This document shows positions 1 through 64,000 of a stretch of DNA of 64,000 bases, in pieces (the stretch's first letter is position 1; each line of letters starts with the position of its first letter). The DNA is from Celeribacter persicus (GTDB taxonomy: Bacteria; Pseudomonadota; Alphaproteobacteria; Rhodobacterales; Rhodobacteraceae): assembly GCF_003050785.1 (NCBI RefSeq), contig NZ_QAOH01000008.1:124001-188000 (forward strand). Direction: 5' to 3'. Both the position numbers and the translations under genes were made by a program. The notes beneath the pieces are model-generated. The model searched no databases. It was not told the origin of the DNA and saw only the letters and a list, made by a program, of their open reading frames with translations.

Positions 1-415
1 CTTCGGTCGCCGGGATCACCGGCACGCCCGCCTCGATCGCCACCTTGCGTGCAGAAGCCTTGTCGCCCAACTGCCGCATGGTCTTGGCCTTCGGGCCGAT
101 GAAGGTGATGCCCGCCTCGGTGCAGGCATCGACGAAATCGGGGTTCTCGGAGAGGAGGCCATAGCCCGGGTGGATTGCATCGGCGCCCGAAAGCTTCGCC
201 ACCCGGATGATCTCCGGGATCGAAAGATAGGCGGCCACCGGCCCCATGCCTTCGCCGATCTTATAGGCCTCGTCCGCCTTGAAACGGTGCAGCGAAAGCT
301 TGTCCTCTTCGGCATAGATCGCGACGGTACGCTTGCCCAACTCGTTGGCGGCGCGCATCACCCGGATGGCGATCTCTCCCCGGTTTGCGATCAGAACTTT
401 TTGAAAATCGGCCAT
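1..415 (-). CDS. pyc: Pyruvate carboxylase, N-terminal part (runs off the left edge)
   Basis: The first 138 codons of a biotin-dependent carboxylase on the minus strand. The N-terminus reads like the biotin carboxylase domain: KVLIANRGEIAIRV at residues 6-19, then LHRFKADEAY and HPGYGLLSENPDF. The LHRFKADEAY wording is typical of pyruvate carboxylase rather than acetyl- or propionyl-CoA carboxylase subunits. The family makes oxaloacetate from pyruvate, bicarbonate and ATP for anaplerosis and gluconeogenesis. The biotin carboxylase ATP site, carboxyltransferase and biotinyl domains lie outside the window. The ATG at 415 starts the family's usual N-terminus. The upstream region holds two TTTGCAAA octamers. 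Confidence 0.85.
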   Translation of the reverse strand, partial: MADFQKVLIANRGEIAIRVMRAANELGKRTVAIYAEEDKLSLHRFKADEAYKIGEGMGPVAAYLSIPEIIRVAKLSGADAIHPGYGLLSENPDFVDACTEAGITFIGPKAKTMRQLGDKASARKVAIEAGVPVIPATE

Positions 416-564
416 GGCAAGCTTCCCCTCTTGCTGCTTTTCCCATCAGGTTAGGGATTTCTGCGGTGCAGTAAATCCCCAAATCCCCGGAATGGACCGG
501 TTATGGCTGAGATGGGTGAAAAGAAAAACCGATTTTTTGACGCAGCTCTGTAATGACAGGGAAA

Positions 565-635
565 TTTGCATGATTTGCAAATCAAATTCAGTTCCTTAGC
601 AAAGGTGTTTTGCCGAGATGGGGGGCTTTGCAAAG
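565..635. promoter_or_regulatory. Two TTTGCAAA palindromes upstream of pyc (ScfR-type operators)
   Basis: Perfect TTTGCAAA octamers lie at 574-581 (inside the longer palindrome GATTTGCAAATC, 572-583) and 627-634 (inside CTTTGCAAAG, 626-635), with a half-site TTTGCA at 565-570. TTTGCAAA is the reported motif of short-chain fatty acyl-CoA regulators (PccR, RamB and relatives). The position between pyc and the 3' end of the exporter gene makes pyc the likely target. This is inferred from the motif only. Confidence 0.5.
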
Positions 636-650
636 GCTTTCGCCGGAGAA

Positions 651-2192
651 TCACCCCTCCGAGGCATGTCCTGCGGCACTGCGCGAGCGCAATGGAATTT
701 CCTTGAGGAACAGAGCGAGTGCGAGGCCACAGAGCGCAAGTCCCGCCGCGATCCAGTAGACCGGGTGCAGGGCACTGGAGATCGTGTTGCCGATCAGCGC
801 GCGCGTGGCCTCGGGAAGTTGGGCAAGCACCTGTGGACCGAGTTCCGTGACATTGGACAGGCCTTCGACATGAGCCTCTCCCATCAGCGCGGTCATGCGG
901 CTGGCAAACAGCGCGCCGAACAAAGCCACAGCGATGGAGGCCCCCACCTGGCGGAACATCAGCCCGGCTGCGGTGGCAGTGCCGATCTGATGGCGATGAA
1001 CGGCGTTCTGCACGGCGGTGGTTGTCACCGGGAAAATGCAGCCCATCCCCATGCCAAGCCCGGCGAGCGACAACCAGAGCGACCATGGGGCCATCTCCGG
1101 TGACAGGCGCGTGAGCGACAAAAGCGAGAGGGTCGCGAAGGTCAGACCAATGACCGGCAGGAAACGATAGCGCCCTGTGCGGCTCATGTATTGGCCGGAG
1201 ACGGTGGAGGCGGCGAGGATGCCGAAGGTCATCGGAATGAGTTGCAGTCCCGATTGCGTGGCGCTCGCCCCCTTGGCCATTTGCAGGAAGACCGGGATGA
1301 AGGTCAGCGCCCCGAACATCAGCGCGCCGGAGACAAAGGAAATCGCGGAAGAGATGGTGAAGACATTCATCTTGAAAAGCCCGATGGGCAGGATCGGCTC
1401 GGAGGCTTTCTGTTCGATCAGGACAAAGCCGAGGGTCGAGGCAAAAAACAGTGTGATCAGTGTCAGCCCGATGGGAGAGCTCAGGGCGAACTCCTTGCCG
1501 CCCAGAGCGGTGAGCAGCACGATGGACGACAGCGACAGGGTGAGCGCCAGAGCGCCCGCGTAGTCGATCTTGTGTCCGACGCGCTCCGGGTGAGCCTTGA
1601 AGCCGAAGATGAAGCCCGCGAGCGCCAGCGCGCCAAAGGGCAGGTTGATGAAGAAGATCCAGTGCCAGGACAGTGCATCGACAAACCAGCCGCCCAGAAG
1701 CGGACCGGCGACGGAGGACACACCGAAGACACCCGCAAAAACGCCTTGCACCTTGCCGCGTTCCTTCGGCGGAATCACGTCGCCGATGATCGAGAGCGCA
1801 AGGACGAACAGCCCGCCGCCGCCAAGGCCCTGAAGCGCGCGGGCCGCGATGAGGAAGCCCATGGAGCCGGAAAGGCCGCAAAGTACGGAGCCGGTGAGAA
1901 ACACCGTCACCGAGAAGATCACCACATTGCGCCGCCCATAGAGATCGCCAAGCTTACCGTAAAGCGGCGCGACCACGGTGGAGGCGAGGATATAGGCCGT
2001 GACCACCCAGGACAGATGCTCCAGCCCGCCGAGATCGGCGACGATGGTCGGCAGCGCGGTCGAAACGATGGTCTGATCGAGCGAGGCCAGCAGCAAAAGC
2101 ACCGCGACGGAGGCGATGACCAGACCGACGGAACTGTGCTCCGGGGCGCGCGGGACCTCTTGGGTGGGGGACAGGCTGTGCGTTTGCGACAT
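651..2192 (-). CDS. MFS drug:H+ antiporter, DHA2 (EmrB/QacA) family, 14 TM
   Basis: A 513-residue major facilitator of the 14-helix DHA2 type. The family motif LDQTIVSTALPTI is at residues 38-50 and the loop motif GKLGDLYGRR at 79-88. Hydrophobic segments are spaced evenly up to about residue 500. Relatives export drugs, dyes or detergent-like compounds using the proton gradient in the inner membrane. It is transcribed away from a MarR-family gene, an arrangement usual for a repressor and the pump it controls. The substrate cannot be read from the sequence. Confidence 0.85.
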   Translation of the reverse strand: MSQTHSLSPTQEVPRAPEHSSVGLVIASVAVLLLLASLDQTIVSTALPTIVADLGGLEHLSWVVTAYILASTVVAPLYGKLGDLYGRRNVVIFSVTVFLTGSVLCGLSGSMGFLIAARALQGLGGGGLFVLALSIIGDVIPPKERGKVQGVFAGVFGVSSVAGPLLGGWFVDALSWHWIFFINLPFGALALAGFIFGFKAHPERVGHKIDYAGALALTLSLSSIVLLTALGGKEFALSSPIGLTLITLFFASTLGFVLIEQKASEPILPIGLFKMNVFTISSAISFVSGALMFGALTFIPVFLQMAKGASATQSGLQLIPMTFGILAASTVSGQYMSRTGRYRFLPVIGLTFATLSLLSLTRLSPEMAPWSLWLSLAGLGMGMGCIFPVTTTAVQNAVHRHQIGTATAAGLMFRQVGASIAVALFGALFASRMTALMGEAHVEGLSNVTELGPQVLAQLPEATRALIGNTISSALHPVYWIAAGLALCGLALALFLKEIPLRSRSAAGHASEG

Positions 2193-2253
2193 GGGAACTC
2201 CTTTGGCCCCGGTCTTTGCGGGGGCTTTGGCAGGGAGGTAGCGCCTGCATCAA

Positions 2254-2303
2254 TATGTGTCAATAGCACATAAGTGTGACTATCATGTATTTGACATTCA
2301 CAC
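2254..2303. promoter_or_regulatory. Inverted repeats between the exporter and its MarR regulator
   Basis: TATGTG (2254-2259) and CACATA (2267-2272) form a 6-bp inverted repeat with a 7-bp spacer, a geometry fitting a MarR dimer. A second, wider pair, GTGTGA (2274-2279) and TCACAC (2298-2303), lies beside it. A TTGACA (2291-2296) faces the regulator and a TTGACA on the opposite strand (2258-2263) faces the pump, so repressor bound here could block both promoters. Inferred from sequence only. Confidence 0.5.
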
Positions 2304-2326
2304 ATGGTTATGCGACGTGACCTTTC

Positions 2327-2923
2327 ATGAGCACGGATGACACCCTTTCCCAGACTTCCCCCGACCCGCGTGTCCGCGCGGGCGTGCCGGATTTTCTGCA
2401 CGACGAGGGCTTTTCCGATGCGGCCATCGAGGCGTTGCTGGCGCTCGATCTGTCACTCTTCCAATGGCGACGCATGGCGGAGAAGGGCGAATTCAAGGGC
2501 AAGGTGCTTGAGGGGACGAGCGAAAAACTCGAACCCGCGATTCTTCAGGGTCTCTTGTCGATCGCGCAGATTTCCGCCGGTCTCGGGCGCGATGTGGCGG
2601 AGCCGCCGACCATCGGTATGGTGGCAGAGGTCATGGCGGTCGATCCGTCGCGCGCCTCGCGCATCGTCTCCGAACTGGTGTCGCGCGGCTATGTCACCCG
2701 GCAGGCGGTGCAGGAGGACGCGCGCAAATCCGTTCTGGTCATGACACCGAAAGCGCGCGCCTTTCTGCGGGATTTCACCCTGTCGAAATGGCGGCTGTTC
2801 TCTCAGGCTTTTCTCGGCTGGTCCGGGGAGGAGATCGCGACATTCTCCGATCTCTTCGGGCGTTATGTTTCCGGCCTTCTGACCGCCGTGTCCGCGCCCG
2901 CAGGCGATGATGAGAACAATTGA
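2327..2923 (+). CDS. MarR-family transcriptional regulator
   Basis: A 198-residue protein with a MarR-like winged helix at about residues 70-150. The recognition region reads MAVDPSRASRIVSELVSRGY, followed by a wing around ARKSVLVMTPKARAF. About 65 residues precede the domain, longer than the usual MarR N-terminus. It is divergent from the DHA2 pump, with operator-like inverted repeats between the two. The expected role is ligand-released repression of the pump and of itself. The ligand is unknown. Confidence 0.8.
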   Translation: MSTDDTLSQTSPDPRVRAGVPDFLHDEGFSDAAIEALLALDLSLFQWRRMAEKGEFKGKVLEGTSEKLEPAILQGLLSIAQISAGLGRDVAEPPTIGMVAEVMAVDPSRASRIVSELVSRGYVTRQAVQEDARKSVLVMTPKARAFLRDFTLSKWRLFSQAFLGWSGEEIATFSDLFGRYVSGLLTAVSAPAGDDENN

Positions 2924-2968
2924 AGAACGCGCTTTTCCTCGCCGGCGTCCTTCTGTATTCTTTCCCTC

Positions 2969-5554
2969 ATGAGCAGTTTCAACGAAGACGACGCCTTCGA
3001 GGCGGCGGTAAGCCGCCCCTCCCTGTCCCAACTCGCGATGCAAGGCGCACGCGAGGCAGCTTTTGGTGCGCCCAAGAGTACTAAGTATCTGGATGATTTG
3101 AATCCTGCGCAACGTGAAGCTGTGGAGGCACTTGAGGGGCCGGTCCTTATCCTTGCTGGAGCGGGTACCGGGAAAACCAAGACGCTGATGGCACGCGTTG
3201 CGCATCTGATTACAACGGACAGCGCACGTGAAAATGAAATCCTTGCTGTGACCTTTACCAACAAGGCGGCGAAGGAGATGCAGGATCGGCTCAGACGGAC
3301 TCCATTTAGTTTGAATGAGCCCGTTCGCTGGATGGGAACTTTTCACTCAATCAGCGCGAAACTCCTGCGTCGCCATGCGGAGCTTGTGGGGCTCAAGTCC
3401 AATTTCACCATTCTCGACACGGACGACACGATCCGTTTGCTGAAACAACTGATCTCGGCGGCGGGCATCGACGAGAAACGCTGGCCCGCGCGACAACTCG
3501 CCGGCATGATCGACAGTTGGAAGAACCGGGCCCTCACGCCCTCTGCCGTGTCCGGCGGAGAGGGGAGTGAATTCAATGGCATGGGTGTCAAACTTTATGC
3601 GCAGTACCAGGAGCGTTTGCTGACGCTCAACGCCGTCGATTTCGGCGATCTGCTGCTGCATATGGTGGTGATTTTCCAGAAACACCCGGATCTTCTGGCG
3701 CAGTATCAGCGTTGGTTCAAATACATCCTCGTCGACGAGTATCAGGACACGAACGTCGCGCAATATCTCTGGCTGCGACTTCTCGCTGGCGGGCACAAGA
3801 ATATCTGTTGCGTCGGCGATGACGATCAGTCGATCTACGGCTGGCGCGGTGCCGAGGTGGGCAATATCCTGCGGTTCGAAAAGGATTTTCCGGGGGCGAA
3901 GGTCGTTCGTCTGGAACAGAACTATCGTTCCACTCCGCACATTCTCGCCGCCGCCTCTTCGGTGATCGCGGGGAACAAGGACCGTCTCGGCAAGGAGCTT
4001 TGGACCTCCGAGACCGAGGGTGAAAAGGTCCGGCTCATCGGACATTGGGATGGCGAGGAAGAGGCGCGCTGGGTCGGCGAAGAGATCGAGGCGCTGCATG
4101 GTGGGACGCGCGCGCGGCTGCGCAAATATTCCCTCGACGACATCGCCATTCTCGTGCGCGCCTCGCATCAGATGCGCGCTTTTGAGGACCGTTTCCTCTC
4201 CATCGGTCTGCCCTACCGCGTGATCGGTGGGCCGCGGTTCTATGAGCGGATGGAGATCCGCGACGCCATGGCCTATTTCCGCATCGTCACCCAGCTGGAG
4301 GACGATCTGGCCTTTGAGCGCATCATCAACACGCCGAAACGCGGCGTGGGTGACAAGGCGCTGCAAGACATCCAGATCACCGCGCGCAGCAATGGCGTCT
4401 CGCTGCTCGAAGGGGCGAAGATCGCGGTGGACGAGGGGCTTTTGAAAGGCAAGGCCAGGTCCGGGGTGGCGCAGCTCATCGCCGATATTGAGCGCTGGTC
4501 TTCTCTGAATGGGCCGCGAATTCGGTATGCCGTTGAAGAGGACGATGAGCCATTCGAAGAAGACGTGTTGTTTGAGGATGAGCGCACGTCGGATGATGAA
4601 TTGAGCGTGTTCGAAGATATTGGTTACTTTGGCGAGAGAGCGCGTCCTGCCCGCCCCAAACTCGAAGAAGAAGACGCGCTGGTCGAGGATGTCGCCTATG
4701 ACCCCGCCGAGATCGGTCATATCGAACTGGCCGAGAAAATTCTCGACGAGTCCGGCTATACCGCCATGTGGCAGAATGACAAGAGCCCTGAGGCGCCGGG
4801 ACGGTTGGAGAACCTCAAGGAACTGATCAAGGCGCTGGAACAATTCGACAATCTCGCAGGGTTCCTCGAACATGTCGCGCTGATCATGGACAATGACAGC
4901 GGCGAGGACGGCGAGAAGGTCACGATCATGACGCTGCACGGCGCCAAGGGGCTCGAATTCCCGGTTGTGTTCCTGCCCGGCTGGGAGGAGGGGCTGTTTC
5001 CCTCGCAGCGTTCGATGGATGAGAACGGCACCAAGGGCTTGGAGGAGGAGCGGCGGCTGGCTTACGTCGGCATCACGCGCGCCGAGGAACTGTGCACCAT
5101 TTCCTTCGCCGCCAATCGCCGGGTTTATGGACAGTGGCAATCGCAGCTCGCCTCGCGTTTCATCGACGAATTGCCGGTGGATCATGTGGATGTGGAGACG
5201 CCTTCGGGGCTCTACGGCGGCCAGCGCAGTCCGGCGACGTCTTACGAGGCCAGCCCTTCGACCTCTTTCGAGCAGCGGGCCTCCAAGGCCGATGTCTACA
5301 ATTCGCCGGGGTGGAAGCGCATGCAGGACCGGGCGCAACGCGCCGGTTCCCCGCGCAGCCCAGTGACGATTGACATGAAGGCCAATGCGTCTTTCACCCT
5401 TGGCGACCGGGTGTTTCACAAGAAATTCGGCTATGGCGAGGTGATGGAGATCGAGGGCGACAAGCTCGCCATCGAATTCGATCGCGCCGGGACGAAGAAA
5501 CTTGTGGCAGGATTCGTGGTGCCTGCCGATCAGGCGGGGGATGTGCCGTTTTGA
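2969..5554 (+). CDS. UvrD/PcrA-type ATP-dependent 3'-5' DNA helicase
   Basis: An 861-residue superfamily 1 helicase. Visible motifs: Q-motif LNPAQREAV (44-52), Walker A AGAGTGKT (63-70), VDEYQDT (about 253), GDDDQSIYGWRGAE, QNYRS (about 317), MTLHGAKGLEFP (about 653) and VGITRAEE. The last 55 residues (FTLGDRVFHKKFGYGEV onward) form the Tudor-like C-terminal domain that in PcrA/UvrD contacts RNA polymerase. The family unwinds DNA in mismatch and nucleotide-excision repair and removes stalled polymerase. An acidic, weakly conserved insert sits at about residues 515-570. The first 400 bases use more A/T-ending codons than the rest. The ribosome binding site before 2969 is weak. Confidence 0.9.
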   Translation: MSSFNEDDAFEAAVSRPSLSQLAMQGAREAAFGAPKSTKYLDDLNPAQREAVEALEGPVLILAGAGTGKTKTLMARVAHLITTDSARENEILAVTFTNKAAKEMQDRLRRTPFSLNEPVRWMGTFHSISAKLLRRHAELVGLKSNFTILDTDDTIRLLKQLISAAGIDEKRWPARQLAGMIDSWKNRALTPSAVSGGEGSEFNGMGVKLYAQYQERLLTLNAVDFGDLLLHMVVIFQKHPDLLAQYQRWFKYILVDEYQDTNVAQYLWLRLLAGGHKNICCVGDDDQSIYGWRGAEVGNILRFEKDFPGAKVVRLEQNYRSTPHILAAASSVIAGNKDRLGKELWTSETEGEKVRLIGHWDGEEEARWVGEEIEALHGGTRARLRKYSLDDIAILVRASHQMRAFEDRFLSIGLPYRVIGGPRFYERMEIRDAMAYFRIVTQLEDDLAFERIINTPKRGVGDKALQDIQITARSNGVSLLEGAKIAVDEGLLKGKARSGVAQLIADIERWSSLNGPRIRYAVEEDDEPFEEDVLFEDERTSDDELSVFEDIGYFGERARPARPKLEEEDALVEDVAYDPAEIGHIELAEKILDESGYTAMWQNDKSPEAPGRLENLKELIKALEQFDNLAGFLEHVALIMDNDSGEDGEKVTIMTLHGAKGLEFPVVFLPGWEEGLFPSQRSMDENGTKGLEEERRLAYVGITRAEELCTISFAANRRVYGQWQSQLASRFIDELPVDHVDVETPSGLYGGQRSPATSYEASPSTSFEQRASKADVYNSPGWKRMQDRAQRAGSPRSPVTIDMKANASFTLGDRVFHKKFGYGEVMEIEGDKLAIEFDRAGTKKLVAGFVVPADQAGDVPF

Positions 5555-5641
5555 GACGTTTCCTGTGTCGGAATTCAGCCTGTTGATCCCAGGTTAATCT
5601 TTGCCACTTAAAATAGCGCCATATCAAAGAGATGAGGCGCC

Positions 5642-6175
5642 ATGATCATCACCATCGAAGCTCTCGACAGTCAGTTCGCGGCAGCGACCGGTTCGAACGT
5701 GAATTCGGGATCAGGCACCTCGCAATTCGACCATCCGCCGACCTCGACAAACGCGTTGATCATCGAATCGCAACCGGGCGCTTTAGCTGTTGGAAAACCA
5801 CGAATTGATCGCCTGTGAGGGAGTGGTTTGCGAAAGCCTTTACCTAGGGCAGGTGGCGCGCGTTGTTCTGGGAGGAGGGAGGCCCATCCTCCGGGCGGTG
5901 TGGATGCGGGGTCGGCTGAGAGCTTTCCCGATCTGTTCATGGGGCGTCTGGCACAGAGCCCGGCCCGGCCTTTTCTGACCTCGAAACAGGGCAGTGCATT
6001 GATCCGCCTGATTTCCGGCGCACCGGCGCGTGAGCGGGTGATGTTGCTGCGTCCGGGGCAAAAGGATGCTCGGCCTTACCGTTTCGACCCGATGAAATAT
6101 GTCGGGGCGCCCGGGCTCGTGGGATTGCCAGCGTTTGAGCGGGTGTTGGAGCGGGCTGCCCGATCTCATGCCTGA
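5642..6175 (+). pseudogene. Decayed Hint-domain protein gene (internal deletion plus frameshift)
   Basis: A plausible start (GAGG five bases before ATG 5642) opens a 58-residue reading frame beginning MIITIEALDSQF that stops at 5816-5818. The next frame over (about 5787-5870) reads LLENHELIACEGVVCESLYLG, resembling the end of a Hint domain as found in roseobacter Hint proteins. After a purine run (GGAGGAGGGAGG, 5871-5882) coding character returns to the first frame: FPDLFMGRLAQSPARPF to the stop at 6173-6175. The simplest reading is a Hint-protein gene that lost its middle and gained at least one frameshift. An intact Hint gene lies at 56471-57616. I assigned this by recognition, not by alignment. 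Confidence 0.45.
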
Positions 6176-6266
6176 ACGGTTGGAACCTCAGGGGCGCTCC
6201 GCATGGTGGAACAGTCTCCCTTTCATGCGATGAAATTTGAACGATAACGAGGAATGACAAAAAGCA

Positions 6267-6306
6267 AGACACCCGCGCCCAGGGAGGAGGAGGGGCGCGG
6301 GTGTCT
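6267..6306 (-). ncRNA. CcsR-like hairpin 8, also the likely operon terminator
   Basis: A perfect 14-bp GC-rich stem, 6267-6280 with 6293-6306. Loop 6281-6292, motif 6282-6290. In transcript direction it is followed by CTTGCTTTTTG, so this last copy looks like the intrinsic terminator of the whole unit. Confidence 0.8.
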
Positions 6307-6314
6307 CTTGGTAT

Positions 6315-6343
6315 CGGGCCCCAAGGGAGGAGGAGAGGACCCG
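6315..6343 (-). ncRNA. CcsR-like hairpin 7
   Basis: A short stem, 6315-6322 with 6336-6343, including G:U pairs on the minus strand (6319/6339, 6322/6336). Loop 6323-6335, motif 6325-6333. The weakest stem of the array. Confidence 0.65.
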
Positions 6344-6360
6344 TATTCTGAAAAAGAAAT

Positions 6361-6394
6361 GCGGCGGTGCCAGGGAGGAGGAAGGCACCGCCGC
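6361..6394 (-). ncRNA. CcsR-like hairpin 6
   Basis: A perfect 11-bp stem, 6361-6371 with 6384-6394. Loop 6372-6383, motif 6373-6381. In transcript direction it is followed by a U-rich run (TTTCTTTTT, 6351-6359), so some transcripts may end or be cut here. Confidence 0.8.
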
Positions 6395-6403
6395 CTTCAG
6401 TCA

Positions 6404-6434
6404 CGGCCCCTCAGGGAGGAGGAGAGAGAGACCG
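6404..6434 (-). ncRNA. CcsR-like hairpin 5
   Basis: A 9-bp stem, 6404-6412 with 6426-6434, including two G:U pairs on the minus strand (6407/6431, 6409/6429). Loop 6413-6425, motif 6414-6422. Between hairpins 4 and 5 sits a small GGGC-GAAA-GCCC hairpin (6444-6455) without the motif. Confidence 0.75.
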
Positions 6435-6464
6435 ATCTCTTGTGGGCTTTCGCCCGGTATAGGT

Positions 6465-6496
6465 GCGACGATGCAGGGAGGAGGTCGCATCGCCGC
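6465..6496 (-). ncRNA. CcsR-like hairpin 4
   Basis: A 10-bp stem, 6465-6474 with 6487-6496, one U:G pair on the minus strand (6468/6493). Loop 6475-6486, motif 6476-6484. Confidence 0.75.
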
Positions 6497-6503
6497 TCTG
6501 GTC

Positions 6504-6535
6504 TTCAGAGCCAAGGGAGGAGGAGAGGCCCCGAA
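6504..6535 (-). ncRNA. CcsR-like hairpin 3
   Basis: A 9-bp stem, 6504-6512 with 6527-6535, with two U:G pairs on the minus strand (6509/6530, 6507/6532). Loop 6513-6526, motif 6515-6523. Confidence 0.75.
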
Positions 6536-6548
6536 TTCCGATATCTGT

Positions 6549-6584
6549 TGCGGCAGCCCCAGGGAGGAGGAGGGGACTGCCGCA
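6549..6584 (-). ncRNA. CcsR-like hairpin 2
   Basis: A 12-bp stem, 6549-6560 with 6573-6584. The one non-Watson-Crick position (6557/6576) is G:U on the minus strand. The 12-base loop is 6561-6572, motif 6562-6570. Confidence 0.8.
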
Positions 6585-6587
6585 GGT

Positions 6588-6620
6588 ATCAGGGCCCAGG
6601 GAGGAGGAGAGGGCCGTGAT
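6588..6620 (-). ncRNA. CcsR-like hairpin 1 (first in the transcript)
   Basis: The stem pairs 6588-6597 with 6611-6620 with one mismatch (6592/6616). The loop is 6598-6610 with the motif at 6599-6607. It begins 9 bases after the stop codon of the DUF1127 gene. Confidence 0.75.
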
Positions 6621-6629
6621 GTCTATTCT

Positions 6630-6845
6630 TTATTGGCCGTAAGCGGCCTCGTAAGCCACGGCCCGGATTGACGCGCGGGACATTCCGAGGTCGGCGAGTT
6701 CGCGGTCCTTCAGGCCCGACAACTCAAGCACGGTCTCACGATAAACCCGATAACGCGCGAAACGTTCCGCGAGGGATTTGAACAGCCCGCCGAAAGAGGC
6801 GGAGGACGCCGGAGCGGCACTGCGAATGTCGTTTGCGTAAGCCAT
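6630..6845 (-). CDS. Small DUF1127 protein, CcaF1-like
   Basis: A 71-residue basic protein. The DUF1127 (YjiS-like) core covers about residues 26-66 and includes YRETVLELSGLKDRELADLG. The C-terminal part contains DLGMSRASI, the usual end of this domain. In R. sphaeroides the DUF1127 protein encoded ahead of CcsR1-4 (CcaF1) is an RNA-binding protein affecting sRNA maturation and RNA turnover. Placement ahead of eight CcsR-like hairpins suggests the same job here. A heat-shock-like promoter candidate lies 150 bases upstream. Confidence 0.85.
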   Translation of the reverse strand: MAYANDIRSAAPASSASFGGLFKSLAERFARYRVYRETVLELSGLKDRELADLGMSRASIRAVAYEAAYGQ

Positions 6846-7189
6846 AAGACTTTCAACCTTAGATGTGCGTGCGGGATAGCCCGCGGTTTGCGCCGCCGTG
6901 TCCTGTCCTCACTGGCATTTCGCCAACGTCTCGCTTCGGAGACAAACCGCTTTGGAGCGATCAAGGGTGCAAGCCTCGGCTGCTTTCGTTGAATTCAATA
7001 TCGGGGAATTGCTGCGAATGCACAATCCGCCCTGTCGGCATTGCCGCTATGCAGAAAATGCATGACCAATGCTGACCTATTTTTCGTGTCGGAGAGCGCA
7101 TATCAGGCCTTTGGCTTCAAACCGCTGTGGAAATAGGGCAGCAAAGGGCCTATTTCGGAGAGGACCGGAAGTGGCGGAAAGGAAAGCAT
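6846..7189. other. Intergenic region between DUF1127 and mrp
   Basis: 344 bases without a convincing gene. It serves as the divergent promoter region. Besides the RpoH-like candidate there is a short GCGGG-ATAG-CCCGC hairpin near 6871-6884 in the presumed 5' leader of the DUF1127 transcript. I see no further structure. Confidence 0.5.
6997..7025 (-). promoter_or_regulatory. Candidate RpoH-type promoter for the DUF1127/CcsR unit
   Basis: On the minus strand TTGTGC (7020-7025), a 13-base spacer and CCCCGATATT (6997-7006) resemble a heat-shock sigma promoter (a TTG-type -35 and a CCCC-type -10). It lies about 150 bases before the DUF1127 start. The related R. sphaeroides unit is RpoHI/RpoHII dependent, but this site is matched by eye only. 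Confidence 0.35.
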
Positions 7190-8275
7190 ATGTCCGCGGA
7201 TCAAGACAGGATTATGACGGCGCTCAAGGGCGTGCAACTGCCGGATGGCTCGTCGCTGGTGGAGCGCGACCTTGTTCGGGCGCTGAGCGTCAGGGACGGC
7301 GTGGTCAGCTTCGTGATCGAGGCTCCGGATGCGGCGATGGCGCAGGCCATGGGCGGGGTCGAGGTGGCGGCGCGTGCCAAACTCGAATCGCTGCCCGGCG
7401 TGACAAAGGTCTCCATCGTGACCACGGCGCATGGACCTGCGGCGAAACCTGCCGTACCCGCCGGAGAGCCGCCGAGCCTGAAGATCGGGCGCCATCCGAC
7501 CCCGCAACAGGGCAAACAGGGCGTGCCGGGGGTCCGGCACATCATCGCCATCGCTTCGGGCAAGGGCGGGGTGGGGAAATCCACCGTCTCTGCCAACCTC
7601 GCTGTGGCGCTCGCGCGTCAGGGTCGCAAGGTCGGGCTTCTGGATGCCGATATCTACGGTCCGTCGCAGCCGCGCATGATGGGCATCAACAAACGCCCGG
7701 CCTCTCCGGATGGTCAAACCATCGAGCCGCTTCATGCCCATGGTGTGACGCTGATGTCCATCGGGTTCATGATCCCGGACGGCGAGGCTGTCGTCTGGCG
7801 CGGGCCGATGTTGATGGGGGCGATGCAGCAGATGCTAGGACAGGTGGCATGGGGGGAGCTGGATGTTTTGCTGATCGACATGCCGCCGGGCACCGGTGAC
7901 GTGCAGCTCACGCTGGGCCAGAAAACCGAACTCACGGGCGCGCTGGTGGTCTCGACGCCACAGGACGTGGCGCTGATCGACGCGCGGCGCGGGATTTCCA
8001 TGTTCGAAAAGCTGAACGTGCCAGTGTTGGGCTTGATCGAGAATATGTCGACCTATGTCTGTCCGAACTGCGGGCATGAGGAACATATCTTCGGTCATGG
8101 TGGGGTTGCGGAAGAGGCCGCTAAACTCGATGTGCCGCTTCTGGCCGAACTGCCACTGGCGCTCGAAGCGCGTCTGGCGGGTGACAGAGGAGTGCCGGTC
8201 GCGGCCACGGACAGCCCGCTTGCCGAGCCTTACAGAAAACTTGCCGAGCGTCTGGTGCAACTCGGGCTGGCCTGA
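7190..8275 (+). CDS. Mrp/ApbC/NBP35-type Fe-S cluster carrier ATPase
   Basis: 361 residues. An N-terminal MIP18/FeS-assembly domain (about 4-80) is followed by a P-loop ATPase with the deviant Walker A GKGGVGKST (124-132). A C-terminal CPNC pair (about 291-294) is typical of the cluster-binding cysteines of this family. Members load Fe-S clusters onto target proteins in the cytoplasm. An in-frame upstream codon at 7127 exists, but ATG 7190 follows GGAAAG and gives the normal family N-terminus. A strong terminator follows, so the gene is a single unit. Confidence 0.9.
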   Translation: MSADQDRIMTALKGVQLPDGSSLVERDLVRALSVRDGVVSFVIEAPDAAMAQAMGGVEVAARAKLESLPGVTKVSIVTTAHGPAAKPAVPAGEPPSLKIGRHPTPQQGKQGVPGVRHIIAIASGKGGVGKSTVSANLAVALARQGRKVGLLDADIYGPSQPRMMGINKRPASPDGQTIEPLHAHGVTLMSIGFMIPDGEAVVWRGPMLMGAMQQMLGQVAWGELDVLLIDMPPGTGDVQLTLGQKTELTGALVVSTPQDVALIDARRGISMFEKLNVPVLGLIENMSTYVCPNCGHEEHIFGHGGVAEEAAKLDVPLLAELPLALEARLAGDRGVPVAATDSPLAEPYRKLAERLVQLGLA

Positions 8276-8316
8276 CGGCTGTGATGGACGGCTGTGATGG
8301 ACGGTGTGAGTGAACA

Positions 8317-8337
8317 GGGGCCTATCGGGCCCCTTTT
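8317..8337 (+). terminator. Intrinsic terminator after mrp
   Basis: GGGGCC (8317-8322) pairs with GGCCCC (8328-8333), followed by TTTT. It lies about 40 bases after the mrp stop. A 13-bp unit CGGCTGTGATGGA is repeated twice just before it (8276-8301). Confidence 0.8.
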
Positions 8338-8963
8338 GCTTGTCTGGTGTTGAGGCTGTGGTCGCTCTGAGCTCGATCTTGGGATGGGACTTCATGGAAC
8401 TTCTGGGAATTCATGGTCGATGCAATCAAAACGAATCACTTTTCTGTGGATAACTCTGTGGGTTTGTGGAGAAGTCTGTGAGTTCTGTGGATTTCTTGAG
8501 TTTTCGCAGGGAAAACCTGTGGGAAAGTATTCTCTCTAAATATGGTTATTTTAGGGTAGTATTTATCTATATATGCTCTCATTTTTGTGAGTGGCGCTTC
8601 TATACTTAGATGCGCCCTGTCTTGAAAAGCAAGATCTGGGGGCTGTGGAGAAAAAATCCGTTGATTACCATGAATTCCCGTGTCATCTTCAATTCACGCG
8701 ATGAGACGGGAATGAGCGGCGCATCCAAGACCGCGAATAAAGACCCATAAGTCAGGTTCATACAGGCACCCAGACTCATCGGAACAAAGAGATCCGGCGC
8801 GCGAGCGAGCAGACATCCCCCCAGGTGGCGCGCGCAGTCCGGACAGCCCGTAACATCGGGACGAGGGCGGCGGATTGAGCGGTGGCAGCAGCTCATTCCG
8901 CCGTTTCGCTTAAAAGGCCCCGCGCAACTGATGTGGGGTAGGGACAGGTAAAGGAGCGCCCCG
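8338..8963. other. Long regulatory region upstream of the dcw cluster
   Basis: About 630 bases with no convincing gene. The first half (8440-8620) is clearly AT-richer than its surroundings. It holds TGTGG repeats starting at 8445, 8457, 8465, 8486 and 8518 and a further one at 8644. The first is a perfect DnaA-box sequence (TGTGGATAA, 8445-8453). A TATACT (8601-8606) sits inside an inverted repeat GGCGC (8593-8597)/GCGCC (8612-8616), like a promoter -10 under an operator. From 8660 to 8940 composition returns to normal and I recognise nothing. I looked for RNase P RNA and SRP RNA core motifs and found none. Confidence 0.5.
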
Positions 8964-9464
8964 GTGGTCGGGATGTTTATCGGCGAACACACCTTCAAGG
9001 TGGATGGAAAGGGACGCGTGTCGATCCCCGCCGATTTTCGTCGCGAACTGGAGCTTGGCGATCCGCTGGCCACCGAGACCGGTCGTCCCCGCATGGTCAT
9101 CGTCTACGGTCATGACAAACAGAAACAACTGATCGTGCACACCTATGAGGGTTACCGGACACTGGCCGCCGACATCGCGCGCCTGCCGCGTGGCTCGGAA
9201 AAGCGCAAGATCATGGAGCGCATGATCCTCAACCGTGCCCGCCCGACCGAAGTGGACAATGATGGCCGTCTGGTGTTGCCGCAGCCGTTGCGTGACAAGA
9301 TCGGCCTCGACGGCACGGCCTATTTCGCCGGCATGGGTGAAACTTTCGAGATCTGGAAGCCGGAGACTCATGAAGCGGTCGATGCGATGATCTCCGAGAA
9401 GTGGCTGGAAGAGCAGGGCGAGGATTTCGATCCGCTAAGCCTTCTGGACGATCTGGAGGTCTGA
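8964..9464 (+). CDS. mraZ: MraZ, dcw-cluster transcriptional regulator
   Basis: 166 residues with two SpoVT/AbrB-like halves. The first contains [19 protein letters not shown], the second the partly repeated [18 protein letters not shown]. MraZ binds repeats ahead of its own operon and represses the dcw genes. The start is GTG 8964 with AAAGGAG seven bases upstream; an ATG three codons later is the alternative. The rsmH start follows one base after the stop region, so the two are probably co-translated. Confidence 0.95.
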
Positions 9465-9465
9465 G

Positions 9466-10455
9466 ATGACCTCCGATGAGAAAAAGCCGCATATCCCCGT
9501 CCTTCTGAACCCGCTTCTGCGTGAATGCGCGCCCATCGCGGGGCGCTGGCTCGATGGTACTTTTGGGGCGGGGGGCTATACCAAGGGCCTTATCGCAGAG
9601 GGCGCGGAGCACGTTATCGGCGTCGATCGTGACCCTCTGGCGCATGAAATGGCCGCTAAATGGATCAACGAGCCGCCTTACACAGGCAAGATTGACCTCG
9701 TTCTGGGCACTTTCGGCGAGATGGACCAATATGCGACGGGTCTCGACGGTGTGGTGCTCGATCTCGGCGTGTCCTCGATGCAGCTCGACCAGCCTGAGCG
9801 CGGGTTTTCCTTCATGAAGGACGGGCCGCTCGACATGCGCATGTCCCAGGACGGGCCGACGGCGGCGGATTTCGTCAACACGGCTTCGGAGGCGGAAATC
9901 GCCGAAGTGCTGTTCCACTACGGTGAGGAAAAGCAGTCCCGCAAGATCGCCCGCGCCATCGTCAAGGACCGCGAGACCACGCCGTTTACCACAACGCTGC
10001 AACTCGCGAACCTCATCGAGCGCCTCCTGCCGCGCAAGAAACCCGGTCAGAGCCATCCGGCGACCCGCAGCTTTCAGGCCATTCGCATCGCGGTGAACGA
10101 CGAATTCGGACAGCTCATCGAGGGGCTGGAAGCCGCCGAACGGGCACTCAGACCCGGCGGGCAACTGGCGGTGGTGAGCTTTCACTCTCTGGAGGACCGG
10201 GTGGTCAAACGCTTCTTTCAGGAAAGGGCCTCGACGGGCGGTGGCGGCTCGCGCTATGCTCCTGAACAAGAGGTGAAAACACCCGGTTTCGAGCAGCTTT
10301 CCAAAGCCATCGGTCCCGACGCGGACGAGCTTGAGTTGAACCCGCGTGCGCGCTCTGCGCGGCTGCGGGTCGGTCGGCGTACCGCAGCCCCGGCAAAGCC
10401 GGTGGACCGTGCGGCGATGGGCCTGCCGAAACCCGTTTTAAGGTCGGTATCGTGA
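9466..10455 (+). CDS. rsmH: 16S rRNA m4C1402 methyltransferase RsmH (MraW)
   Basis: 329 residues, normal family length. The SAM-binding region includes [14 protein letters not shown] (about 28-41) and the family signature [13 protein letters not shown] lies near 240. RsmH methylates N4 of cytidine 1402 in the ribosomal P-site. It is the second gene of the dcw cluster in most bacteria, and here follows mraZ by a few bases. Confidence 0.95.
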
Positions 10456-10470
10456 GGCAAGAGTAAAGAG

Positions 10471-10827
10471 ATGCGTGGGCTTTATCTGATATTGGCAGGA
10501 TTGGTGGTCATGGCGCTCGGCGTCTGGGCCTATCAGGAAAATTACGCGACCCAGCATGTTCTGCGCGAGGTCAGCCAGATTCAGCGTGAAATCGGGCACC
10601 AGCGCGAAGAGCTGGCCGTGCTCAAGGCCGAATGGGCCTATCTCAACCGCCCCGAGCGTCTGCGTGATTTGGCGGAAATCAATTTCGACCGTCTCGGGCT
10701 TTTGCCGTTCCAGCCGGAGCAATTCGGACGTGTCGACCAGATCGCCTTCCCGCAGAAAGAAGACCTGATTTTGGATCTGTCCGACGCCGTTGACGTGGTC
10801 GGCTCTCTGGAGGCCATCGAGCCATGA
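10471..10827 (+). CDS. ftsL: Cell division protein FtsL
   Basis: 118 residues with one N-terminal transmembrane helix (about 3-20) and a coiled-coil periplasmic part (about 28-60, VSQIQREIGHQREELAVLK). FtsL sequences are poorly conserved, so the call rests on topology, size and position between rsmH and ftsI. It forms the FtsQLB subcomplex that activates septal peptidoglycan synthesis. Its stop overlaps the ftsI start (ATGA). Confidence 0.9.
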   Translation: MRGLYLILAGLVVMALGVWAYQENYATQHVLREVSQIQREIGHQREELAVLKAEWAYLNRPERLRDLAEINFDRLGLLPFQPEQFGRVDQIAFPQKEDLILDLSDAVDVVGSLEAIEP

Positions 10828-12626
10828 GCATCCGCACCCCGCTTCGCCCGCTTGCCCGTGTTCTTGCCGCTCGCTCGCGAGGCGAAAACCCCGATGCCAT
10901 CGAGCGCGAGAACCTGCGCCTGCGCCACGAGGAAATGCGCGATCGCTCGCGGCTCCGGGCCGAGGGGCGGCTTCTGGTTCTGGGCCTGTGTTTCGTGTCT
11001 GCTTTCGTCGTCGTGGGTGCCCGCATGGGGCAGGTGGCCGCCACAGTCCCCGAAGAGCCGCGCGCGGAGGCCTCCGGCACACCGATCCTCGCGCAACGTG
11101 CCGACATCGTCGACCGCAATGGCCGCATCCTTGCGACCAACCGCGTAACCAATTCTCTCTACGCCCAGCCGCAGGAAATGATCGACCCGGTCCATGCCGC
11201 CGAAGAACTGGTGCGCATCTTTCCCGATCTCGACCGCGAGCGTCTGATCCGCGATTTCACCGGCAAGCGCAAGTTCCTATGGATCAAGAAAAAAATCGCC
11301 CCCGAACAACAGCAGGCCGTGCATGACATCGGTGAGCCGGGTCTGTTGTTCGGTCCGCGCGAGGAACGGCTTTACCCCAATGGCAAGCTGGCCGCGCATG
11401 TATTGGGCGGCACCAAATTTGGCCGCGAAGGTGTGATGAGCGCCGAGATCGTCGGGCAGGCCGGGATCGAGAAACAGATGGACGCCTATCTGCGCGATCC
11501 CGCGAATGGCGATCAGCCGCTCCAGCTTTCGATCGACCTGACGGTGCAGAGTACGGTGCGCGAAGTGCTCGACGGTGGCATGCGGATGCTCGGCGCAAAG
11601 GGTGCGGCGGCGGTGATGATGGACATTCACACCGGCGAGATCATTTCGCTTGTCTCCCTGCCGGATTTCGATCCGAACTCGCGCCCGGAATTCTTCGAGG
11701 GCAAGGACCCGAGCGCCAACCCGCGTTTCAATCGTGCGGTGCAGGGCGTTTATGAGCTGGGCTCGACCTTCAAGATTTTTGCCGCCGCCCAAGCGATGGA
11801 GCTTGGCCTCGCAACGCCAGAGACGCAAATCCCCGCCACCCCGCCATTCCGCTGGGGCAAGTTTCGGATCGGCGAATTCGAAGGCCACAATTACGGGCCT
11901 TTCCTGTCGCTCAAGGGGATGATCATGAAATCCTCCAACGTCGCGACGGCCCATGTCGCGCAACAGATCGGCGTGGAGCGACAACAGGCCTTCCTCAAAT
12001 CCCTCGGCTTTTTCGAACCGACCGCCGTGGAGCTGTCCGAAGCGCCCTCCGGTAAGCCTTTGTTGCCGGCGCACTGGTCCGAGCTGTCGACGCTGACCAT
12101 CGGCTATGGCCACGGGCTCTCGGCCTCGCCGCTGCATCTGGCGACGGCCTATTCCTCGCTGTTGAATGGCGGCACAAAGGTGACGCCGACGCTGCTGAAA
12201 CACGAAGGTTATGTCGCAAAGGGAGAGCGTATCGTGCGCGAGGACGTCTCCGCCGCCGCCCGCGACATGCTGCGTGCCGTGGTGGCCGATCCGGCGGGCA
12301 CGGCCTCCTTTGCCGAAGTGCCCGGCTACCGCATCGGCGGCAAGACCGGCACCGCCGACAAGCCGAAACCGACGGGCGGCTATTACGAGGACAAGACGAT
12401 CAACACGTTCGCTGCCGTCTATCCGGTGGACGATCCGAAATACGTGCTGATCGTAACGCTGGATGAGGCGGTGGAGACCTCCGGGCCGAAACCGCGCCGC
12501 ACGGCCGGCTGGACCGCCGTTCCGGTGGCGGGCGAAGTCATTCGTCGCACCGCGCCGCTCATGGGGCTGCGTCCCGAGATTGAAACCCCCTCGCAAGCTG
12601 GGCTAACACTGACCGCGACGCATTAG
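10824..12626 (+). CDS. ftsI: Septal transpeptidase FtsI (PBP3)
   Basis: 600 residues. A cytoplasmic tail of about 48 residues and one transmembrane helix (about 50-68) precede a PBP dimerisation domain and a transpeptidase domain. The catalytic motifs are S314-T-F-K317, S370-S-N372 and K508-T-G. The enzyme crosslinks septal peptidoglycan in complex with FtsW. Spacing and order within the dcw cluster are standard. Confidence 0.97.
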   Translation: MSIRTPLRPLARVLAARSRGENPDAIERENLRLRHEEMRDRSRLRAEGRLLVLGLCFVSAFVVVGARMGQVAATVPEEPRAEASGTPILAQRADIVDRNGRILATNRVTNSLYAQPQEMIDPVHAAEELVRIFPDLDRERLIRDFTGKRKFLWIKKKIAPEQQQAVHDIGEPGLLFGPREERLYPNGKLAAHVLGGTKFGREGVMSAEIVGQAGIEKQMDAYLRDPANGDQPLQLSIDLTVQSTVREVLDGGMRMLGAKGAAAVMMDIHTGEIISLVSLPDFDPNSRPEFFEGKDPSANPRFNRAVQGVYELGSTFKIFAAAQAMELGLATPETQIPATPPFRWGKFRIGEFEGHNYGPFLSLKGMIMKSSNVATAHVAQQIGVERQQAFLKSLGFFEPTAVELSEAPSGKPLLPAHWSELSTLTIGYGHGLSASPLHLATAYSSLLNGGTKVTPTLLKHEGYVAKGERIVREDVSAAARDMLRAVVADPAGTASFAEVPGYRIGGKTGTADKPKPTGGYYEDKTINTFAAVYPVDDPKYVLIVTLDEAVETSGPKPRRTAGWTAVPVAGEVIRRTAPLMGLRPEIETPSQAGLTLTATH

Positions 12627-12640
12627 AGAAAGGCGCGGGC

Positions 12641-14113
12641 ATGATGAAATCTCTTTCGGAACTCGGATTGACCGCACAGGGCGGGCGTGAGGCGCAGATC
12701 ACCGGCCTCTCCGTCGACAGTCGCCGGGTGCAGGACGGGCATCTTTTCGCCGCTCTCCCCGGTGCGCGGGCGCATGGGGCGGAGTTTCTGCCTATGGCCC
12801 TCTCGATGGGCGCGCGCGCGGTTCTGACCGACCCGGAAGGCGCCCGTATCGCCGCCGGTGCGATTGCCGAATACGATCCGGCCTTGGTTGTGGTCGAAGA
12901 TCCGCGTCAGGCGCTGGCCTATGCCGCCGCGCTCTATTACGGTGCGCAGCCCGAGGTGATGGTGGCGGTGACCGGCACCAATGGCAAGACTTCGGTTGCG
13001 ACTTTCACCCGACAGATATGGCAGCTTCTGGGGGCGCGTGCGATCAATGTCGGCACCACCGGCGTTGAGGGCGACTGGCAGGCCCCGAGCCCGCACACCA
13101 CGCCGGAACCGATCACGCTGCACCGGATGCTATCCGAGGCCGAGCACGCCGGTGTCACCCATGGCGCGATGGAAGCAAGCTCTCACGGTCTGGCGCAACG
13201 CCGCCTAGATGGTGTGCGCCTCTCCGCTGCCGCTTTTACCAATTTCACCCAGGATCATCTGGACTATCACGCCACGTTTGATGCCTATTTTTCCGCCAAG
13301 GCCGGGCTCTTTACCCGCGTTCTGCCGGAAGACGGCGTGGCCGTGGTCAATATCGACGACGCCAAGGGTATGGAGATCGAGGGGCTTTGCGCCGAGCGCG
13401 GCATCGACGTGATGCGGGTCGGGCGTTCGGATGCCGCCGATCTGCGCATCATCGGCCAGCGGTTCGATGCGACGGGGCAGGATCTGCGCGTCGATTTCGT
13501 CGGCAATATCTACCAGATCCGCCTCGATCTCATCGGCGGGTTTCAGGCCGAAAACGTCATGGCTGCCGCCGGGCTTGTCATGGCTTGTGGCGCGGACCCG
13601 GAGGAGGTCTTTTCCTGCCTGCCCGAACTGACCGGCGTGCGGGGCCGGATGCAACATGCCGCCACCCGTGACAATGGCGCGGCGGTGTTTGTCGATTATG
13701 CCCACACGCCCGATGCGGTGTCGACCGCGATCAAGGCGCTGCGCCCCCATGTCATGGGCCGGATCATCGCCATTGTCGGTGCGGGCGGGGATCGCGACAA
13801 GACCAAACGCCCGCTGATGGGCAAGGCTGCCGCCGAGAACGCCGATCTGGTGATCGTGACGGATGACAACCCGCGTTCCGAGGACCCGGCCTCGATCCGG
13901 GCCGAAGTTCTTGCGGGCGCGCCCGAGGCGATGGAGGTCGGTGACCGCGCCGAGGCGATTCTGCGCGGCGTCGATGCGCTGCAACCGGGCGATGCTTTGC
14001 TGATTTGTGGCAAGGGGCACGAGAGCGGTCAGACCGTGGGGGATACGGTCTTCCCCTTTGACGATGTGGAGCAGGCCTCTCTGGCGGTCTCCGCACTGGA
14101 CGGCGCGCTGTGA
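12641..14113 (+). CDS. murE: UDP-MurNAc-L-Ala-D-Glu:meso-DAP ligase MurE
   Basis: 490 residues. The ATP-binding P-loop GTNGKTS is near residue 112 and the substrate motif DNPR near 408; DNPR marks meso-diaminopimelate as the amino acid added. It acts in the cytoplasm as the third Mur ligase. GAGAAAGG lies eight bases before ATG 12641; the next codon is also ATG. The stop overlaps the murF start. Confidence 0.96.
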   Translation: MMKSLSELGLTAQGGREAQITGLSVDSRRVQDGHLFAALPGARAHGAEFLPMALSMGARAVLTDPEGARIAAGAIAEYDPALVVVEDPRQALAYAAALYYGAQPEVMVAVTGTNGKTSVATFTRQIWQLLGARAINVGTTGVEGDWQAPSPHTTPEPITLHRMLSEAEHAGVTHGAMEASSHGLAQRRLDGVRLSAAAFTNFTQDHLDYHATFDAYFSAKAGLFTRVLPEDGVAVVNIDDAKGMEIEGLCAERGIDVMRVGRSDAADLRIIGQRFDATGQDLRVDFVGNIYQIRLDLIGGFQAENVMAAAGLVMACGADPEEVFSCLPELTGVRGRMQHAATRDNGAAVFVDYAHTPDAVSTAIKALRPHVMGRIIAIVGAGGDRDKTKRPLMGKAAAENADLVIVTDDNPRSEDPASIRAEVLAGAPEAMEVGDRAEAILRGVDALQPGDALLICGKGHESGQTVGDTVFPFDDVEQASLAVSALDGAL

Positions 14114-15516
14114 TGGCGCTCTGGACTTCGGATGAGGCGGCGCAAGCCACGGGTGGTCGCGCGACGCAAGCCTTTGAGATCACGGGCGTGTCCATCGACA
14201 CGCGGACGATTCGACCCGGTGATTTGTTTGTGGCGCTCAAGGATGTGCGGGACGGGCACGAGTTCGTGGCGCAGGCTTTGGACAAGGGCGCTGTGGCGGC
14301 TCTGGTGTCGCGCATCCCCGAGGGGATCGCGGAAGATGCGCCGCTCCTGATTGTGGACGATGTACTTCCGGCGCTCGAACGGCTTGGCGCGGCGGCGCGC
14401 GCACGGGTTCAGGGCAAGGTGATCGGTGTCACCGGCTCCGTCGGCAAGACTTCGACCAAGGAAATGCTCCGTGCGATCTTGTCGGGGCAGGGCAAGACCC
14501 ATGCGGCGGAAGCCAGTTACAACAACCACTGGGGTGTGCCTTTGACGCTGGCGCGCATGCCCGCCGATACGGAATTTGCCGTCATTGAAATCGGCATGAA
14601 CCACCCCGGAGAGATCGCGCCGCTCGCCCGCCTTACCCGCCCCGATGTGGCGATGATCACCACGGTCGCCCCCGCCCATATGGCGGCTTTTGAGAGCCTT
14701 GAGGGCATCGCGCGCGAAAAAGCCGATATTTTCAAAGGCCTCGTGCCGGGTGGGGTTGCGGTGTTCAACGGCGATCTGGATGTCAGCGATATTTTGGGTG
14801 TCGCCTGGGATGGCAACACGCTCCGCTTTGGCGAGGACGAGGCCTGCGCCGCGCGGCTCACCTCCGTCGAGCTTTCCGATGGCGCGACACAGGGCAGTGC
14901 GGTGATCGACACGACACATCTGGATTTCCGGCTCTCCACCGCCGGGCGGCATTTCGCGGCCAATGCCGTGGGTTGCCTCGCCGTGGCTTATGCACTGGGG
15001 CTCGATCTCGAAAAAGCCGCCGCCGATCTGGTGCTCTGGGCGCCGCCCGAGGGGCGCGGCGCGCGTGAAGAGGTACGGCTTGCGGTCGGTGCGCCGGTGG
15101 AACTGATTGACGATGCGTTCAACGCCAATCCGACGTCCATGGCCGCGGCCCTCGAAGTGCTCGCCAAGGCCGAACCGCATGATACCGGACGCCGGATCGC
15201 CATTCTGGGCGATATGCTGGAGCTCGGGCAAAAGGAACGCGCCATTCACGAGGGACTCGCAGCGCTGCCGTGGTTTGCCACCGTCGATGCGGTGCATTGC
15301 GTCGGCCCCTTGATGCACGCGCTTTACGATGTGCTGCCGGAGGTCCGGCGCGGCATCTGGTTCAAGACCGCGAAAGAGGCGATCCCGGCGCTGCAAACCC
15401 TCGTCGGTCCCGGCGATGTCGTGCTTGTGAAAGGCTCGAAAGGATCGAAGGTCAGCCTTCTGGTTGACGCGCTGCGCGAATTGGGACAAGTGCCGCAGCA
15501 AAGAGACGAAAGGTGA
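14113..15516 (+). CDS. murF: UDP-MurNAc-tripeptide:D-Ala-D-Ala ligase MurF
   Basis: 467 residues from ATG 14113; a GTG one codon earlier (14110) is equally possible. P-loop GSVGKTSTKEM near residue 108, followed by the MurF motif SYNNHWGVPLTLARM. It adds D-Ala-D-Ala to complete the UDP-MurNAc-pentapeptide. The TGATG overlap with murE implies translational coupling. Confidence 0.96.
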   Translation: MALWTSDEAAQATGGRATQAFEITGVSIDTRTIRPGDLFVALKDVRDGHEFVAQALDKGAVAALVSRIPEGIAEDAPLLIVDDVLPALERLGAAARARVQGKVIGVTGSVGKTSTKEMLRAILSGQGKTHAAEASYNNHWGVPLTLARMPADTEFAVIEIGMNHPGEIAPLARLTRPDVAMITTVAPAHMAAFESLEGIAREKADIFKGLVPGGVAVFNGDLDVSDILGVAWDGNTLRFGEDEACAARLTSVELSDGATQGSAVIDTTHLDFRLSTAGRHFAANAVGCLAVAYALGLDLEKAAADLVLWAPPEGRGAREEVRLAVGAPVELIDDAFNANPTSMAAALEVLAKAEPHDTGRRIAILGDMLELGQKERAIHEGLAALPWFATVDAVHCVGPLMHALYDVLPEVRRGIWFKTAKEAIPALQTLVGPGDVVLVKGSKGSKVSLLVDALRELGQVPQQRDER

Positions 15517-15525
15517 GTTGAGCGT

Positions 15526-16608
15526 ATGTTGTATTGGATTTCGGGCCTCTCGGACGGGGGCGACCTGTTCAACCTGTTTCGCTACATCACCATGCGATCT
15601 GGCGGGGCGTTCTTCACGGCGCTGATTTTCGCGATGTTCTTCGGGCGTCCGCTGATCAACCTGTTGCGTCGCCGTCAGGGCAAGGGCCAGCCGATCCGCG
15701 ATGACGGCCCGGAGACGCATTTCGCGAAGGCGGGAACGCCGACCATGGGGGGCTTGCTGATCCTTACGGCTTTGCTGGTCTCGACGTTCTTGTGGGCGCG
15801 GCTCGACAACCCCTATGTCTGGATCGTGATGTTCGTGACCTTCGGCTATGGTCTGATCGGGTTCGCCGATGACTATGCCAAGGTGTCGAAGGCCAACACC
15901 AAGGGCGTTCCGGGCAAGGTGCGTCTGGCGCTTGGTTTCCTGATCGCCTTCATCGCTGCGGTCTGGTCCACCATGGTGCACCCGGACGAATTGCAATTCC
16001 AACTGGCGCTGCCGGTGTTCAAGGATCTGCTGATCAACCTGTGGTGGTTCTTCATCCCCTTCGCAATGATCGTTATCGTGGGCGCGGCCAATGCGGTGAA
16101 CCTCACCGACGGGCTCGACGGTTTGGCGATCATGCCGGTGATGATCGCCGCTGGCACTCTGGGCGCGATCGCCTATGTGGTGGGCCGCGTCGACTTCACC
16201 GAGTATCTCGGCCTGCATTACGTGCCGGGGACGGGGGAAATTCTTGTGTTTACTGCCGCTTTGATCGGCGGCGGGCTCGGGTTCCTGTGGTTCAACGCGC
16301 CGCCTGCCGCCGTGTTCATGGGCGACACCGGGTCTCTGGCGCTTGGCGGGTCTCTCGGCGCGATTGCCGTTGCGACGAAACACGAGATCGTGCTGGCAAT
16401 TGTCGGCGGGCTGTTTGTGGTTGAGGCCTTGTCGGTGATTATTCAGGTGGCTTATTTCAAGCGTACCGGAAAACGCGTGTTCTTGATGGCGCCGATCCAT
16501 CACCATTATGAGAAAAAGGGCTGGTCGGAACCGACCATCGTGATCCGGTTCTGGATCATCTCACTGGTGCTGGCGCTGATCGGTCTGGCGACGCTGAAAC
16601 TGCGGTAA
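15526..16608 (+). CDS. mraY: Phospho-MurNAc-pentapeptide transferase MraY
   Basis: 360 residues with about ten transmembrane segments. Diagnostic motifs are [17 protein letters not shown] and [13 protein letters not shown]. It transfers phospho-MurNAc-pentapeptide to undecaprenyl phosphate, making lipid I at the inner membrane. The start lies ten bases after murF. A terminator follows, separating it from murD, which is unusual inside a dcw cluster. Confidence 0.97.
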
Positions 16609-16626
16609 GCCACGCGAAGGAACAGA

Positions 16627-16657
16627 GGGGGCCACGGCCCCCTTTTTTTGAGTATTT
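16627..16657 (+). terminator. Intrinsic terminator after mraY, followed by GAGTATTT
   Basis: GGGGGC (16627-16632) pairs with GCCCCC (16637-16642), followed by seven T (16643-16649). The motif GAGTATTT follows directly (16650-16657). If it works at full strength, murD needs its own promoter or depends on read-through. Confidence 0.85.
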
Positions 16658-16682
16658 GAACCAAGAAGAAGGATAGGGCGCG

Positions 16683-18077
16683 ATGATCCCTGTGCTCGGA
16701 TACGAAGGTAAGAAAGTAGCCGTTCTGGGCCTTGGGCGCTCCGGTCTGGCGACAGCACGCGCGCTGGAGGCCGGTGGGGCAGAGGCGCTGTGCTGGGACG
16801 ACTCGATCGAGGCGCGGGAGCGGGCGGAAGCCGAGGGGTTTGTCATTCATGATCTGCATAAAGCGGCTGCCTTTGAGGGCGTGTCCTGCCTCGTCGTCTC
16901 CCCCGGCATTCCGCATCTTTATCCCGAGCCGAACAAGGTGATCGCGCTGGCTTGGGACGTGGGCGTGCCGGTCGACAATGACATTGGGCTGTTCTTTCGC
17001 TCGCTGGGGCAGGGCGAGTGGATGGAGCATGATACACCGCCGCGCGTCATCGCCGTGACCGGATCGAACGGCAAGTCCACCACTTCGGCGCTCATTCACC
17101 ACATTTTCGAGGAAAACGGCACGCCCTGTCAGTTGGCGGGCAACATCGGGCGCGGGGTTCTCGACATCGAGCCGCCGGAAGATGGCGAAGTGATCGTGCT
17201 GGAACTGTCCTCTTATCAGACCGATCTGGCCCGTGCGCTGACGCCCGATGTGGCGGTGTTCACCAATCTCTCGCCCGACCATCTTGACCGTCACGGCGGC
17301 ATGGGCGGCTATTTCGCGGCCAAGCGGCGGCTGTTTGCAGAGGGCGGGCCGGATCGCGCGGTGATCGGGGTCGATGAGAAGGAAGGCCGGTATCTGGCGA
17401 ACCAGATGGTCGAAGACCCGGAGGACATGCGGCTCATTCGGGTGTCTTCGGGCCAGAAGCTTGGCGGTCCCGGCTGGAACGTCTTCGCGCGCAAGGGTTT
17501 CCTGTCCGAGTATCGCAAGGGCAAGCAGACCGCCTCCATTGACCTGCGCGAGATGGACGGCTTGCCCGGCGCGCACAACCATCAGAACGCCTGTGCCGCC
17601 TATGCCGCCGCAAGGGCGCTGAACCTGTCTCCGAAGGGCATCGAGGCGGCACTCCGGAGTTTCAAGGGTCTGCCGCATCGCTCGCAGCTTGTGCGGGAAT
17701 TGAACGGTGTGCGTTATGTGAACGACTCGAAGGCGACCAATGTGGATGCCGCTGCCAAGGCGCTTCAGGCTTTTCCGCGCATCCGCTGGATCGCCGGCGG
17801 GCTTGGCAAGGAGGGCGGGATCGAGGCCTTACAGCCCTTCCTCGGGGCGGTCTCGAAAGCCTATCTCATTGGTTTCTCGGCCCGCGATTTCGCGCTGCAA
17901 ATCGGCGACACGCCCTATGAGATTTGCGAAACCATGGACGTGGCCGTGGCCAAAGCGGCGGCAGAGGCGGAAGAGGGCGAGACCGTCTTGCTCGCCCCCG
18001 CCGCGGCCTCTTTCGATCAGTTCCCGAATTTCGAGAAACGCGGAGAGGCTTTTGCGGCTGAGGTCGAAAAACTCTGA
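16683..18077 (+). CDS. murD: UDP-MurNAc-L-Ala:D-Glu ligase MurD
   Basis: 464 residues. The N-terminal nucleotide-binding start [17 protein letters not shown] and the P-loop [14 protein letters not shown] (about 127-140) identify MurD; the late motif [21 protein letters not shown] is also typical. It adds D-glutamate as the second Mur ligase step. It stands alone between a terminator upstream and a convergent transporter gene downstream. Confidence 0.96.
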
Positions 18078-18083
18078 GGCGGA

Positions 18084-19472
18084 TCAAATCCAGCCCAGAG
18101 CCACCCACCACAGGTAATCGAGCGGGATGAAGACCAAAAAGGTCAGCGCCGCCAAGGACAGTGTCATCTTCATCAGGTGGCGCGTGCTTTCGCCGGCAAG
18201 CCCCATGGCGACAATCAGCGGCCCGACCTGATAAGGGAAGATCACGGTTGAAAACCCGATGACCTGGGTCATCAAAACGCTCTCAAGCGAAAATCCGGTG
18301 GCCTGCGACAGTTCCTCCGCCAAGGGTGTCAGGACGGCGGGGACACCCGGCATCGTGGTGAACACCGAGGTTAGCGCACCGAGGGCTGACAGCGAGTAGA
18401 AGTTCTGGAAATCATGGCCGACGGACAGCGGTAGAACACCGACAACCTGATGCGCGATGATGGTACCGAGGCCTGAGCTGTTGACCACCGCCCCCAAGGC
18501 CAGCGCCCCCGCGACGAACATCAGCATGCCGAAATCGACCGCGCCTTTGAACACTGGCGGAGGCACGAGGCCGAGGCGCGGGATCAGGAGCACCAGCGTG
18601 GTGGCCAACCCGATCCATGCGGCGTTGATATGGTGCAACTGGTCGGTGGCCCAGAAGCCGATGGTGGCCAGAAGGATCACCATCAGGATCATCTGCTTGC
18701 GCGACGACGTTGGCGTATCCTTGGTGACTTCGGTGGGTTTCGGCGCCACCGAGGCCGGAAAGAAATAGAGCGTCAGAAGAACCAAAGCGATGGATTTCAA
18801 CACGCCCAGAACCGGGTAATGCAGCAGCAGGTAATCGGCATAGGAAAACTCCATTCCGAAGATTTTATCGGCCATACCCGAAAGCACGATGTTCGGGATG
18901 TTCGAGGGCAGGATCGCAAAACTCGGCATGTTGGTGCCGAATGCGATGATCACGGCGACACCGATGCGCCCCTTGGAGCCTTTCTCAAGTCCGAGCATAT
19001 CGGAAAGCGCCATGCCCACGGGTACCAGAACGGCGGAGCGGCCCAAGGAGGAAGGCATGACGAAGCCCAAGGCCATGCCGATCACCATCAGCCCGCCGAT
19101 CAGCATCGGATAGCTTTTCGACAGATGCGGTCGGGCGACCTCGCCGATCTTGGCGCCAAGGCCGGAATGGGTGATCGCAGCCCCGATGACAAAGCCCGCG
19201 ATGATCAGCCACATCGCGGTGGAGGTGAAGCCGGAGAAGACCACATCGGGCGCGGCAAGCCCCGGCAACAAAAGTGCGGTAAAGAAGAACAGCGAGGCGA
19301 GATAGCCCGGCACGAGCCCTGTGGCCCAAAGCCCCAGCGTCACAAGCACAATGGCGAAGATCAGCGCCTGATTGGCGGCGAATATTCCCGGCACGGTGAG
19401 AGCGATCGCAAGCGCGATCAGGGTGATGACCGTGATGACGGCCTCTCTGAAGTAGGTTCGGAAATAGGTCAT
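18084..19472 (-). CDS. SLC13/DASS-type anion symporter
   Basis: 462 residues with about 12 hydrophobic segments. Two repeats carry the features of the divalent anion:sodium symporter / citrate transporter superfamily: IAFGTNMPSFAILPSN and VFTTMPGVPAVLTPLAEEL occupy the re-entrant-loop positions. Members import dicarboxylates, citrate or sulfate. The substrate cannot be decided. It is convergent with murD and divergent from an AraC regulator that probably controls it. Confidence 0.75.
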   Translation of the reverse strand: MTYFRTYFREAVITVITLIALAIALTVPGIFAANQALIFAIVLVTLGLWATGLVPGYLASLFFFTALLLPGLAAPDVVFSGFTSTAMWLIIAGFVIGAAITHSGLGAKIGEVARPHLSKSYPMLIGGLMVIGMALGFVMPSSLGRSAVLVPVGMALSDMLGLEKGSKGRIGVAVIIAFGTNMPSFAILPSNIPNIVLSGMADKIFGMEFSYADYLLLHYPVLGVLKSIALVLLTLYFFPASVAPKPTEVTKDTPTSSRKQMILMVILLATIGFWATDQLHHINAAWIGLATTLVLLIPRLGLVPPPVFKGAVDFGMLMFVAGALALGAVVNSSGLGTIIAHQVVGVLPLSVGHDFQNFYSLSALGALTSVFTTMPGVPAVLTPLAEELSQATGFSLESVLMTQVIGFSTVIFPYQVGPLIVAMGLAGESTRHLMKMTLSLAALTFLVFIPLDYLWWVALGWI

Positions 19473-19572
19473 GAGCAGTCCTGAATATCGAATACGTCAG
19501 GCCCGCGCTGGCGGCGGGCGCGCTTTGCATAAAGATGTAGGAAAAATGTCGGATATGCGGTAGAGCGACATT
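19473..19572. promoter_or_regulatory. Divergent promoter region, transporter / AraC regulator
   Basis: 100 bases between two divergent starts, containing AT-rich stretches (for example around 19485-19500 and 19526-19571). AraC proteins usually bind such regions and control both sides. I see no clean inverted repeat. Confidence 0.4.
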
Positions 19573-20367
19573 ATGCCAAAACATATCGAATATCAGCCAA
19601 ACCCGGATGAGGCCCCCTCCGGCGAGGGTTTCGATCTCACGCCCGGTCGTCCGGTGATCGCGAAGATCGCCCGTCTGGACAGTGGTTTTGCCGTTGAACC
19701 GCACGCCCATCCCCGCGCCCAGCTTGCCATGTGTTACGATGGGGTCATGCGGATGCAGGCGGGGAAGGACGTCTGGATCGTGCCACATAAACACGCGATC
19801 TGGATCCCCGGCGGGGTAGAGCATCAGCTCACCACCCAGACGCCGCTTCTGGGGCATCACCTCTATGTCGCGCCGAAATTCGCGACCCGCCCGAACCTGC
19901 CGCAAAACTGTACCGTTGTGCGCACAACGCCTTTGCTGCGCGGTGTGGTGACGCGGATGACCGAGGGCGGATTGACGACGGCGGAGACGCGGCGGCTGGC
20001 CTGGGTGGCTCTGGACGAAATCGGACGGCTGAAACCGGCGGCCATGCACTTGCCGGGCGGGCGCGATCCGCGTCTGGCGGCGGCCATGGGCATCTTCCTG
20101 CGCCACCCGCAAGAGCGTCGGGGACTGGCGGAGATCGCCCATGAGGTCGGCACGTCTGAGAGGACCTTGGCGCGGCTTTTCGTGACGGAAACCGGCAAAA
20201 GTTTTCGCGACTGGCGCGCCCGGCGACGGATTTTGTTTGCTTTGGAACGATTGGAGCAGGGCGAAAGCAGTACCGATCTTGCGGCGCATTTGGGCTATTC
20301 CAGCCCCTCGGCATTTATTGCGGCGTTCAAACGCGATCTGGGCGCACCGCCTTCCGCGTTCCGGTGA
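19573..20367 (+). CDS. AraC-family regulator with N-terminal cupin domain
   Basis: 264 residues. An N-terminal cupin-like sensor (histidine-rich: EPHAHPRAQLAM, VPHKHAIWIPGGVEHQL) is followed by a C-terminal double helix-turn-helix from about residue 175 (LAEIAHEVGTSERTLARLF, then LAAHLGYSSPSAFIAAFKRD). It lies divergent to the SLC13-type transporter, the likely target. The ligand may be the transported anion, but that is inference. Confidence 0.85.
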   Translation: MPKHIEYQPNPDEAPSGEGFDLTPGRPVIAKIARLDSGFAVEPHAHPRAQLAMCYDGVMRMQAGKDVWIVPHKHAIWIPGGVEHQLTTQTPLLGHHLYVAPKFATRPNLPQNCTVVRTTPLLRGVVTRMTEGGLTTAETRRLAWVALDEIGRLKPAAMHLPGGRDPRLAAAMGIFLRHPQERRGLAEIAHEVGTSERTLARLFVTETGKSFRDWRARRRILFALERLEQGESSTDLAAHLGYSSPSAFIAAFKRDLGAPPSAFR

Positions 20368-20415
20368 AGGTGCGCGGAAACGCTCCCCTGCCGGAAACGC
20401 GTAAAGCCGGGGAGG

Positions 20416-20928
20416 TTATTGCGAGGCCTCGACTACCCCGCCGGGCGAAACGAAACGACCGGTTTCCGACCAGACATAGGCGGCATAACAGGGCTCGGCG
20501 GTCACGTCACAATTTGCGCCATGTTCCGGCAACAGAAGGACCGGCCGGTTCGCGCGGCCCTGCGGGGTGACGATCAGTGTGGCATAAGCCAGAAATTCAA
20601 ACCGGCTATAGCCGCCATCGGGTTGCGAGACGAAGAGGTGGACATAGCTCCCGCCCGTTCCACCGTTGAACATCGTAGCGGAACTGGAACAGGAAAACCG
20701 CCATTCCTCGACAATCGGATCGGTGATGCCGTCACCGTTGAAGTCGGTGGTGCGGCTGATGGCTTCCGCGGGGGCGTCGAATGCGCCGTTCTCAAACCCG
20801 GTGCAGCGGGCGCGCAGCGTTTCGACGAAATCCGAATAAGTGTCGGAGAATGTCGCCGGGGTCTGGGCTGAAAGTGGGGCAGCGGCGAGGCCAGCCAGGA
20901 GCATCGCCGGAAAAAGACGTTTCTTCAT
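20416..20928 (-). CDS. Secreted protein of unknown function
   Basis: 170 residues with a clear signal peptide (MKKRLFPAMLLAGLAAAPLSA, cleavage around 21-22). The mature part contains four cysteines and TDFNGDGITDPIVEE, a calcium-binding DxNxDGxxD pattern as in FG-GAP repeat proteins. I do not recognise the family. The gene lies alone on the minus strand inside the block separating murD from ftsW. Confidence 0.65.
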   Translation of the reverse strand: MKKRLFPAMLLAGLAAAPLSAQTPATFSDTYSDFVETLRARCTGFENGAFDAPAEAISRTTDFNGDGITDPIVEEWRFSCSSSATMFNGGTGGSYVHLFVSQPDGGYSRFEFLAYATLIVTPQGRANRPVLLLPEHGANCDVTAEPCYAAYVWSETGRFVSPGGVVEASQ

Positions 20929-21036
20929 GAAATTTGCCTTTCGAAAGCAGTTTTAACAAGGGAGTGACGCGGCAGTCGTCAGGCGGTGTTGGGGCTCACC
21001 GCACATCTGATTGCAACACGCCTGTCACACCAGCGC

Positions 21037-22005
<969 letters not shown>

Positions 22006-22217
22006 TTAGCGCCACCATGCGCAGATTCCCTTGAACGATCAATGACGGTAATCAATTCACGATTTTGCATGAGAGGTGCGGTTTTGGGCAAAACCCCGCT
22101 TTCCTGCGTCGTGTGGGGATGGGAGGCGCAATCTGTAGTGGCGCGCGGGTGCGAATGCCGCTATCCTGATCGCTATAGACCCGGAAAATCGGGCATGAGG
22201 CAGATGTAGGCGGTATC

Positions 22218-23387
22218 ATGACAGAGATGGTGTATGGCTCGGCGCCGATGCGCGTGGGAGAGCCGATCCTGCCGCGTTGGTGGCGGACAATCGACAAATG
22301 GACGCTGTCCTGCGTCTTCATCCTCTTCGGCATCGGGCTTTTGCTCGGGCTGGCGGCCTCGCCGCCTCTGGCCGAAAAGAACCACTTCACCGATATGTTC
22401 CACTACGTCAAGCGTCAGGCGTTTTTCGGCGGTGTCGGTCTCGTCGTCATGATGGGCATCACCATGATGGACCCCGCCCGCGTGCGCCGGATCGCCGTGG
22501 TCGGTTTCGCCATCGCCATGGTATCGCTTCTGTTCCTGCCGTTCTTCGGCACGGATTTCGGCAAGGGTGCGACGCGGTGGTTCTCGCTGGGCTTCGCTTC
22601 GGTGCAGCCGTCGGAATTCCTCAAACCCGCTTTCGTCATCACCGCCGCCTGGATGATGGCCGCCGCCCATGAGATCGGCGGACCTCCGGGGCGGCTTTAC
22701 TCCTTCCTCCTGGCGTCGCTGATCGTCATCCTGCTGGCTCTGCAACCGGATTTCGGGCAGGCCTCGCTCATCCTCTTCGCCTGGGGTGTGATGTATTTCG
22801 TCTCCGGCGCGCCGCTCACACTTCTGATGGGCATTGCGGGTCTGGTCGTGGCGGGCGGCACCTTCGCCTATCACAACTCGGAACACTTCGCGCGTCGCAT
22901 CGACGGGTTCCTCGATCCGACGATAGACCCGACAACCCAGATCGGTTATGCCACCAACGCCATTCGCGAGGGCGGAATTTTCGGCGTGGGCGTGGGCGAG
23001 GGCACGGTGAAATGGTCGCTGCCGGATGCGCATACCGATTTCATCATCGCGGTTGCGGCCGAGGAATACGGGCTCATTCTGGTCGGCATCATCATCGCGC
23101 TTTACGCCACGATCACCGTGCGATCCCTGTGGCGGCTGCTGCGGGAACGCGATCCGTTCATCCGGCTGGCGGGCACTGGACTTGCCTGCGCCTTCGGCAT
23201 TCAGGCCTTCATCAACATGGGCGTCGCGGTGCGGCTTTTGCCCGCCAAGGGAATGACGCTTCCTTTCGTGTCCTACGGTGGCTCGTCCGTGATCGCATCG
23301 GGTATTGCGCTTGGCGCGCTTCTGGCCTTTACCCGCACCCGCCCGCAGGGCGAAATCGGCGACATCCTGATCCGGCGCGGGCGTTGA
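22218..23387 (+). CDS. ftsW: Septal peptidoglycan glycosyltransferase FtsW
   Basis: 389 residues, about ten transmembrane helices. The SEDS signature LLPAKGMTLPFVSYGGSS lies near residue 340. FtsW polymerises lipid II at the septum together with FtsI. The gene restarts the dcw cluster after a 4-kb interruption, and murG follows 36 bases later. Confidence 0.96.
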   Translation: MTEMVYGSAPMRVGEPILPRWWRTIDKWTLSCVFILFGIGLLLGLAASPPLAEKNHFTDMFHYVKRQAFFGGVGLVVMMGITMMDPARVRRIAVVGFAIAMVSLLFLPFFGTDFGKGATRWFSLGFASVQPSEFLKPAFVITAAWMMAAAHEIGGPPGRLYSFLLASLIVILLALQPDFGQASLILFAWGVMYFVSGAPLTLLMGIAGLVVAGGTFAYHNSEHFARRIDGFLDPTIDPTTQIGYATNAIREGGIFGVGVGEGTVKWSLPDAHTDFIIAVAAEEYGLILVGIIIALYATITVRSLWRLLRERDPFIRLAGTGLACAFGIQAFINMGVAVRLLPAKGMTLPFVSYGGSSVIASGIALGALLAFTRTRPQGEIGDILIRRGR

Positions 23388-23423
23388 GCGCCAGCGCAAC
23401 TTTGAAAACAACAAGAGACTGAC

Positions 23424-24524
23424 ATGACCCAACAAGCCCCCCTTCTCGTCATCGCCGCCGGCGGTACCGGCGGGCATATGTTCCCGGCACAGTCGCTGGC
23501 CGAAGTGATGCTGGCGCGGGGCTGGCGGGTGAAACTATCGACCGATGCACGCGGTGCGCGCTATACCGGCGCTTTCCCGAAAGCGGTCGAGATCGACACC
23601 GTGCCGTCGGCCACCTTCGCGCGCGGCGGGATTGCGGCCAAGGCGCTCGTGCCGTTTCGCATCGCGGGTGGGGTGTTCTCGGCGCTCACCAAATTCGCCT
23701 CCGACAAGCCTGCCGTTGTGGTGGGATTCGGCGGCTATCCGGCGATTCCGGCGGTGGCGGCGGCGACACTTCTGAAATTGCCCCGGATGATCCACGAACA
23801 GAACGGCGTTCTGGGGCGGGTCAATCAGGTCTTTGCCAAGCGCGTGAACAAGGTGGCTTGCGGCACATGGCCCACGGAGCTTCCTGAGGGGGTCGAGGGC
23901 ATTTACACAGGCAATCCGGTGCGCGCGGCGATCCTTGAAAAACATGGCGCGCCCTATATTCCGCCCGGAGATTACCCGATGGAAATCCTTGTGATGGGCG
24001 GCTCGCAAGGTGCACGCATCCTCTCCGATGTGGTGCCGGAGGCCATTGCCCGCCTGCCGGAACACATGCTGAGAAATCTCAGGATCAGCCAGCAGGCCCG
24101 TGCCGAAGATCTCGACCGGGTTGTCGAATTTTACCATGCGCATGGCATTCAGGCCGATGTGCAGACCTTTATCCATGATGTGCCGAAGCGGATGAGCGAG
24201 AGCCAGCTGGTGATCTCGCGCTCGGGCGCCTCGACCGTGGCCGATGTGTCGGTGATCGGGCGGCCTTCGATCTGGGTGCCTCTGGCGGCGGCGATCCGGG
24301 ATGAGCAGACCGCCAACGCGCGCGGCCTCGTGGATGCGAATGCGGCAATCATGATCCCCGAAAGTCAACTGACCCCCGACAGCCTTGCCGAGCAGATCCA
24401 CAACGTGCTGGCTCACCCGGAAGGTGCGACGATGATGGCCCATGCGGCGCTTTCGGTCTCCAAACCGATGGCGGCAGAAGAACTGGCGGCTCTGGTCGAA
24501 GAGCTGGCTTTTCGCAAACAATAA
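23424..24524 (+). CDS. murG: UDP-GlcNAc:lipid I GlcNAc transferase MurG
   Basis: 366 residues of glycosyltransferase family 28. The G-loop [10 protein letters not shown] is at 13-22, and [12 protein letters not shown] and [10 protein letters not shown] mark the two Rossmann-like domains. It converts lipid I to lipid II on the inner face of the membrane. Order ftsW-murG-murC is standard. Confidence 0.96.
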
Positions 24525-24564
24525 CGACAGCCCCCGAGGGCGACAGACGAGTGAGACGAAAAAG

Positions 24565-25968
24565 ATGAACGCTTCCGTGACCAAACTCCCCACCGAGATG
24601 GGCCCGATCCACTTTGTCGGCATCGGCGGCATCGGTATGTCGGGCATTGCCGAGGTGCTTTTGAACCATGGCTACCGGGTGCAGGGATCTGATCTCAAGG
24701 CGTCGAAAATCACGGATCGCCTCAAGGAGCTGGGTGCAGTGATCTACGAGGGGCAGCGGGCGGAAAATCTCGACAACGCGGAGGTCGTGGTGATTTCCAG
24801 CGCGATCAAACCGGGCAACCCGGAGCTTGATGCCGCCCGCGCCAAGGGTCTTCCGGTGGTGCGCCGCGCCGAGATGCTCGCGGAACTCATGCGTCTCAAG
24901 TCGAATGTCGCCGTGGCAGGCACCCACGGCAAGACCACGACCACCACGCTGGTTGCGGAGCTTCTGGTCGCGGGCGGTATCGACCCGACGGTGATCAACG
25001 GCGGTATCATTCACGCCTACGGCTCGAACGCCCGGATGGGGCAGGGCGACTGGATGGTGGTGGAGGCTGACGAGTCCGACGGCACGTTCAACCGTCTGCC
25101 TGCGACCATTGCCATCGTCACGAACATCGACCCGGAGCATATGGAGCACTGGGGTACGATCGAGAACCTGCGTCAGGGCTTCTACGATTTCGTCTCAGGC
25201 ATCCCCTTTTACGGCCTCGCGGTCTGCTGCACCGACCACCCGGAGGTGCAGAGCCTTGTCGGCAAGATCACCGACCGCCGCGTTGTCACCTATGGCTTCA
25301 ACGCCCAAGCCGATGTGCGCGCCGTCAACCTGACCTACAAGAAGGGTGTGGCGCATTTCGACATCGTTCTCGCCGCCGACGAGATGGTGATCGAGGGTTG
25401 TACGCTCCCGATGCCGGGCGATCACAACGTCTCCAACGCTCTGGCCGCCGTCGCCGTGGCGCGGCATCTCGGCATGAAGGCCGAAGAGATCAAACAGGCG
25501 CTGGCAAACTTTGGCGGTGTGAACCGTCGGTTCACCCGCGTGGGCGAGGTGAACGGGGTCACCATCATCGACGATTACGGCCACCACCCGGTGGAGATCG
25601 CCGCCGTCCTGAAAGCTGCACGTCAGGCTTGTGACGGGCGCGTCATCGCGGTGCATCAGCCGCACCGCTATTCGCGTCTGCATAGCCTGTTCGACGATTT
25701 TTGCACCTGTTTCAACGAGGCCGATGTCGTGGGCATCGCCGAGGTCTATGCCGCCGGCGAAGATCCGATCCCCGGCGCGTCGCGTGACGATCTGGTGGCC
25801 GGTCTGATCCGCCACGGCCATCGCCACGCCCGCGCCGTGACCTGCGAGGACGATCTCGAACGGCTGGTGCGCGAGCAGACCCGACCGGGCGATATGGTCG
25901 TCTGTCTCGGGGCCGGAACAATCTCCGCCTGGGCGCATAACCTGCCGGAGCGGCTGTCGAAATCCTGA
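24565..25968 (+). CDS. murC: UDP-MurNAc:L-alanine ligase MurC
   Basis: 467 residues from ATG 24565, matching the family length; an open frame extends further upstream but into mur[18 protein letters not shown] opens the UDP-binding domain, and the P-loop [11 protein letters not shown] is near 119. [10 protein letters not shown] is the typical C-terminal motif. It adds the first amino acid of the stem peptide. Confidence 0.96.
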
Positions 25969-26067
25969 ACCTGCGGTTCTTCGCAGCTATTTGATCGGGC
26001 GCATTGGCCGAAGCGGACCGTGTCGCTAAAGTCGTTTCGACATGTTTCTGGCTGCGGGAGGAGACCC

Positions 26068-27255
26068 ATGTCCGATCATCTCAAACGCCGCATCGGTCCC
26101 GGATTGCTCACCGCTTACGGTGTCGGCGTCATGGTCGGTGCGGGGATTTATGTTCTGGTGGGAACGGTCGCCGCCGAGGCCGGGCTTTACGCGCCCGTGG
26201 CTTTTCTTCTGGCCGGTCTGATCGCCGCACCTTCCGCACTGTCCTATGCCGAGCTTTCGACCCGCATCCCGGAGGCCGCAGGCGAGGCCGCCTATGTCGA
26301 GGCGGGCACCGGATCGCGCGTGCTCGGCGTACTCGTCGGGCTCGCCATCGTCGCGGGGGGCACCGTGTCGGCGGCGGCGGTGTTGCGCGGCGGTGCAGGC
26401 TATCTCACGAGTTTCGTTGATGTTCCTTTCAACGCGGCGATTGTGGGGCTGGGCCTCGCGCTGATCGCAATCGCCCTCATCGGTGTATTGGAAAGCCTTG
26501 CCGTGGCCGCTTTGTTCACCGTCATCGAGGTCGGCGGGTTGGCGATGGTGATCTGGGCCGGCTGGCACGCGCCGGTGTCGCCCGATTTCATCACGCCCGC
26601 CGCGCCCTATTTTCCGGGGATCGGCGTGGCCGCGACGTTGGCGTTTTTCGCCTTCATCGGGTTTGAGGACATCGTCAACATGGCCGAGGAGGTCAAGCGC
26701 CCCGAACGCACGCTGCCCATAGCCATCATCGCCTCCCTGATCATCACCACCTTGCTCTATGCCGGGGTCACGATCACCGCCGTGCGCGCTGTGCCGCTCG
26801 AAAATCTCGGCGGTTCCGAGCGCCCGCTGGCGCTGGTCTATGAGGCCGGGGGTGGAAAAGGGATCGTGCTGTCCGCCATCGCCGCCACTGCCGCGCTCAA
26901 TGGCGTTCTGGCGCAGATGGTCATGGCCGCCCGCGTGCTCTTCGGTCTGGGCAAGCGGGGCGGGGCGCTTGGGGTCTTTCATCATGCCCATCCGCGGTTC
27001 GGCACGCCGGTTTTCGCCACGCTGCTGATCGGTGCGCTGGTGTTGATCGCGGCGCTCAGCCTGCCGGTTTCCGATCTGGCGGGGGTGACCTCGACCATCC
27101 TGCTCGTGGTCTTCACCTTGGTGAACGGGGCGCTCATTCTCCTGAAACGCCGCAGCCCGAAAGCGCCCTTCCGCGTGGCCAACTGGGTGCCGGTCGTCGG
27201 TTTGATCTTTGCCGTACTTGCGCTTCTGGCCTTTGTCTTGGGCGGGCTGTCGTGA
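26068..27255 (+). CDS. APC-superfamily amino acid permease
   Basis: 395 residues with about 11-12 transmembrane helices. The N-terminal GPGLLTAYGVGVMVGAGIYVLVG matches the substrate-binding helix 1 of APC permeases (G-x-G-I/V core). FFAFIGFEDIVNMAEEVKRPERTLP is also characteristic. ATG 26068 is preceded by GGGAGGAG with five bases spacing; an earlier in-frame codon lacks this. It lies between murC and murB, where it has no cell-wall role I can name. Its stop overlaps the GTG of the next gene. Confidence 0.85.
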   Translation: MSDHLKRRIGPGLLTAYGVGVMVGAGIYVLVGTVAAEAGLYAPVAFLLAGLIAAPSALSYAELSTRIPEAAGEAAYVEAGTGSRVLGVLVGLAIVAGGTVSAAAVLRGGAGYLTSFVDVPFNAAIVGLGLALIAIALIGVLESLAVAALFTVIEVGGLAMVIWAGWHAPVSPDFITPAAPYFPGIGVAATLAFFAFIGFEDIVNMAEEVKRPERTLPIAIIASLIITTLLYAGVTITAVRAVPLENLGGSERPLALVYEAGGGKGIVLSAIAATAALNGVLAQMVMAARVLFGLGKRGGALGVFHHAHPRFGTPVFATLLIGALVLIAALSLPVSDLAGVTSTILLVVFTLVNGALILLKRRSPKAPFRVANWVPVVGLIFAVLALLAFVLGGLS

Positions 27256-27503
27256 GTCTCTTGCAGGAACCGCTGGTCGCGCTCGCAATCTGGGCGCTTG
27301 CCACCATGGCCCTCGCTCCGTTACCCTTGCGCCACCAGATTCTTCCGGGTCTCGCACTTTTGCTCGTGCTGCCCGTGCTGTTGATCTGGACCGGTCGTGT
27401 CCATGGATACCTGCCGGTTGTAATTGGTTTAGCTGCTGCCGTGTCTTTGTTTCGAAAGCCGCTCAAGGTGCTGTGGAAGCGTCTTGTGCGGCGGATCAGA
27501 TAG
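27252..27503 (+). CDS. Small membrane protein (unknown)
   Basis: 83 residues starting with GTG 27252, overlapping the permease stop. Two to three hydrophobic segments and a basic tail (LWKRLVRRIR). In Rhodobacterales small membrane proteins commonly sit between murC and murB; this is likely one of them. No function known to me. Confidence 0.6.
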   Translation: MSLLQEPLVALAIWALATMALAPLPLRHQILPGLALLLVLPVLLIWTGRVHGYLPVVIGLAAAVSLFRKPLKVLWKRLVRRIR

Positions 27504-27515
27504 GAAGAAGGCCGC

Positions 27516-27776
27516 ATGACCCTGTCCCTCACCCTTGCCTGTTTCTGGGCGGTGCTTGCCAATGTGATCGCGATGTTCCCGTCGCGTCGCAACCATTGGC
27601 CCGCAGCCTATGGGCTGATCGCTCTGGGGGTTCCCCTGCTGGGTTATGTCACCTATGAGAACGGTCCATGGATCGGCCTCGTCGTCTTCGCGGCGGGTGT
27701 GTCGATCCTGCGCTGGCCCGTGGTGTATCTGGGCCGGTGGGTGAGACGGACAATGGCGAAGGACCCTGCGGAATAG
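27516..27776 (+). CDS. DUF2484-type small membrane protein
   Basis: 86 residues with three predicted transmembrane segments. SRRNHWPAAYGLIALGVPLLG matches my memory of DUF2484, a Rhodobacterales-specific family encoded between murC and murB. GGAAGAAGG precedes ATG 27516. The conserved location suggests an envelope role, but none is established to my knowledge. Confidence 0.65.
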   Translation: MTLSLTLACFWAVLANVIAMFPSRRNHWPAAYGLIALGVPLLGYVTYENGPWIGLVVFAAGVSILRWPVVYLGRWVRRTMAKDPAE

Positions 27777-27852
27777 GGCAAATCCCCTGTTCCGGTTTGC
27801 GCCGAAAGCCCTTAGCATTGCGAGAGATTGATGCGATTGGGGCGGGCCGGGT

Positions 27853-29490
27853 TTGGATATTTCTGAGATTAAGGACAGAAAGTCGCTTGAGGCGTGGTTG
27901 CAGGGGCGAAACCGGGAGGATGCGATTGCGATTGCTGCACGGGCTGCACTGCGGGTGTTGCCGGTTTTTTGGGTTTGGAGCTTATCTGATCTGGCGCGAC
28001 CAAGTAATATTGCCTTGCCGGTTTTGCGATCTGCATTGACCTCTGCGGTTGTTGCAGTGTCTCCAACCCCGCAGATAAGAAATGTAACCACAAAAATCCT
28101 TGATGTTGTTCGAGACGAGTATAGGGCCCTGAGCGTCGACGCTCCACGCCCGACCCGAGGGACCGCCGCTGCCATTGATGCCGGTGGTGCTGTCTTCACA
28201 GTCCTCATTGCCGCGGATAGCCATAGCGGAGGCATCGAATATCCGCGTCGGGGTGTTTCTGCTGTCGGCTCTGCAGCTTCCGCTGCTGCTATAATTGCGG
28301 CTGATGCTGAGGATTTGTTCTGGGCGGGCGAGCGGAGAGATTGTCTGGTTCTGGAAGCGAGGGATGATGTTTTCGCCTCTCCGCTGTGGGATGATGAAAA
28401 TCCATTTTTACAGATGTGGGAGGATGTGCAGGCGCAGGTGGCGCAGGTAGGTCGTGACGCGAGTATGTGGCTCTTCTGGCTCGACTGGTATGCCGCCATG
28501 CTCGACCCCATCTCCAATCCGCCCGATTGGGCACTCTACGAGCAGGTCGCCCTGATAGAAGATGAAATCTGGAAAGACGGCCCGGAAGCTATTGCCAAAC
28601 GGATTGCGGAGATCGAGGCTGCACGACAACCCAAGGCCAATCCGGCAGAGCGGCTTGCGGCTCAAAGGCTCTTACATGCGGCACTGAGTGATTTCTCTTT
28701 CGATCAGGCCGCCCGGTTGATGCGCATGGTGCCTTTCGCGGAGGATGTGAAGTTCATTCGCGATCCTGAGAAATTGGCACGCTATCTCGGCGACGCCGAA
28801 GAGCTGCGCGACGATATCGAGACGTTCAGCGCGGCGCTCAAGGCCGAAGGCGCCGCGATGCAGGGGGCGGGCTATGTCGCGACCTATCTCGACCGGCTGC
28901 TCGAAGAGTTCTCCAAAACCCGCCAGACCGAGGCGTTGAATGTCGGCAAAATCGTCAAACTGGGCAAAACGCTTGATGCGGCGCGATTGGATGAGGTCAC
29001 ATGTCGTGAATTTGGCACGATGCGGATGGGGGCTTTGGCGGAGATCGTCGACCAGCTGAGCGACATGACCCGTCAACATTTCAGTGAGACCCTGCTGCGT
29101 TTTGCGCCTCTCGAAGAATTAGAGCTTGAGGCGGAGACGAGCGCTTGGGAATATCTTAATGAAATGCGCCAAGCGCTTGAGGGGTTTAAGGTTGGGCAGG
29201 GTGGAATTCCACTGCACGAGGGAGATCTGGCTGTGCTGCGCGATCTTGCCGATGATGCGGAGCGTGCGATGCGTGGGTTGGACAGTGCGTCCGGTCCGGC
29301 GAAGTCCTCCTTCCTCAAAGAGGTCAACTATCGTCTGGCCTTGTTGACGGTCACCGTGGCACTCGGCAAAACGCGCGTGAAAGAGATCACAGGGCCAGCG
29401 TTCAAAGGCGTTGACGAAATCCTGAAGGGGATGAAGAGGGCAAAAGGTTTGTCGGAACTTTGGGAGTTGCTACAAAAAATCTGGGAGTAA
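27853..29490 (+). CDS. Unrecognised 545-residue protein with a HRAAMRVLP-like N-terminal module
   Basis: The frame starts with TTG 27853 after a purine-rich stretch; no better in-frame start exists. Residues 1-55 (DRKSLEAWLQGRNREDA, ARAALRVLPVFW) resemble a short N-terminal module I associate with uncharacterised Rhodobacteraceae proteins, there attached to differing C-termini. Residues 145-200 are aspartate/tryptophan rich (DAEDLFWAGERRD). The C-terminal half is helical and charged, with likely coiled coils (about 275-500). No signal peptide or catalytic motif is visible. The first 600 bases use more A/T-ending codons than the neighbouring mur genes, which hints at acquisition. It splits the small membrane genes from murB. 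Confidence 0.7.
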   Translation: MDISEIKDRKSLEAWLQGRNREDAIAIAARAALRVLPVFWVWSLSDLARPSNIALPVLRSALTSAVVAVSPTPQIRNVTTKILDVVRDEYRALSVDAPRPTRGTAAAIDAGGAVFTVLIAADSHSGGIEYPRRGVSAVGSAASAAAIIAADAEDLFWAGERRDCLVLEARDDVFASPLWDDENPFLQMWEDVQAQVAQVGRDASMWLFWLDWYAAMLDPISNPPDWALYEQVALIEDEIWKDGPEAIAKRIAEIEAARQPKANPAERLAAQRLLHAALSDFSFDQAARLMRMVPFAEDVKFIRDPEKLARYLGDAEELRDDIETFSAALKAEGAAMQGAGYVATYLDRLLEEFSKTRQTEALNVGKIVKLGKTLDAARLDEVTCREFGTMRMGALAEIVDQLSDMTRQHFSETLLRFAPLEELELEAETSAWEYLNEMRQALEGFKVGQGGIPLHEGDLAVLRDLADDAERAMRGLDSASGPAKSSFLKEVNYRLALLTVTVALGKTRVKEITGPAFKGVDEILKGMKRAKGLSELWELLQKIWE

Positions 29491-29552
29491 CGACCTTCCC
29501 CCCATCCCCCAATCTGCTATGACGTTCTAAACCCGACCCAAAAGAGCCACAC

Positions 29553-30524
29553 ATGACCCAGACCTATCCCACCCCCCGTGGCAAGCTGACCGAGAACCGG
29601 GTGCTTTCCGATCTCACGTGGCTGCGTGTGGGCGGGCCGGCGGATGCGTTGTTTCAGCCCGCTGATCTTGCGGATTTGCAGGGGTTTCTGGCCGCTTTAG
29701 ACCCGTCCGTTGCGGTGTTTCCCATGGGGGTTGGCTCGAACCTCATTGTGCGGGACGGCGGTATTCGTGCCGTGGTGATCCGCATGGGGCGGGGATTCAA
29801 TCACATCAATATCTACGGAAACCGGGTGACGGCGGGTGTGGCCGCGTTGGATGCCCATGTGGCGCGCAAGGCGGCAGAGGCGGGGCTCGATCTGACCTTC
29901 CTGCGCACCATTCCCGGCGCCATCGGCGGTGCGGTGCGGATGAATGCGGGGTGCTACGGCTCATATGTGGCCGATCATTTCGTCTCGGCCAGAGCGGTGA
30001 CGCGGGAAGGGGCGCTTGTGACGCTCACCGCTGACGATTTGAATTTCCAATACCGGCAGACCGATCTGCCCGAGGGCTGGGTGATCGTCGAGGCGACGTT
30101 TGAAGCTGAAAGTGCCGATCCGGAGGTGCTTGCCGCGCGGATGGAAGAGCAGCTTGCCAAGCGTGACGCCACCCAGCCGGTGAAGGAGCGCTCTGCGGGG
30201 TCCACTTTCCGCAACCCGGCAGGTTTCAGCTCAACGGGCAAGGCCGATGACGTGCATGATCTCAAGGCCTGGAAGGTGATCGACGACGCGGGGCTTCGGG
30301 GCTTTTCCATCGGCGGCGCGCAGATGAGCGAGAAGCATTCGAACTTCATGATCAACACGGGTGAGGCTTCTGCGCACGATCTCGAACTTTTGGGCGAGAC
30401 GGTGCGAAAAAAGGTATTTCAAAACGCGGGTCTCACGTTACAATGGGAAATCAAACGCATCGGTGAATTTTCCGGGGAACCGATCCCGGACGGTCTTGCC
30501 GAAGCGCAAAAATCCGGCGCATAA
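29553..30524 (+). CDS. murB: UDP-N-acetylenolpyruvylglucosamine reductase MurB
   Basis: 323 residues. FAD-binding segment [14 protein letters not shown] and the catalytic motif [10 protein letters not shown] are present, with the type I C-terminus [17 protein letters not shown]. It reduces UDP-GlcNAc-enolpyruvate to UDP-MurNAc with NADPH. The ddl gene follows after about 100 bases. Confidence 0.96.
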
Positions 30525-30626
30525 GTGCCATAAGCGTTCGGAGCAGGACGCAAAGACAGACCCCGAAACGGGGCGTTTTCCAAGGGTCGCGAGAAGACGG
30601 TCCTGAACATATTGAGGCGAGTGGAC

Positions 30627-31538
30627 ATGTCGAGCAGGCAGTCCCCGAAAGTGGCCGTGATCAAAGGCGGGCCTTCGTCAGAGCGCGAAGTGTCCTTGTC
30701 TTCAGGGCGTGAATGCGCCGAGGCGCTTCGGGGTGAAGGATTTGAAGTGATCGAGATCGACGCGGGCGAGGACCTTTGCGCCCGACTGGCCGCGTGTCAG
30801 CCCGATGTCGTGTTCAACGCGCTCCATGGTCGTTTCGGTGAAGACGGCTGTGTGCAGGGGTTGCTCGAATGGATGCGCATTCCCTATACGCATTCCGGCG
30901 TTCTTGCCTCCGCTCTCGCCATGGACAAGGAAAAGACCAAGGAAGTCTACCGTGCTGCGGGCCTTCCCATCGTGCCGTCGCTTTTGGCTTCCCGCTTCGA
31001 GGTTGAGGCCGGGCACGTGATGGAACCACCCTATGTGGTAAAGCCCTATAACGAGGGTTCCTCCGTCGGTGTCTATATCGTGCGTGAAGGTTCCAACGCG
31101 CCGCGCCTGTCGCAGGAAATGCCCCCCGTCGTCATGGTCGAGAAATATGCGCCGGGGCGTGAGCTGACCTGCTCCGTGATGGGCGACAAGGCGCTCTGCG
31201 TCACCGATATTCTCACCGATGGCTGGTACGACTACGACGCCAAGTACAAGGCGGGCGGTTCGCGCCATGTCTGTCCGGCCGACATTCCCGCCGAGATCAC
31301 CGCCGCCTGTCAGGACTATGCTCTGCGCGCCCATAAGGCGCTCGGTTGCCGGGGTGTGTCGCGCACCGATTTCCGTTGGGACGAGGCGAAAGGCCTCGAT
31401 GGTCTCGTGCTTCTGGAAACCAACACACAGCCGGGTATGACGCCCACCTCTCTGTCGCCCGAACAGGCGCAGAAGAGCGGCATCAGTTTTGGCCGGTTCT
31501 GCGCCTGGATGGTGGAGGATGCCTCATGCGACCGGTAG
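30627..31538 (+). CDS. ddl: D-alanine--D-alanine ligase
   Basis: 303 residues of the ATP-grasp fold. [15 protein letters not shown] (about 13-27), [13 protein letters not shown] and [11 protein letters not shown] are family motifs. It makes the dipeptide used by MurF. ATG 30627 has GAGGCGAG upstream; a TTG five codons earlier is less likely. The ftsQ start lies inside the last codons. Confidence 0.95.
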
Positions 31539-32506
31539 ACCCCATCGACTTCGCCAAGGGCCCAACCGCAGGCGGCTCCGCCCGCGTGTCCGAGGCCGTG
31601 GCCCGGGCGATCCGTGCCCGCCGGGGCGATGACAGCGTACCTCAGCGTCCGCGTGATCCGGCACCTTCGCGCACGGCTTACCGGATGAACCGCCTTTGGC
31701 TCACGCCGTCTTTCCGTTTCTTTCTGCGTCGCATTGCGCCGCTGGCTGCGGTGGCGGCCTGTGTCGGGCTGTGGTTTGCTTCCGAGGAGCATCGCACCGC
31801 CTTCACCGATCAGATCGTTCTGATGAAAAGCGAGATTCAGAACCGCCCCGAGTTCATGGTGAAACTCATGGCGATCGACGGGGCGTCTGAGGCGCTCGCC
31901 GAGGATATTCGCGAGATCGTTGCGATGGATTTCCCGATTTCCTCCTTCGATCTCGATCTGCCCGGTATGCTCGAACAGGTTGAAGACCTCGATGCCGTGG
32001 CCTCCGCCGGGCTGCATGTGCGCGCCGGCGGGATTTTGCAGATTGACATCACCGAGCGCACCCCCGCTGTGATCTGGCGCTCGGATGCCGGGCTTGAAAT
32101 GCTCGACGCCGAGGGGCACCGGGTGGCTGCGTTGCCGCACCGGGGCGACCGTCCCGACCTGCCGCTGATTGCGGGTGAGGGGGCGGAACGTGAGGTGGTC
32201 GAGGCGCTGGCGATCCTCAAGGCCGCAGGTCCCCTCCTGCCACGGATGCGTGGGCTTGTGCGCGTGGGCGAGCGGCGCTGGAACGTCGTTCTGGACCGCG
32301 ATCAGGTGATCATGCTGCCGGAAGAGAAACCGCTTGGTGCGCTGGCGCAGGTGGTGGCGCTGGATCAGGCCAAGGACCTTTTGGGGCGCGATGTGGCGAT
32401 TGTCGACATGCGCCGCCCGACCCGACCGACAGTGCGACTGACCGAGGCTGCTCAGGACGAACTCAAACGCCTTCGTGGCGTCGAACTTGGAGTGTCTTAC
32501 AGATGA
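31526..32506 (+). CDS. ftsQ: Cell division protein FtsQ
   Basis: 326 residues from ATG 31526, overlapping ddl by 13 bases. A long cytoplasmic tail (1-65), one transmembrane helix (about 67-86), a POTRA-like region (about 95-165) and a beta domain follow. An open frame reaches further upstream within ddl, but the FtsQ N-terminus fits 31526. It nucleates the FtsQLB complex in the periplasm. The stop overlaps ftsA. Confidence 0.93.
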
Positions 32507-33834
32507 CCGATTTGTACGAGGCCCAGCGGGCCATGCGGAACATGCGCAAGGCCGCTCTGCAACGTGGTGTGATCGCCATTCTCGATGTCGGCACCTCCAA
32601 GATCGCCTGTCTGGTGCTGCGCTTCGATGGGGAGCGGTTCATGGGCGGCGACGGGGTTGGCGCGCTGGCGGGGCAGTCCTCCTTCCGGGTGATCGGGGCG
32701 GCGACCACGCGCTCGCGCGGGGTGCGCTTCGGCGAGATCGAGTCGATGCCGGAAACCGAACGCGCCATCCGCACCGCCGTGCAGGCGGCGCAGAAAATGG
32801 CCCAGACCCGTGTCGATCACGTCATCGCCTGTTTCTCGGGTGGCAATCCGCGCTCCTATGGCATCGCCGGGCAAGTGGATGTCGAATATGAGACCGTCTC
32901 GGAACAGGACGTGGCCCGCGTGCTGGCCGCCTCCGATGTGCCCGATTACGGCACACATCGCGAAGTGCTGCACGCCCAGCCGGTGAATTTCCAGCTCGAT
33001 CACCGCTCCGGCCTCAAGGACCCGCGCGGTCAGATCGGCCAGACGCTGGCCGTCGACATGCATATGCTGACGGTGGATACGGCGACGATCCAGAACCTTC
33101 TCTATTGCATCAAGCGCTGCGATCTCGAAGTGGCGGGTCTCGCCTCCGGGGCTTATGTCTCCGGCATTTCCGCCCTTGTCGAGGATGAGCAGGAACTGGG
33201 GGCGGCCTGTGTCGATCTCGGCGGCGGGGCGACCGATGTGTCGATCTTCATGAAGAAACACATGATCTATGCCGATAGCGTGCGCATGGGTGGCGAGCAT
33301 GTGACCTCCGACATCGCCATGGGGCTGCAAATTCCCTTCGCCACCGCCGAGCGGATCAAGACCTTCTACGGCGGGCTGGTCGCCACCGGCATGGATGATC
33401 GCGAAATGATCGAAGTGGGTGGCGAAAGCGGCGACTGGGAGAAAGACCGTCGCACCGTGTCGCGTGCCGAGCTGATCGGCATCATCCGGCCGCGTGTCGA
33501 GGAAATCCTCGAAGGCGTGCGCGAATGTCTCGATGCGGCGGGGTTCGAACATATGCCAAGCCAGCAGATCGTGCTCACGGGGGGCGGCTCGCAAATTCCG
33601 GGTCTCGATACGTTGGCGCCGAAAATCCTCGGCCAGAACGTGCGCATCGGACGGCCTTTGCGGGTTCAGGGCCTGCCGCAGGCGGCGACCGGCGCGGCCT
33701 TTGCCTCCGCCGTGGGGCTTTGCCTTTTCGCGGCCAATCCGCAGGATGAATGGTGGGATTTCGAAATTCCGGCGGAACGCTATCCGGCGCGCTCGCTCAA
33801 ACGTGCGATGCGGTGGTTCAAGGACAACTGGTAA
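32503..33834 (+). CDS. ftsA: Cell division protein FtsA
   Basis: 443 residues, actin-like ATPase. Phosphate-1 motif ILDVGTSKIACLV (about 26-38), phosphate-2 region CVDLGGGATDVSIF and adenosine motif VLTGGGSQIPGL. The last residues (RSLKRAMRWFKDNW) form an amphipathic helix that anchors FtsA, and thereby FtsZ, to the membrane. The ATGA overlap with ftsQ implies coupling. Confidence 0.96.
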   Translation: MTDLYEAQRAMRNMRKAALQRGVIAILDVGTSKIACLVLRFDGERFMGGDGVGALAGQSSFRVIGAATTRSRGVRFGEIESMPETERAIRTAVQAAQKMAQTRVDHVIACFSGGNPRSYGIAGQVDVEYETVSEQDVARVLAASDVPDYGTHREVLHAQPVNFQLDHRSGLKDPRGQIGQTLAVDMHMLTVDTATIQNLLYCIKRCDLEVAGLASGAYVSGISALVEDEQELGAACVDLGGGATDVSIFMKKHMIYADSVRMGGEHVTSDIAMGLQIPFATAERIKTFYGGLVATGMDDREMIEVGGESGDWEKDRRTVSRAELIGIIRPRVEEILEGVRECLDAAGFEHMPSQQIVLTGGGSQIPGLDTLAPKILGQNVRIGRPLRVQGLPQAATGAAFASAVGLCLFAANPQDEWWDFEIPAERYPARSLKRAMRWFKDNW

Positions 33835-34233
33835 GCGATTGCGAAGCGACGCGGGGCTGTGGTAAAGTCTCCGCATAAAGGGCAAAGGCCCCCGCGCGCC
33901 GCGTGAGACAGATAAGGATGGCCGAGCAGGGCCCAGACAAGATGAATGATTTGCGGAGCCGGTAAGCTCCGGGCGGGTGTGCCTCTGCGCTCGCCCTTGG
34001 GTTCTGTCGGCTTCTTTCCCCTAAATCTGCCGGTTTGCGCAAAATCCCGCCGAAAATAGTGGGCTGTTGCCCCATATTTTGTGGCAAGTTCGTGTTTTTG
34101 GGATGACGGGCCGCATGAAAACCCATAGGATTTATCGTGAATAGGTAAATTTTGCTCCGATTCAGGGGCGGGGACAGTCGGGGAAGAGCGCAGAAGGCGC
34201 GATGACCCTGAGCAAAGAACACAGGCGGTACTC
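33835..34233 (+). promoter_or_regulatory. Regulatory region upstream of ftsZ
   Basis: 399 bases without a gene, presumably holding ftsZ promoters. Visible items: a GGAGC-CGGTAA-GCTCC hairpin (33955-33970), an inverted repeat TTGCC (34067-34071)/GGCAA (34083-34087), and AT-rich DNA around 34120-34155. I found no clear CtrA site (TTAA-N7-TTAA). One GATTC (34160s) could be a CcrM methylation site. Confidence 0.45.
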
Positions 34234-35859
34234 ATGGCTTTGAATCTGACGATGCCCGAGCGGGACGAGTTGAAACCGAAAATCACGGTATTTGGTGTCG
34301 GTGGGGCCGGCGGCAACGCGGTCAACAACATGATCGAGAAACAGCTCGAAGGTGTCGACTTCGTCGTGGCGAACACCGACGCCCAGGCGCTGCAACATGC
34401 CAAGGCACAACACCGCATCCAGATGGGGGTGAAAGTGACCGAGGGTCTGGGCGCGGGGGCGCGTCCTTCCGTCGGCGCTGCGGCAGCCGAAGAGAGCATC
34501 GAACAGATCGTCGATCATCTGGCTGGCGCGCATATGTGCTTCATTACCGCCGGTATGGGCGGCGGCACCGGCACGGGCGCGGCCCCGATCATTGCGCAAG
34601 CCGCGCGTGAGCTGGGCGTTCTGACCGTCGGTGTCGTGACCAAACCCTTCCAGTTCGAAGGGGCGAAGCGCATGCGCCAGGCCGATGAGGGCGTCGAGCA
34701 GCTTCAGAAGATGGTCGACACGCTAATCGTGATCCCGAACCAGAACCTGTTCCGCCTCGCCAACGAGAAAACCACCTTCACCGAAGCCTTCTCCATGGCC
34801 GATGACGTGCTCTATCAGGGCGTCAAAGGTATCTCCGATCTGATGGTCCGTCCGGGCCTCATCAACCTCGACTTTGCCGACGTGCGTTCCGTGATGGACG
34901 AGATGGGCAAGGCGATGATGGGTACAGGCGACGCGACCGGCGAAGACCGTGCCATTCAGGCCGCCGAGAAGGCAATCGCCAACCCGCTTCTGGACGAAAT
35001 TTCGCTCAAGGGTGCGAAAGGCGTGCTGATCAACATCACCGGTGGCTACGACCTGACCTTGTTCGAGCTTGACGAAGCGGCCAACCGTATCCGTGAAGAG
35101 GTCGATCCGGACGCCAATATCATCGTCGGTTCCACGCTTGACACCGACATGGATGGCGCGATGCGTGTGTCTGTCGTTGCCACGGGCATCGACGCCGCGC
35201 AGGTCATCGAGGACATGCCGGTGCCGCGCCGCCGTCTGGCCGAGCCGCTGCAAGCGCCGGAAGTGGTGGAAGAGAAAATGGAACAGGCCGCTCCGGCTGC
35301 CGTGGCAGCCGCCGCCGCTGTCGAGCACAGCGAACCGGCCCAACCGACCCTCGACGTGTTCGATCCGCAAGTGAGCCACCGTCGCGCCGAGGCTCAGGAC
35401 GAATTCCGGGCACTCGACGACGATCTGCCGCCGCCGGTCTATCAGCCGCGCCCGCAGCCAGCGCCGCAGCCCGCGATGCATGAGCCGGAGGCCGAGAGCT
35501 TTGTTGCGCCGCGCGCGCCCGCGCCGGGGACGCCCTCTCCGGAGGCTCTGGCACGTCTGCAGGCCGCTGTGTCGAAACAACCCCGTGCCGACATGCGTCC
35601 GCAACAGCACCAGCCGACCCAGCAGCAGCCCACCGCAGAAGCCAAGGGTGGTCGCTTCGGGATCAATTCGCTGATCGGTCGCATGACCGGCCACAATGAG
35701 CAGGAGACCCGTCCGGCAGCGCCGCAACCGCAGGCCCGTTTCGCGGCCCAACCGCAGGTCCGCCCGCAGGTGCATCAGGCCTATGACGAGGATCAGGACC
35801 CGAACCCGGAACAGGAAAAGATCGAAATTCCGGCCTTCCTGCGCCGTCAGGCAAACTGA
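34234..35859 (+). CDS. ftsZ: Cell division GTPase FtsZ
   Basis: 541 residues. The tubulin signature [10 protein letters not shown] is near residue 110 and the T7-loop region [11 protein letters not shown] near 210. The GTPase core ends at about 330. A long linker rich in Pro, Gln and Ala (about 330-525) leads to the conserved C-terminal peptide [10 protein letters not shown] that binds FtsA. Long linkers are normal for alphaproteobacteria. It polymerises into the Z-ring. Confidence 0.98.
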
Positions 35860-35930
35860 CATAAACCTGTGATTGCGGGGCTGTGAGCTTTCGTTGCCGC
35901 GATCACATTCACGAAGATCACAAGACGAAA

Positions 35931-35957
35931 AAGGCCACCTTCGGGTGGTCTTTTTCT
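35931..35957 (+). terminator. Intrinsic terminator after ftsZ
   Basis: AAGGCCACC (35931-35939), loop TTCG, GGTGGTCTT (35944-35952; one G:U pair), then a T-rich run. It separates ftsZ from lpxC. Confidence 0.85.
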
Positions 35958-36157
35958 TTTGTTTCAAAGAGCTTGCCGCAATGCAGCGATGGGGTGCGCG
36001 GGTTTCTGCCTTTCTGGCAGTGGCCATGTTTCAATCGGTTACAAAGATTGAGTTGAGCTTGGGGAACCGCATTGGTTAGGTGCGGGTAAATCAAGCGCAC
36101 AGGCGTAGTGAAACGCAAAATCCACTGCGCGTAAGACGGTAAAGAGATGTGAGGCCA

Positions 36158-37096
36158 ATGGCGCAGAGCACAGTTGCAAAACGAATTCGCTTCGAGGGCG
36201 TGGGGCTCCACTCCGGCGCTCCCGTGCGCATGGATGTGATGCCCGCCCCCGCCAACAGTGGCATCTCCTTCCTGCGCTCCGACATCAAAGCGGATGCCAA
36301 CGATGCCCGCGATGCGCTGATCCCGGCACGCTGGGATGCGGTCGTGCCCTCGCAGCTTTGTACCCTGATCCGCAATGACGACGGGGTGGAGCTTTCGACC
36401 ATCGAACATATCATGGCGGCTCTGGCGGGCTGCGGTGTCAGCAATGCGGTGATCGCCGTCGATGGCCCGGAAGTCCCGATTCTCGATGGGTCCGCAGCAC
36501 CTTTCGTCGATGCTATCCTCGCCACCGGTCTGCGCCGTCAGGACGGCCCGACCCGTGCGCTGAAAATTCTCAAGCCGGTCGAACTTGTCACGGATACGGC
36601 ACGGGCACGGCTTGAGCCGTCCGATACGATGGAAATCGACTTTCACATCGACTTTGCCGACCCGGCGATCGGGGTGCAGAACAAGCATCTGGTGATGGCC
36701 AACGGTGCTTTCGTGCGTGAGCTGTCGAATTGCCGCACCTTCTGCCGCAAGGCGGATGTGGATTACATGCGCGAAAACGGGCTGGCTCTTGGTGGCACCT
36801 TCGAGAACGCCGTGGTGGTCGATGGCGACGAGATTCTGTCTCCGGGCGGTCTGCGTCACGACGATGAACCCGTGCGTCACAAGATGCTCGACGCTTTGGG
36901 CGATCTCTACCTTGCGGGCGCGCCGATCCTCGGGCGCTATGTGGGCGAGAAATCCGGCCATGCGGTGACCAACAAGCTCTTGCGCAAACTGTTCGACACG
37001 CCCGGCGCATGGGCCTTTGTGACTGTCGATACCGCGACGGCCGCGCGGCTTCCGGGGGCGGGTGTCAGCCCTGCCGATCTGGCAGTCTGCGCCTGA
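36158..37096 (+). CDS. lpxC: UDP-3-O-acyl-GlcNAc deacetylase LpxC
   Basis: 312 residues from ATG 36158 (GAGG four bases upstream; GTG 36149 is an alternative). Zinc-ligand motif STIEHIMAALAG and the second metal segment GGLRHDDEPVRHKMLDALGD are present. It catalyses the committed step of lipid A synthesis. The ftsZ-lpxC order is conserved. Confidence 0.96.
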   Translation: MAQSTVAKRIRFEGVGLHSGAPVRMDVMPAPANSGISFLRSDIKADANDARDALIPARWDAVVPSQLCTLIRNDDGVELSTIEHIMAALAGCGVSNAVIAVDGPEVPILDGSAAPFVDAILATGLRRQDGPTRALKILKPVELVTDTARARLEPSDTMEIDFHIDFADPAIGVQNKHLVMANGAFVRELSNCRTFCRKADVDYMRENGLALGGTFENAVVVDGDEILSPGGLRHDDEPVRHKMLDALGDLYLAGAPILGRYVGEKSGHAVTNKLLRKLFDTPGAWAFVTVDTATAARLPGAGVSPADLAVCA

Positions 37097-37116
37097 TTGC
37101 GGCTGTGATGTTTGCG

Positions 37117-37144
37117 GTTTCCGTAGCGCGAAGCCATCGGAAAC
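37117..37144. terminator. Inverted repeat after lpxC
   Basis: GTTTCCG (37117-37123) and CGGAAAC (37138-37144) form a 7-bp stem with a 14-base loop 20 bases after the lpxC stop. There is no clear T run, so termination is uncertain. Confidence 0.35.
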
Positions 37145-37279
37145 ACGAGATACAAAGCACACTCTCCGTGCCGTGATGACTTTTCCGCCGTTAAGGCGTT
37201 TTGCACCGGATTTTTCTGTGCTAGGAGTGTGGGCACGACCCGGTGAAACGGGCGGTGAACGGTGAGGGTAGGGCCTTTC

Positions 37280-38116
37280 ATGACGGCACGTAAAACAGGC
37301 AAACTGGCTTTAACGCTCGGACTTTCCACGGCTTTCCTGACGGCCTGTGGGGAGTATGCCCCGCGCGAAAACCTTGAAGGTTACCCGGCCAAGGACATCT
37401 ACGAACGCGCGGAATACGAAATCACGCAAAAGGATTTCGACGATGCGGCCTTCTATTTCGGGGAGGTCGAGCGGCTTTATCCCTATTCCGACTGGGCCAA
37501 ACGCGCCCTGATCATGCAGGCCTTTTCCTATCATCGCGATCGCGATTACGAGAACGCCCGTGTTTCCGCGCAGCGTTTCCTCGATTTCTACCCCGCGGAT
37601 GAAGATGCGGCCTATGCGCAATATCTTCTGGCGTTGTCCTATTACGACCAGATCGACGATGTGGGCCGGGATCAGGGCCTGACCTTTCAGGCGCTACAGG
37701 CGCTGCGTGTGGTGATCGAGCGCTACCCGAACAGCGAATATGCACGTTCGGCGATTCTGAAATTCGATCTCGCCTTCGACCACCTTGCGGCGAAGGAGAT
37801 GGAGATCGGGCGCTATTACCTCAAACACAAACACTACGTTGCGGCGGTCAATCGTTTCCGCGTGGTGGTGGAACAGTTCCAGACCACGCAGCACACGCCC
37901 GAGGCACTGCACCGGCTGGTGGAAAGCTACCTGTCGCTGGGGCTCACGGAAGAGGCACAGACCGCAGGCGCGATTCTGGGTCACAACTACCAGTCCACAC
38001 CTTGGTATCAGGACAGCTACAAACTGCTGACCGGGCAGGGGCTGGAACCGAAAGTCTTCGAGAACAACTGGCTTGGCGCGATCTATCGTCAGATGATCCG
38101 CGGCGAATGGCTCTGA
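37280..38116 (+). CDS. bamD: Outer membrane assembly lipoprotein BamD (ComL)
   Basis: 278 residues from ATG 37280; a GTG six codons earlier is possible. A lipoprotein signal peptide ends in the lipobox LTAC with Cys23. The mature part consists of TPR-like helices (FYFGEVERLYPYSDWAKRAL, RFLDFYPADEDAAYAQYL). BamD works with BamA to insert outer-membrane proteins. Encoded between lpxC and recN, as usual in this order. Confidence 0.93.
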   Translation: MTARKTGKLALTLGLSTAFLTACGEYAPRENLEGYPAKDIYERAEYEITQKDFDDAAFYFGEVERLYPYSDWAKRALIMQAFSYHRDRDYENARVSAQRFLDFYPADEDAAYAQYLLALSYYDQIDDVGRDQGLTFQALQALRVVIERYPNSEYARSAILKFDLAFDHLAAKEMEIGRYYLKHKHYVAAVNRFRVVVEQFQTTQHTPEALHRLVESYLSLGLTEEAQTAGAILGHNYQSTPWYQDSYKLLTGQGLEPKVFENNWLGAIYRQMIRGEWL

Positions 38117-38129
38117 GGCTCAGATCCCG

Positions 38130-39782
38130 ATGCTGAGAAGTCTCGATATCCGGGACATGCTGATCATCGACCGGCTGGAATTGGAGTTTCAGCCGGGCCT
38201 CAATGTTCTGACCGGAGAGACCGGCGCGGGGAAATCCATTCTTCTGGACAGTCTTGGCTTTGTCCTCGGTTGGCGCGGGCGTGCCGATCTGGTGCGCACG
38301 GGAGCGGCGCAGGGCGAGGTCACGGCAGTGTTCGATCTGCCGAAAGGCCATGACGCCGAGGAAGTGCTCGCCGAACTGGGGATCGAGCCGGAAGATGGCG
38401 AGTTGATCCTGCGCCGGGTGAACAGTTCCGACGGGCGCAAGACCGCTTGGGTCAACGACCGGCGGGTCTCCGGCGATGTGCTGCGACGGCTCTCGGATGT
38501 GTTGGTCGAGTTGCACGGGCAACATGACGACCGTGGCCTGTTGAATCCGCGCGGGCACCGGCTTTTGCTTGATGCCTTCGGTGGGCTGGAGCCGCTGCTG
38601 GAGACCTCCCGAAAGGCATGGAAAGCCCTGAGTGCGGCGCGTAAGGCGCTGACTGAGGCGGAGACCCGTCAGGCGGCTTTGAAATCCGAAGAGGACTTCC
38701 TGCGTCATGCGGTGAGCGAGCTGGATGCGCTGAACCCAGAACCCGGTGAAGAGGCCAAGCTTGACGCCGAGCGTCGCCTCATGCAATCGGCGGAAAAGAT
38801 TGCGGCGGATGTGGCCAAGGCCCACCAAGCGATGTCCTACGATGGCGGCGAGGGCATGCTGACGGATGCGCTCAAATGGCTCGAAGGTGCGTCTGAGCGC
38901 GCCGAAGGGCGCTTGGATGCGGCGATTGACGCTTTGGGCAGGGCGCTCAACGAATTGGCAGAGGCGCAATCGGGCGTTGAAGATTGCATCGAGGCGCTGC
39001 AATTCAACCCGCATGAGCTTGAGATGGTCGAAGAACGGCTGTTCGCCATTCGCGGGCTGGCGCGCAAACACAATGTTCTTCCCGATGAGTTGGGGAATTT
39101 TGCCGAAGGGCTGCGTGAGAAACTCGCGGCGCTCGATGGTGGCGAGGGCGATCTCGTCAGGCTCGGTAAAGCGGTGCGCGAGGCGGAAAGCGCCTATGAT
39201 GCGGCCACCTCCGAACTGACTGATGCGCGGCGGAAAGCGGCGCAGGAACTGGATGCGATGATGGGGCGTGAACTGGCTCCGCTCAAGATGGAGCGGGCGG
39301 TGTTTTCGACCGAGATCACGGAAGGCGATGCGGGACCGGAGGGGCGCGATGCCGTGGCCTTCACGGTGGCCACCAACCCCGGCGCGCCTGCCGGGCCGCT
39401 CAACAAGATCGCCTCTGGCGGCGAGTTGTCGCGCTTTTTGCTGGCGCTCAAAGTCTGTCTCACCCGTGATCAGACCGGGGTCACGATGATTTTCGACGAG
39501 ATCGACCGAGGTGTCGGCGGCGCGACCGCCGATGCGGTGGGGCGTCGTCTCAAGGCGCTCTCGGAAGAGGGACAGGTGCTCGTGGTGACCCACAGCCCGC
39601 AGGTGGCTGCGCTTGGCGGGCATCACTGGCGCGTGGCGAAACGGGTAGAAGGCGGTATGACCCTGTCGGAGGTCACACCGCTCGATGCGGGCAAGCGGAT
39701 CGACGAACTGGCGCGAATGCTGTCCGGTGACACGATCACGGAGGCTGCGCGGGAGGCCGCTCGCGCGCTTCTGGCGGGCTAA
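38130..39782 (+). CDS. recN: DNA repair ATPase RecN
   Basis: 550 residues of the SMC-like family. Walker A GETGAGKS is at 29-36. Two coiled-coil arms (about 160-370) separate it from the ABC signature ASGGELSRFLLALK and Walker B MIFDEIDRGVGG. RecN acts early in double-strand break repair. It follows bamD by 13 bases. The ligA gene that often comes next in relatives is absent here. Confidence 0.95.
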   Translation: MLRSLDIRDMLIIDRLELEFQPGLNVLTGETGAGKSILLDSLGFVLGWRGRADLVRTGAAQGEVTAVFDLPKGHDAEEVLAELGIEPEDGELILRRVNSSDGRKTAWVNDRRVSGDVLRRLSDVLVELHGQHDDRGLLNPRGHRLLLDAFGGLEPLLETSRKAWKALSAARKALTEAETRQAALKSEEDFLRHAVSELDALNPEPGEEAKLDAERRLMQSAEKIAADVAKAHQAMSYDGGEGMLTDALKWLEGASERAEGRLDAAIDALGRALNELAEAQSGVEDCIEALQFNPHELEMVEERLFAIRGLARKHNVLPDELGNFAEGLREKLAALDGGEGDLVRLGKAVREAESAYDAATSELTDARRKAAQELDAMMGRELAPLKMERAVFSTEITEGDAGPEGRDAVAFTVATNPGAPAGPLNKIASGGELSRFLLALKVCLTRDQTGVTMIFDEIDRGVGGATADAVGRRLKALSEEGQVLVVTHSPQVAALGGHHWRVAKRVEGGMTLSEVTPLDAGKRIDELARMLSGDTITEAAREAARALLAG

Positions 39783-39791
39783 AGCCCTCTC

Positions 39792-39805
39792 GCAAAACGC
39801 TTTAG
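39792..39805. repeat. Short repeat GCAAAACGCTTTAG, copy 1
   Basis: The 14-mer lies ten bases after the recN stop. Its reverse complement begins the hairpin element after the DUF808 gene (51723-51735), and a one-base variant occurs at 51825-51838. This suggests a dispersed 3'-end element. Confidence 0.4.
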
Positions 39806-39875
39806 GCGCTTTCACGGAAGTTTAACGATGTATCACTAGGCTCTCGCGTATCCGAGTGATCTTGTTTCATGGAAA

Positions 39876-39905
39876 GGCGCGGAAGGGGAAAACCTTTTCC
39901 GCGCC
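39876..39905 (-). terminator. Hairpin downstream of the FAD-oxidase gene
   Basis: GGCGCGGAA (39876-39884) and TTCCGCGCC (39897-39905) form a 9-bp stem about 25 bases after the stop of the minus-strand gene. The following T content is low, so this is a probable rather than certain terminator. Confidence 0.5.
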
Positions 39906-39930
39906 AGTCTTGTCTTATGGGGCAGGGCCC

Positions 39931-41298
39931 TCAGGGCACGAGCTTGCCCGGGTTGAGAATATTCTTCGGGTCCATCGCCGCCTTGATCTGCCCCATCAGC
40001 CCCCAGGCCGCGCCGTGTTCCTCTGCCATGAGGCCTTTCTTGCCCATGCCTATGCCGTGCTCGCCGGTGATCGTGCCGCCAAGCGCGAGCGCGCGTTCGG
40101 CCATGCGATGGGCCAGCTCCTTGGCCAGTTTGATCTCCTCGGGATCGTTTGGGTCGACCAGAAGGATCGCATGGAAATTGCCGTCGCCGACATGGCCCAG
40201 AATCGGGCCGTCAATAGGCGAGGCGGCAATGTCGGCGGCGGTGTCCTCAACCGCCTGCGCCAGTTTCGAGATCGGCACGGAAATATCCGTCACCACCGCT
40301 TTCGCGCCTTTGCGCAGCGCCAGACAGGCCCAATAGGCATGGTGGCGCATGGTCCAGAGCGCGGTGCGATCCTCTGCCTTCGAGGCCCATTGGAAATCTG
40401 AACCGCCGAACTCATGGACGATTTCGCCGAACATTTCGACCTGCTCGGCCACACCGCTTTCCGAACCGTGGAACTCGACGAAAAGATGCGGTTTCAGAGG
40501 AAATTCGGCGCCGGAATACTTGTTCACCGCATCGACGCTTTCCGCGTCGAGAAATTCGATCCGGGCCATCGGCAGACCGATCTGGATGGTTGCGATCACC
40601 GCCTGCACCGCCGGGGTGATCTCGTCAAAGGAACAGACCGCCGCCGAGATCGCCTCCGGTTGACCATGAAGCCGCACGGTCATTTCCGTGATCAGCCCGA
40701 GCGTGCCCTCGGAGCCCACGAAAAGCGAGGTGAGATCATAGCCCGAGGCGGATTTGCGTGCCCGCGATCCGGTGTGGATGACCGTGCCATCGGCCAGCAC
40801 CACTTCAAGCCCGATGACATTCTCCTTCATCGTGCCGTATTTCACCGCCGTGGTGCCTGAGGCCCGCGTCATCGCCATGCCGCCCAGAGACGCATTTGCC
40901 CCCGGATCGACCGGGAACATCAGCCCCGTGGTACGCAATTCCAGGTTCAGCGCTTCGCGGGTGATCCCCGGCTGCACCACCGCGTCCATATCGGCGTCGT
41001 TGATCCGGATCACCCGGTTCATCCGCGAGAAATCCACGCTCAGGCCCCCCTTGGCCGCAAGCGTCTGTCCTTCGAGCGAGGTGCCCGCGCCGAAGGCCGT
41101 GACCGGCACCTCATGGGCGTGACAGATATTCATCAGACGAGAGACCTCTTCGGTCGTCTCGGGATAGGCCACGACCTCCGGCGGGGTCAGCGGGAACCAC
41201 GTTTCAGACAACCCGTGCTGGTTCAGTTCGGACTTGGATCGGGTGAGCCGACCCTCTAGAACGGTGGAAAGCTCGGCATATACGGTCTCGGAGATCAT
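39931..41298 (-). CDS. FAD-linked oxidase, GlcD / D-lactate dehydrogenase type
   Basis: 455 residues from ATG 41298. An FAD-binding PCMH domain occupies about 40-220 (VTAFGAGTSLEGQTL, DPGANASLGGMAMTRASG). The C-terminal FAD-linked oxidase domain contains ILGHVGDGNFHAILLVDP and GEHGIGMGKKG. The family oxidises D-2-hydroxy acids such as D-lactate or glycolate with cytochrome or quinone acceptors. An open frame continues upstream, but overlaps the divergent channel gene. Partner subunits GlcE/GlcF are not adjacent, favouring a D-lactate dehydrogenase-like enzyme. Confidence 0.85.
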   Translation of the reverse strand: MISETVYAELSTVLEGRLTRSKSELNQHGLSETWFPLTPPEVVAYPETTEEVSRLMNICHAHEVPVTAFGAGTSLEGQTLAAKGGLSVDFSRMNRVIRINDADMDAVVQPGITREALNLELRTTGLMFPVDPGANASLGGMAMTRASGTTAVKYGTMKENVIGLEVVLADGTVIHTGSRARKSASGYDLTSLFVGSEGTLGLITEMTVRLHGQPEAISAAVCSFDEITPAVQAVIATIQIGLPMARIEFLDAESVDAVNKYSGAEFPLKPHLFVEFHGSESGVAEQVEMFGEIVHEFGGSDFQWASKAEDRTALWTMRHHAYWACLALRKGAKAVVTDISVPISKLAQAVEDTAADIAASPIDGPILGHVGDGNFHAILLVDPNDPEEIKLAKELAHRMAERALALGGTITGEHGIGMGKKGLMAEEHGAAWGLMGQIKAAMDPKNILNPGKLVP

Positions 41299-41410
41299 GG
41301 TCGACTCGCTGTCTGTTTGGGTCCGGCGACCATAAAGGAAGCCGCCGGTGGGGAAAAGCGGACCGACACGACAGCTCACTCCGGGGCGACAAGAGGACAG
41401 GGGAACGGGC

Positions 41411-43096
41411 ATGTCTGAGGAAAAACCGACCTATCCGGCCAAGGCGCTGATCGAGATCCGGGACGGGCTTCGCGAGACCCTTGCCCTGATGCGCCAGCGC
41501 GGTCCGAGCCAGATTCAGTTCTGGTTCATTGCGCTGGTGATCGGCATCGCTTCGGGTGGGGCTGCGCTGTTCTTTCGTCTCGGCATCGAAAAGCTTCAGG
41601 CCTTTCTCTATGGCACGCATGACCTGCGGCATTTGCATACCGTGGCGCGCGATCTGCCGTGGTTCTGGGTTCTGGCCCTGCCGGTGATCGGCGGGCTGGT
41701 GGTCGGGATCATCCTCAACTGGTTCACCCCCGACGGGCGTGTGCGTTCGGTGGCCGATGTGATCGAAGGCGCGGCGCTCAACGACGGGCGGGTCGAGAAA
41801 CGCGCGGGGCTGGCCTCTGCCGCCGCCTCATTGATCACGCTTTCCACCGGTGGTTCTTCGGGTCGCGAAGGGCCGGTCGTGCACCTCGCCGGCGTCATCG
41901 CCACATGGGTCTCCAACAGGTTGCACGCGGACGGTATCACCGGGCGCGATCTTCTGGGCTGTGCCGTGGCCGCTGCCGTCTCCGCTTCGTTCAACGCCCC
42001 CATTGCGGGGGCTTTGTTTGCGCTCGAAGTGGTGTTGCGCCATTTCGCGGTGCATGCCTTTGCCCCCATTGCCATCGCCTCCGTTGCGGGGACGGTGATC
42101 AACCGGCTGGAATTCGGTGGCGTCACCGAGTTCACGCTCGCAGATGACGGGGTGCTGTCCTTTTATGTCGAACTTCCGGCCTTTCTCATGCTTGGGCTGC
42201 TCTCCGGTCTGGTCGCCGTTCTTCTGATGCGCACGATTTTCATGGCCGACGATTTCGGGTCTTGGGTGCAGGAAAAGCTGCACTTGCCGCCGGTGCTGCG
42301 TCCGGCGGCGGCAGGGCTTTTGCTCGGTGTGATCGCGATCTTTTTCCCGCATATCATCGGTGTCGGCTATGAAACCACCTCTGCCGCGTTGACCGGACAT
42401 CTGATCCTCTGGCAGGCGGTGGTCTATGCCGTGCTCAAGGTCATCGCTGTCGCGATCACCATGGCCGGACGGATGGGCGGGGGCGTGTTTTCCCCCGCGC
42501 TGATGGTCGGATCGCTCACCGGGCTGGCCTTTGGTCTGATCGCGACGGGGCTGTTCCCGGACGTCTCCGGTACGGTGACGCTTTACGCACTTGCGGGCAT
42601 GGGGGCGGTGGCGGCCGCTGTTCTTGGCGCGCCGATCTCCACCACGTTGATTGTCTTCGAACTGACCGGTGACTGGCAGACCGGGCTTGCCGTGATGGTC
42701 GCAGTGTCGCTGTCGACCGCGCTGGCCTCGCGTCTCGTCGATCGCTCCTTCTTTCTCACCCAGCTTGAGAGGCGGGGCGTGCATCTCGCCGCCGGACCGC
42801 AGGCCTATCTCCTGGCCACCGTGCGGGTGCATCAGTGTTATCGCAAGCCAGACGCGCCGCGCGCCGCCTCGGAGGAGGCGTGCAAAGACTTGATCACGCA
42901 GGGGATTTACGTCTCACCCAACGCCACGCTGGAGCGCGCCATGCCTCTGTTCGAGAAGAACAACCTGATCTTCGTGCCGGTGGTGACGCTGCATGAAGAC
43001 ACCGGGCCGGAGCTGCACGGCGCTCTGTTTCAGGTCGATGCGCTTCGGGTGTTCTCGCGCAAACTGGCGGAAACGGCGGCGGAAGAGCATTCGTAA
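41411..43096 (+). CDS. ClC-family chloride channel/antiporter with C-terminal CBS region
   Basis: 561 residues from ATG 41411. Selectivity-filter motifs are present: GSSGREGP (about 148-155) with the gating glutamate, and GMGAVAAAVLGAPISTTLIVFELTG. About 11 membrane helices end near residue 440; the last 90 residues resemble a CBS domain (NATLERAMPLFEKNNLIFVPVV). It moves chloride, possibly with proton exchange. It is divergent from the FAD-oxidase gene. Confidence 0.92.
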   Translation: MSEEKPTYPAKALIEIRDGLRETLALMRQRGPSQIQFWFIALVIGIASGGAALFFRLGIEKLQAFLYGTHDLRHLHTVARDLPWFWVLALPVIGGLVVGIILNWFTPDGRVRSVADVIEGAALNDGRVEKRAGLASAAASLITLSTGGSSGREGPVVHLAGVIATWVSNRLHADGITGRDLLGCAVAAAVSASFNAPIAGALFALEVVLRHFAVHAFAPIAIASVAGTVINRLEFGGVTEFTLADDGVLSFYVELPAFLMLGLLSGLVAVLLMRTIFMADDFGSWVQEKLHLPPVLRPAAAGLLLGVIAIFFPHIIGVGYETTSAALTGHLILWQAVVYAVLKVIAVAITMAGRMGGGVFSPALMVGSLTGLAFGLIATGLFPDVSGTVTLYALAGMGAVAAAVLGAPISTTLIVFELTGDWQTGLAVMVAVSLSTALASRLVDRSFFLTQLERRGVHLAAGPQAYLLATVRVHQCYRKPDAPRAASEEACKDLITQGIYVSPNATLERAMPLFEKNNLIFVPVVTLHEDTGPELHGALFQVDALRVFSRKLAETAAEEHS

Positions 43097-43136
43097 AAAA
43101 AACGCGGCCTCAAAGGGCCGCGTTTCGTGAGTATTT
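43095..43136 (-). terminator. Terminator between the ClC and DUF427 genes, with GAGTATTT
   Basis: AAACGCGGCC (43100-43109) pairs with GGCCGCGTTT (43116-43125). On the minus strand it is followed by eight T (43095-43102), so it ends the DUF427 transcript and may act in both directions. GAGTATTT stands at 43129-43136. Confidence 0.8.
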
Positions 43137-43152
43137 ACGCCATCAGAAAGCC

Positions 43153-43494
43153 TCAGAGCTGTTCCACCGCAGCTTTTTGCGGGTAGAAGGCGACAAAGCC
43201 CTGGACTTCGGAGGCGCGGGGTTTTGGCTCTTCGTAGGACCATGCGGCGTTGGCGATCACGACGGACTTTGTATGAATATCGAAGTGTTTCGCCTCACCC
43301 TTGAACGGGCAGACGGAGACGGTGTCGGTCGGTTCGAGAAATGCCATGGCGAGGTCTTCGCGCGGAAAATAGATCACGGGAGGAAAATCGCCCTCGCTCA
43401 GTTCCAGCGCCCGGTCGGTTTCCCCCAACACGGCCCCGCCTGCGCGCACGACCCATTTTCCGGTCGCCGGGCGGATTGTGATATGATCTCCCAT
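43153..43494 (-). CDS. DUF427 family protein
   Basis: 113 residues covering the whole DUF427 domain: GGAVLGETDRALEL, VIYFPREDLAMAF and FKGEAKHFDI. The family is small, cytoplasmic and of unknown function; no signal peptide is visible. It lies upstream of a terminator and has no obvious operon partner. Confidence 0.85.
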   Translation of the reverse strand: MGDHITIRPATGKWVVRAGGAVLGETDRALELSEGDFPPVIYFPREDLAMAFLEPTDTVSVCPFKGEAKHFDIHTKSVVIANAAWSYEEPKPRASEVQGFVAFYPQKAAVEQL

Positions 43495-43567
43495 GGTCTC
43501 GTCCTTTTGTTCGTCTTCTTATCTGTTTTCGCACAGACCTTATCAGGGTTATTGCGTCAGGTATATG

Positions 43568-45352
43568 TCAGACAGGTGCAACCGCTTGCCGCAGCCATGC
43601 ACGGGCGGGGTCAGAAAGCCTGTCGTGAAGCTTGTCCCAGACGGCCTCGTGATAATCGTTGATCCAGTCACGCTCCCAAGGTGCCAACTCGTCGGCTAGG
43701 ATCAGTCTGCGGTCGATGGGTACCCATGTCAGCGTTTCGAAGCTCAGCATATCGCGCCCGGGATCGGCGCTGTCGAGAGCGGGGGCGGTTTGCACCACGA
43801 TAAGGTTTTCGATGCGGATGCCATAGGCCCCCTCGCGGTAATAACCCGGCTCGTTCGACAGGATCATCCCCTCGCGCAGGGGCAGGGTGGAGAGCCGCGA
43901 AATCCGCTGTGGACCCTCGTGGACGGAGAGATAGGCGCCGACGCCGTGGCCGGTGCCGTGATCGTAATCGCGCCCCATCCGCCACAGGGCCGCACGGGCC
44001 AGCGCGTCGAGATGCGCGCCCGCAACCCCGCGCGGAAAGCGTGCCGTGGAGATCGCGATCATGCCCTGCAACACGGCGGTGAATGCCGCGCGTTCCTCCG
44101 CTCCCGGATCGCCCAGAGCGACGGTGCGGGTGATGTCGGTGGTGCCGTCCTGATACTGTGCGCCGCTGTCGATCAGCAGAATCTCTCCTTCTTTGAGGGC
44201 GCGGTTGGTGTCCTCCGTCACCCGGTAATGCACGATGGCCCCGTTCGGCCCTGAGCCGCAGATCGTGTCGAAGGAAATCTCCTTGAGCTGGTTCGTAGCG
44301 GCTCGGCAGGCTTCGAGCTGTTTGACCACCTCGATCTCGGTCAGGTCCTCGGGCGTCTGCTCCGACAGCCACGCAAGAAACTCGACCATGGCCGCCCCGT
44401 CCCTGAGGTGTGCCTCGCGCGTGCCCGCGATCTCCTCAGGCGTCTTGCAGGCTTTCGGCAGGATACAAGGATCATCGCCGGTCACGATCTCCGCCTGTTT
44501 CATCAGGGTTTTGACCGCCTGCGGCGCGGAGCCGGGATCGACCAGAACCTTGCCCGTCAACTCGCCCAGAGCGTCGGAGAACTCGGAGCGGGGCCGGAGC
44601 GAAATCCGCGGATCCGGTCCGAGGTGGTCGTATTTCGATGCACTGTCAAAGAGTTGTAATCGGCCAGTGGTGGTCAGAATGGCAAAGGCCTGCACCACCG
44701 GGTTGTGCGCGATGTCCGATCCTCGAATGTTCAGAAGCCAGGAAATGCTGTCGGGCAGGGTGAGCACCACGGCTTCCGCGCCCTGTGCGGCGACTGCCGC
44801 ACCGATCTCGGCGAATTTCTCTTCGGAGGTTTTGCCGGAGAGTTCAAACGGCTGATGGCTCACCGGTTCGGCGGGACGCTCGGGGCGGTCCTTCCAGATG
44901 CGGTTAACCAGATTGGGGCTGGCGATCAGTTCTTTGCCGGTCCCTTCGAGCGCGCGGCGCAGCGTTTCGATCTCCCGGATCGTGTGCAGCCACGGATCAA
45001 ACCCGATCTTCTCTGCGTCGCTGTCGAGAAGCCAATCGGCCAGTGTCGTTGCGGGCCAGTCGACGTATTCGAAAACCTTCGGGTCGCATTGCGCGCGCAC
45101 CTGTACCGTGTAGCGCCCGTCGGTGAACATCGCAGCACGCCCCTCCAGCACCACGGCAAAGCCCGCCGATCCGGTGAAGCCCGTGAGCCAGGCCAGTCGT
45201 TCATCGCAGGGGGCGACATATTCGCCCTGATGGGCATCGGCGCGTGGCACGATGAACGCATCGAGGCCGACCTCGTGCATCTCATGGCGCAGGGAGGTGA
45301 CCCGCGGTGCGGCCTGTTCCGGTCGGGAGGTCACGTCAAAACTCTGGAACAT
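43568..45352 (-). CDS. Xaa-Pro aminopeptidase (M24B, aminopeptidase P)
   Basis: 594 residues, the long three-domain form: two creatinase-like N-terminal domains and a C-terminal pita-bread catalytic domain. Metal ligands appear in LLIDSGAQYQDGTTDITRTV (two Asp), GTGHGVGAYLSVHEGP (His), NEPGYYREG (Glu) and GIRIENL (Glu). The enzyme removes an N-terminal residue preceding proline in the cytoplasm. cobT lies 44 bases upstream on the same strand. Confidence 0.92.
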   Translation of the reverse strand: MFQSFDVTSRPEQAAPRVTSLRHEMHEVGLDAFIVPRADAHQGEYVAPCDERLAWLTGFTGSAGFAVVLEGRAAMFTDGRYTVQVRAQCDPKVFEYVDWPATTLADWLLDSDAEKIGFDPWLHTIREIETLRRALEGTGKELIASPNLVNRIWKDRPERPAEPVSHQPFELSGKTSEEKFAEIGAAVAAQGAEAVVLTLPDSISWLLNIRGSDIAHNPVVQAFAILTTTGRLQLFDSASKYDHLGPDPRISLRPRSEFSDALGELTGKVLVDPGSAPQAVKTLMKQAEIVTGDDPCILPKACKTPEEIAGTREAHLRDGAAMVEFLAWLSEQTPEDLTEIEVVKQLEACRAATNQLKEISFDTICGSGPNGAIVHYRVTEDTNRALKEGEILLIDSGAQYQDGTTDITRTVALGDPGAEERAAFTAVLQGMIAISTARFPRGVAGAHLDALARAALWRMGRDYDHGTGHGVGAYLSVHEGPQRISRLSTLPLREGMILSNEPGYYREGAYGIRIENLIVVQTAPALDSADPGRDMLSFETLTWVPIDRRLILADELAPWERDWINDYHEAVWDKLHDRLSDPARAWLRQAVAPV

Positions 45353-45396
45353 TTTTCAATGGTCCTTTCGGTTGTTCAAATTGTGGACAGCCCCGC

Positions 45397-47271
45397 TCAG
45401 GAGGCGCGGCGCATACCCATGACACGGGCGCGGGCGCGCGGATCGCTGTCGAAGAGCGAGGCGAGCTGTTCGGTCATCGCACCTGCAAGCTGTTCCGCGT
45501 CGGTGATGGTAACGGCGCGGTTGTAATAGCGCGTCACGTCATGGCCGATACCGATGGCCAAGAGTTCCACCTGACGGCGTTTCTCGACCATGGCGATCAC
45601 GTCGCGCAGGTGTTTTTCCAGATAATTTGCGGGGTTGACCGAGAGCGTGCTGTCATCGACCGGTGCACCGTCGGAGATCACCATGAGGATTTTGCGGGCC
45701 TCGGGGCGCGCGCTGATCCGCCGATGCGCCCATTCAAGCGCCTCGCCGTCGATGTTTTCCTTGAGCAGGCCCTCTTTCATCATCAGGCCGAGATTGGCCC
45801 GCGTCCGGCGCATCGGCGCGTCGGCGGATTTGTAGATGATGTGGCGCAGATCGTTGAGGCGGCCCGGCTGTTGCGGACGCCCGGCGGCGAGCCATTCCTC
45901 ACGCGACAGCCCGCCTTTCCACGCCCGCGTGGTAAAGCCCAGCACCTCGACCTTGACATTGCAACGCTCCAGTGTGCGCGCCAGAACATCGGCACAGATC
46001 GCCGCGATCGAGATCGGGCGCCCGCGCATCGAGCCGGAGTTGTCCAAGAGAAGCGTCACCACCGTGTCGCGGAACTCGGTGTCTTTCTCGACCTTGAAGC
46101 TGAGCGGTGTGGTCGGGTTCGCCACCACCCGCGCCAGACGTCCGGCGTCGAGAATGCCCTCTTCGAGGTCGAATTCCCAAGAGCGGTTCTGTTGCGCCTG
46201 AAGACGGCGTTGCAGCTTGTTGGCGAGCCGCGAAACAGCGCCTTTCAGCGGCTCAAGCTGTTGGTCGAGATAGGCGCGCAGGCGTTCGAGCTCGGCGGGT
46301 TCCGCGAGTTCTTCCGCCTTGATCTCTTCGTCATGGGCGGTGGTGAACACCTGATAATTCGGGTCGGCATCGGAGACGGGCGCGGGTTGCGGCGGTTCCA
46401 CATCCGCTTCGTCCTGCGGCAGCTCGACTTCTTCGGAAAACTCCTCGTCGGCCATGTCGTCGGAGGACACGGAGGCCTCCTGCATGTCCTGTTGTTCTTC
46501 CTGCGTGTCCTCGGCGCTCGCCTCGTTGTCGTCGTCCTGTTCCTGTTCCTCGCCCTGACTGTCCGGTTCTTCCTCCTGCTCGTCGGTCTCGGCGGACTGG
46601 TCCTCTTCGGGATCGACCTCATCCGGGTCGTCGCCGAGTTGGTCGCCATAGCCAAGTTCCTCGATCACACGGCGGGCGAGACGGGCAAAGCCCTGTTGAT
46701 CCTCCAAGAGGCTGTCGAGGTCCTCGAACGTGTCTTGCGTCTGGCCGTCGATGAAATCGCGCCAGAGATCGAGGATGTTTTCGGCTGCGTCCGGCATGAT
46801 GCGCCCGGTGGCCTTTTCGCGCAGGTAATAGCCCATGGCCTGCGCCAGCGGCGCGTCCTCGCGCCGGGTGATGCCGTCATAGCCGCGCCGCAGCGCCTCG
46901 TTGCCGATCTTGGCGTCGATATTGCCAGCCGTGCCGGGCATGTAACGCGCGCCCGCCGCCTCGCAACGCGCGCTTTCCAGTGCATTATAGATGTCGAAGG
47001 CCATCTGGCCCGGTGGGGCGTAGCGCTGGAAGGTGCTCTGGTCGTGAAACTTGTGGCGCAGCGCCAGTGCATCGGCGGTGCCGCGCGCGATCAGCACCTC
47101 TTCCTTCGACATCCGCCGTGACACTTGCGGCAGGCGCATGGTGTCGCCCGAGAGGCCCGAGGGGTCCATCGTATAGGTGACGGTCAACTCGCTGTCGTCG
47201 GCCAGCACTTTGGTCGCTTCCGCGAGCGCTTTCTTGAAGGGATCCGCCGGGTTGTCGATGGGCTTTTTCAT
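45397..47271 (-). CDS. cobT: Aerobic cobaltochelatase subunit CobT
   Basis: 624 residues. A CobT N-terminal region is followed by a very acidic stretch (about 215-320, runs of Glu/Asp/Gln). A von Willebrand A-like domain begins near 395, with MIDAS motif [13 protein letters not shown]. CobT pairs with the AAA+ subunit CobS and with CobN to insert cobalt into hydrogenobyrinic diamide. cobS is encoded 1.6 kb away on the same strand with two genes between. Confidence 0.95.
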
Positions 47272-47473
47272 GGCCTCGTTAAATCACGCGGCGGGGGGGC
47301 GGGCAAGTGAAAGAGATGCGCAACAGGGTCGGCGCGAGGTCGCACAGGTTTTGTGTTATTGCGCGCATAAGTTGGCATTGAGGTCGGGGTTTGTGCGGTT
47401 TTATTGGTGACATAAGGGCACGCTTCTCCCCCGTTTGTCTCACCAACCGGCGTGCCGAGAAAAGGAATTCATC

Positions 47474-48061
47474 ATGTCCAACCCCAAAATCGCCATCGTC
47501 ATCGGCTCCACCCGCGACGCCCGTTTCGCCGACAAACCGGCCCAATGGCTTCTGGCCAAAGCGAAGGAACTGTCCTCCGATCTCGATTTCGAACTGGTCG
47601 ATCTGAAAGACTTCGATCTGCCGCTGTTCAACGAAATGGCGTCCAACCTCTGGATGCCCTCCTCGGATCAGAACGCGATCAAATGGCAGGAGAAGATGGC
47701 CGAATTCGACGGCTATATTTTCGTGACCCCGGAATACAACTCCTCGATCCCGGCCTCGCTGAAAAACGCGCTGGATCAGGCCGGTAAGGAATGGGTGCGT
47801 AAACCCGCTGCCGTCTTTGGTTACGGTGCCGTGGGTGCTGCTCGTGCGGTCGAGCATCTTCGTGCTGTGGTGATCAACCTGCAAATGGTGCCGGTGCGCT
47901 CCGCCGTCTACATTTCCGGCTCCGATTTCTTCAAGGTTTCTCCGCTTGGCGCCAATGCCGAGATGAGCGAGATCGAAGCGGGCATTCTGCCCTCCGTCGA
48001 AGCTATGCTGGGCGATCTCGCCTGGTGGACCAAGGCGACGAAGGCTGCGCGTGAAGCGTAA
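47474..48061 (+). CDS. NAD(P)H-dependent FMN reductase family protein
   Basis: 195 residues of the flavodoxin-like fold. GSTRDARFADKPAQW binds the FMN phosphate and TPEYNSSIPASLKNALD is the family motif. The likely activity is reduction of free flavin or quinone. ATG 47474 follows AAAGGA. The gene lies on the opposite strand between cobT and cobS. A terminator follows. Confidence 0.9.
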   Translation: MSNPKIAIVIGSTRDARFADKPAQWLLAKAKELSSDLDFELVDLKDFDLPLFNEMASNLWMPSSDQNAIKWQEKMAEFDGYIFVTPEYNSSIPASLKNALDQAGKEWVRKPAAVFGYGAVGAARAVEHLRAVVINLQMVPVRSAVYISGSDFFKVSPLGANAEMSEIEAGILPSVEAMLGDLAWWTKATKAAREA

Positions 48062-48108
48062 TTCTCACAAGACTACGCATATTTTCAGTTTCTAAGGTTA
48101 TCAGGCAG

Positions 48109-48134
48109 AAAGGCCCGCGTGAGCGGGTCTTTTT
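48109..48134 (+). terminator. Intrinsic terminator after the FMN reductase gene
   Basis: AGGCCCGC (48111-48118), loop GTGA, GCGGGTCT (48123-48130; one G:U pair), followed by T5. Opposing transcription of the next minus-strand gene ends nearby. Confidence 0.8.
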
Positions 48135-48152
48135 CTTTGCCATGACGGCTGG

Positions 48153-48551
48153 TCAGCCCCCCAGTAACATCGCTCGGCATTGCCGGATGTTGCGTGCGGC
48201 CAGTTCCGCCGCCCGGTCGGCCTCCTCCATGTCGAAGGAAAACCGGGACAGGGCGAGCAACTCGGTCTGGGACACATGCCCTGCAATGCGCAATTCCTCG
48301 TAGGAGGGGGCGGCCTCCGGGGCGATGACGGCGGCCAGAAGATCCTGCATTTCGCGCTTGAGCGCCATCAACTCTCGGTCCTCGCGATGGGCCGCCTCGG
48401 CGGAAAGACGCCCGGCGCAATAGGCGAAGTCGCGGGCGAGCGGGTTGTCGGCTGGGAGAGCCGCCCCCTGCGCCGCAGCACTCCAGAGCGTGGACAAAAG
48501 CAGCGCCGATAGGGCCTTTTTGAACGAGAACTTGTGGATAAGCTGGATCAT
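48153..48551 (-). CDS. Small exported protein of unknown function
   Basis: 132 residues. A signal peptide covers about residues 1-31 (ALSALLLSTLWSAAAQGA). The mature part is mainly helical and has two cysteines (AYCAGRL, RQCRAML). I do not recognise it. It lies between cobT and cobS on their strand. Confidence 0.65.
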   Translation of the reverse strand: MIQLIHKFSFKKALSALLLSTLWSAAAQGAALPADNPLARDFAYCAGRLSAEAAHREDRELMALKREMQDLLAAVIAPEAAPSYEELRIAGHVSQTELLALSRFSFDMEEADRAAELAARNIRQCRAMLLGG

Positions 48552-48863
48552 GGCCTTTCTCTGTCATCAGATTGTTACATTGAGGCTAAGAGCGTTTTGT
48601 GAGTCTGGCAAGAATTTTGTATATACGTTCGATATACTTTTTTTTGAGGTGACCTGTTTTCGGGATTGAGCCGGGGCATTGGCCGAGAGCGATCCCGGTC
48701 TGATGCCGGATCGCCGCTACGTGTAAGAGAGGGGCCGATCAGGGAAACGCATGTAAGAGACGCGCGGTATAAATTTTGCCACAGTGTGCGTTGCAATAAG
48801 CCTTTGATGACAAAGAAAAAGCGGACCCGAAGGTCCGCTTTCAAGAAACCGATGTGGCGGTAA
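48552..48863. other. Intergenic region upstream of the small exported protein
   Basis: 312 bases. It contains an AT-rich palindrome GTATAT (48619-48624)/ATATAC (48632-48637), two direct repeats TGTAAGAGA exactly 30 bases apart (48722-48730 and 48752-48760), a TATAAA (48768-48773) and then the cobS terminator. No open frame is convincing. Confidence 0.5.
48811..48841 (-). terminator. Intrinsic terminator after cobS
   Basis: GCGGACC (48821-48827), loop CGAA, GGTCCGC (48832-48838), with AAA/TTT extending the stem. On the minus strand it runs into TTTTTCTTTG. It lies 22 bases after the cobS stop. Confidence 0.8.
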
Positions 48864-49853
48864 TTATCCGGCCAGAGAGACCGCCGACTCGGGCAGTTCC
48901 TCGTCGAAACAGCGCTGGTAGAACTCGGCCACGGTCTGACGCTCCAGCTCGTCGCATTTGTTGAGGAAGGTCAGGCGGAAGGCATAGCCGATGTTGCGGA
49001 AAATCTCCGCGTTCTGCGCCCAGGTGATCACGGTCCGCGGGCTCATGACGGTCGACAGATCGCCGTTCATGAAGGCGGTGCGGGTGAGATCGGCGACGGC
49101 AACCATCTGGTTGATCTGCTTGCGGCCCTTCTCATTGTTGTAATGTGGCGCTTTGGACAGGACGATGGCGGCCTCGGCATCATGGCTCAGGTAGTTGAGT
49201 GTGGCCACGAGGGACCAACGGTCCATCTGCGCCTGGTTGATCTGTTGCGTGCCGTGGTAAAGCCCGGTGGTATCGCCCAGACCCACGGTGTTGGCGGTGG
49301 CGAACAGCCGGAAATAGGGGTTCGGCGTGATCACCTCGTTCTGGTCGAGAAGCGTCAGCTTGCCGTCCGCTTCCAGAACGCGCTGGATCACGAACATCAC
49401 ATCCGCGCGGCCTGCATCGTATTCGTCGAACACGATGGCGCAAGGGTTGCGCAGCGCCCAGGGCAGGATGCCTTCCTGAAACACGGTGATCTGCTTGCCG
49501 TCGACGAGCTTGATCGCGTCTTTCCCGATCAGGTCGATCCGGGAGATATGGCTGTCGAGGTTGACGCGCACGGAGGGCCAGTTGAGGCGCGCGGCCACCT
49601 GTTCGATATGGGTGGATTTGCCGGTGCCGTGATAGCCCTGGATCATCACGCGACGGTTGTGGGAGAACCCCGCAAGGATCGCCAGTGTGGTGTCCGGGTC
49701 GAATTTATAGGTCGGGTCAAGCTCGGGGACGCGATCGGTGGGCTCGGCGAAGCCTTTGACGGTCATATCGGTGTCGATGCCAAAGACATCGCGAACGGAA
49801 ATGACTTCGGTGGGTTTTGCGGTCGCGTCCATGATCTTGCCCATTCGTTTCAT
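48864..49853 (-). CDS. cobS: Aerobic cobaltochelatase AAA+ subunit CobS
   Basis: 329 residues. Walker [10 protein letters not shown] (73-81) and Walker [11 protein letters not shown] (about 139-148) lie in a MoxR-like AAA+ core; [12 protein letters not shown] near the N-terminus is typical of CobS. ATP hydrolysis drives cobalt insertion with CobN/CobT. In-frame ATGs at 49844 and 49832 are alternative starts; none has a strong ribosome binding site. Confidence 0.95.
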
Positions 49854-50054
49854 CGGGTTTCATTTCTTAACTGACTTCGTGCCCTATCGGGACGGCAGGT
49901 GCAAGGGGCAGTCCGCCGCATATCCGGTGCAATCCCTGTGCACAACCTCACGCCAGTGTGAGTGGTTGTGAAGACGGAGCGTGATCCGGGACCGGTTTCC
50001 CGCCGTAGCCTTCATAACCTCGACACTGGGTCGGGGCATAAAGGGAGAGACCTT

Positions 50055-50612
50055 ATGAAACGCACTATCCTTGCCGCCGCAACCGCAACGCTTCTTGCGA
50101 CCACGGCCTTTGCCGCCGACACGATGAAAAACCCGATGGTCGGGGGCGCGGAGATGTATGCCGACAAGACCATCGTCGAAAATGCCGTGAATTCCGCCGA
50201 TCACACGACGCTTGTGGCCGCCGTGCAGGCGGCCGGTCTCGTCGAGACCCTGTCGGGAGAAGGGCCCTTCACCGTTTTCGCGCCGACCAACGCGGCCTTT
50301 GCGATGCTGCCTGAGGGTACGGTCGAGACGCTCCTGAAACCGGAGAACAAGGATCAGTTGACCAAGATCCTGACCTGCCATGTGGTGGCCGCAGATGTGA
50401 TGTCCGAAGCTCTCGTCGGCATGATCGAAGACGATGGCGGCGTGCATGATGTGCCGACCGTGGGCGGTTGCACGCTCAAGGCCATGGTCAAGGACGGCAT
50501 GGTGATGATCGAGGATGAGCAGGGGAGCCTGGCCACGGTGACCATCGCCGATGTGGACCAGTCGAATGGCGTGATCCATGTGATCGACAAGGTTCTTCTC
50601 CCGGCGATGTAA
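50055..50612 (+). CDS. Secreted fasciclin (FAS1) domain protein
   Basis: 185 residues with a signal peptide (about 1-21, ending TTAFAA). One FAS1 domain fills the rest: [31 protein letters not shown] is reduced here to its core [13 protein letters not shown], and the H2 end reads [16 protein letters not shown]1 proteins mediate adhesion or surface interactions. ATG 50055 follows GGGAGAG. A strong terminator ends the unit. Confidence 0.92.
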
Positions 50613-50638
50613 GGTCCGGAAGGTTGAAGAGATCGGGC

Positions 50639-50669
50639 GGGGCGCTTCATTGAGGCGCCCCGTTTTTTT
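50639..50669 (+). terminator. Intrinsic terminator after the fasciclin gene
   Basis: GGGGCGC (50639-50645) pairs with GCGCCCC (50655-50661), followed by G and seven T. Confidence 0.88.
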
Positions 50670-50745
50670 GCGATCTCCGCCTTGGCCCGGAGGCCGGTCG
50701 CGTCTAGATTGCTCCACACATAAAGTTTTAAGCGGGGACAATAAT

Positions 50746-51717
50746 ATGAGTGGCCTTCTGGCTCTTCTGGACGATGTCGCGGGGATCGCGAAAGTGGCGG
50801 CGGCGCAGGTCGATGACGTGGCCGGGCAGGCGGCGAAGGCTTCGGCCAAGGCGGCGGGCGCGGTGATCGACGATGCGGCTGTGACGCCGAAATACCTCCA
50901 CGGTTTTGCCCCCGCGCGCGAGTTGCCCATCGTCGGCAAGATCGCCCTCGGCTCGATCCGCAACAAGCTCGTGATCCTTTTGCCGCTGGCGCTTCTGTTG
51001 TCGAGTTTTGCCCCTTGGCTAATCACGCCCCTGTTGATGCTCGGCGGCTCGTATCTGTGTTTCGAAGGTGCGGAAAAGGTCTATCACCTGTTCAAACCGC
51101 ACACGCCCCATGCCGACGGGCAGGTGCTCAATGGCGACCCGTCCCATCTTGAGGAACAGAAGGTCGCGGGGGCGGTGAAGACCGATTTCATCCTTTCGGC
51201 GGAAATCATGACCATCATCCTCGCGGCCCTGGATCCGGGTCAGTCGATCTGGTTCGAAGCCGGGGCGCTCGCGCTTGCGGGGATCATCATCACCGCCGTT
51301 GTCTATGGCGGTGTGGCGCTGATCGTGAAGGCGGACGATTTCGGACTCTGGCTCAGCCGTGTCGGACGGCTTTCCACCACCCGCGCCTTGGGTCGGGGGA
51401 TCGTGAAATTCATGCCGCTCTTCATGAAGCTTCTGATGATCGTCGGCACGGCGGCGATGATCTGGGTCGGTGGCTCCATCGTGATCCACGGGCTGCACGA
51501 ACTTGGCATGCATCATCCCTATGAAGACATTCACCATCTGGCCGAGGGCGCAGCCCGGATAATCGGCTCCGCCACCGGCTTTGTCAGTTGGTTCGTGACC
51601 GCCTTTTTCGATGGTATCTTCGGACTGATCTACGGGCTGATCCTGATCCCCATCGTGGCGAAGCTGATCAATCCGCTGATCCGGGCCGTGACCGGTAAAA
51701 CATCGAAAGCGCATTGA
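50746..51717 (+). CDS. DUF808 (YedI-like) membrane protein
   Basis: 323 residues starting MSGLLALLDDVAGIAKVAA, the standard DUF808 opening. KYLHGFAPARELPIVGKIALGS and PHADGQ/EQKVAGAVKTDFILS are further family features. Four to six membrane segments. Function is unknown. The stop codon is part of a GAGTATTT motif and a nested inverted-repeat region follows. Confidence 0.9.
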   Translation: MSGLLALLDDVAGIAKVAAAQVDDVAGQAAKASAKAAGAVIDDAAVTPKYLHGFAPARELPIVGKIALGSIRNKLVILLPLALLLSSFAPWLITPLLMLGGSYLCFEGAEKVYHLFKPHTPHADGQVLNGDPSHLEEQKVAGAVKTDFILSAEIMTIILAALDPGQSIWFEAGALALAGIIITAVVYGGVALIVKADDFGLWLSRVGRLSTTRALGRGIVKFMPLFMKLLMIVGTAAMIWVGGSIVIHGLHELGMHHPYEDIHHLAEGAARIIGSATGFVSWFVTAFFDGIFGLIYGLILIPIVAKLINPLIRAVTGKTSKAH

Positions 51718-51838
51718 GTATTTAAAGCGTTTTGCTTTTTATCTGAGACAGGGAAAAAGCAAAACGCAGTGCCTCGTATAAGCGTTGCGAGCGCTTCACA
51801 TTAAATCTGTGATTCAGATTTTATGCGAAACGCTTTAG
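51716..51838. repeat. Nested inverted-repeat element after the DUF808 gene
   Basis: GCGTTTTGCTTTTT (51727-51740) pairs perfectly with 51754-51767 around a 13-base loop. Two smaller palindromes follow: AAGCG (51780-51784)/CGCTT (51792-51796) and AAATCTG (51803-51809)/CAGATTT (51815-51821). The outer ends, TAAAGCGTTTTGC (51723-51735) and GCGAAACGCTTTAG (51825-51838), are near-complementary, so the whole 115 bases could fold as one cruciform. It begins with GAGTATTT (51716-51723). Confidence 0.6.
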
Positions 51839-51890
51839 CCCATCAGAAAGCCGAAACTCCTGAGCTGATGTAATGGTTTTCCGATGGCTC

Positions 51891-51925
51891 AAATACTCAA
51901 AAAGCCCCGCCTTGGCGGGGCTTTT
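51891..51925. terminator. Bidirectional terminator between DUF808 and the J-domain gene
   Basis: AAGCCCCGC pairs with GCGGGGCTT (51902-51923) with A- and T-runs on both sides, so it can end transcripts from both directions. GAGTATTT lies on the minus strand at 51891-51898, directly after the minus-strand T run. Confidence 0.85.
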
Positions 51926-51945
51926 CATACTCTGAAACAGATGGC

Positions 51946-52581
51946 TCACTTGAACCAGCGGCTGTCCTTGAGCTGATCCCAGGCCCAGACCACCTGTTGC
52001 AACTGCTCTTCCTGCGAGCGGTCGCCGCCGTTCACATCCGGGTGCAGGATCTTGATCAGCGACTTGTACTGTTTCTTGATTTCCGCCTTGGTCCAGTGGT
52101 CCTTGGCTTCGAGAATGTCGATGGCCTGACGCTCCACCGGCGGCAGCTTGCGGGTCGGTGCGCTGGGGTCGGTCTTGCCGGGGTTGCGCGTGGCGTTGTC
52201 GCCCAGAACCTCATGCGCGTCGTCGATGCCGAGCCGTTCCCAGGCCCTCTGTTCCACTGATTTACGTCCGAAGGGCTGGGTCGGGCGGTCGCCCGTCTGC
52301 GACGACTTGTAGGCCGCGTCCATTTCCTCTTCGGTGGCGTTGGTGAAGAAATTCCACTTCAGGTTATATTCGCGGACGTGTTCCTTGCAGAACCATTTGT
52401 ACTCATCCAGATGATCCGGCGAGCGCGGTGCGCGATATTGACCGGGCTCGTTGCAGCCCTCCCACTCGCATTTGCGTTTCGAGGTCTCGAACGCGCCAGA
52501 CATGCCGCGCCGTCCTCCGCGCTTGTTCTTTTTCGCGGAAGATACCGACATATCAAAACCGAAAGGATCTTTTTTATCCAT
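51946..52581 (-). CDS. J-domain protein with N-terminal Cys/His cluster
   Basis: 211 residues from ATG 52581 (GAGG upstream). The C-terminal third is a J domain with the HPD motif (KSLIKILHPDVNGGDRS), expected to stimulate an Hsp70. The N-terminal part has CEWEGCNEPG and WFCKEH, a pattern able to bind zinc. DnaJ's G/F and zinc-repeat regions are missing, so this is a type III J protein. The bolA gene starts 70 bases away on the other strand. Confidence 0.88.
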   Translation of the reverse strand: MDKKDPFGFDMSVSSAKKNKRGGRRGMSGAFETSKRKCEWEGCNEPGQYRAPRSPDHLDEYKWFCKEHVREYNLKWNFFTNATEEEMDAAYKSSQTGDRPTQPFGRKSVEQRAWERLGIDDAHEVLGDNATRNPGKTDPSAPTRKLPPVERQAIDILEAKDHWTKAEIKKQYKSLIKILHPDVNGGDRSQEEQLQQVVWAWDQLKDSRWFK

Positions 52582-52650
52582 CTGCCTCAACCTTTTCGAC
52601 TCGGACGCAAGACTTTAGATGAGAAAGGCAAAATGGGAAAGGGGCAGAGG

Positions 52651-52908
52651 ATGAAGATTGCCGATCAGATGCGTGACCGCCTTGAGGAGGCCTTTGCGCC
52701 CCGTGTGTTGGAAGTCGTGGACGACAGCGCCCGCCATGCCGGGCATGCGGGTGTCGAAGGAACATCGGGGGAGACGCATTTCAACGTGAAGATCCGCGCC
52801 GAAGCCTTCGCCGGTCAGTCCCGTGTGGCGCGTCATCGCATGGTGCACAGGGCGCTGGGCGATTTGGTGCCGCGCATTCACGCTTTGGCGCTCGATCTCG
52901 ATGTCTGA
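52651..52908 (+). CDS. BolA family protein
   Basis: 85 residues from ATG 52651, preceded by a purine-rich ribosome binding site; an in-frame ATG at 52633 would add six residues. The BolA core reads SARHAGHAGVEGTSGETHFNVKI and ends with RHRMVHRALGDLV. BolA proteins pair with monothiol glutaredoxins in Fe-S cluster and iron regulation. Confidence 0.92.
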   Translation: MKIADQMRDRLEEAFAPRVLEVVDDSARHAGHAGVEGTSGETHFNVKIRAEAFAGQSRVARHRMVHRALGDLVPRIHALALDLDV

Positions 52909-52920
52909 TCCGAAACCGGA

Positions 52921-53373
52921 TCAGGACTCCCGGTCTTCCGCGATTTCCTCGGCCACATCCGGCGAGACCTTGCGTGCGGTGGCCCCGGCGCCTTTTTCCA
53001 CCTTGGCGGGGAAGGGCACGGCGGGCGGCGGTGTGTCCCGGTCGGCCACAGGCGACCGGCGTGTGGGTTTGCTTTCGACCTCATCGGCGATCTCTTCCGT
53101 TTCCGGATAGGCGTTGAAGACCCGGCTGACCTGTGCCGCATCCATCTCCCGGCGGAACACCAGAACCGTGTGATAATTCACGGTTTTCGAGGTGATCCCG
53201 GCGCGCTCTTCCATCGGTACGAGATCGGCGCGCAAGTACTCCCAGCCTTCCGCGCCCTTTTCGTTGAGCAGGCTCTGCATGGCCTGTGCGATGCGCGCTT
53301 CCGGGGTTTTCGCGCCCTTGCTTTTCTCGCCTTTGCGGGGGGCGGGCACGGTCAGATATTCGTAACGGGGCAT
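52921..53373 (-). CDS. DUF4177 domain protein
   Basis: 150 residues from ATG 53373 (GGAGAC upstream). Residues 1-75 match DUF4177 (RYEYLTVPAP, LLNEKGAEGWEYLRADLVP, VFRRE). The remaining half is low-complexity and charged. The function is unknown. It converges with bolA, 12 bases apart. Confidence 0.8.
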   Translation of the reverse strand: MPRYEYLTVPAPRKGEKSKGAKTPEARIAQAMQSLLNEKGAEGWEYLRADLVPMEERAGITSKTVNYHTVLVFRREMDAAQVSRVFNAYPETEEIADEVESKPTRRSPVADRDTPPPAVPFPAKVEKGAGATARKVSPDVAEEIAEDRES

Positions 53374-53529
53374 CGCGGTCTCCTTGCCTTTGGTGGCAAG
53401 GTTTAGCGGCTCGGGAACGGCGGTCAAGCACCCTGAGCGGCGGGGCGCCTATTCGGTCAGGAATGTACCATACTCCGGCATCTCCGCCGCGACGCTCCCG
53501 ACATCGCTATCATGACGGAAGATTGCCGG

Positions 53530-54015
53530 TTACGCCGCCTTGTTCGCCAGCGAAATGGCGCGGCCTGCCTGAGCCGGGCGGGGCAGGGTGGCGTGCGCCC
53601 GTTTCAATGCGGCGAGTTTGTCCGCGATCTCCGGCGGGAAGGGCACCACACGCGGCCCCGACATATCAATATGCAGCAAAAGCTCCTCGGCGGTGGCGGC
53701 GATCCAGCCGTCCTCGTGATGGATTTCGTGGAACATCACCATGCGTTTGGCGTCGAACTCCAGAAGCTGTGTGTGCACCCGCACCCGGTCGCCGAGTTTC
53801 AACTCGCGCTTGTAGCAGATATGCACTTCCGCCGTGTAACTGGTGTGGCGCTCCGCCTTGGCGTAGGTCTCGCCCAGCCCCAGAAGCGGGTACAACTGAT
53901 CGCCGCCCTGATCCATGATCACGGCGTAATAGGCCATGTTGATGTGACCGTTATAATCCACCCAATCGGGGCGAACGTCGATGAGCGAGGAAATATGCGG
54001 GGCGGGGAGTGTCAT
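53530..54015 (-). CDS. Acyl-CoA thioesterase, hotdog fold
   Basis: 161 residues. The 4HBT-type active-site segment is VDYNGHINMAYY (Asp20). HICYKRELKLGDRVRVHTQL and MFHEIHHEDG complete the fold. It resembles the thioesterases linked with carnitine and betaine metabolism, but no such genes are adjacent, so the substrate is open. It is transcribed in the same direction as gatB and lies downstream of it. Confidence 0.85.
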   Translation of the reverse strand: MTLPAPHISSLIDVRPDWVDYNGHINMAYYAVIMDQGGDQLYPLLGLGETYAKAERHTSYTAEVHICYKRELKLGDRVRVHTQLLEFDAKRMVMFHEIHHEDGWIAATAEELLLHIDMSGPRVVPFPPEIADKLAALKRAHATLPRPAQAGRAISLANKAA

Positions 54016-54032
54016 CTTGTGCTCCTGACATG

Positions 54033-54060
54033 AAAAAGCCGCCTTGAGCGGCGGCTTTTC
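54033..54060. terminator. Terminator between gatB and the thioesterase gene
   Basis: GCCGCC (54038-54043) pairs with GGCGGC (54050-54055), flanked by A5 and T4. On the minus strand the run after the stem is TTTTT, ending gatB transcription. Confidence 0.85.
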
Positions 54061-54075
54061 GTGTTTGGGATGGGC

Positions 54076-55593
54076 TCAGAGACCCAGCTTGGCCTTGACC
54101 AACTCGTCTACCGCTTTTGGGTTGGCCTTGCCGCCGGTGGCTTTCATCACCTGACCGACGAACCAGCCCGCGAGTTTCGGGTTGGCTTGGGCTTTCTCGA
54201 CCTGCGCCGGGTTGGCGGCGATGATCTCATCCACGGCGGCCTCGATTGCGCCGGTGTCCGTCACCTGTTTCATGCCGCGCGCTTCGACGATCTCGGCGGG
54301 GTTGCCGCCCTCGGTGTAGACGATCTCGAAGAGGTCTTTCGCGATCTTGCCGGAGATCGTATCCGCCTTGATCAGCTTGACGATCTCGCCGAGTTGCTCG
54401 GGGGAAACCGGGCTCTCGGAAATATCCGTGTCGTCTTTCTTGAGGCGGCCGAAGAGTTCGTTGATCACCCAGTTGGCCGACAGCTTGCCGTCTTCGCCCA
54501 CGGCCACGACCTTCTCGAAGAAGTCCGCGTTTACCGTGTCGGCGGTCAGTACGCCCGCGTCATATTCCGACAGACCGAAGTCTTTGACGAACCGCGCCTT
54601 TTTTTCATCCGGAAGTTCCGGCAGAGATTTCGCGATGTCATCGACCCACGCCTGTTCGATTTCCAGCGGCAGAAGATCGGGACAGGGGAAATAGCGGTAG
54701 TCATGCGCCTCTTCTTTCGAGCGCATGGAACGGGTCTCGCCCTTCACCGCATCGTAGAGGCGGGTTTCCTGATCGACCGTGCCGCCGTCTTCGAGAATGG
54801 CGATCTGGCGACGCGCCTCGTACTCGATGGCCTGCTGAATGAAGCGGGTCGAGTTCATGTTCTTGATCTCGCAGCGGGTGCCGAGATGGGAGAAATCCTG
54901 CGTTTCCTGATATTTCTCGTACTGCCCCGGACGACACACAGACACGTTCACGTCGGCGCGCAGGTTGCCGTTTTGCATGTTGCCATCACAAGTGCCGAGA
55001 TAGCGCAAAATTTGGCGTAGTTTCAGCACGTAAGCGGCGGCTTCTTCCGGGCCGCGAATGTCCGGGCGCGAGACGATTTCCATCAGCGCCACGCCCGTGC
55101 GGTTCAGGTCCACGAAGGACATCGTCGGGTCCATATCGTGAATGGACTTGCCCGCGTCCTGTTCGAGGTGAATGCGCTCGATCCGCACACGGCGCGCCAC
55201 GCCGGGCTCCATATCGACGATCACTTCGCCCTCTCCCACGATCGGGTGATAGAGCTGGGAAATCTGATAGCCCTGCGGCAGGTCGGGGTAGAAATAGTTC
55301 TTGCGATCAAAAGCCGAGAACAGGTTGATCTCCGCCTTGAGACCGAGCCCGGTGCGCACCGCCTGTTCGACGCAATATTCATTGATCACCGGCAGCATGC
55401 CCGGCATGGCCGCGTCCACGAAGGACACATGCGAATTTGGCTCCGCGCCGAACCCGGTGGAGGCGCCGGAAAACAGTTTGGCCTCGGAGCTGACCTGCGC
55501 GTGGATTTCCATCCCGATCACGAGTTCCCAGTCTTCTTTCGCACCGGAGATGACCTTCGGTTTCGGAGCGGAATATTCGAGATGATCCAGCAT
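54076..55593 (-). CDS. gatB: Aspartyl/glutamyl-tRNA amidotransferase subunit B
   Basis: 505 residues from ATG 55593 (AAAGGA seven bases upstream; an ATG two codons earlier is too close to it). [21 protein letters not shown] opens the catalytic cradle and [20 protein letters not shown] is the GatB signature; the C-terminal GatB/YqeY domain is complete. It converts Glu-tRNAGln (and Asp-tRNAAsn) to the amidated forms together with GatA and GatC, which are not encoded nearby. Confidence 0.97.
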
Positions 55594-55725
55594 GCGCATG
55601 TCCTTTAAAGCGAGGGCTCCCCGGCGTTCTAGGCGCTCTCTTGCCGGGGGGCAAGAGGGCGGCTTTGCAAACCGGACGCTCTGAGTCATATTGCCGGGCA
55701 GGGTAAAGCGAGTTTGAGGTTCCGC

Positions 55726-56487
55726 ATGCGGATGTCCAAATGGGTGGTGGCGCTAGTTCTGTGTCTGCCTTTTCTGGGGGCGGGGACGCGCGCCAGTGCG
55801 GAAGACGTGCCGGGGGGAGAACTGATCGAGAACCTGCCCGACCAGATCGCCTTTGCCCGTGCGCCCATGGAGGCAAGCCCCGTTCCCGCCCCGCGCCCCT
55901 ATGTGGTCCGCATGCCGAAACTGCGCTGGAAGAACCAGACGAAAGGCCCGGCCTGGACCCGCGCGGCGATGAAAGCGGTTCTGTCTCATGGGCAAGGGCT
56001 TGTGGATACCGTTCCGGCGGATATTGCCGCGTGGTGTCCGGGGTATGCCACGCAGGATGAAAACGGCCGCGCGGCCTTCTGGGCCGGTTTGCTTTCGACG
56101 CTCTCCTATCACGAAAGCACATGGCGCGAGACGGCGGTGGGCGGCGGCGGGCAGTGGTTCGGCCTCGTGCAAATCTCGCCTGCGACCGCGCGCCACTACA
56201 ATTGCCGGGCGGGCACCGGCGAGGCGCTGAAGGACGGGGGGAGCAATCTGTCCTGTGCGATCCGTATCATGAGCCGGACGGTGGCCCGCGACGGGGTGGT
56301 GAGCCGGGGCATGCGAGGCGTCGCTGCGGACTGGGGGCCGTTTCATTCCGAAATCAAGCGCAGCGATATGCAGCGCTGGGTGCGGGCGCAATCCTTTTGC
56401 CGTCCGGTGCTGAAAAGCTCGCCGCTGCCGCTGCCGCGCCCGGTGACCATCGCTGCGGAAGAAACCTTCCTCAGCCGACCTTTCTGA
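55726..56487 (+). CDS. Exported lytic transglycosylase-like (SLT) protein
   Basis: 253 residues from ATG 55726 (GAGG six bases upstream). A signal peptide (about 1-25, ASA/ED) precedes an SLT-like domain with catalytic Glu130 in SYHESTW and the following [16 protein letters not shown]. It would cleave peptidoglycan glycan strands. The gene converges with the Hint gene and overlaps its 3' end by 17 bases. Confidence 0.85.
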
Positions 56488-57616
56488 GCGCCTGCGCCTC
56501 CCAGGCTTTCAACTCGTAGCGCGACAGCGCGGCCTGGCGGGTTTCCAGCTCCGGGAACAGGGTCAGAATTTCGGCCCGCGCCGCCGCGTCCACCGCCTTG
56601 AGTGCCTCGCATCCCGGATGGAGACTTTCGGTCGGGCAGGTTTCGGCGAAAATGATCTCGTGGCGGTCGAGCAGAAGGTGGAAGTAATCGACATGACCGC
56701 CTTGGACGCGCCTGATGGTGTCGTCATTCACCAGATGTTTGGCCGCCACCAGCACATCGCGCTCGCCGAACAGCATTTCGGCCATGGGGCCGCGGATCAG
56801 CATGCGGTGGTTCGGGCTGACGGTGAGATCGCGCAGGTTGCCGAGTGTCCCCGCCTTGATCCGGATCGACGCCAGTGCGCCCTCCGCCGCCACCCGGCGC
56901 GATCCGATCCAGCGGATTTCCTGTGGCCCGTGATCGAGCGTGTGCACCCGGTCGCCGACCCGCAATGTTTCGATGAAACGCGGTCCCTCGGGCGTGTCGA
57001 TCAGGGTGCCGCGTGCGAAACAGACGGCGGATGCGATTTCCGCTTCCGCGAAGGTGTTGTTCTCGTCGACTTCGAAAACGCCGTCGCCTTCCTCTTCGGC
57101 ATCAATCGTTCCGTCGCCATTGTAATCGTTGTCGTTTTCATGACTGAGCCAGATCGGAAATGCGTCCTGAATATCGACTCCCGGCGTGATGAAAAGCGCC
57201 GAGAGGTTGGGCGCGTTCGGATCGTCCGAGGTGAAATTCGAGGCGCTGAAATAGAGGTAATTGTCGCCCATGTGATGAACGGAGGTGTTGATGTCCTGAC
57301 CGTTGTCGTTCGAGCCGCCACCCCACCACCAGTGACCGCCGCCGCTCGACTGATAGTCATAGTCGTAAAGCACCTCGCCGTTCACATAATCGGCTGCATT
57401 GGCATAGACGGTGATGCCCGTCACCTCACTCGCGTTGGTCAACACGCCATCATGCACATTCTCGATCGTGAACACCACAACCGCATCATCGTTGAAAACA
57501 CTGGTGCCGCCGGTCAGATAAGCGCCGTCATTTTCGTCGCCGCGTGGATCGTAAGACTGTCCCACTGGATTGTTTACGATGGAGGAGCCCATCACGATGA
57601 GTTCTTCTGTCGGCAT
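56471..57616 (-). CDS. Hint (Hedgehog/intein) domain protein
   Basis: 381 residues from ATG 57616; an ATG at 57592 is possible. Residues 1-198 form a Gly/Asp/Asn-rich N-terminal part with an EF-hand-like DYNGDGTIDAEEE (about 164-176). The Hint domain begins with catalytic-type Cys199 (CFARGTLIDTPEGPRFIETL) and includes VSPNHRMLIRG and FAETCPTESLHPG. Such proteins are frequent in roseobacters and may be secreted and self-processed. The 3' end overlaps the transglycosylase gene. Confidence 0.88.
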   Translation of the reverse strand: MPTEELIVMGSSIVNNPVGQSYDPRGDENDGAYLTGGTSVFNDDAVVVFTIENVHDGVLTNASEVTGITVYANAADYVNGEVLYDYDYQSSGGGHWWWGGGSNDNGQDINTSVHHMGDNYLYFSASNFTSDDPNAPNLSALFITPGVDIQDAFPIWLSHENDNDYNGDGTIDAEEEGDGVFEVDENNTFAEAEIASAVCFARGTLIDTPEGPRFIETLRVGDRVHTLDHGPQEIRWIGSRRVAAEGALASIRIKAGTLGNLRDLTVSPNHRMLIRGPMAEMLFGERDVLVAAKHLVNDDTIRRVQGGHVDYFHLLLDRHEIIFAETCPTESLHPGCEALKAVDAAARAEILTLFPELETRQAALSRYELKAWEAQALRKVG

Positions 57617-57899
57617 TGCTGCTCTGCCCGTATGTTGTCGGGGACTGTGCCCCGGTCTGCCTCGATGCGCCTTTGCGATCTCCCGCCCTTCGGGCTTCGG
57701 TCGCGTTTTCGGTCGCTTGCGTTTTGCTCCGGTCGGTGTTCTTGTCTGGCCCGATCCGTGGCATGACGCTTTGGGCCGAGTTTCCGGGCAGAGGGCCTTT
57801 CTGTCCAGTGTTTTCTGGGATTTGCGAAAAAGCGTCGCCCTTTGTGTCGCCACGGCACCGTTTGGCCTGAAAAAGGTTTGCTGGGAAAAGGAGGTTCTC

Positions 57900-59030
57900 A
57901 TGCCTGCATTGCGTTCCGATATCGACCCCGACGGGTTGCTCGAATTTTCTGTGGTCTTCACCGACCGCTCGCTCAACCATATGTCGAAGGCCTTTCAAAA
58001 GGTCATGACCGACATCCACGCCACGCTCTGTGAGGTCTACAATGCCGACAGTGCCGTGGTCGTGCCGGGCGGCGGCACCTACGCGATGGAGGCGGTGGCG
58101 CGCCAGATCGCGGACGGTGAGGATGTGATGGTGATCCGCAACGGATTCTTCTCCTTCCGCTGGTCGCAGATTTTTGACGCGGGAAGTATCCCGGCCTCGC
58201 AAACCGTGCTGAAGGCCCGCCGGATCGGCAATGAACCCAATGCCGCCTTCCTTCCGGCCCCTCTGGAAGAGGCCGTGGCGAAGATCCGCGAGGTGAAACC
58301 CGCAGCCGTCTTCGCGCCCCATGTCGAAACCGCCTCCGGCATGATCCTGCCGGACGCCTATATCCGCACGCTGGCCGAGGCCGTGCATGAGCATGGCGGG
58401 TTGATGGTGCTCGATTGCATCGCCTCGGGCTGTGCCTGGGTCGACATGAAGGACACCGGCGTCGATATCCTGATCTCCGCGCCGCAAAAGGGCTGGTCGG
58501 CGCAGCCCTCTGCCGGGCTCGTGATGCTCAACGACCGCGCTGTCGAGGTGGTGAAATCCCGGCAAAGCTCCTCCTTCGCCATCGACCTTGGCAAATGGCT
58601 GACCATCATGGAGGCCTATACCGGCGGCGGACATGCCTATCACGCTACCATGCCGACGGATGCGCTACGCGCTTTCCGTGACGCGATGCTGGAAACGAAA
58701 GACTACGGTTTCGCCAGGCTGTCGGAAGCGCAATGGGAGCTGGGGCGGCGCGTGCGGCACCTGCTCGCCGAGCGCGGGTTCAAATCCGTCGCCGCAGAGG
58801 GCGTCGAAGCGCCGGGCGTGGTGGTCTGCTACACCGACGATCCCGCGATCAAGACGGGTGCGGCCTTTGCCGCCCATGGGGTGCAAATCGCCGCCGGGGT
58901 GCCCCTGCAATGCGATGAGGGCGAAGGGTTCTCGACCTTCCGGCTCGGGCTTTTCGGTCTCGACAAACTCTATGACGTGGACGCCACGGTCGCGCGTTTG
59001 GAGGCTGTTCTGGACGAGGTGCTCGGCTGA
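57900..59030 (+). CDS. Class V aminotransferase (alanine-glyoxylate type)
   Basis: 376 residues from ATG 57900 with AAAAGGAGG upstream. PLP is expected on Lys197 in SAPQKGWSAQPSAG, with Asp172 in VLDCIASG stacking on the ring nitrogen. VVVPGGGTYAMEA is the phosphate-binding loop. The family includes alanine-glyoxylate and serine-glyoxylate aminotransferases; the exact donor cannot be read. It stands alone and ends in a symmetric terminator. Confidence 0.85.
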   Translation: MPALRSDIDPDGLLEFSVVFTDRSLNHMSKAFQKVMTDIHATLCEVYNADSAVVVPGGGTYAMEAVARQIADGEDVMVIRNGFFSFRWSQIFDAGSIPASQTVLKARRIGNEPNAAFLPAPLEEAVAKIREVKPAAVFAPHVETASGMILPDAYIRTLAEAVHEHGGLMVLDCIASGCAWVDMKDTGVDILISAPQKGWSAQPSAGLVMLNDRAVEVVKSRQSSSFAIDLGKWLTIMEAYTGGGHAYHATMPTDALRAFRDAMLETKDYGFARLSEAQWELGRRVRHLLAERGFKSVAAEGVEAPGVVVCYTDDPAIKTGAAFAAHGVQIAAGVPLQCDEGEGFSTFRLGLFGLDKLYDVDATVARLEAVLDEVLG

Positions 59031-59048
59031 TCTCTCCTTTGTGCTTCT

Positions 59049-59096
59049 AAATACTCAAAACGGCGCGCGGAGATAACCCGTGCGCCGTGAGTATTT
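59049..59096. terminator. Symmetric bidirectional terminator framed by GAGTATTT
   Basis: CGGCGCGCGG (59061-59070) pairs with 59078-59087 (one G:U). AAATACTC (59049-59056) and GAGTATTT (59089-59096) frame the hairpin in mirror orientation. It serves the aminotransferase gene (+) and the UbiH-type gene (-). Confidence 0.8.
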
Positions 59097-59119
59097 CCGG
59101 CAGCAAAGGAGACAGAGGC

Positions 59120-60346
59120 TCAGATCGGGCCGAGACCGGCCTGCATCACCTTCATCCGCACGGGTTTCACGTCATGCACTGCCTTGAGACCCCAGAGGCG
59201 CACCATCTGGAGAATATCGCTCTCGGAGCGCGTGACCCGGTTGAACAGGTCCACGACGCGGGCACGTTTCGAGATGTCATTCAGGCGGTTGCGCGCATAG
59301 GTGTCGAGCATCCCTTGCGTGCCGGGATCGGAACGATGCGCTTCGGCCAGTGTCAGAAGCTCGGCCAGATCGTTGAGGGAGGTGTTCAGCCCCTGCGCGC
59401 CGATGGGAGGCAGGGCATGTGCCGCCTCGGCGATGATTGCGACACGTTCCGAGGCCAGCCGGTCGGCAACGCGAGTGATGATCGGGAAGATCGCCCGGCC
59501 CGAGGCCAGTTCGAGGTTGCCGAACAGACCGGCGGAGCGCTCGGTCATCACCGAATTGAACTCATCGGGCTCCATGTTCAGAAGCTCGGTCGCATAAGCG
59601 CCCTTGTTCATCCAGACGATGGCGGAGGCGGGTTTGCCGTCGATGTCCGGCAGCGGCACCATGGTGAAGGGGCCACCCTCGCGGTAAATCTCGGTCGAGA
59701 CATTGTGGTGTGGCAGATCGTGCGTGGCGGTAAAGGCCAGAGATTTCTGGCCGTAACGCGTGGTTTTCACCCCGATCCCGGCGGCCTCGCGCACCGGGCT
59801 GTCGCGCCCGTCGGCGGCCACCACGAGTTTCGCGCGCACCATGGTTCCGTCCGTAAGCGTCACCATCGCCTCGCTCGTGCGGGTCAGCAGGCTTTTGAAA
59901 CCGACGCCATAGCGCAGTTCGACATTGGGAATGTCCGGCACTGCGCGGGCCAGTTCGCGGCGGATCACCCAGTTGAGAAAGTTCCAGCCAAAGGGTTCGT
60001 CGCCGGTTTCGCGGCCCTCGAATTGTCGTTCGGTGCGGATCGTGGCAGGACGGCCCACCGTGTCGACGATGCGTAGCGCTTCGAGCGGGGTGGCATGGGG
60101 CGCGAGCGCCTCCCAGATGCCGATTTTCTCGAAGAGATCGCGGGCCGGGCGCAGGAAGGCGGTGGAGCGCAGGTCGGAACTGGCTTCGTCGCCGGTGACG
60201 ACGGGCGGGGTTGGATCGACCATCAGGGTGCGAAAGCCCGAAGCGCCAAAGGCGGCCGCTGCGATCAGCCCGGCGATGCCGCCGCCTGAGACGAGAACGT
60301 CGACTGTGTCCTGAGAGGAAATCTGGGCGGACTGTGGGGCGGACAT
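59120..60346 (-). CDS. UbiH/COQ6-family FAD monooxygenase
   Basis: 408 residues from ATG 60346 with AAAGGAGG upstream. FAD-binding GGGIAGLIAA (21-30), the second motif VVAADGRDSPVRE and the third EAAHALPPIGAQGLN. The family hydroxylates the ubiquinone ring at one of several positions; which one cannot be told from sequence alone. Confidence 0.9.
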   Translation of the reverse strand: MSAPQSAQISSQDTVDVLVSGGGIAGLIAAAAFGASGFRTLMVDPTPPVVTGDEASSDLRSTAFLRPARDLFEKIGIWEALAPHATPLEALRIVDTVGRPATIRTERQFEGRETGDEPFGWNFLNWVIRRELARAVPDIPNVELRYGVGFKSLLTRTSEAMVTLTDGTMVRAKLVVAADGRDSPVREAAGIGVKTTRYGQKSLAFTATHDLPHHNVSTEIYREGGPFTMVPLPDIDGKPASAIVWMNKGAYATELLNMEPDEFNSVMTERSAGLFGNLELASGRAIFPIITRVADRLASERVAIIAEAAHALPPIGAQGLNTSLNDLAELLTLAEAHRSDPGTQGMLDTYARNRLNDISKRARVVDLFNRVTRSESDILQMVRLWGLKAVHDVKPVRMKVMQAGLGPI

Positions 60347-60457
60347 GGGACCTCCTTTGCGCCATGAGCGTCTGTCGCCCAAGAGATAGGCGCAAAGGAG
60401 GGAAATGTCCAAGGGGCAGGCTGTCTCAGGGGGTCGCAGACGACAGCCCGGGTCGGA

Positions 60458-60688
60458 TCACTTTCCGACGGTCAGGATGAGGAGGGCGATGTAGATCAGC
60501 GGCACGGTGGCCACGGCGGTTACGCCCAGAACCCAGGGGCCGATCGCGAACATGCCATAGATGACGGCGGCGATCACGACGACGACGAACAAGAGGAACA
60601 GGGCAACGCCACGCGGGGTGGCAATGCCGTCCTCATGGTGGTCGTGGGTGTCGATGGAAATGGACGTGTCGATGACGGCGTCGGTCAT
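60458..60688 (-). CDS. Small two-helix membrane protein (unknown)
   Basis: 76 residues from ATG 60688. A polar, histidine-rich N-terminus (about 1-27, DTHDHHEDG) precedes two transmembrane helices (about 31-50 and 53-73). No family recognised. It has its own start region and lies in the same direction as the UbiH-type gene. Confidence 0.65.
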   Translation of the reverse strand: MTDAVIDTSISIDTHDHHEDGIATPRGVALFLLFVVVVIAAVIYGMFAIGPWVLGVTAVATVPLIYIALLILTVGK

Positions 60689-60863
60689 GTGCGTGCTCCG
60701 GCTTGTTCGGTTTTCTGGTTCTGGCAAGTCTGTAGAAGTCTGTGCGTGGAGTTGCGCGGGTTTTGTGCGCATTTGTGTACCGAAGACAGATACAGGGCCG
60801 TGTGCATTTCGGTCACGGCGGCGCTTTGTCGCAGGCGAGGCGATTTGTCAATGCCCGGAGGGC

Positions 60864-61517
60864 TCAGCCCATCAGGGCGTGCAGGAAGCCCGGGAGATCG
60901 TCTGTGTGGTGATGGATATGCGGTGCCGGCGGGTCGAGCGGCGCGGGCGCGACATGCACGGTCTTCATCCCGAGCGCATGCGGCACTTCGAGGTTGCGCG
61001 GGTCGTCTTCGAACATGGCGGCGGCTTTCGGCTCTACCTTGTCGCGCCCGAGCACCGTGTCAAAGGCCGCCGCCTGAGGTTTCGGGTGGAAATCCGCGTG
61101 TTCGATGCCATAAACCGCGTTGAAAATCCCTGTGAGCCCGCGCGCCTCCAGCACCCGTTCGGCATAGGGGGCCGAACCGTTGGTGAAGACGATCTTGCGC
61201 CCGGGAAGGGCGGTGATCGCGGCTTTCAATTCGGCATCACGGGTGAGCCCGGAGAAGTCGATGTCATGCACATAGCTCAGATAGGGCAGCGGATCGGTGC
61301 CGTGTTTCGCCATCATCCCCGAGAGCGTCGTGCCGAATTCGCGCCAGTAGTCGTGCCGCAGTCGGTTGGCCTCCGCCGCGCTCAGTTGCAGTTCGCGGGC
61401 GACCCAATCGGTCATCTTCACCTCGATCTGCGCAAAAAGCGCCGCCTCGGGCGGGTAAAGCGTATTGTCGAGGTCGAAGACCCAAGTTTTTACGTGGGAG
61501 AAGTGATCGGCTACCAT
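60864..61517 (-). CDS. HAD-family pyrimidine 5'-nucleotidase
   Basis: 217 residues. The HAD nucleophile is Asp15 in VFDLDNTLYPP, with motif II TNGSAPYAERVL and motif IV FEDDPRNLEVPHALGM. This matches the SDT1-like/pyrimidine 5'-nucleotidase group. It dephosphorylates nucleotides in the cytoplasm. It is divergent from a GntR regulator. Confidence 0.88.
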   Translation of the reverse strand: MVADHFSHVKTWVFDLDNTLYPPEAALFAQIEVKMTDWVARELQLSAAEANRLRHDYWREFGTTLSGMMAKHGTDPLPYLSYVHDIDFSGLTRDAELKAAITALPGRKIVFTNGSAPYAERVLEARGLTGIFNAVYGIEHADFHPKPQAAAFDTVLGRDKVEPKAAAMFEDDPRNLEVPHALGMKTVHVAPAPLDPPAPHIHHHTDDLPGFLHALMG

Positions 61518-61636
61518 GCGGCCTTGTTAGGCGTTGGGGCTGGCACATGCAAGCCGCGACCATGTTAGCGCTTGATCGTGGGGGCAGGGGCTGTCTATGG
61601 TCATGGCCTGATGCCGATTGAGAAAAGTGATTTCCG

Positions 61637-62281
61637 ATGAAAGACCCGCGCACCAGCCAGAAAGACGCTTATGAGATGATCCTCGAAGCGATCGATACCG
61701 GGATTTACCGCCCCGGTGACCGGCTTGTGGAAAGCGAACTGGCGGAGCGTTTCGGTGTGTCGCGGACGCCTGTGCGCGAGGCGTTGCAGCGGCTCGAAAC
61801 CCAGTCGATGCTGAGCCGGGACGGGCGGTCTCTGATTGTTGCCTCTCTCGATCACAACCAGATGGCCGATCTCTATGTGGTGCGCACCGAGCTTGAGGGG
61901 CTGGCCGCACGTCTTGCCGCCCGCCACGCGACGCCCGAAGAGGTTCGCGTGCTGCGCGATATGGTCGAGGAGGACCGCGCCCTGATCGGTCATCCGGACG
62001 ATATGTCCCGCGCCAACCGCCGCTTCCACAAACAGATCCATCTGGCCTCGCATAACAAATATCTCGTGCAGCAACTCGATCTGGTGCACCGCTCAATGGC
62101 GCTTCTGGCGAGCACCTCTCTGGCCGCCGAAGGGCGGGGCGAGGAGGCGATCAAGGAACACGATCTTATCGTGTCCGCCATCGAGGCAGGCGACGGCGAG
62201 GCGGCGCATAAGGCGTTGTCCGATCACATTTCCAAGGCCTTTGTGACCCGCCTGAAGATCGACGCCGAAAAGGAACGCTGA
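61637..62281 (+). CDS. GntR-family (FCD) transcriptional regulator
   Basis: 214 residues. An N-terminal winged helix (about 10-70: YRPGDRLVESELAERFGVSRTPVREALQRLE) precedes an all-helical FCD ligand-binding domain with metal-type histidines (about 85-205). FCD regulators sense small organic acids or sugar acids. The target genes are not evident. Its stop directly abuts the stop of the convergent glycosyltransferase gene. Confidence 0.92.
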   Translation: MKDPRTSQKDAYEMILEAIDTGIYRPGDRLVESELAERFGVSRTPVREALQRLETQSMLSRDGRSLIVASLDHNQMADLYVVRTELEGLAARLAARHATPEEVRVLRDMVEEDRALIGHPDDMSRANRRFHKQIHLASHNKYLVQQLDLVHRSMALLASTSLAAEGRGEEAIKEHDLIVSAIEAGDGEAAHKALSDHISKAFVTRLKIDAEKER

Positions 62282-64000
62282 TCAGGCGCTTTCGGGCGGC
62301 GCAATGAAGCGGGGTATCTCGGCGAAAGCGGCGGTATGGGCCCAGTCCGGTGCGTCGGGCGTGTTGACGGTGCCAGGATGCGTCACGCCCTTGTCTTGCG
62401 AAACTGCGGCGGGATCGGATTTGGGGGCAGGGCGCAGGCGCTCCGGTTCAAAGGTGATGGTCGCCGCGTTCAGCGCACGCCTGAGCGCCGGGCTTTCCGA
62501 TCTGCGTGTCATGTCGAGGCCGAAGGTCAGACGTCGCCCCGGAACGGGCAGGGCCCCGAAGGCCTGATCCTCGACATTTGCGCCCTCTGCGAAATCGACA
62601 GGGGCTTCGGCGGCTTCGGCCAGAGCGATAGGGCCTGTGGTCGGATAGCGGATCAAAGGTGTCTGGATAGAGCGGGATGGCTCGGAGGGGACACGGTGCG
62701 ACTGGCTCAGTAGAAACGGAACAGGGTGTGTCGGCGCAGGTGGCGGCGTTTGTGTGGCAAGGGCATGTGCGGTCTGTCCCTCAAGATGATCCTCATCGAG
62801 GCCGGGATCGTGCACGCCATGAGCGGTCTTGTCCCAGTAATAAGGCTTGGTGATCATTTCCCAGAGCCCTTTGAGCGCGGCAAGCGTCGCGAGCGGATAA
62901 TAAAGATGCAGGGTCGGCACCCAGGGCCAGAGCCATTTGTGTTTGGGTGTGGAGGTCGCGACCATGCCGGTGGCGACCGTAATTGCCTCCGACAAAAGGA
63001 AAATCCCACCGAGGACCACCAGAAGATCGTGCGGCAGAACCGCCCGCATCGGATGCGGAAGGCCCAGCGGGAACATCCAGAAGGACCACAGGAAGGGTGC
63101 CAAAACGAACTGGCTGAGTGTGCCCAGAAACAGCGCCTGAACGCCGAAGAACCGCCACGCGCCGAGATCGGCCCAGAGGCGGCGCGGGTTGCGCATATGG
63201 ACGGCATAGGTCATCGCATAACCCTTGAGCCAGCGTGAGCGCTGCTTGACCCAGGGCCAGAGGCGGCAGTTTGCCTCCTCCTCTGTGACCGTATGCAACA
63301 GCTCCGTGCGGTAACCGTGGCGGGCCAGACGAATGCCGAGATCGGCGTCCTCGGTGACGTTATGGGCGTCCCATCCGCCCAGTTCCTCGATCGCTTCGCG
63401 TCGGAAAAACAGCGTGGTGCCCCCCAGAGGTACGGTCAGGCCGAGCTTTTCATAGCCCGGCAGGATGACCCGGAACCAGCTTGCATATTCCACGGTGAAA
63501 CATCGCGATAGCCAGTTGGTGCGGGCATTGTAGAAATCGAGGATACCCTGCACACAGGCGACCTCGGGTCCGGTCTGGGCGAAATGCGCAACGACCTTGT
63601 GAATCTGATCGCGTTCGGGCGCGTCCTCGGCATCATAAATGCCGACAATCGAGCCGCGGCAGAAATCGAGGGCGAAGTTCAGGGCCCTAGGCTTGGTCTT
63701 CACCCCGCCGCGGGGCACGATGATCTGCCGCATCCAGCGCGGCAGATCGGTTTGGGCGATGGCCTGTTGAGTGACCGTGTCGTCCTCTTCGACCACGAGA
63801 CATATGTCCAGAAGCTCGCGCGGATAATTCAGCCGCGACAGGCGTTTGATCAGCCGGGTGGCGATCTCGCGCTCCTTGAACAGTGGCACCATGACGGAGA
63901 CGATGGGCAGGGTGGTTTGGGCACGCCGGGAGGAAAAGGTGGATTTGCGGAACCGTGCGGTCTTGGCCTGCGCGAAAGCGGCGGCGAGGCGCAATCCGGT
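62282..64000 (-). CDS. Processive GT2 glycosyltransferase, 5' end outside the window
   Basis: At least 572 codons; the frame stays open to the window edge, so the N-terminus is missing. GT2 motifs: VMVPLFKEREIATRLI, VVEEDD, GIYDAEDAPERDQ, a TED catalytic base and KQRSRWLKGY (the Q-x-x-RW motif of processive enzymes). Four or more membrane helices follow. The last 150 residues are Pro-rich and probably disordered. It resembles cellulose/mannan synthase-like enzymes, but the product is unknown. Confidence 0.85.
   Translation of the reverse strand, partial: TGLRLAAAFAQAKTARFRKSTFSSRRAQTTLPIVSVMVPLFKEREIATRLIKRLSRLNYPRELLDICLVVEEDDTVTQQAIAQTDLPRWMRQIIVPRGGVKTKPRALNFALDFCRGSIVGIYDAEDAPERDQIHKVVAHFAQTGPEVACVQGILDFYNARTNWLSRCFTVEYASWFRVILPGYEKLGLTVPLGGTTLFFRREAIEELGGWDAHNVTEDADLGIRLARHGYRTELLHTVTEEEANCRLWPWVKQRSRWLKGYAMTYAVHMRNPRRLWADLGAWRFFGVQALFLGTLSQFVLAPFLWSFWMFPLGLPHPMRAVLPHDLLVVLGGIFLLSEAITVATGMVATSTPKHKWLWPWVPTLHLYYPLATLAALKGLWEMITKPYYWDKTAHGVHDPGLDEDHLEGQTAHALATQTPPPAPTHPVPFLLSQSHRVPSEPSRSIQTPLIRYPTTGPIALAEAAEAPVDFAEGANVEDQAFGALPVPGRRLTFGLDMTRRSESPALRRALNAATITFEPERLRPAPKSDPAAVSQDKGVTHPGTVNTPDAPDWAHTAAFAEIPRFIAPPESA

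Follow-up and report, generated by a model that had tools for sequence, protein, structure and literature searches.

The window, the 64-kb stretch of DNA analysed here, contains an orthologue of ccaF1-CcsR1-4 that probably produces an array of hairpins in its 3' UTR, which would be processed into anti-Shine-Dalgarno (anti-SD) RNAs and gated by both a stress sigma factor and PhaR, the PHB regulator. The array is of a known kind; the new element is the set of PhaR-like sites in its promoter.

The array lies on the minus strand at ~6265–6622, extending slightly beyond the 6267–6620 given in the first-pass annotation. It consists of eight hairpins, and each loop is an exact copy of CCUCCUCCC. In the direction of transcription, the loops of hairpins 1–8 are located at 6599–6607, 6562–6570, 6515–6523, 6476–6484, 6414–6422, 6373–6381, 6325–6333 and 6282–6290. 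The motif CCTCCTCCC occurs ten times in the window, always on the minus strand, against an expectation of 0.74 (dinucleotide shuffles, of which 0/100 reach ten), and eight of these copies fall within 6282–6607. RNA folding placed each of the eight motifs in the loop of a stem built from its flanking arms; hairpin 5 adopts its own stem only with the loop kept unpaired, and its free fold is different. With the loops held open, arms paired with their own partners had a mean energy of −18.2 kcal/mol, compared with −8.3 kcal/mol for arms matched with those of other hairpins in the array, which bears out the earlier description of eight minus-strand hairpins with differing stems and a common loop. 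The stem energies alternate between weak and strong (−13, −24, −13, −18, −14, −26, −13 and −25 for hairpins 1–8, loops open), and the same alternation is seen in the array of C. johrii. Hairpin 8, which is followed by TTGCTTTTTG, likely forms the transcript end as well, acting as a putative terminator; a simple terminator scan near this hairpin returned only a short alternative stem (6276–6264).

An Rfam scan of the window yielded nothing at the gathering threshold. At looser limits, four matches to CcsR1 (RF02791; 28.8–37.8 bits) tile the array on the minus strand, covering two hairpins each: unit 1 at 6545–6622 (35.1 bits, E 5.5e-07), unit 2 at 6460–6538 (28.8 bits, E 4.1e-05), unit 3 at 6356–6432 (37.8 bits, E 8.7e-08) and unit 4 at 6264–6354 (29.5 bits, E 2.5e-05). 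Because all these matches (E 4.1e-05 to 8.7e-08) score below the CcsR1 gathering threshold of 65.3 bits, we do not file the array under Rfam CcsR1. At the same looser limits, ar14 (RF02344) reached 58.5 bits at best (E 3.7e-10), just under its gathering score of 58.8. The covariance-model search suggested by the first-pass annotation therefore recovers both families, in each case at sub-gathering scores. The three-hairpin ar14/NfeR1 model of Sinorhizobium has the same loop as the window array, with diverging stems. NfeR1, however, is reported to be an sRNA of three hairpins transcribed from a promoter of its own that LsrB and NtrC control, whereas the window holds what would be a 3' UTR array behind a DUF1127 gene.

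A pattern built from the CcsR1 consensus led to 22 named records, with C. johrii, L. azotoformans and Rhodobacter sp. SW2 standing for the R. sphaeroides locus. Each of these (C. johrii on two contigs) has eight hairpins with spacings in pairs and a DUF1127 stop codon 18–19 nt before the first loop, and the CcsR1 model scored 104–106 bits on the loci of C. johrii (one contig), L. azotoformans and SW2. The window shares with these relatives the order of a DUF1127 gene followed by four two-hairpin units with eight loops, together with RpoH-like promoter elements and, as described below, two further boxes: O2 in exact form and O1 with at most one mismatch. It differs from them in its stems, in its sub-gathering CcsR1 score, in the distances between units (47, 62 and 48 nt, against 66, 76 and 73–74 nt in C. 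johrii and L. azotoformans) and in its −10-like element, CGATAT, at whose place C. johrii has CCATGT.

The gene directly upstream of the array (6630–6845, minus strand) encodes a CcaF1-like DUF1127 protein of 71 aa (Pfam PF06568, E 1.6e-11), as the first-pass annotation had proposed, and shares 45.7% identity, across 70 aa, with the protein from the orthologous locus of C. johrii. A DUF1127 match was found at 74/77 array loci, with the stop codon 17–29 nt ahead of the first loop in 59 of the 77. The gene order in the window is uvrD-type, array, DUF1127, mrp and a gene that, from its sequence, we take to be mraZ. Among the 22 named records, mrp is a neighbour in 21, mraZ in 17 and the uvrD-type gene in nine. 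Both mrp and mraZ are common to the loci of the window, C. johrii, L. azotoformans and SW2; the uvrD-type gene is common to the window, L. azotoformans and SW2, and none was seen within the C. johrii stretches. The upstream DUF1127 gene, the divergent-stem hairpins and the mrp and mraZ neighbours shared with CcsR loci all agree with the cuckoo/CcsR-type identity first suggested. From the four two-hairpin units, the DUF1127 gene and the mrp/mraZ synteny it follows that the window locus is the orthologue of ccaF1-CcsR1-4 (CIN1), with an equal number of hairpins, and thus a further member of the cuckoo kind.

The stems of the array covary across the host genus. We aligned 19 host-genus arrays and evaluated a structure derived from the window sequence, itself one of those aligned. 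This structure is paired in 86.0% of cells, compared with 82.6% in shuffles (0/500 as high), and sliding the pairing partners drops standard pairs to 37–46%. Changes on both sides were found in 28/91 pairs, against 17.5 in shuffles, and the covariation score of the structure was unreached by any shuffle. Further pair types were no more frequent than in shuffles of these 19 arrays (159/500 as high), and hairpins 1, 7 and 8 are paired in just 71–73% of cells. The idea that loops are conserved while stems diverge is thus upheld by the pairs with changes on both sides across the genus.

The promoter region upstream of the DUF1127 gene contains two conserved boxes on the minus strand, 31 nt apart. 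O1 (CTGCATAGCGG, 7044–7054) differs by one mismatch from CTGCN3GCAG, the PhaR site of R. sphaeroides, and O2 (TTGTGCATTCGCAGCA, 7010–7025) lies over a −35-like TTG. The −10-like CGATAT (6998–7003) is found 16 nt past the −35-like TTGTGC and would complete a promoter, from which a transcript may start near 6990. A sigma-70 promoter scan of the window found nothing; the R. sphaeroides RpoH factors are reported to require the −35 TTG (PMC3441632).

In its exact form (TTGTGCANNYGCAGCA), O2 was present upstream of 68/76 array loci and in 0/76 downstream stretches (≤700 nt), the 76 loci being the 77 given without L088, which was too short, and with L122 in place of L042; C. johrii is counted twice and the host genus 19 times. 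When each genus was represented by a single locus, exact O2 was present in 29/37. Five of the eight loci without exact O2 have one mismatch, two have two mismatches, and L049 has nothing near. Searched as ATTGTGCANNYGCAGCAW, O2 was found in 126/198 family genomes, compared with 1/198 for the reversed pattern. A promoter pattern that fixed the −10 as well matched just 36/75 loci and was abandoned for the box without the −10, which gave the 68/76.

O1, with the core CTGCATRGCAG among array loci, is conserved just ahead of O2. It was counted where a looser O2-type box (TTGTGCNNNYGCAGNA) was present, that is, at 33/36 loci from other genera, 19 from the host genus and 21/22 named loci. Exact O1 occurs at 22/33, 3/19 and 14/21 of these, respectively, and O1 within one mismatch at 31/33, 19/19 and 21/21. 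Random 60-nt windows gave 0/560, 0/332 and 0/394 for exact O1, and 28/560, 6/332 and 16/394 within one mismatch. The centres of O1 and O2 are 30.5–31.5 nt apart at 68/71 loci (28/31 in other genera, 19/19 in the genus, 21/21 in named records).

Loci with both boxes differ from other O2 sites. Among 70 loci with exact O2 (L166–L235, one site twice), 43 have the O1+O2 pair, and all 43 are followed by hairpin motifs (39) or a DUF1127 match (the other four); hairpin motifs were found at 4/27 exact-O2 loci without the pair. At L207, L208, L224 and L228, the pair is followed by a DUF1127 gene, and no hairpin motif was found within 1.7 kb. O2 without O1 is also found ahead of genes without a stated PHB role, and other O2 sites lie at genes for transhydrogenase alpha, DgcN, a citrate-lyase-type protein and sugar-binding proteins. 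As separate observations, exact O2 stands just before pyruvate carboxylase-type genes at L215 (by NCBIfam) and at L173, L205 and L218 (by first residues only), and seven loci (L196, L204, L207, L208, L220, L224 and L228) have an O2 box ahead of a DUF1127 gene and lack an mrp match in the vicinity, some of them with O1 and some with one hairpin.

On the basis of these sites, we propose PhaR, the regulator of PHB, as a gate on DUF1127-hairpin RNAs, acting through a PhaR-type operator pair held three helical turns apart over the stress promoter of the locus. The R. sphaeroides PhaR site is given as CTGCNNNGCAG (CTGCN3GCAG); phasin genes are described as repressed by PhaR, which PHB granules draw off, and the S. 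meliloti PhaR sites tested by gel shift include that of mmgR, CAATTGTGCACCGCAGCATTA (PMC12542648). The Bradyrhizobium PhaR site is reported as TGCRNYGCASMA (PMC6201568). The mmgR site contains the two O2 half-sites, separated by one base fewer; the resemblance of the S. meliloti MmgR sRNA to the window locus concerns this PhaR-bound promoter site.

The PhaR domain PHB_acc_N (PF07879) was detected above cut-off in the host genome and in 14/14 others of the set. Tandem CTGCN3GCAG was found upstream of phaP, the classic PhaR target, in 15/15 phaR loci of the first set (six from the host genus, host included), any such site in 4/45 control pieces, and the tandem again in 32/44 family genomes of an enlarged set, one of whose 45 loci could not be oriented. 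An O2-trained weight matrix found a strong site, above the best of 26 controls, in 3/15 phaR loci (L151, L154 and L155), and the phaR loci scanned bear the CTGCN3GCAG form instead. In the host, the phaP promoter has two CTGCN3GCAG sites and then a third site of O2 form, TTTTTGCAAGCGCAGCA. The host phaC and phaZ genes also have an O2-type box between them. Of the 13 O2 near-matches in the host genome outside the array locus, two fall in the pha cluster. Two other genomes (L232 and L234) have exact O2 between phaC and phaZ. In the literature searched, we found no report joining PhaR with CcsR or DUF1127, nor, among those on PhaR in R. sphaeroides, one that deals with this locus, although one may exist elsewhere.

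The best-surviving alternative is that O1 and O2 are the sites of another TGC-type regulator, or an extended stress-sigma promoter, and that the locus is unrelated to PHB. We regard this as possible but doubtful. O2 departs from the published PhaR sites in having N4 instead of N3 and a left half of GTGC rather than CTGC, and it overlaps the −35 TTG needed by the R. sphaeroides RpoH factors (PMC3441632). By our reading, an O2-type box lies within ~1 kb of phaZ in just 2/40 genomes (G032 and G038), and most O2-only sites are at other genes, such as those for pyruvate carboxylase and transhydrogenase. A sigma factor, however, would account neither for the fixed GCAGCA within the spacer nor for the placement of O1, three helical turns further upstream. 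The core of O1 corresponds to the PhaR motif of R. sphaeroides, in the form present before phaP, and O2-type boxes recur in the host phaP and phaC–phaZ promoters and, as exact O2, at phaC–phaZ in L232 and L234. As for the pyruvate carboxylase sites, this enzyme appears in a list of S. meliloti proteins affected by PhaR (PMC12542648).

A further feature of the pha region is a hairpin of the array kind. In the host genome, a single CCUCCUCCC hairpin that folds is located between phaP and phaR (G000:C6:170864–170872; L155, L132). Across 44 phaR loci, which include genomes selected for bearing arrays, CCTCCTCCC was found upstream of phaR on the sense strand in 12 and on the antisense strand in none. 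Eleven of the 12 motifs are capable of forming a stem (weakly in L295) and are located 141–314 nt ahead of the conserved region at the phaR start, so that a single hairpin behind phaP is present in roughly one in four genomes examined (11/44). In L161, the motif is located elsewhere upstream of phaR and has a weak stem.

Returning to PhaR gating as the preferred reading, the window locus would produce a single minus-strand transcript starting near 6990, with the DUF1127 ORF followed by four CcsR-like units in the 3' UTR, each a weak and then a strong stem, and ending at hairpin 8. In R. sphaeroides, ccaF1 and CcsR are reported to be co-transcribed from an RpoHI/RpoHII promoter and processed by RNase E, and CcaF1 to affect CcsR levels and maturation (PMC10253847). 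By homology, RNase E would cut the window transcript into short RNAs with the help of the DUF1127 protein, and their UCCUCCUCCCU loops may pair with Shine-Dalgarno sequences in many mRNAs and so prevent their translation. In NfeR1, the three loops are described as redundant, and an ntrB reporter is no longer silenced once all of them have been mutated (PMC10746234). The anti-Shine-Dalgarno-like, conserved character first ascribed to the loops is matched by a motif that is exact in all eight hairpins while the stems change with compensation; the stems may drift in this way because they need only hold the loop. Transcription would be doubly gated, by a stress sigma factor at the RpoH-like TTG and −10 and by PhaR at O1/O2, where PhaR is predicted from the sites to repress in the absence of PHB and to release when granules titrate it.

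The hairpins could instead act in cis, stabilising or ending the DUF1127 mRNA or serving DUF1127 feedback, with no action on other mRNAs. Their place in the 3' UTR, the last one at the likely transcript end, and the reported influence of CcaF1 on CcsR levels and maturation (PMC10253847) would fit such a role. Yet a generic stem would suffice for it, and here the loop is kept while the stems change with compensation; moreover, the known relatives are described as working in trans (PMC10746234). Four loci (L176, L202, L222 and L227) also speak against it. They keep O1, O2 and hairpins, with the first hairpin 107–126 nt past O2, and have no DUF1127 match and no room for the gene; they are natural deletions in which the RNA is retained without the protein. 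We therefore consider purely cis action unlikely.

Perfect complements of the 9-nt loop were not enriched in the host genome (53, eight of them the array, against 54 for the reversed pattern). We inspected 43/45 non-array host sites of GGGAGGAGG, the other two being in the window at 4983 and 5870, and in 10/43 a start codon with an open frame of ≥45 aa lies 2–14 nt downstream. As the 9-mer is not enriched, perfect loop complements were dropped as a target list, and no target is named. The separate GGGAGGAGG at 5870 falls within a window ORF (5828–6175) that has no Pfam match and is possibly no gene or a decayed one.

The first-pass annotation had read the eight hairpins as a doubling of the four copies known from R. 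sphaeroides. We take the R. sphaeroides RNA RS0680a to be CcsR1. This RNA has two stem-loops, with the motif in each (PMC3927594, section 2.7), and two stem-loops in each of four sRNAs therefore give eight hairpins in CcsR1-4. Given this, the two-hairpin Rfam units and the eight hairpins at each of the orthologous loci in C. johrii, L. azotoformans and SW2, we reject the doubling; it is a matter of counting hairpins against sRNAs. Arrays were found in 19/20 genomes of the genus sample (the genome without one is 85% complete), and eight is the commonest count in the host genus, host genome included (exact-motif counts of 5 in one array, 6 in two, 7 in four, 8 in 11 and 9 in one). A recent doubling of a CcsR cluster under selection for dose is a highly improbable origin of the array: copy number varies in relatives, and tandem duplication is visible as near-identical blocks in G184 and G384, but the R. 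sphaeroides relatives also have eight hairpins, eight is usual in the genus, and the four-hairpin ancestor that a recent doubling of the locus needs was nowhere seen.

Array size nevertheless varies widely across the family. Calling an array at three motifs minimum, a cut-off of our own, we found at least 146/394 family genomes with a motif triple (gaps of 25–55), a lower bound because these gaps miss wider arrays, that of C. johrii included. By our count from the triple table, 32 family genomes, host included, have six or more same-strand triples, which means at least eight hairpins if they form one array; the reversed control also matched G329 (seven times) and G379 (six times). In a class sample, the triple-motif search matched the host genome alone and 0/384 other genomes, four of them from the same family. 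The largest array, with 26 hairpins (L122; G184:C1:334949–336119), contains a repeated three-hairpin block; a near-identical two-hairpin block is repeated in G384, and other genomes picked for size have 20, 17, 16, 15 and 14 hairpins. The same hairpin array is carried by two contigs of one genome (G004:C10 and G004:C48), either a duplication or an assembly artefact. Numbers of up to 26 hairpins in relatives are compatible with dose tuning, and the wide range of copy number provides a natural series for dose.

If PhaR does gate the locus, PHB would be an input signal for CcsR/cuckoo RNAs, which in the accounts cited here have been tied to stress sigma factors, and CcsR RNAs would be linked with the pyruvate/acetyl-CoA node that they reportedly affect. 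On balance, we favour a wider reading in which the anti-SD hairpins of Rhodobacteraceae may be an output arm of PhaR, such that PHB state and stress together would determine the dose of a translation brake that evolves in size by block duplication.
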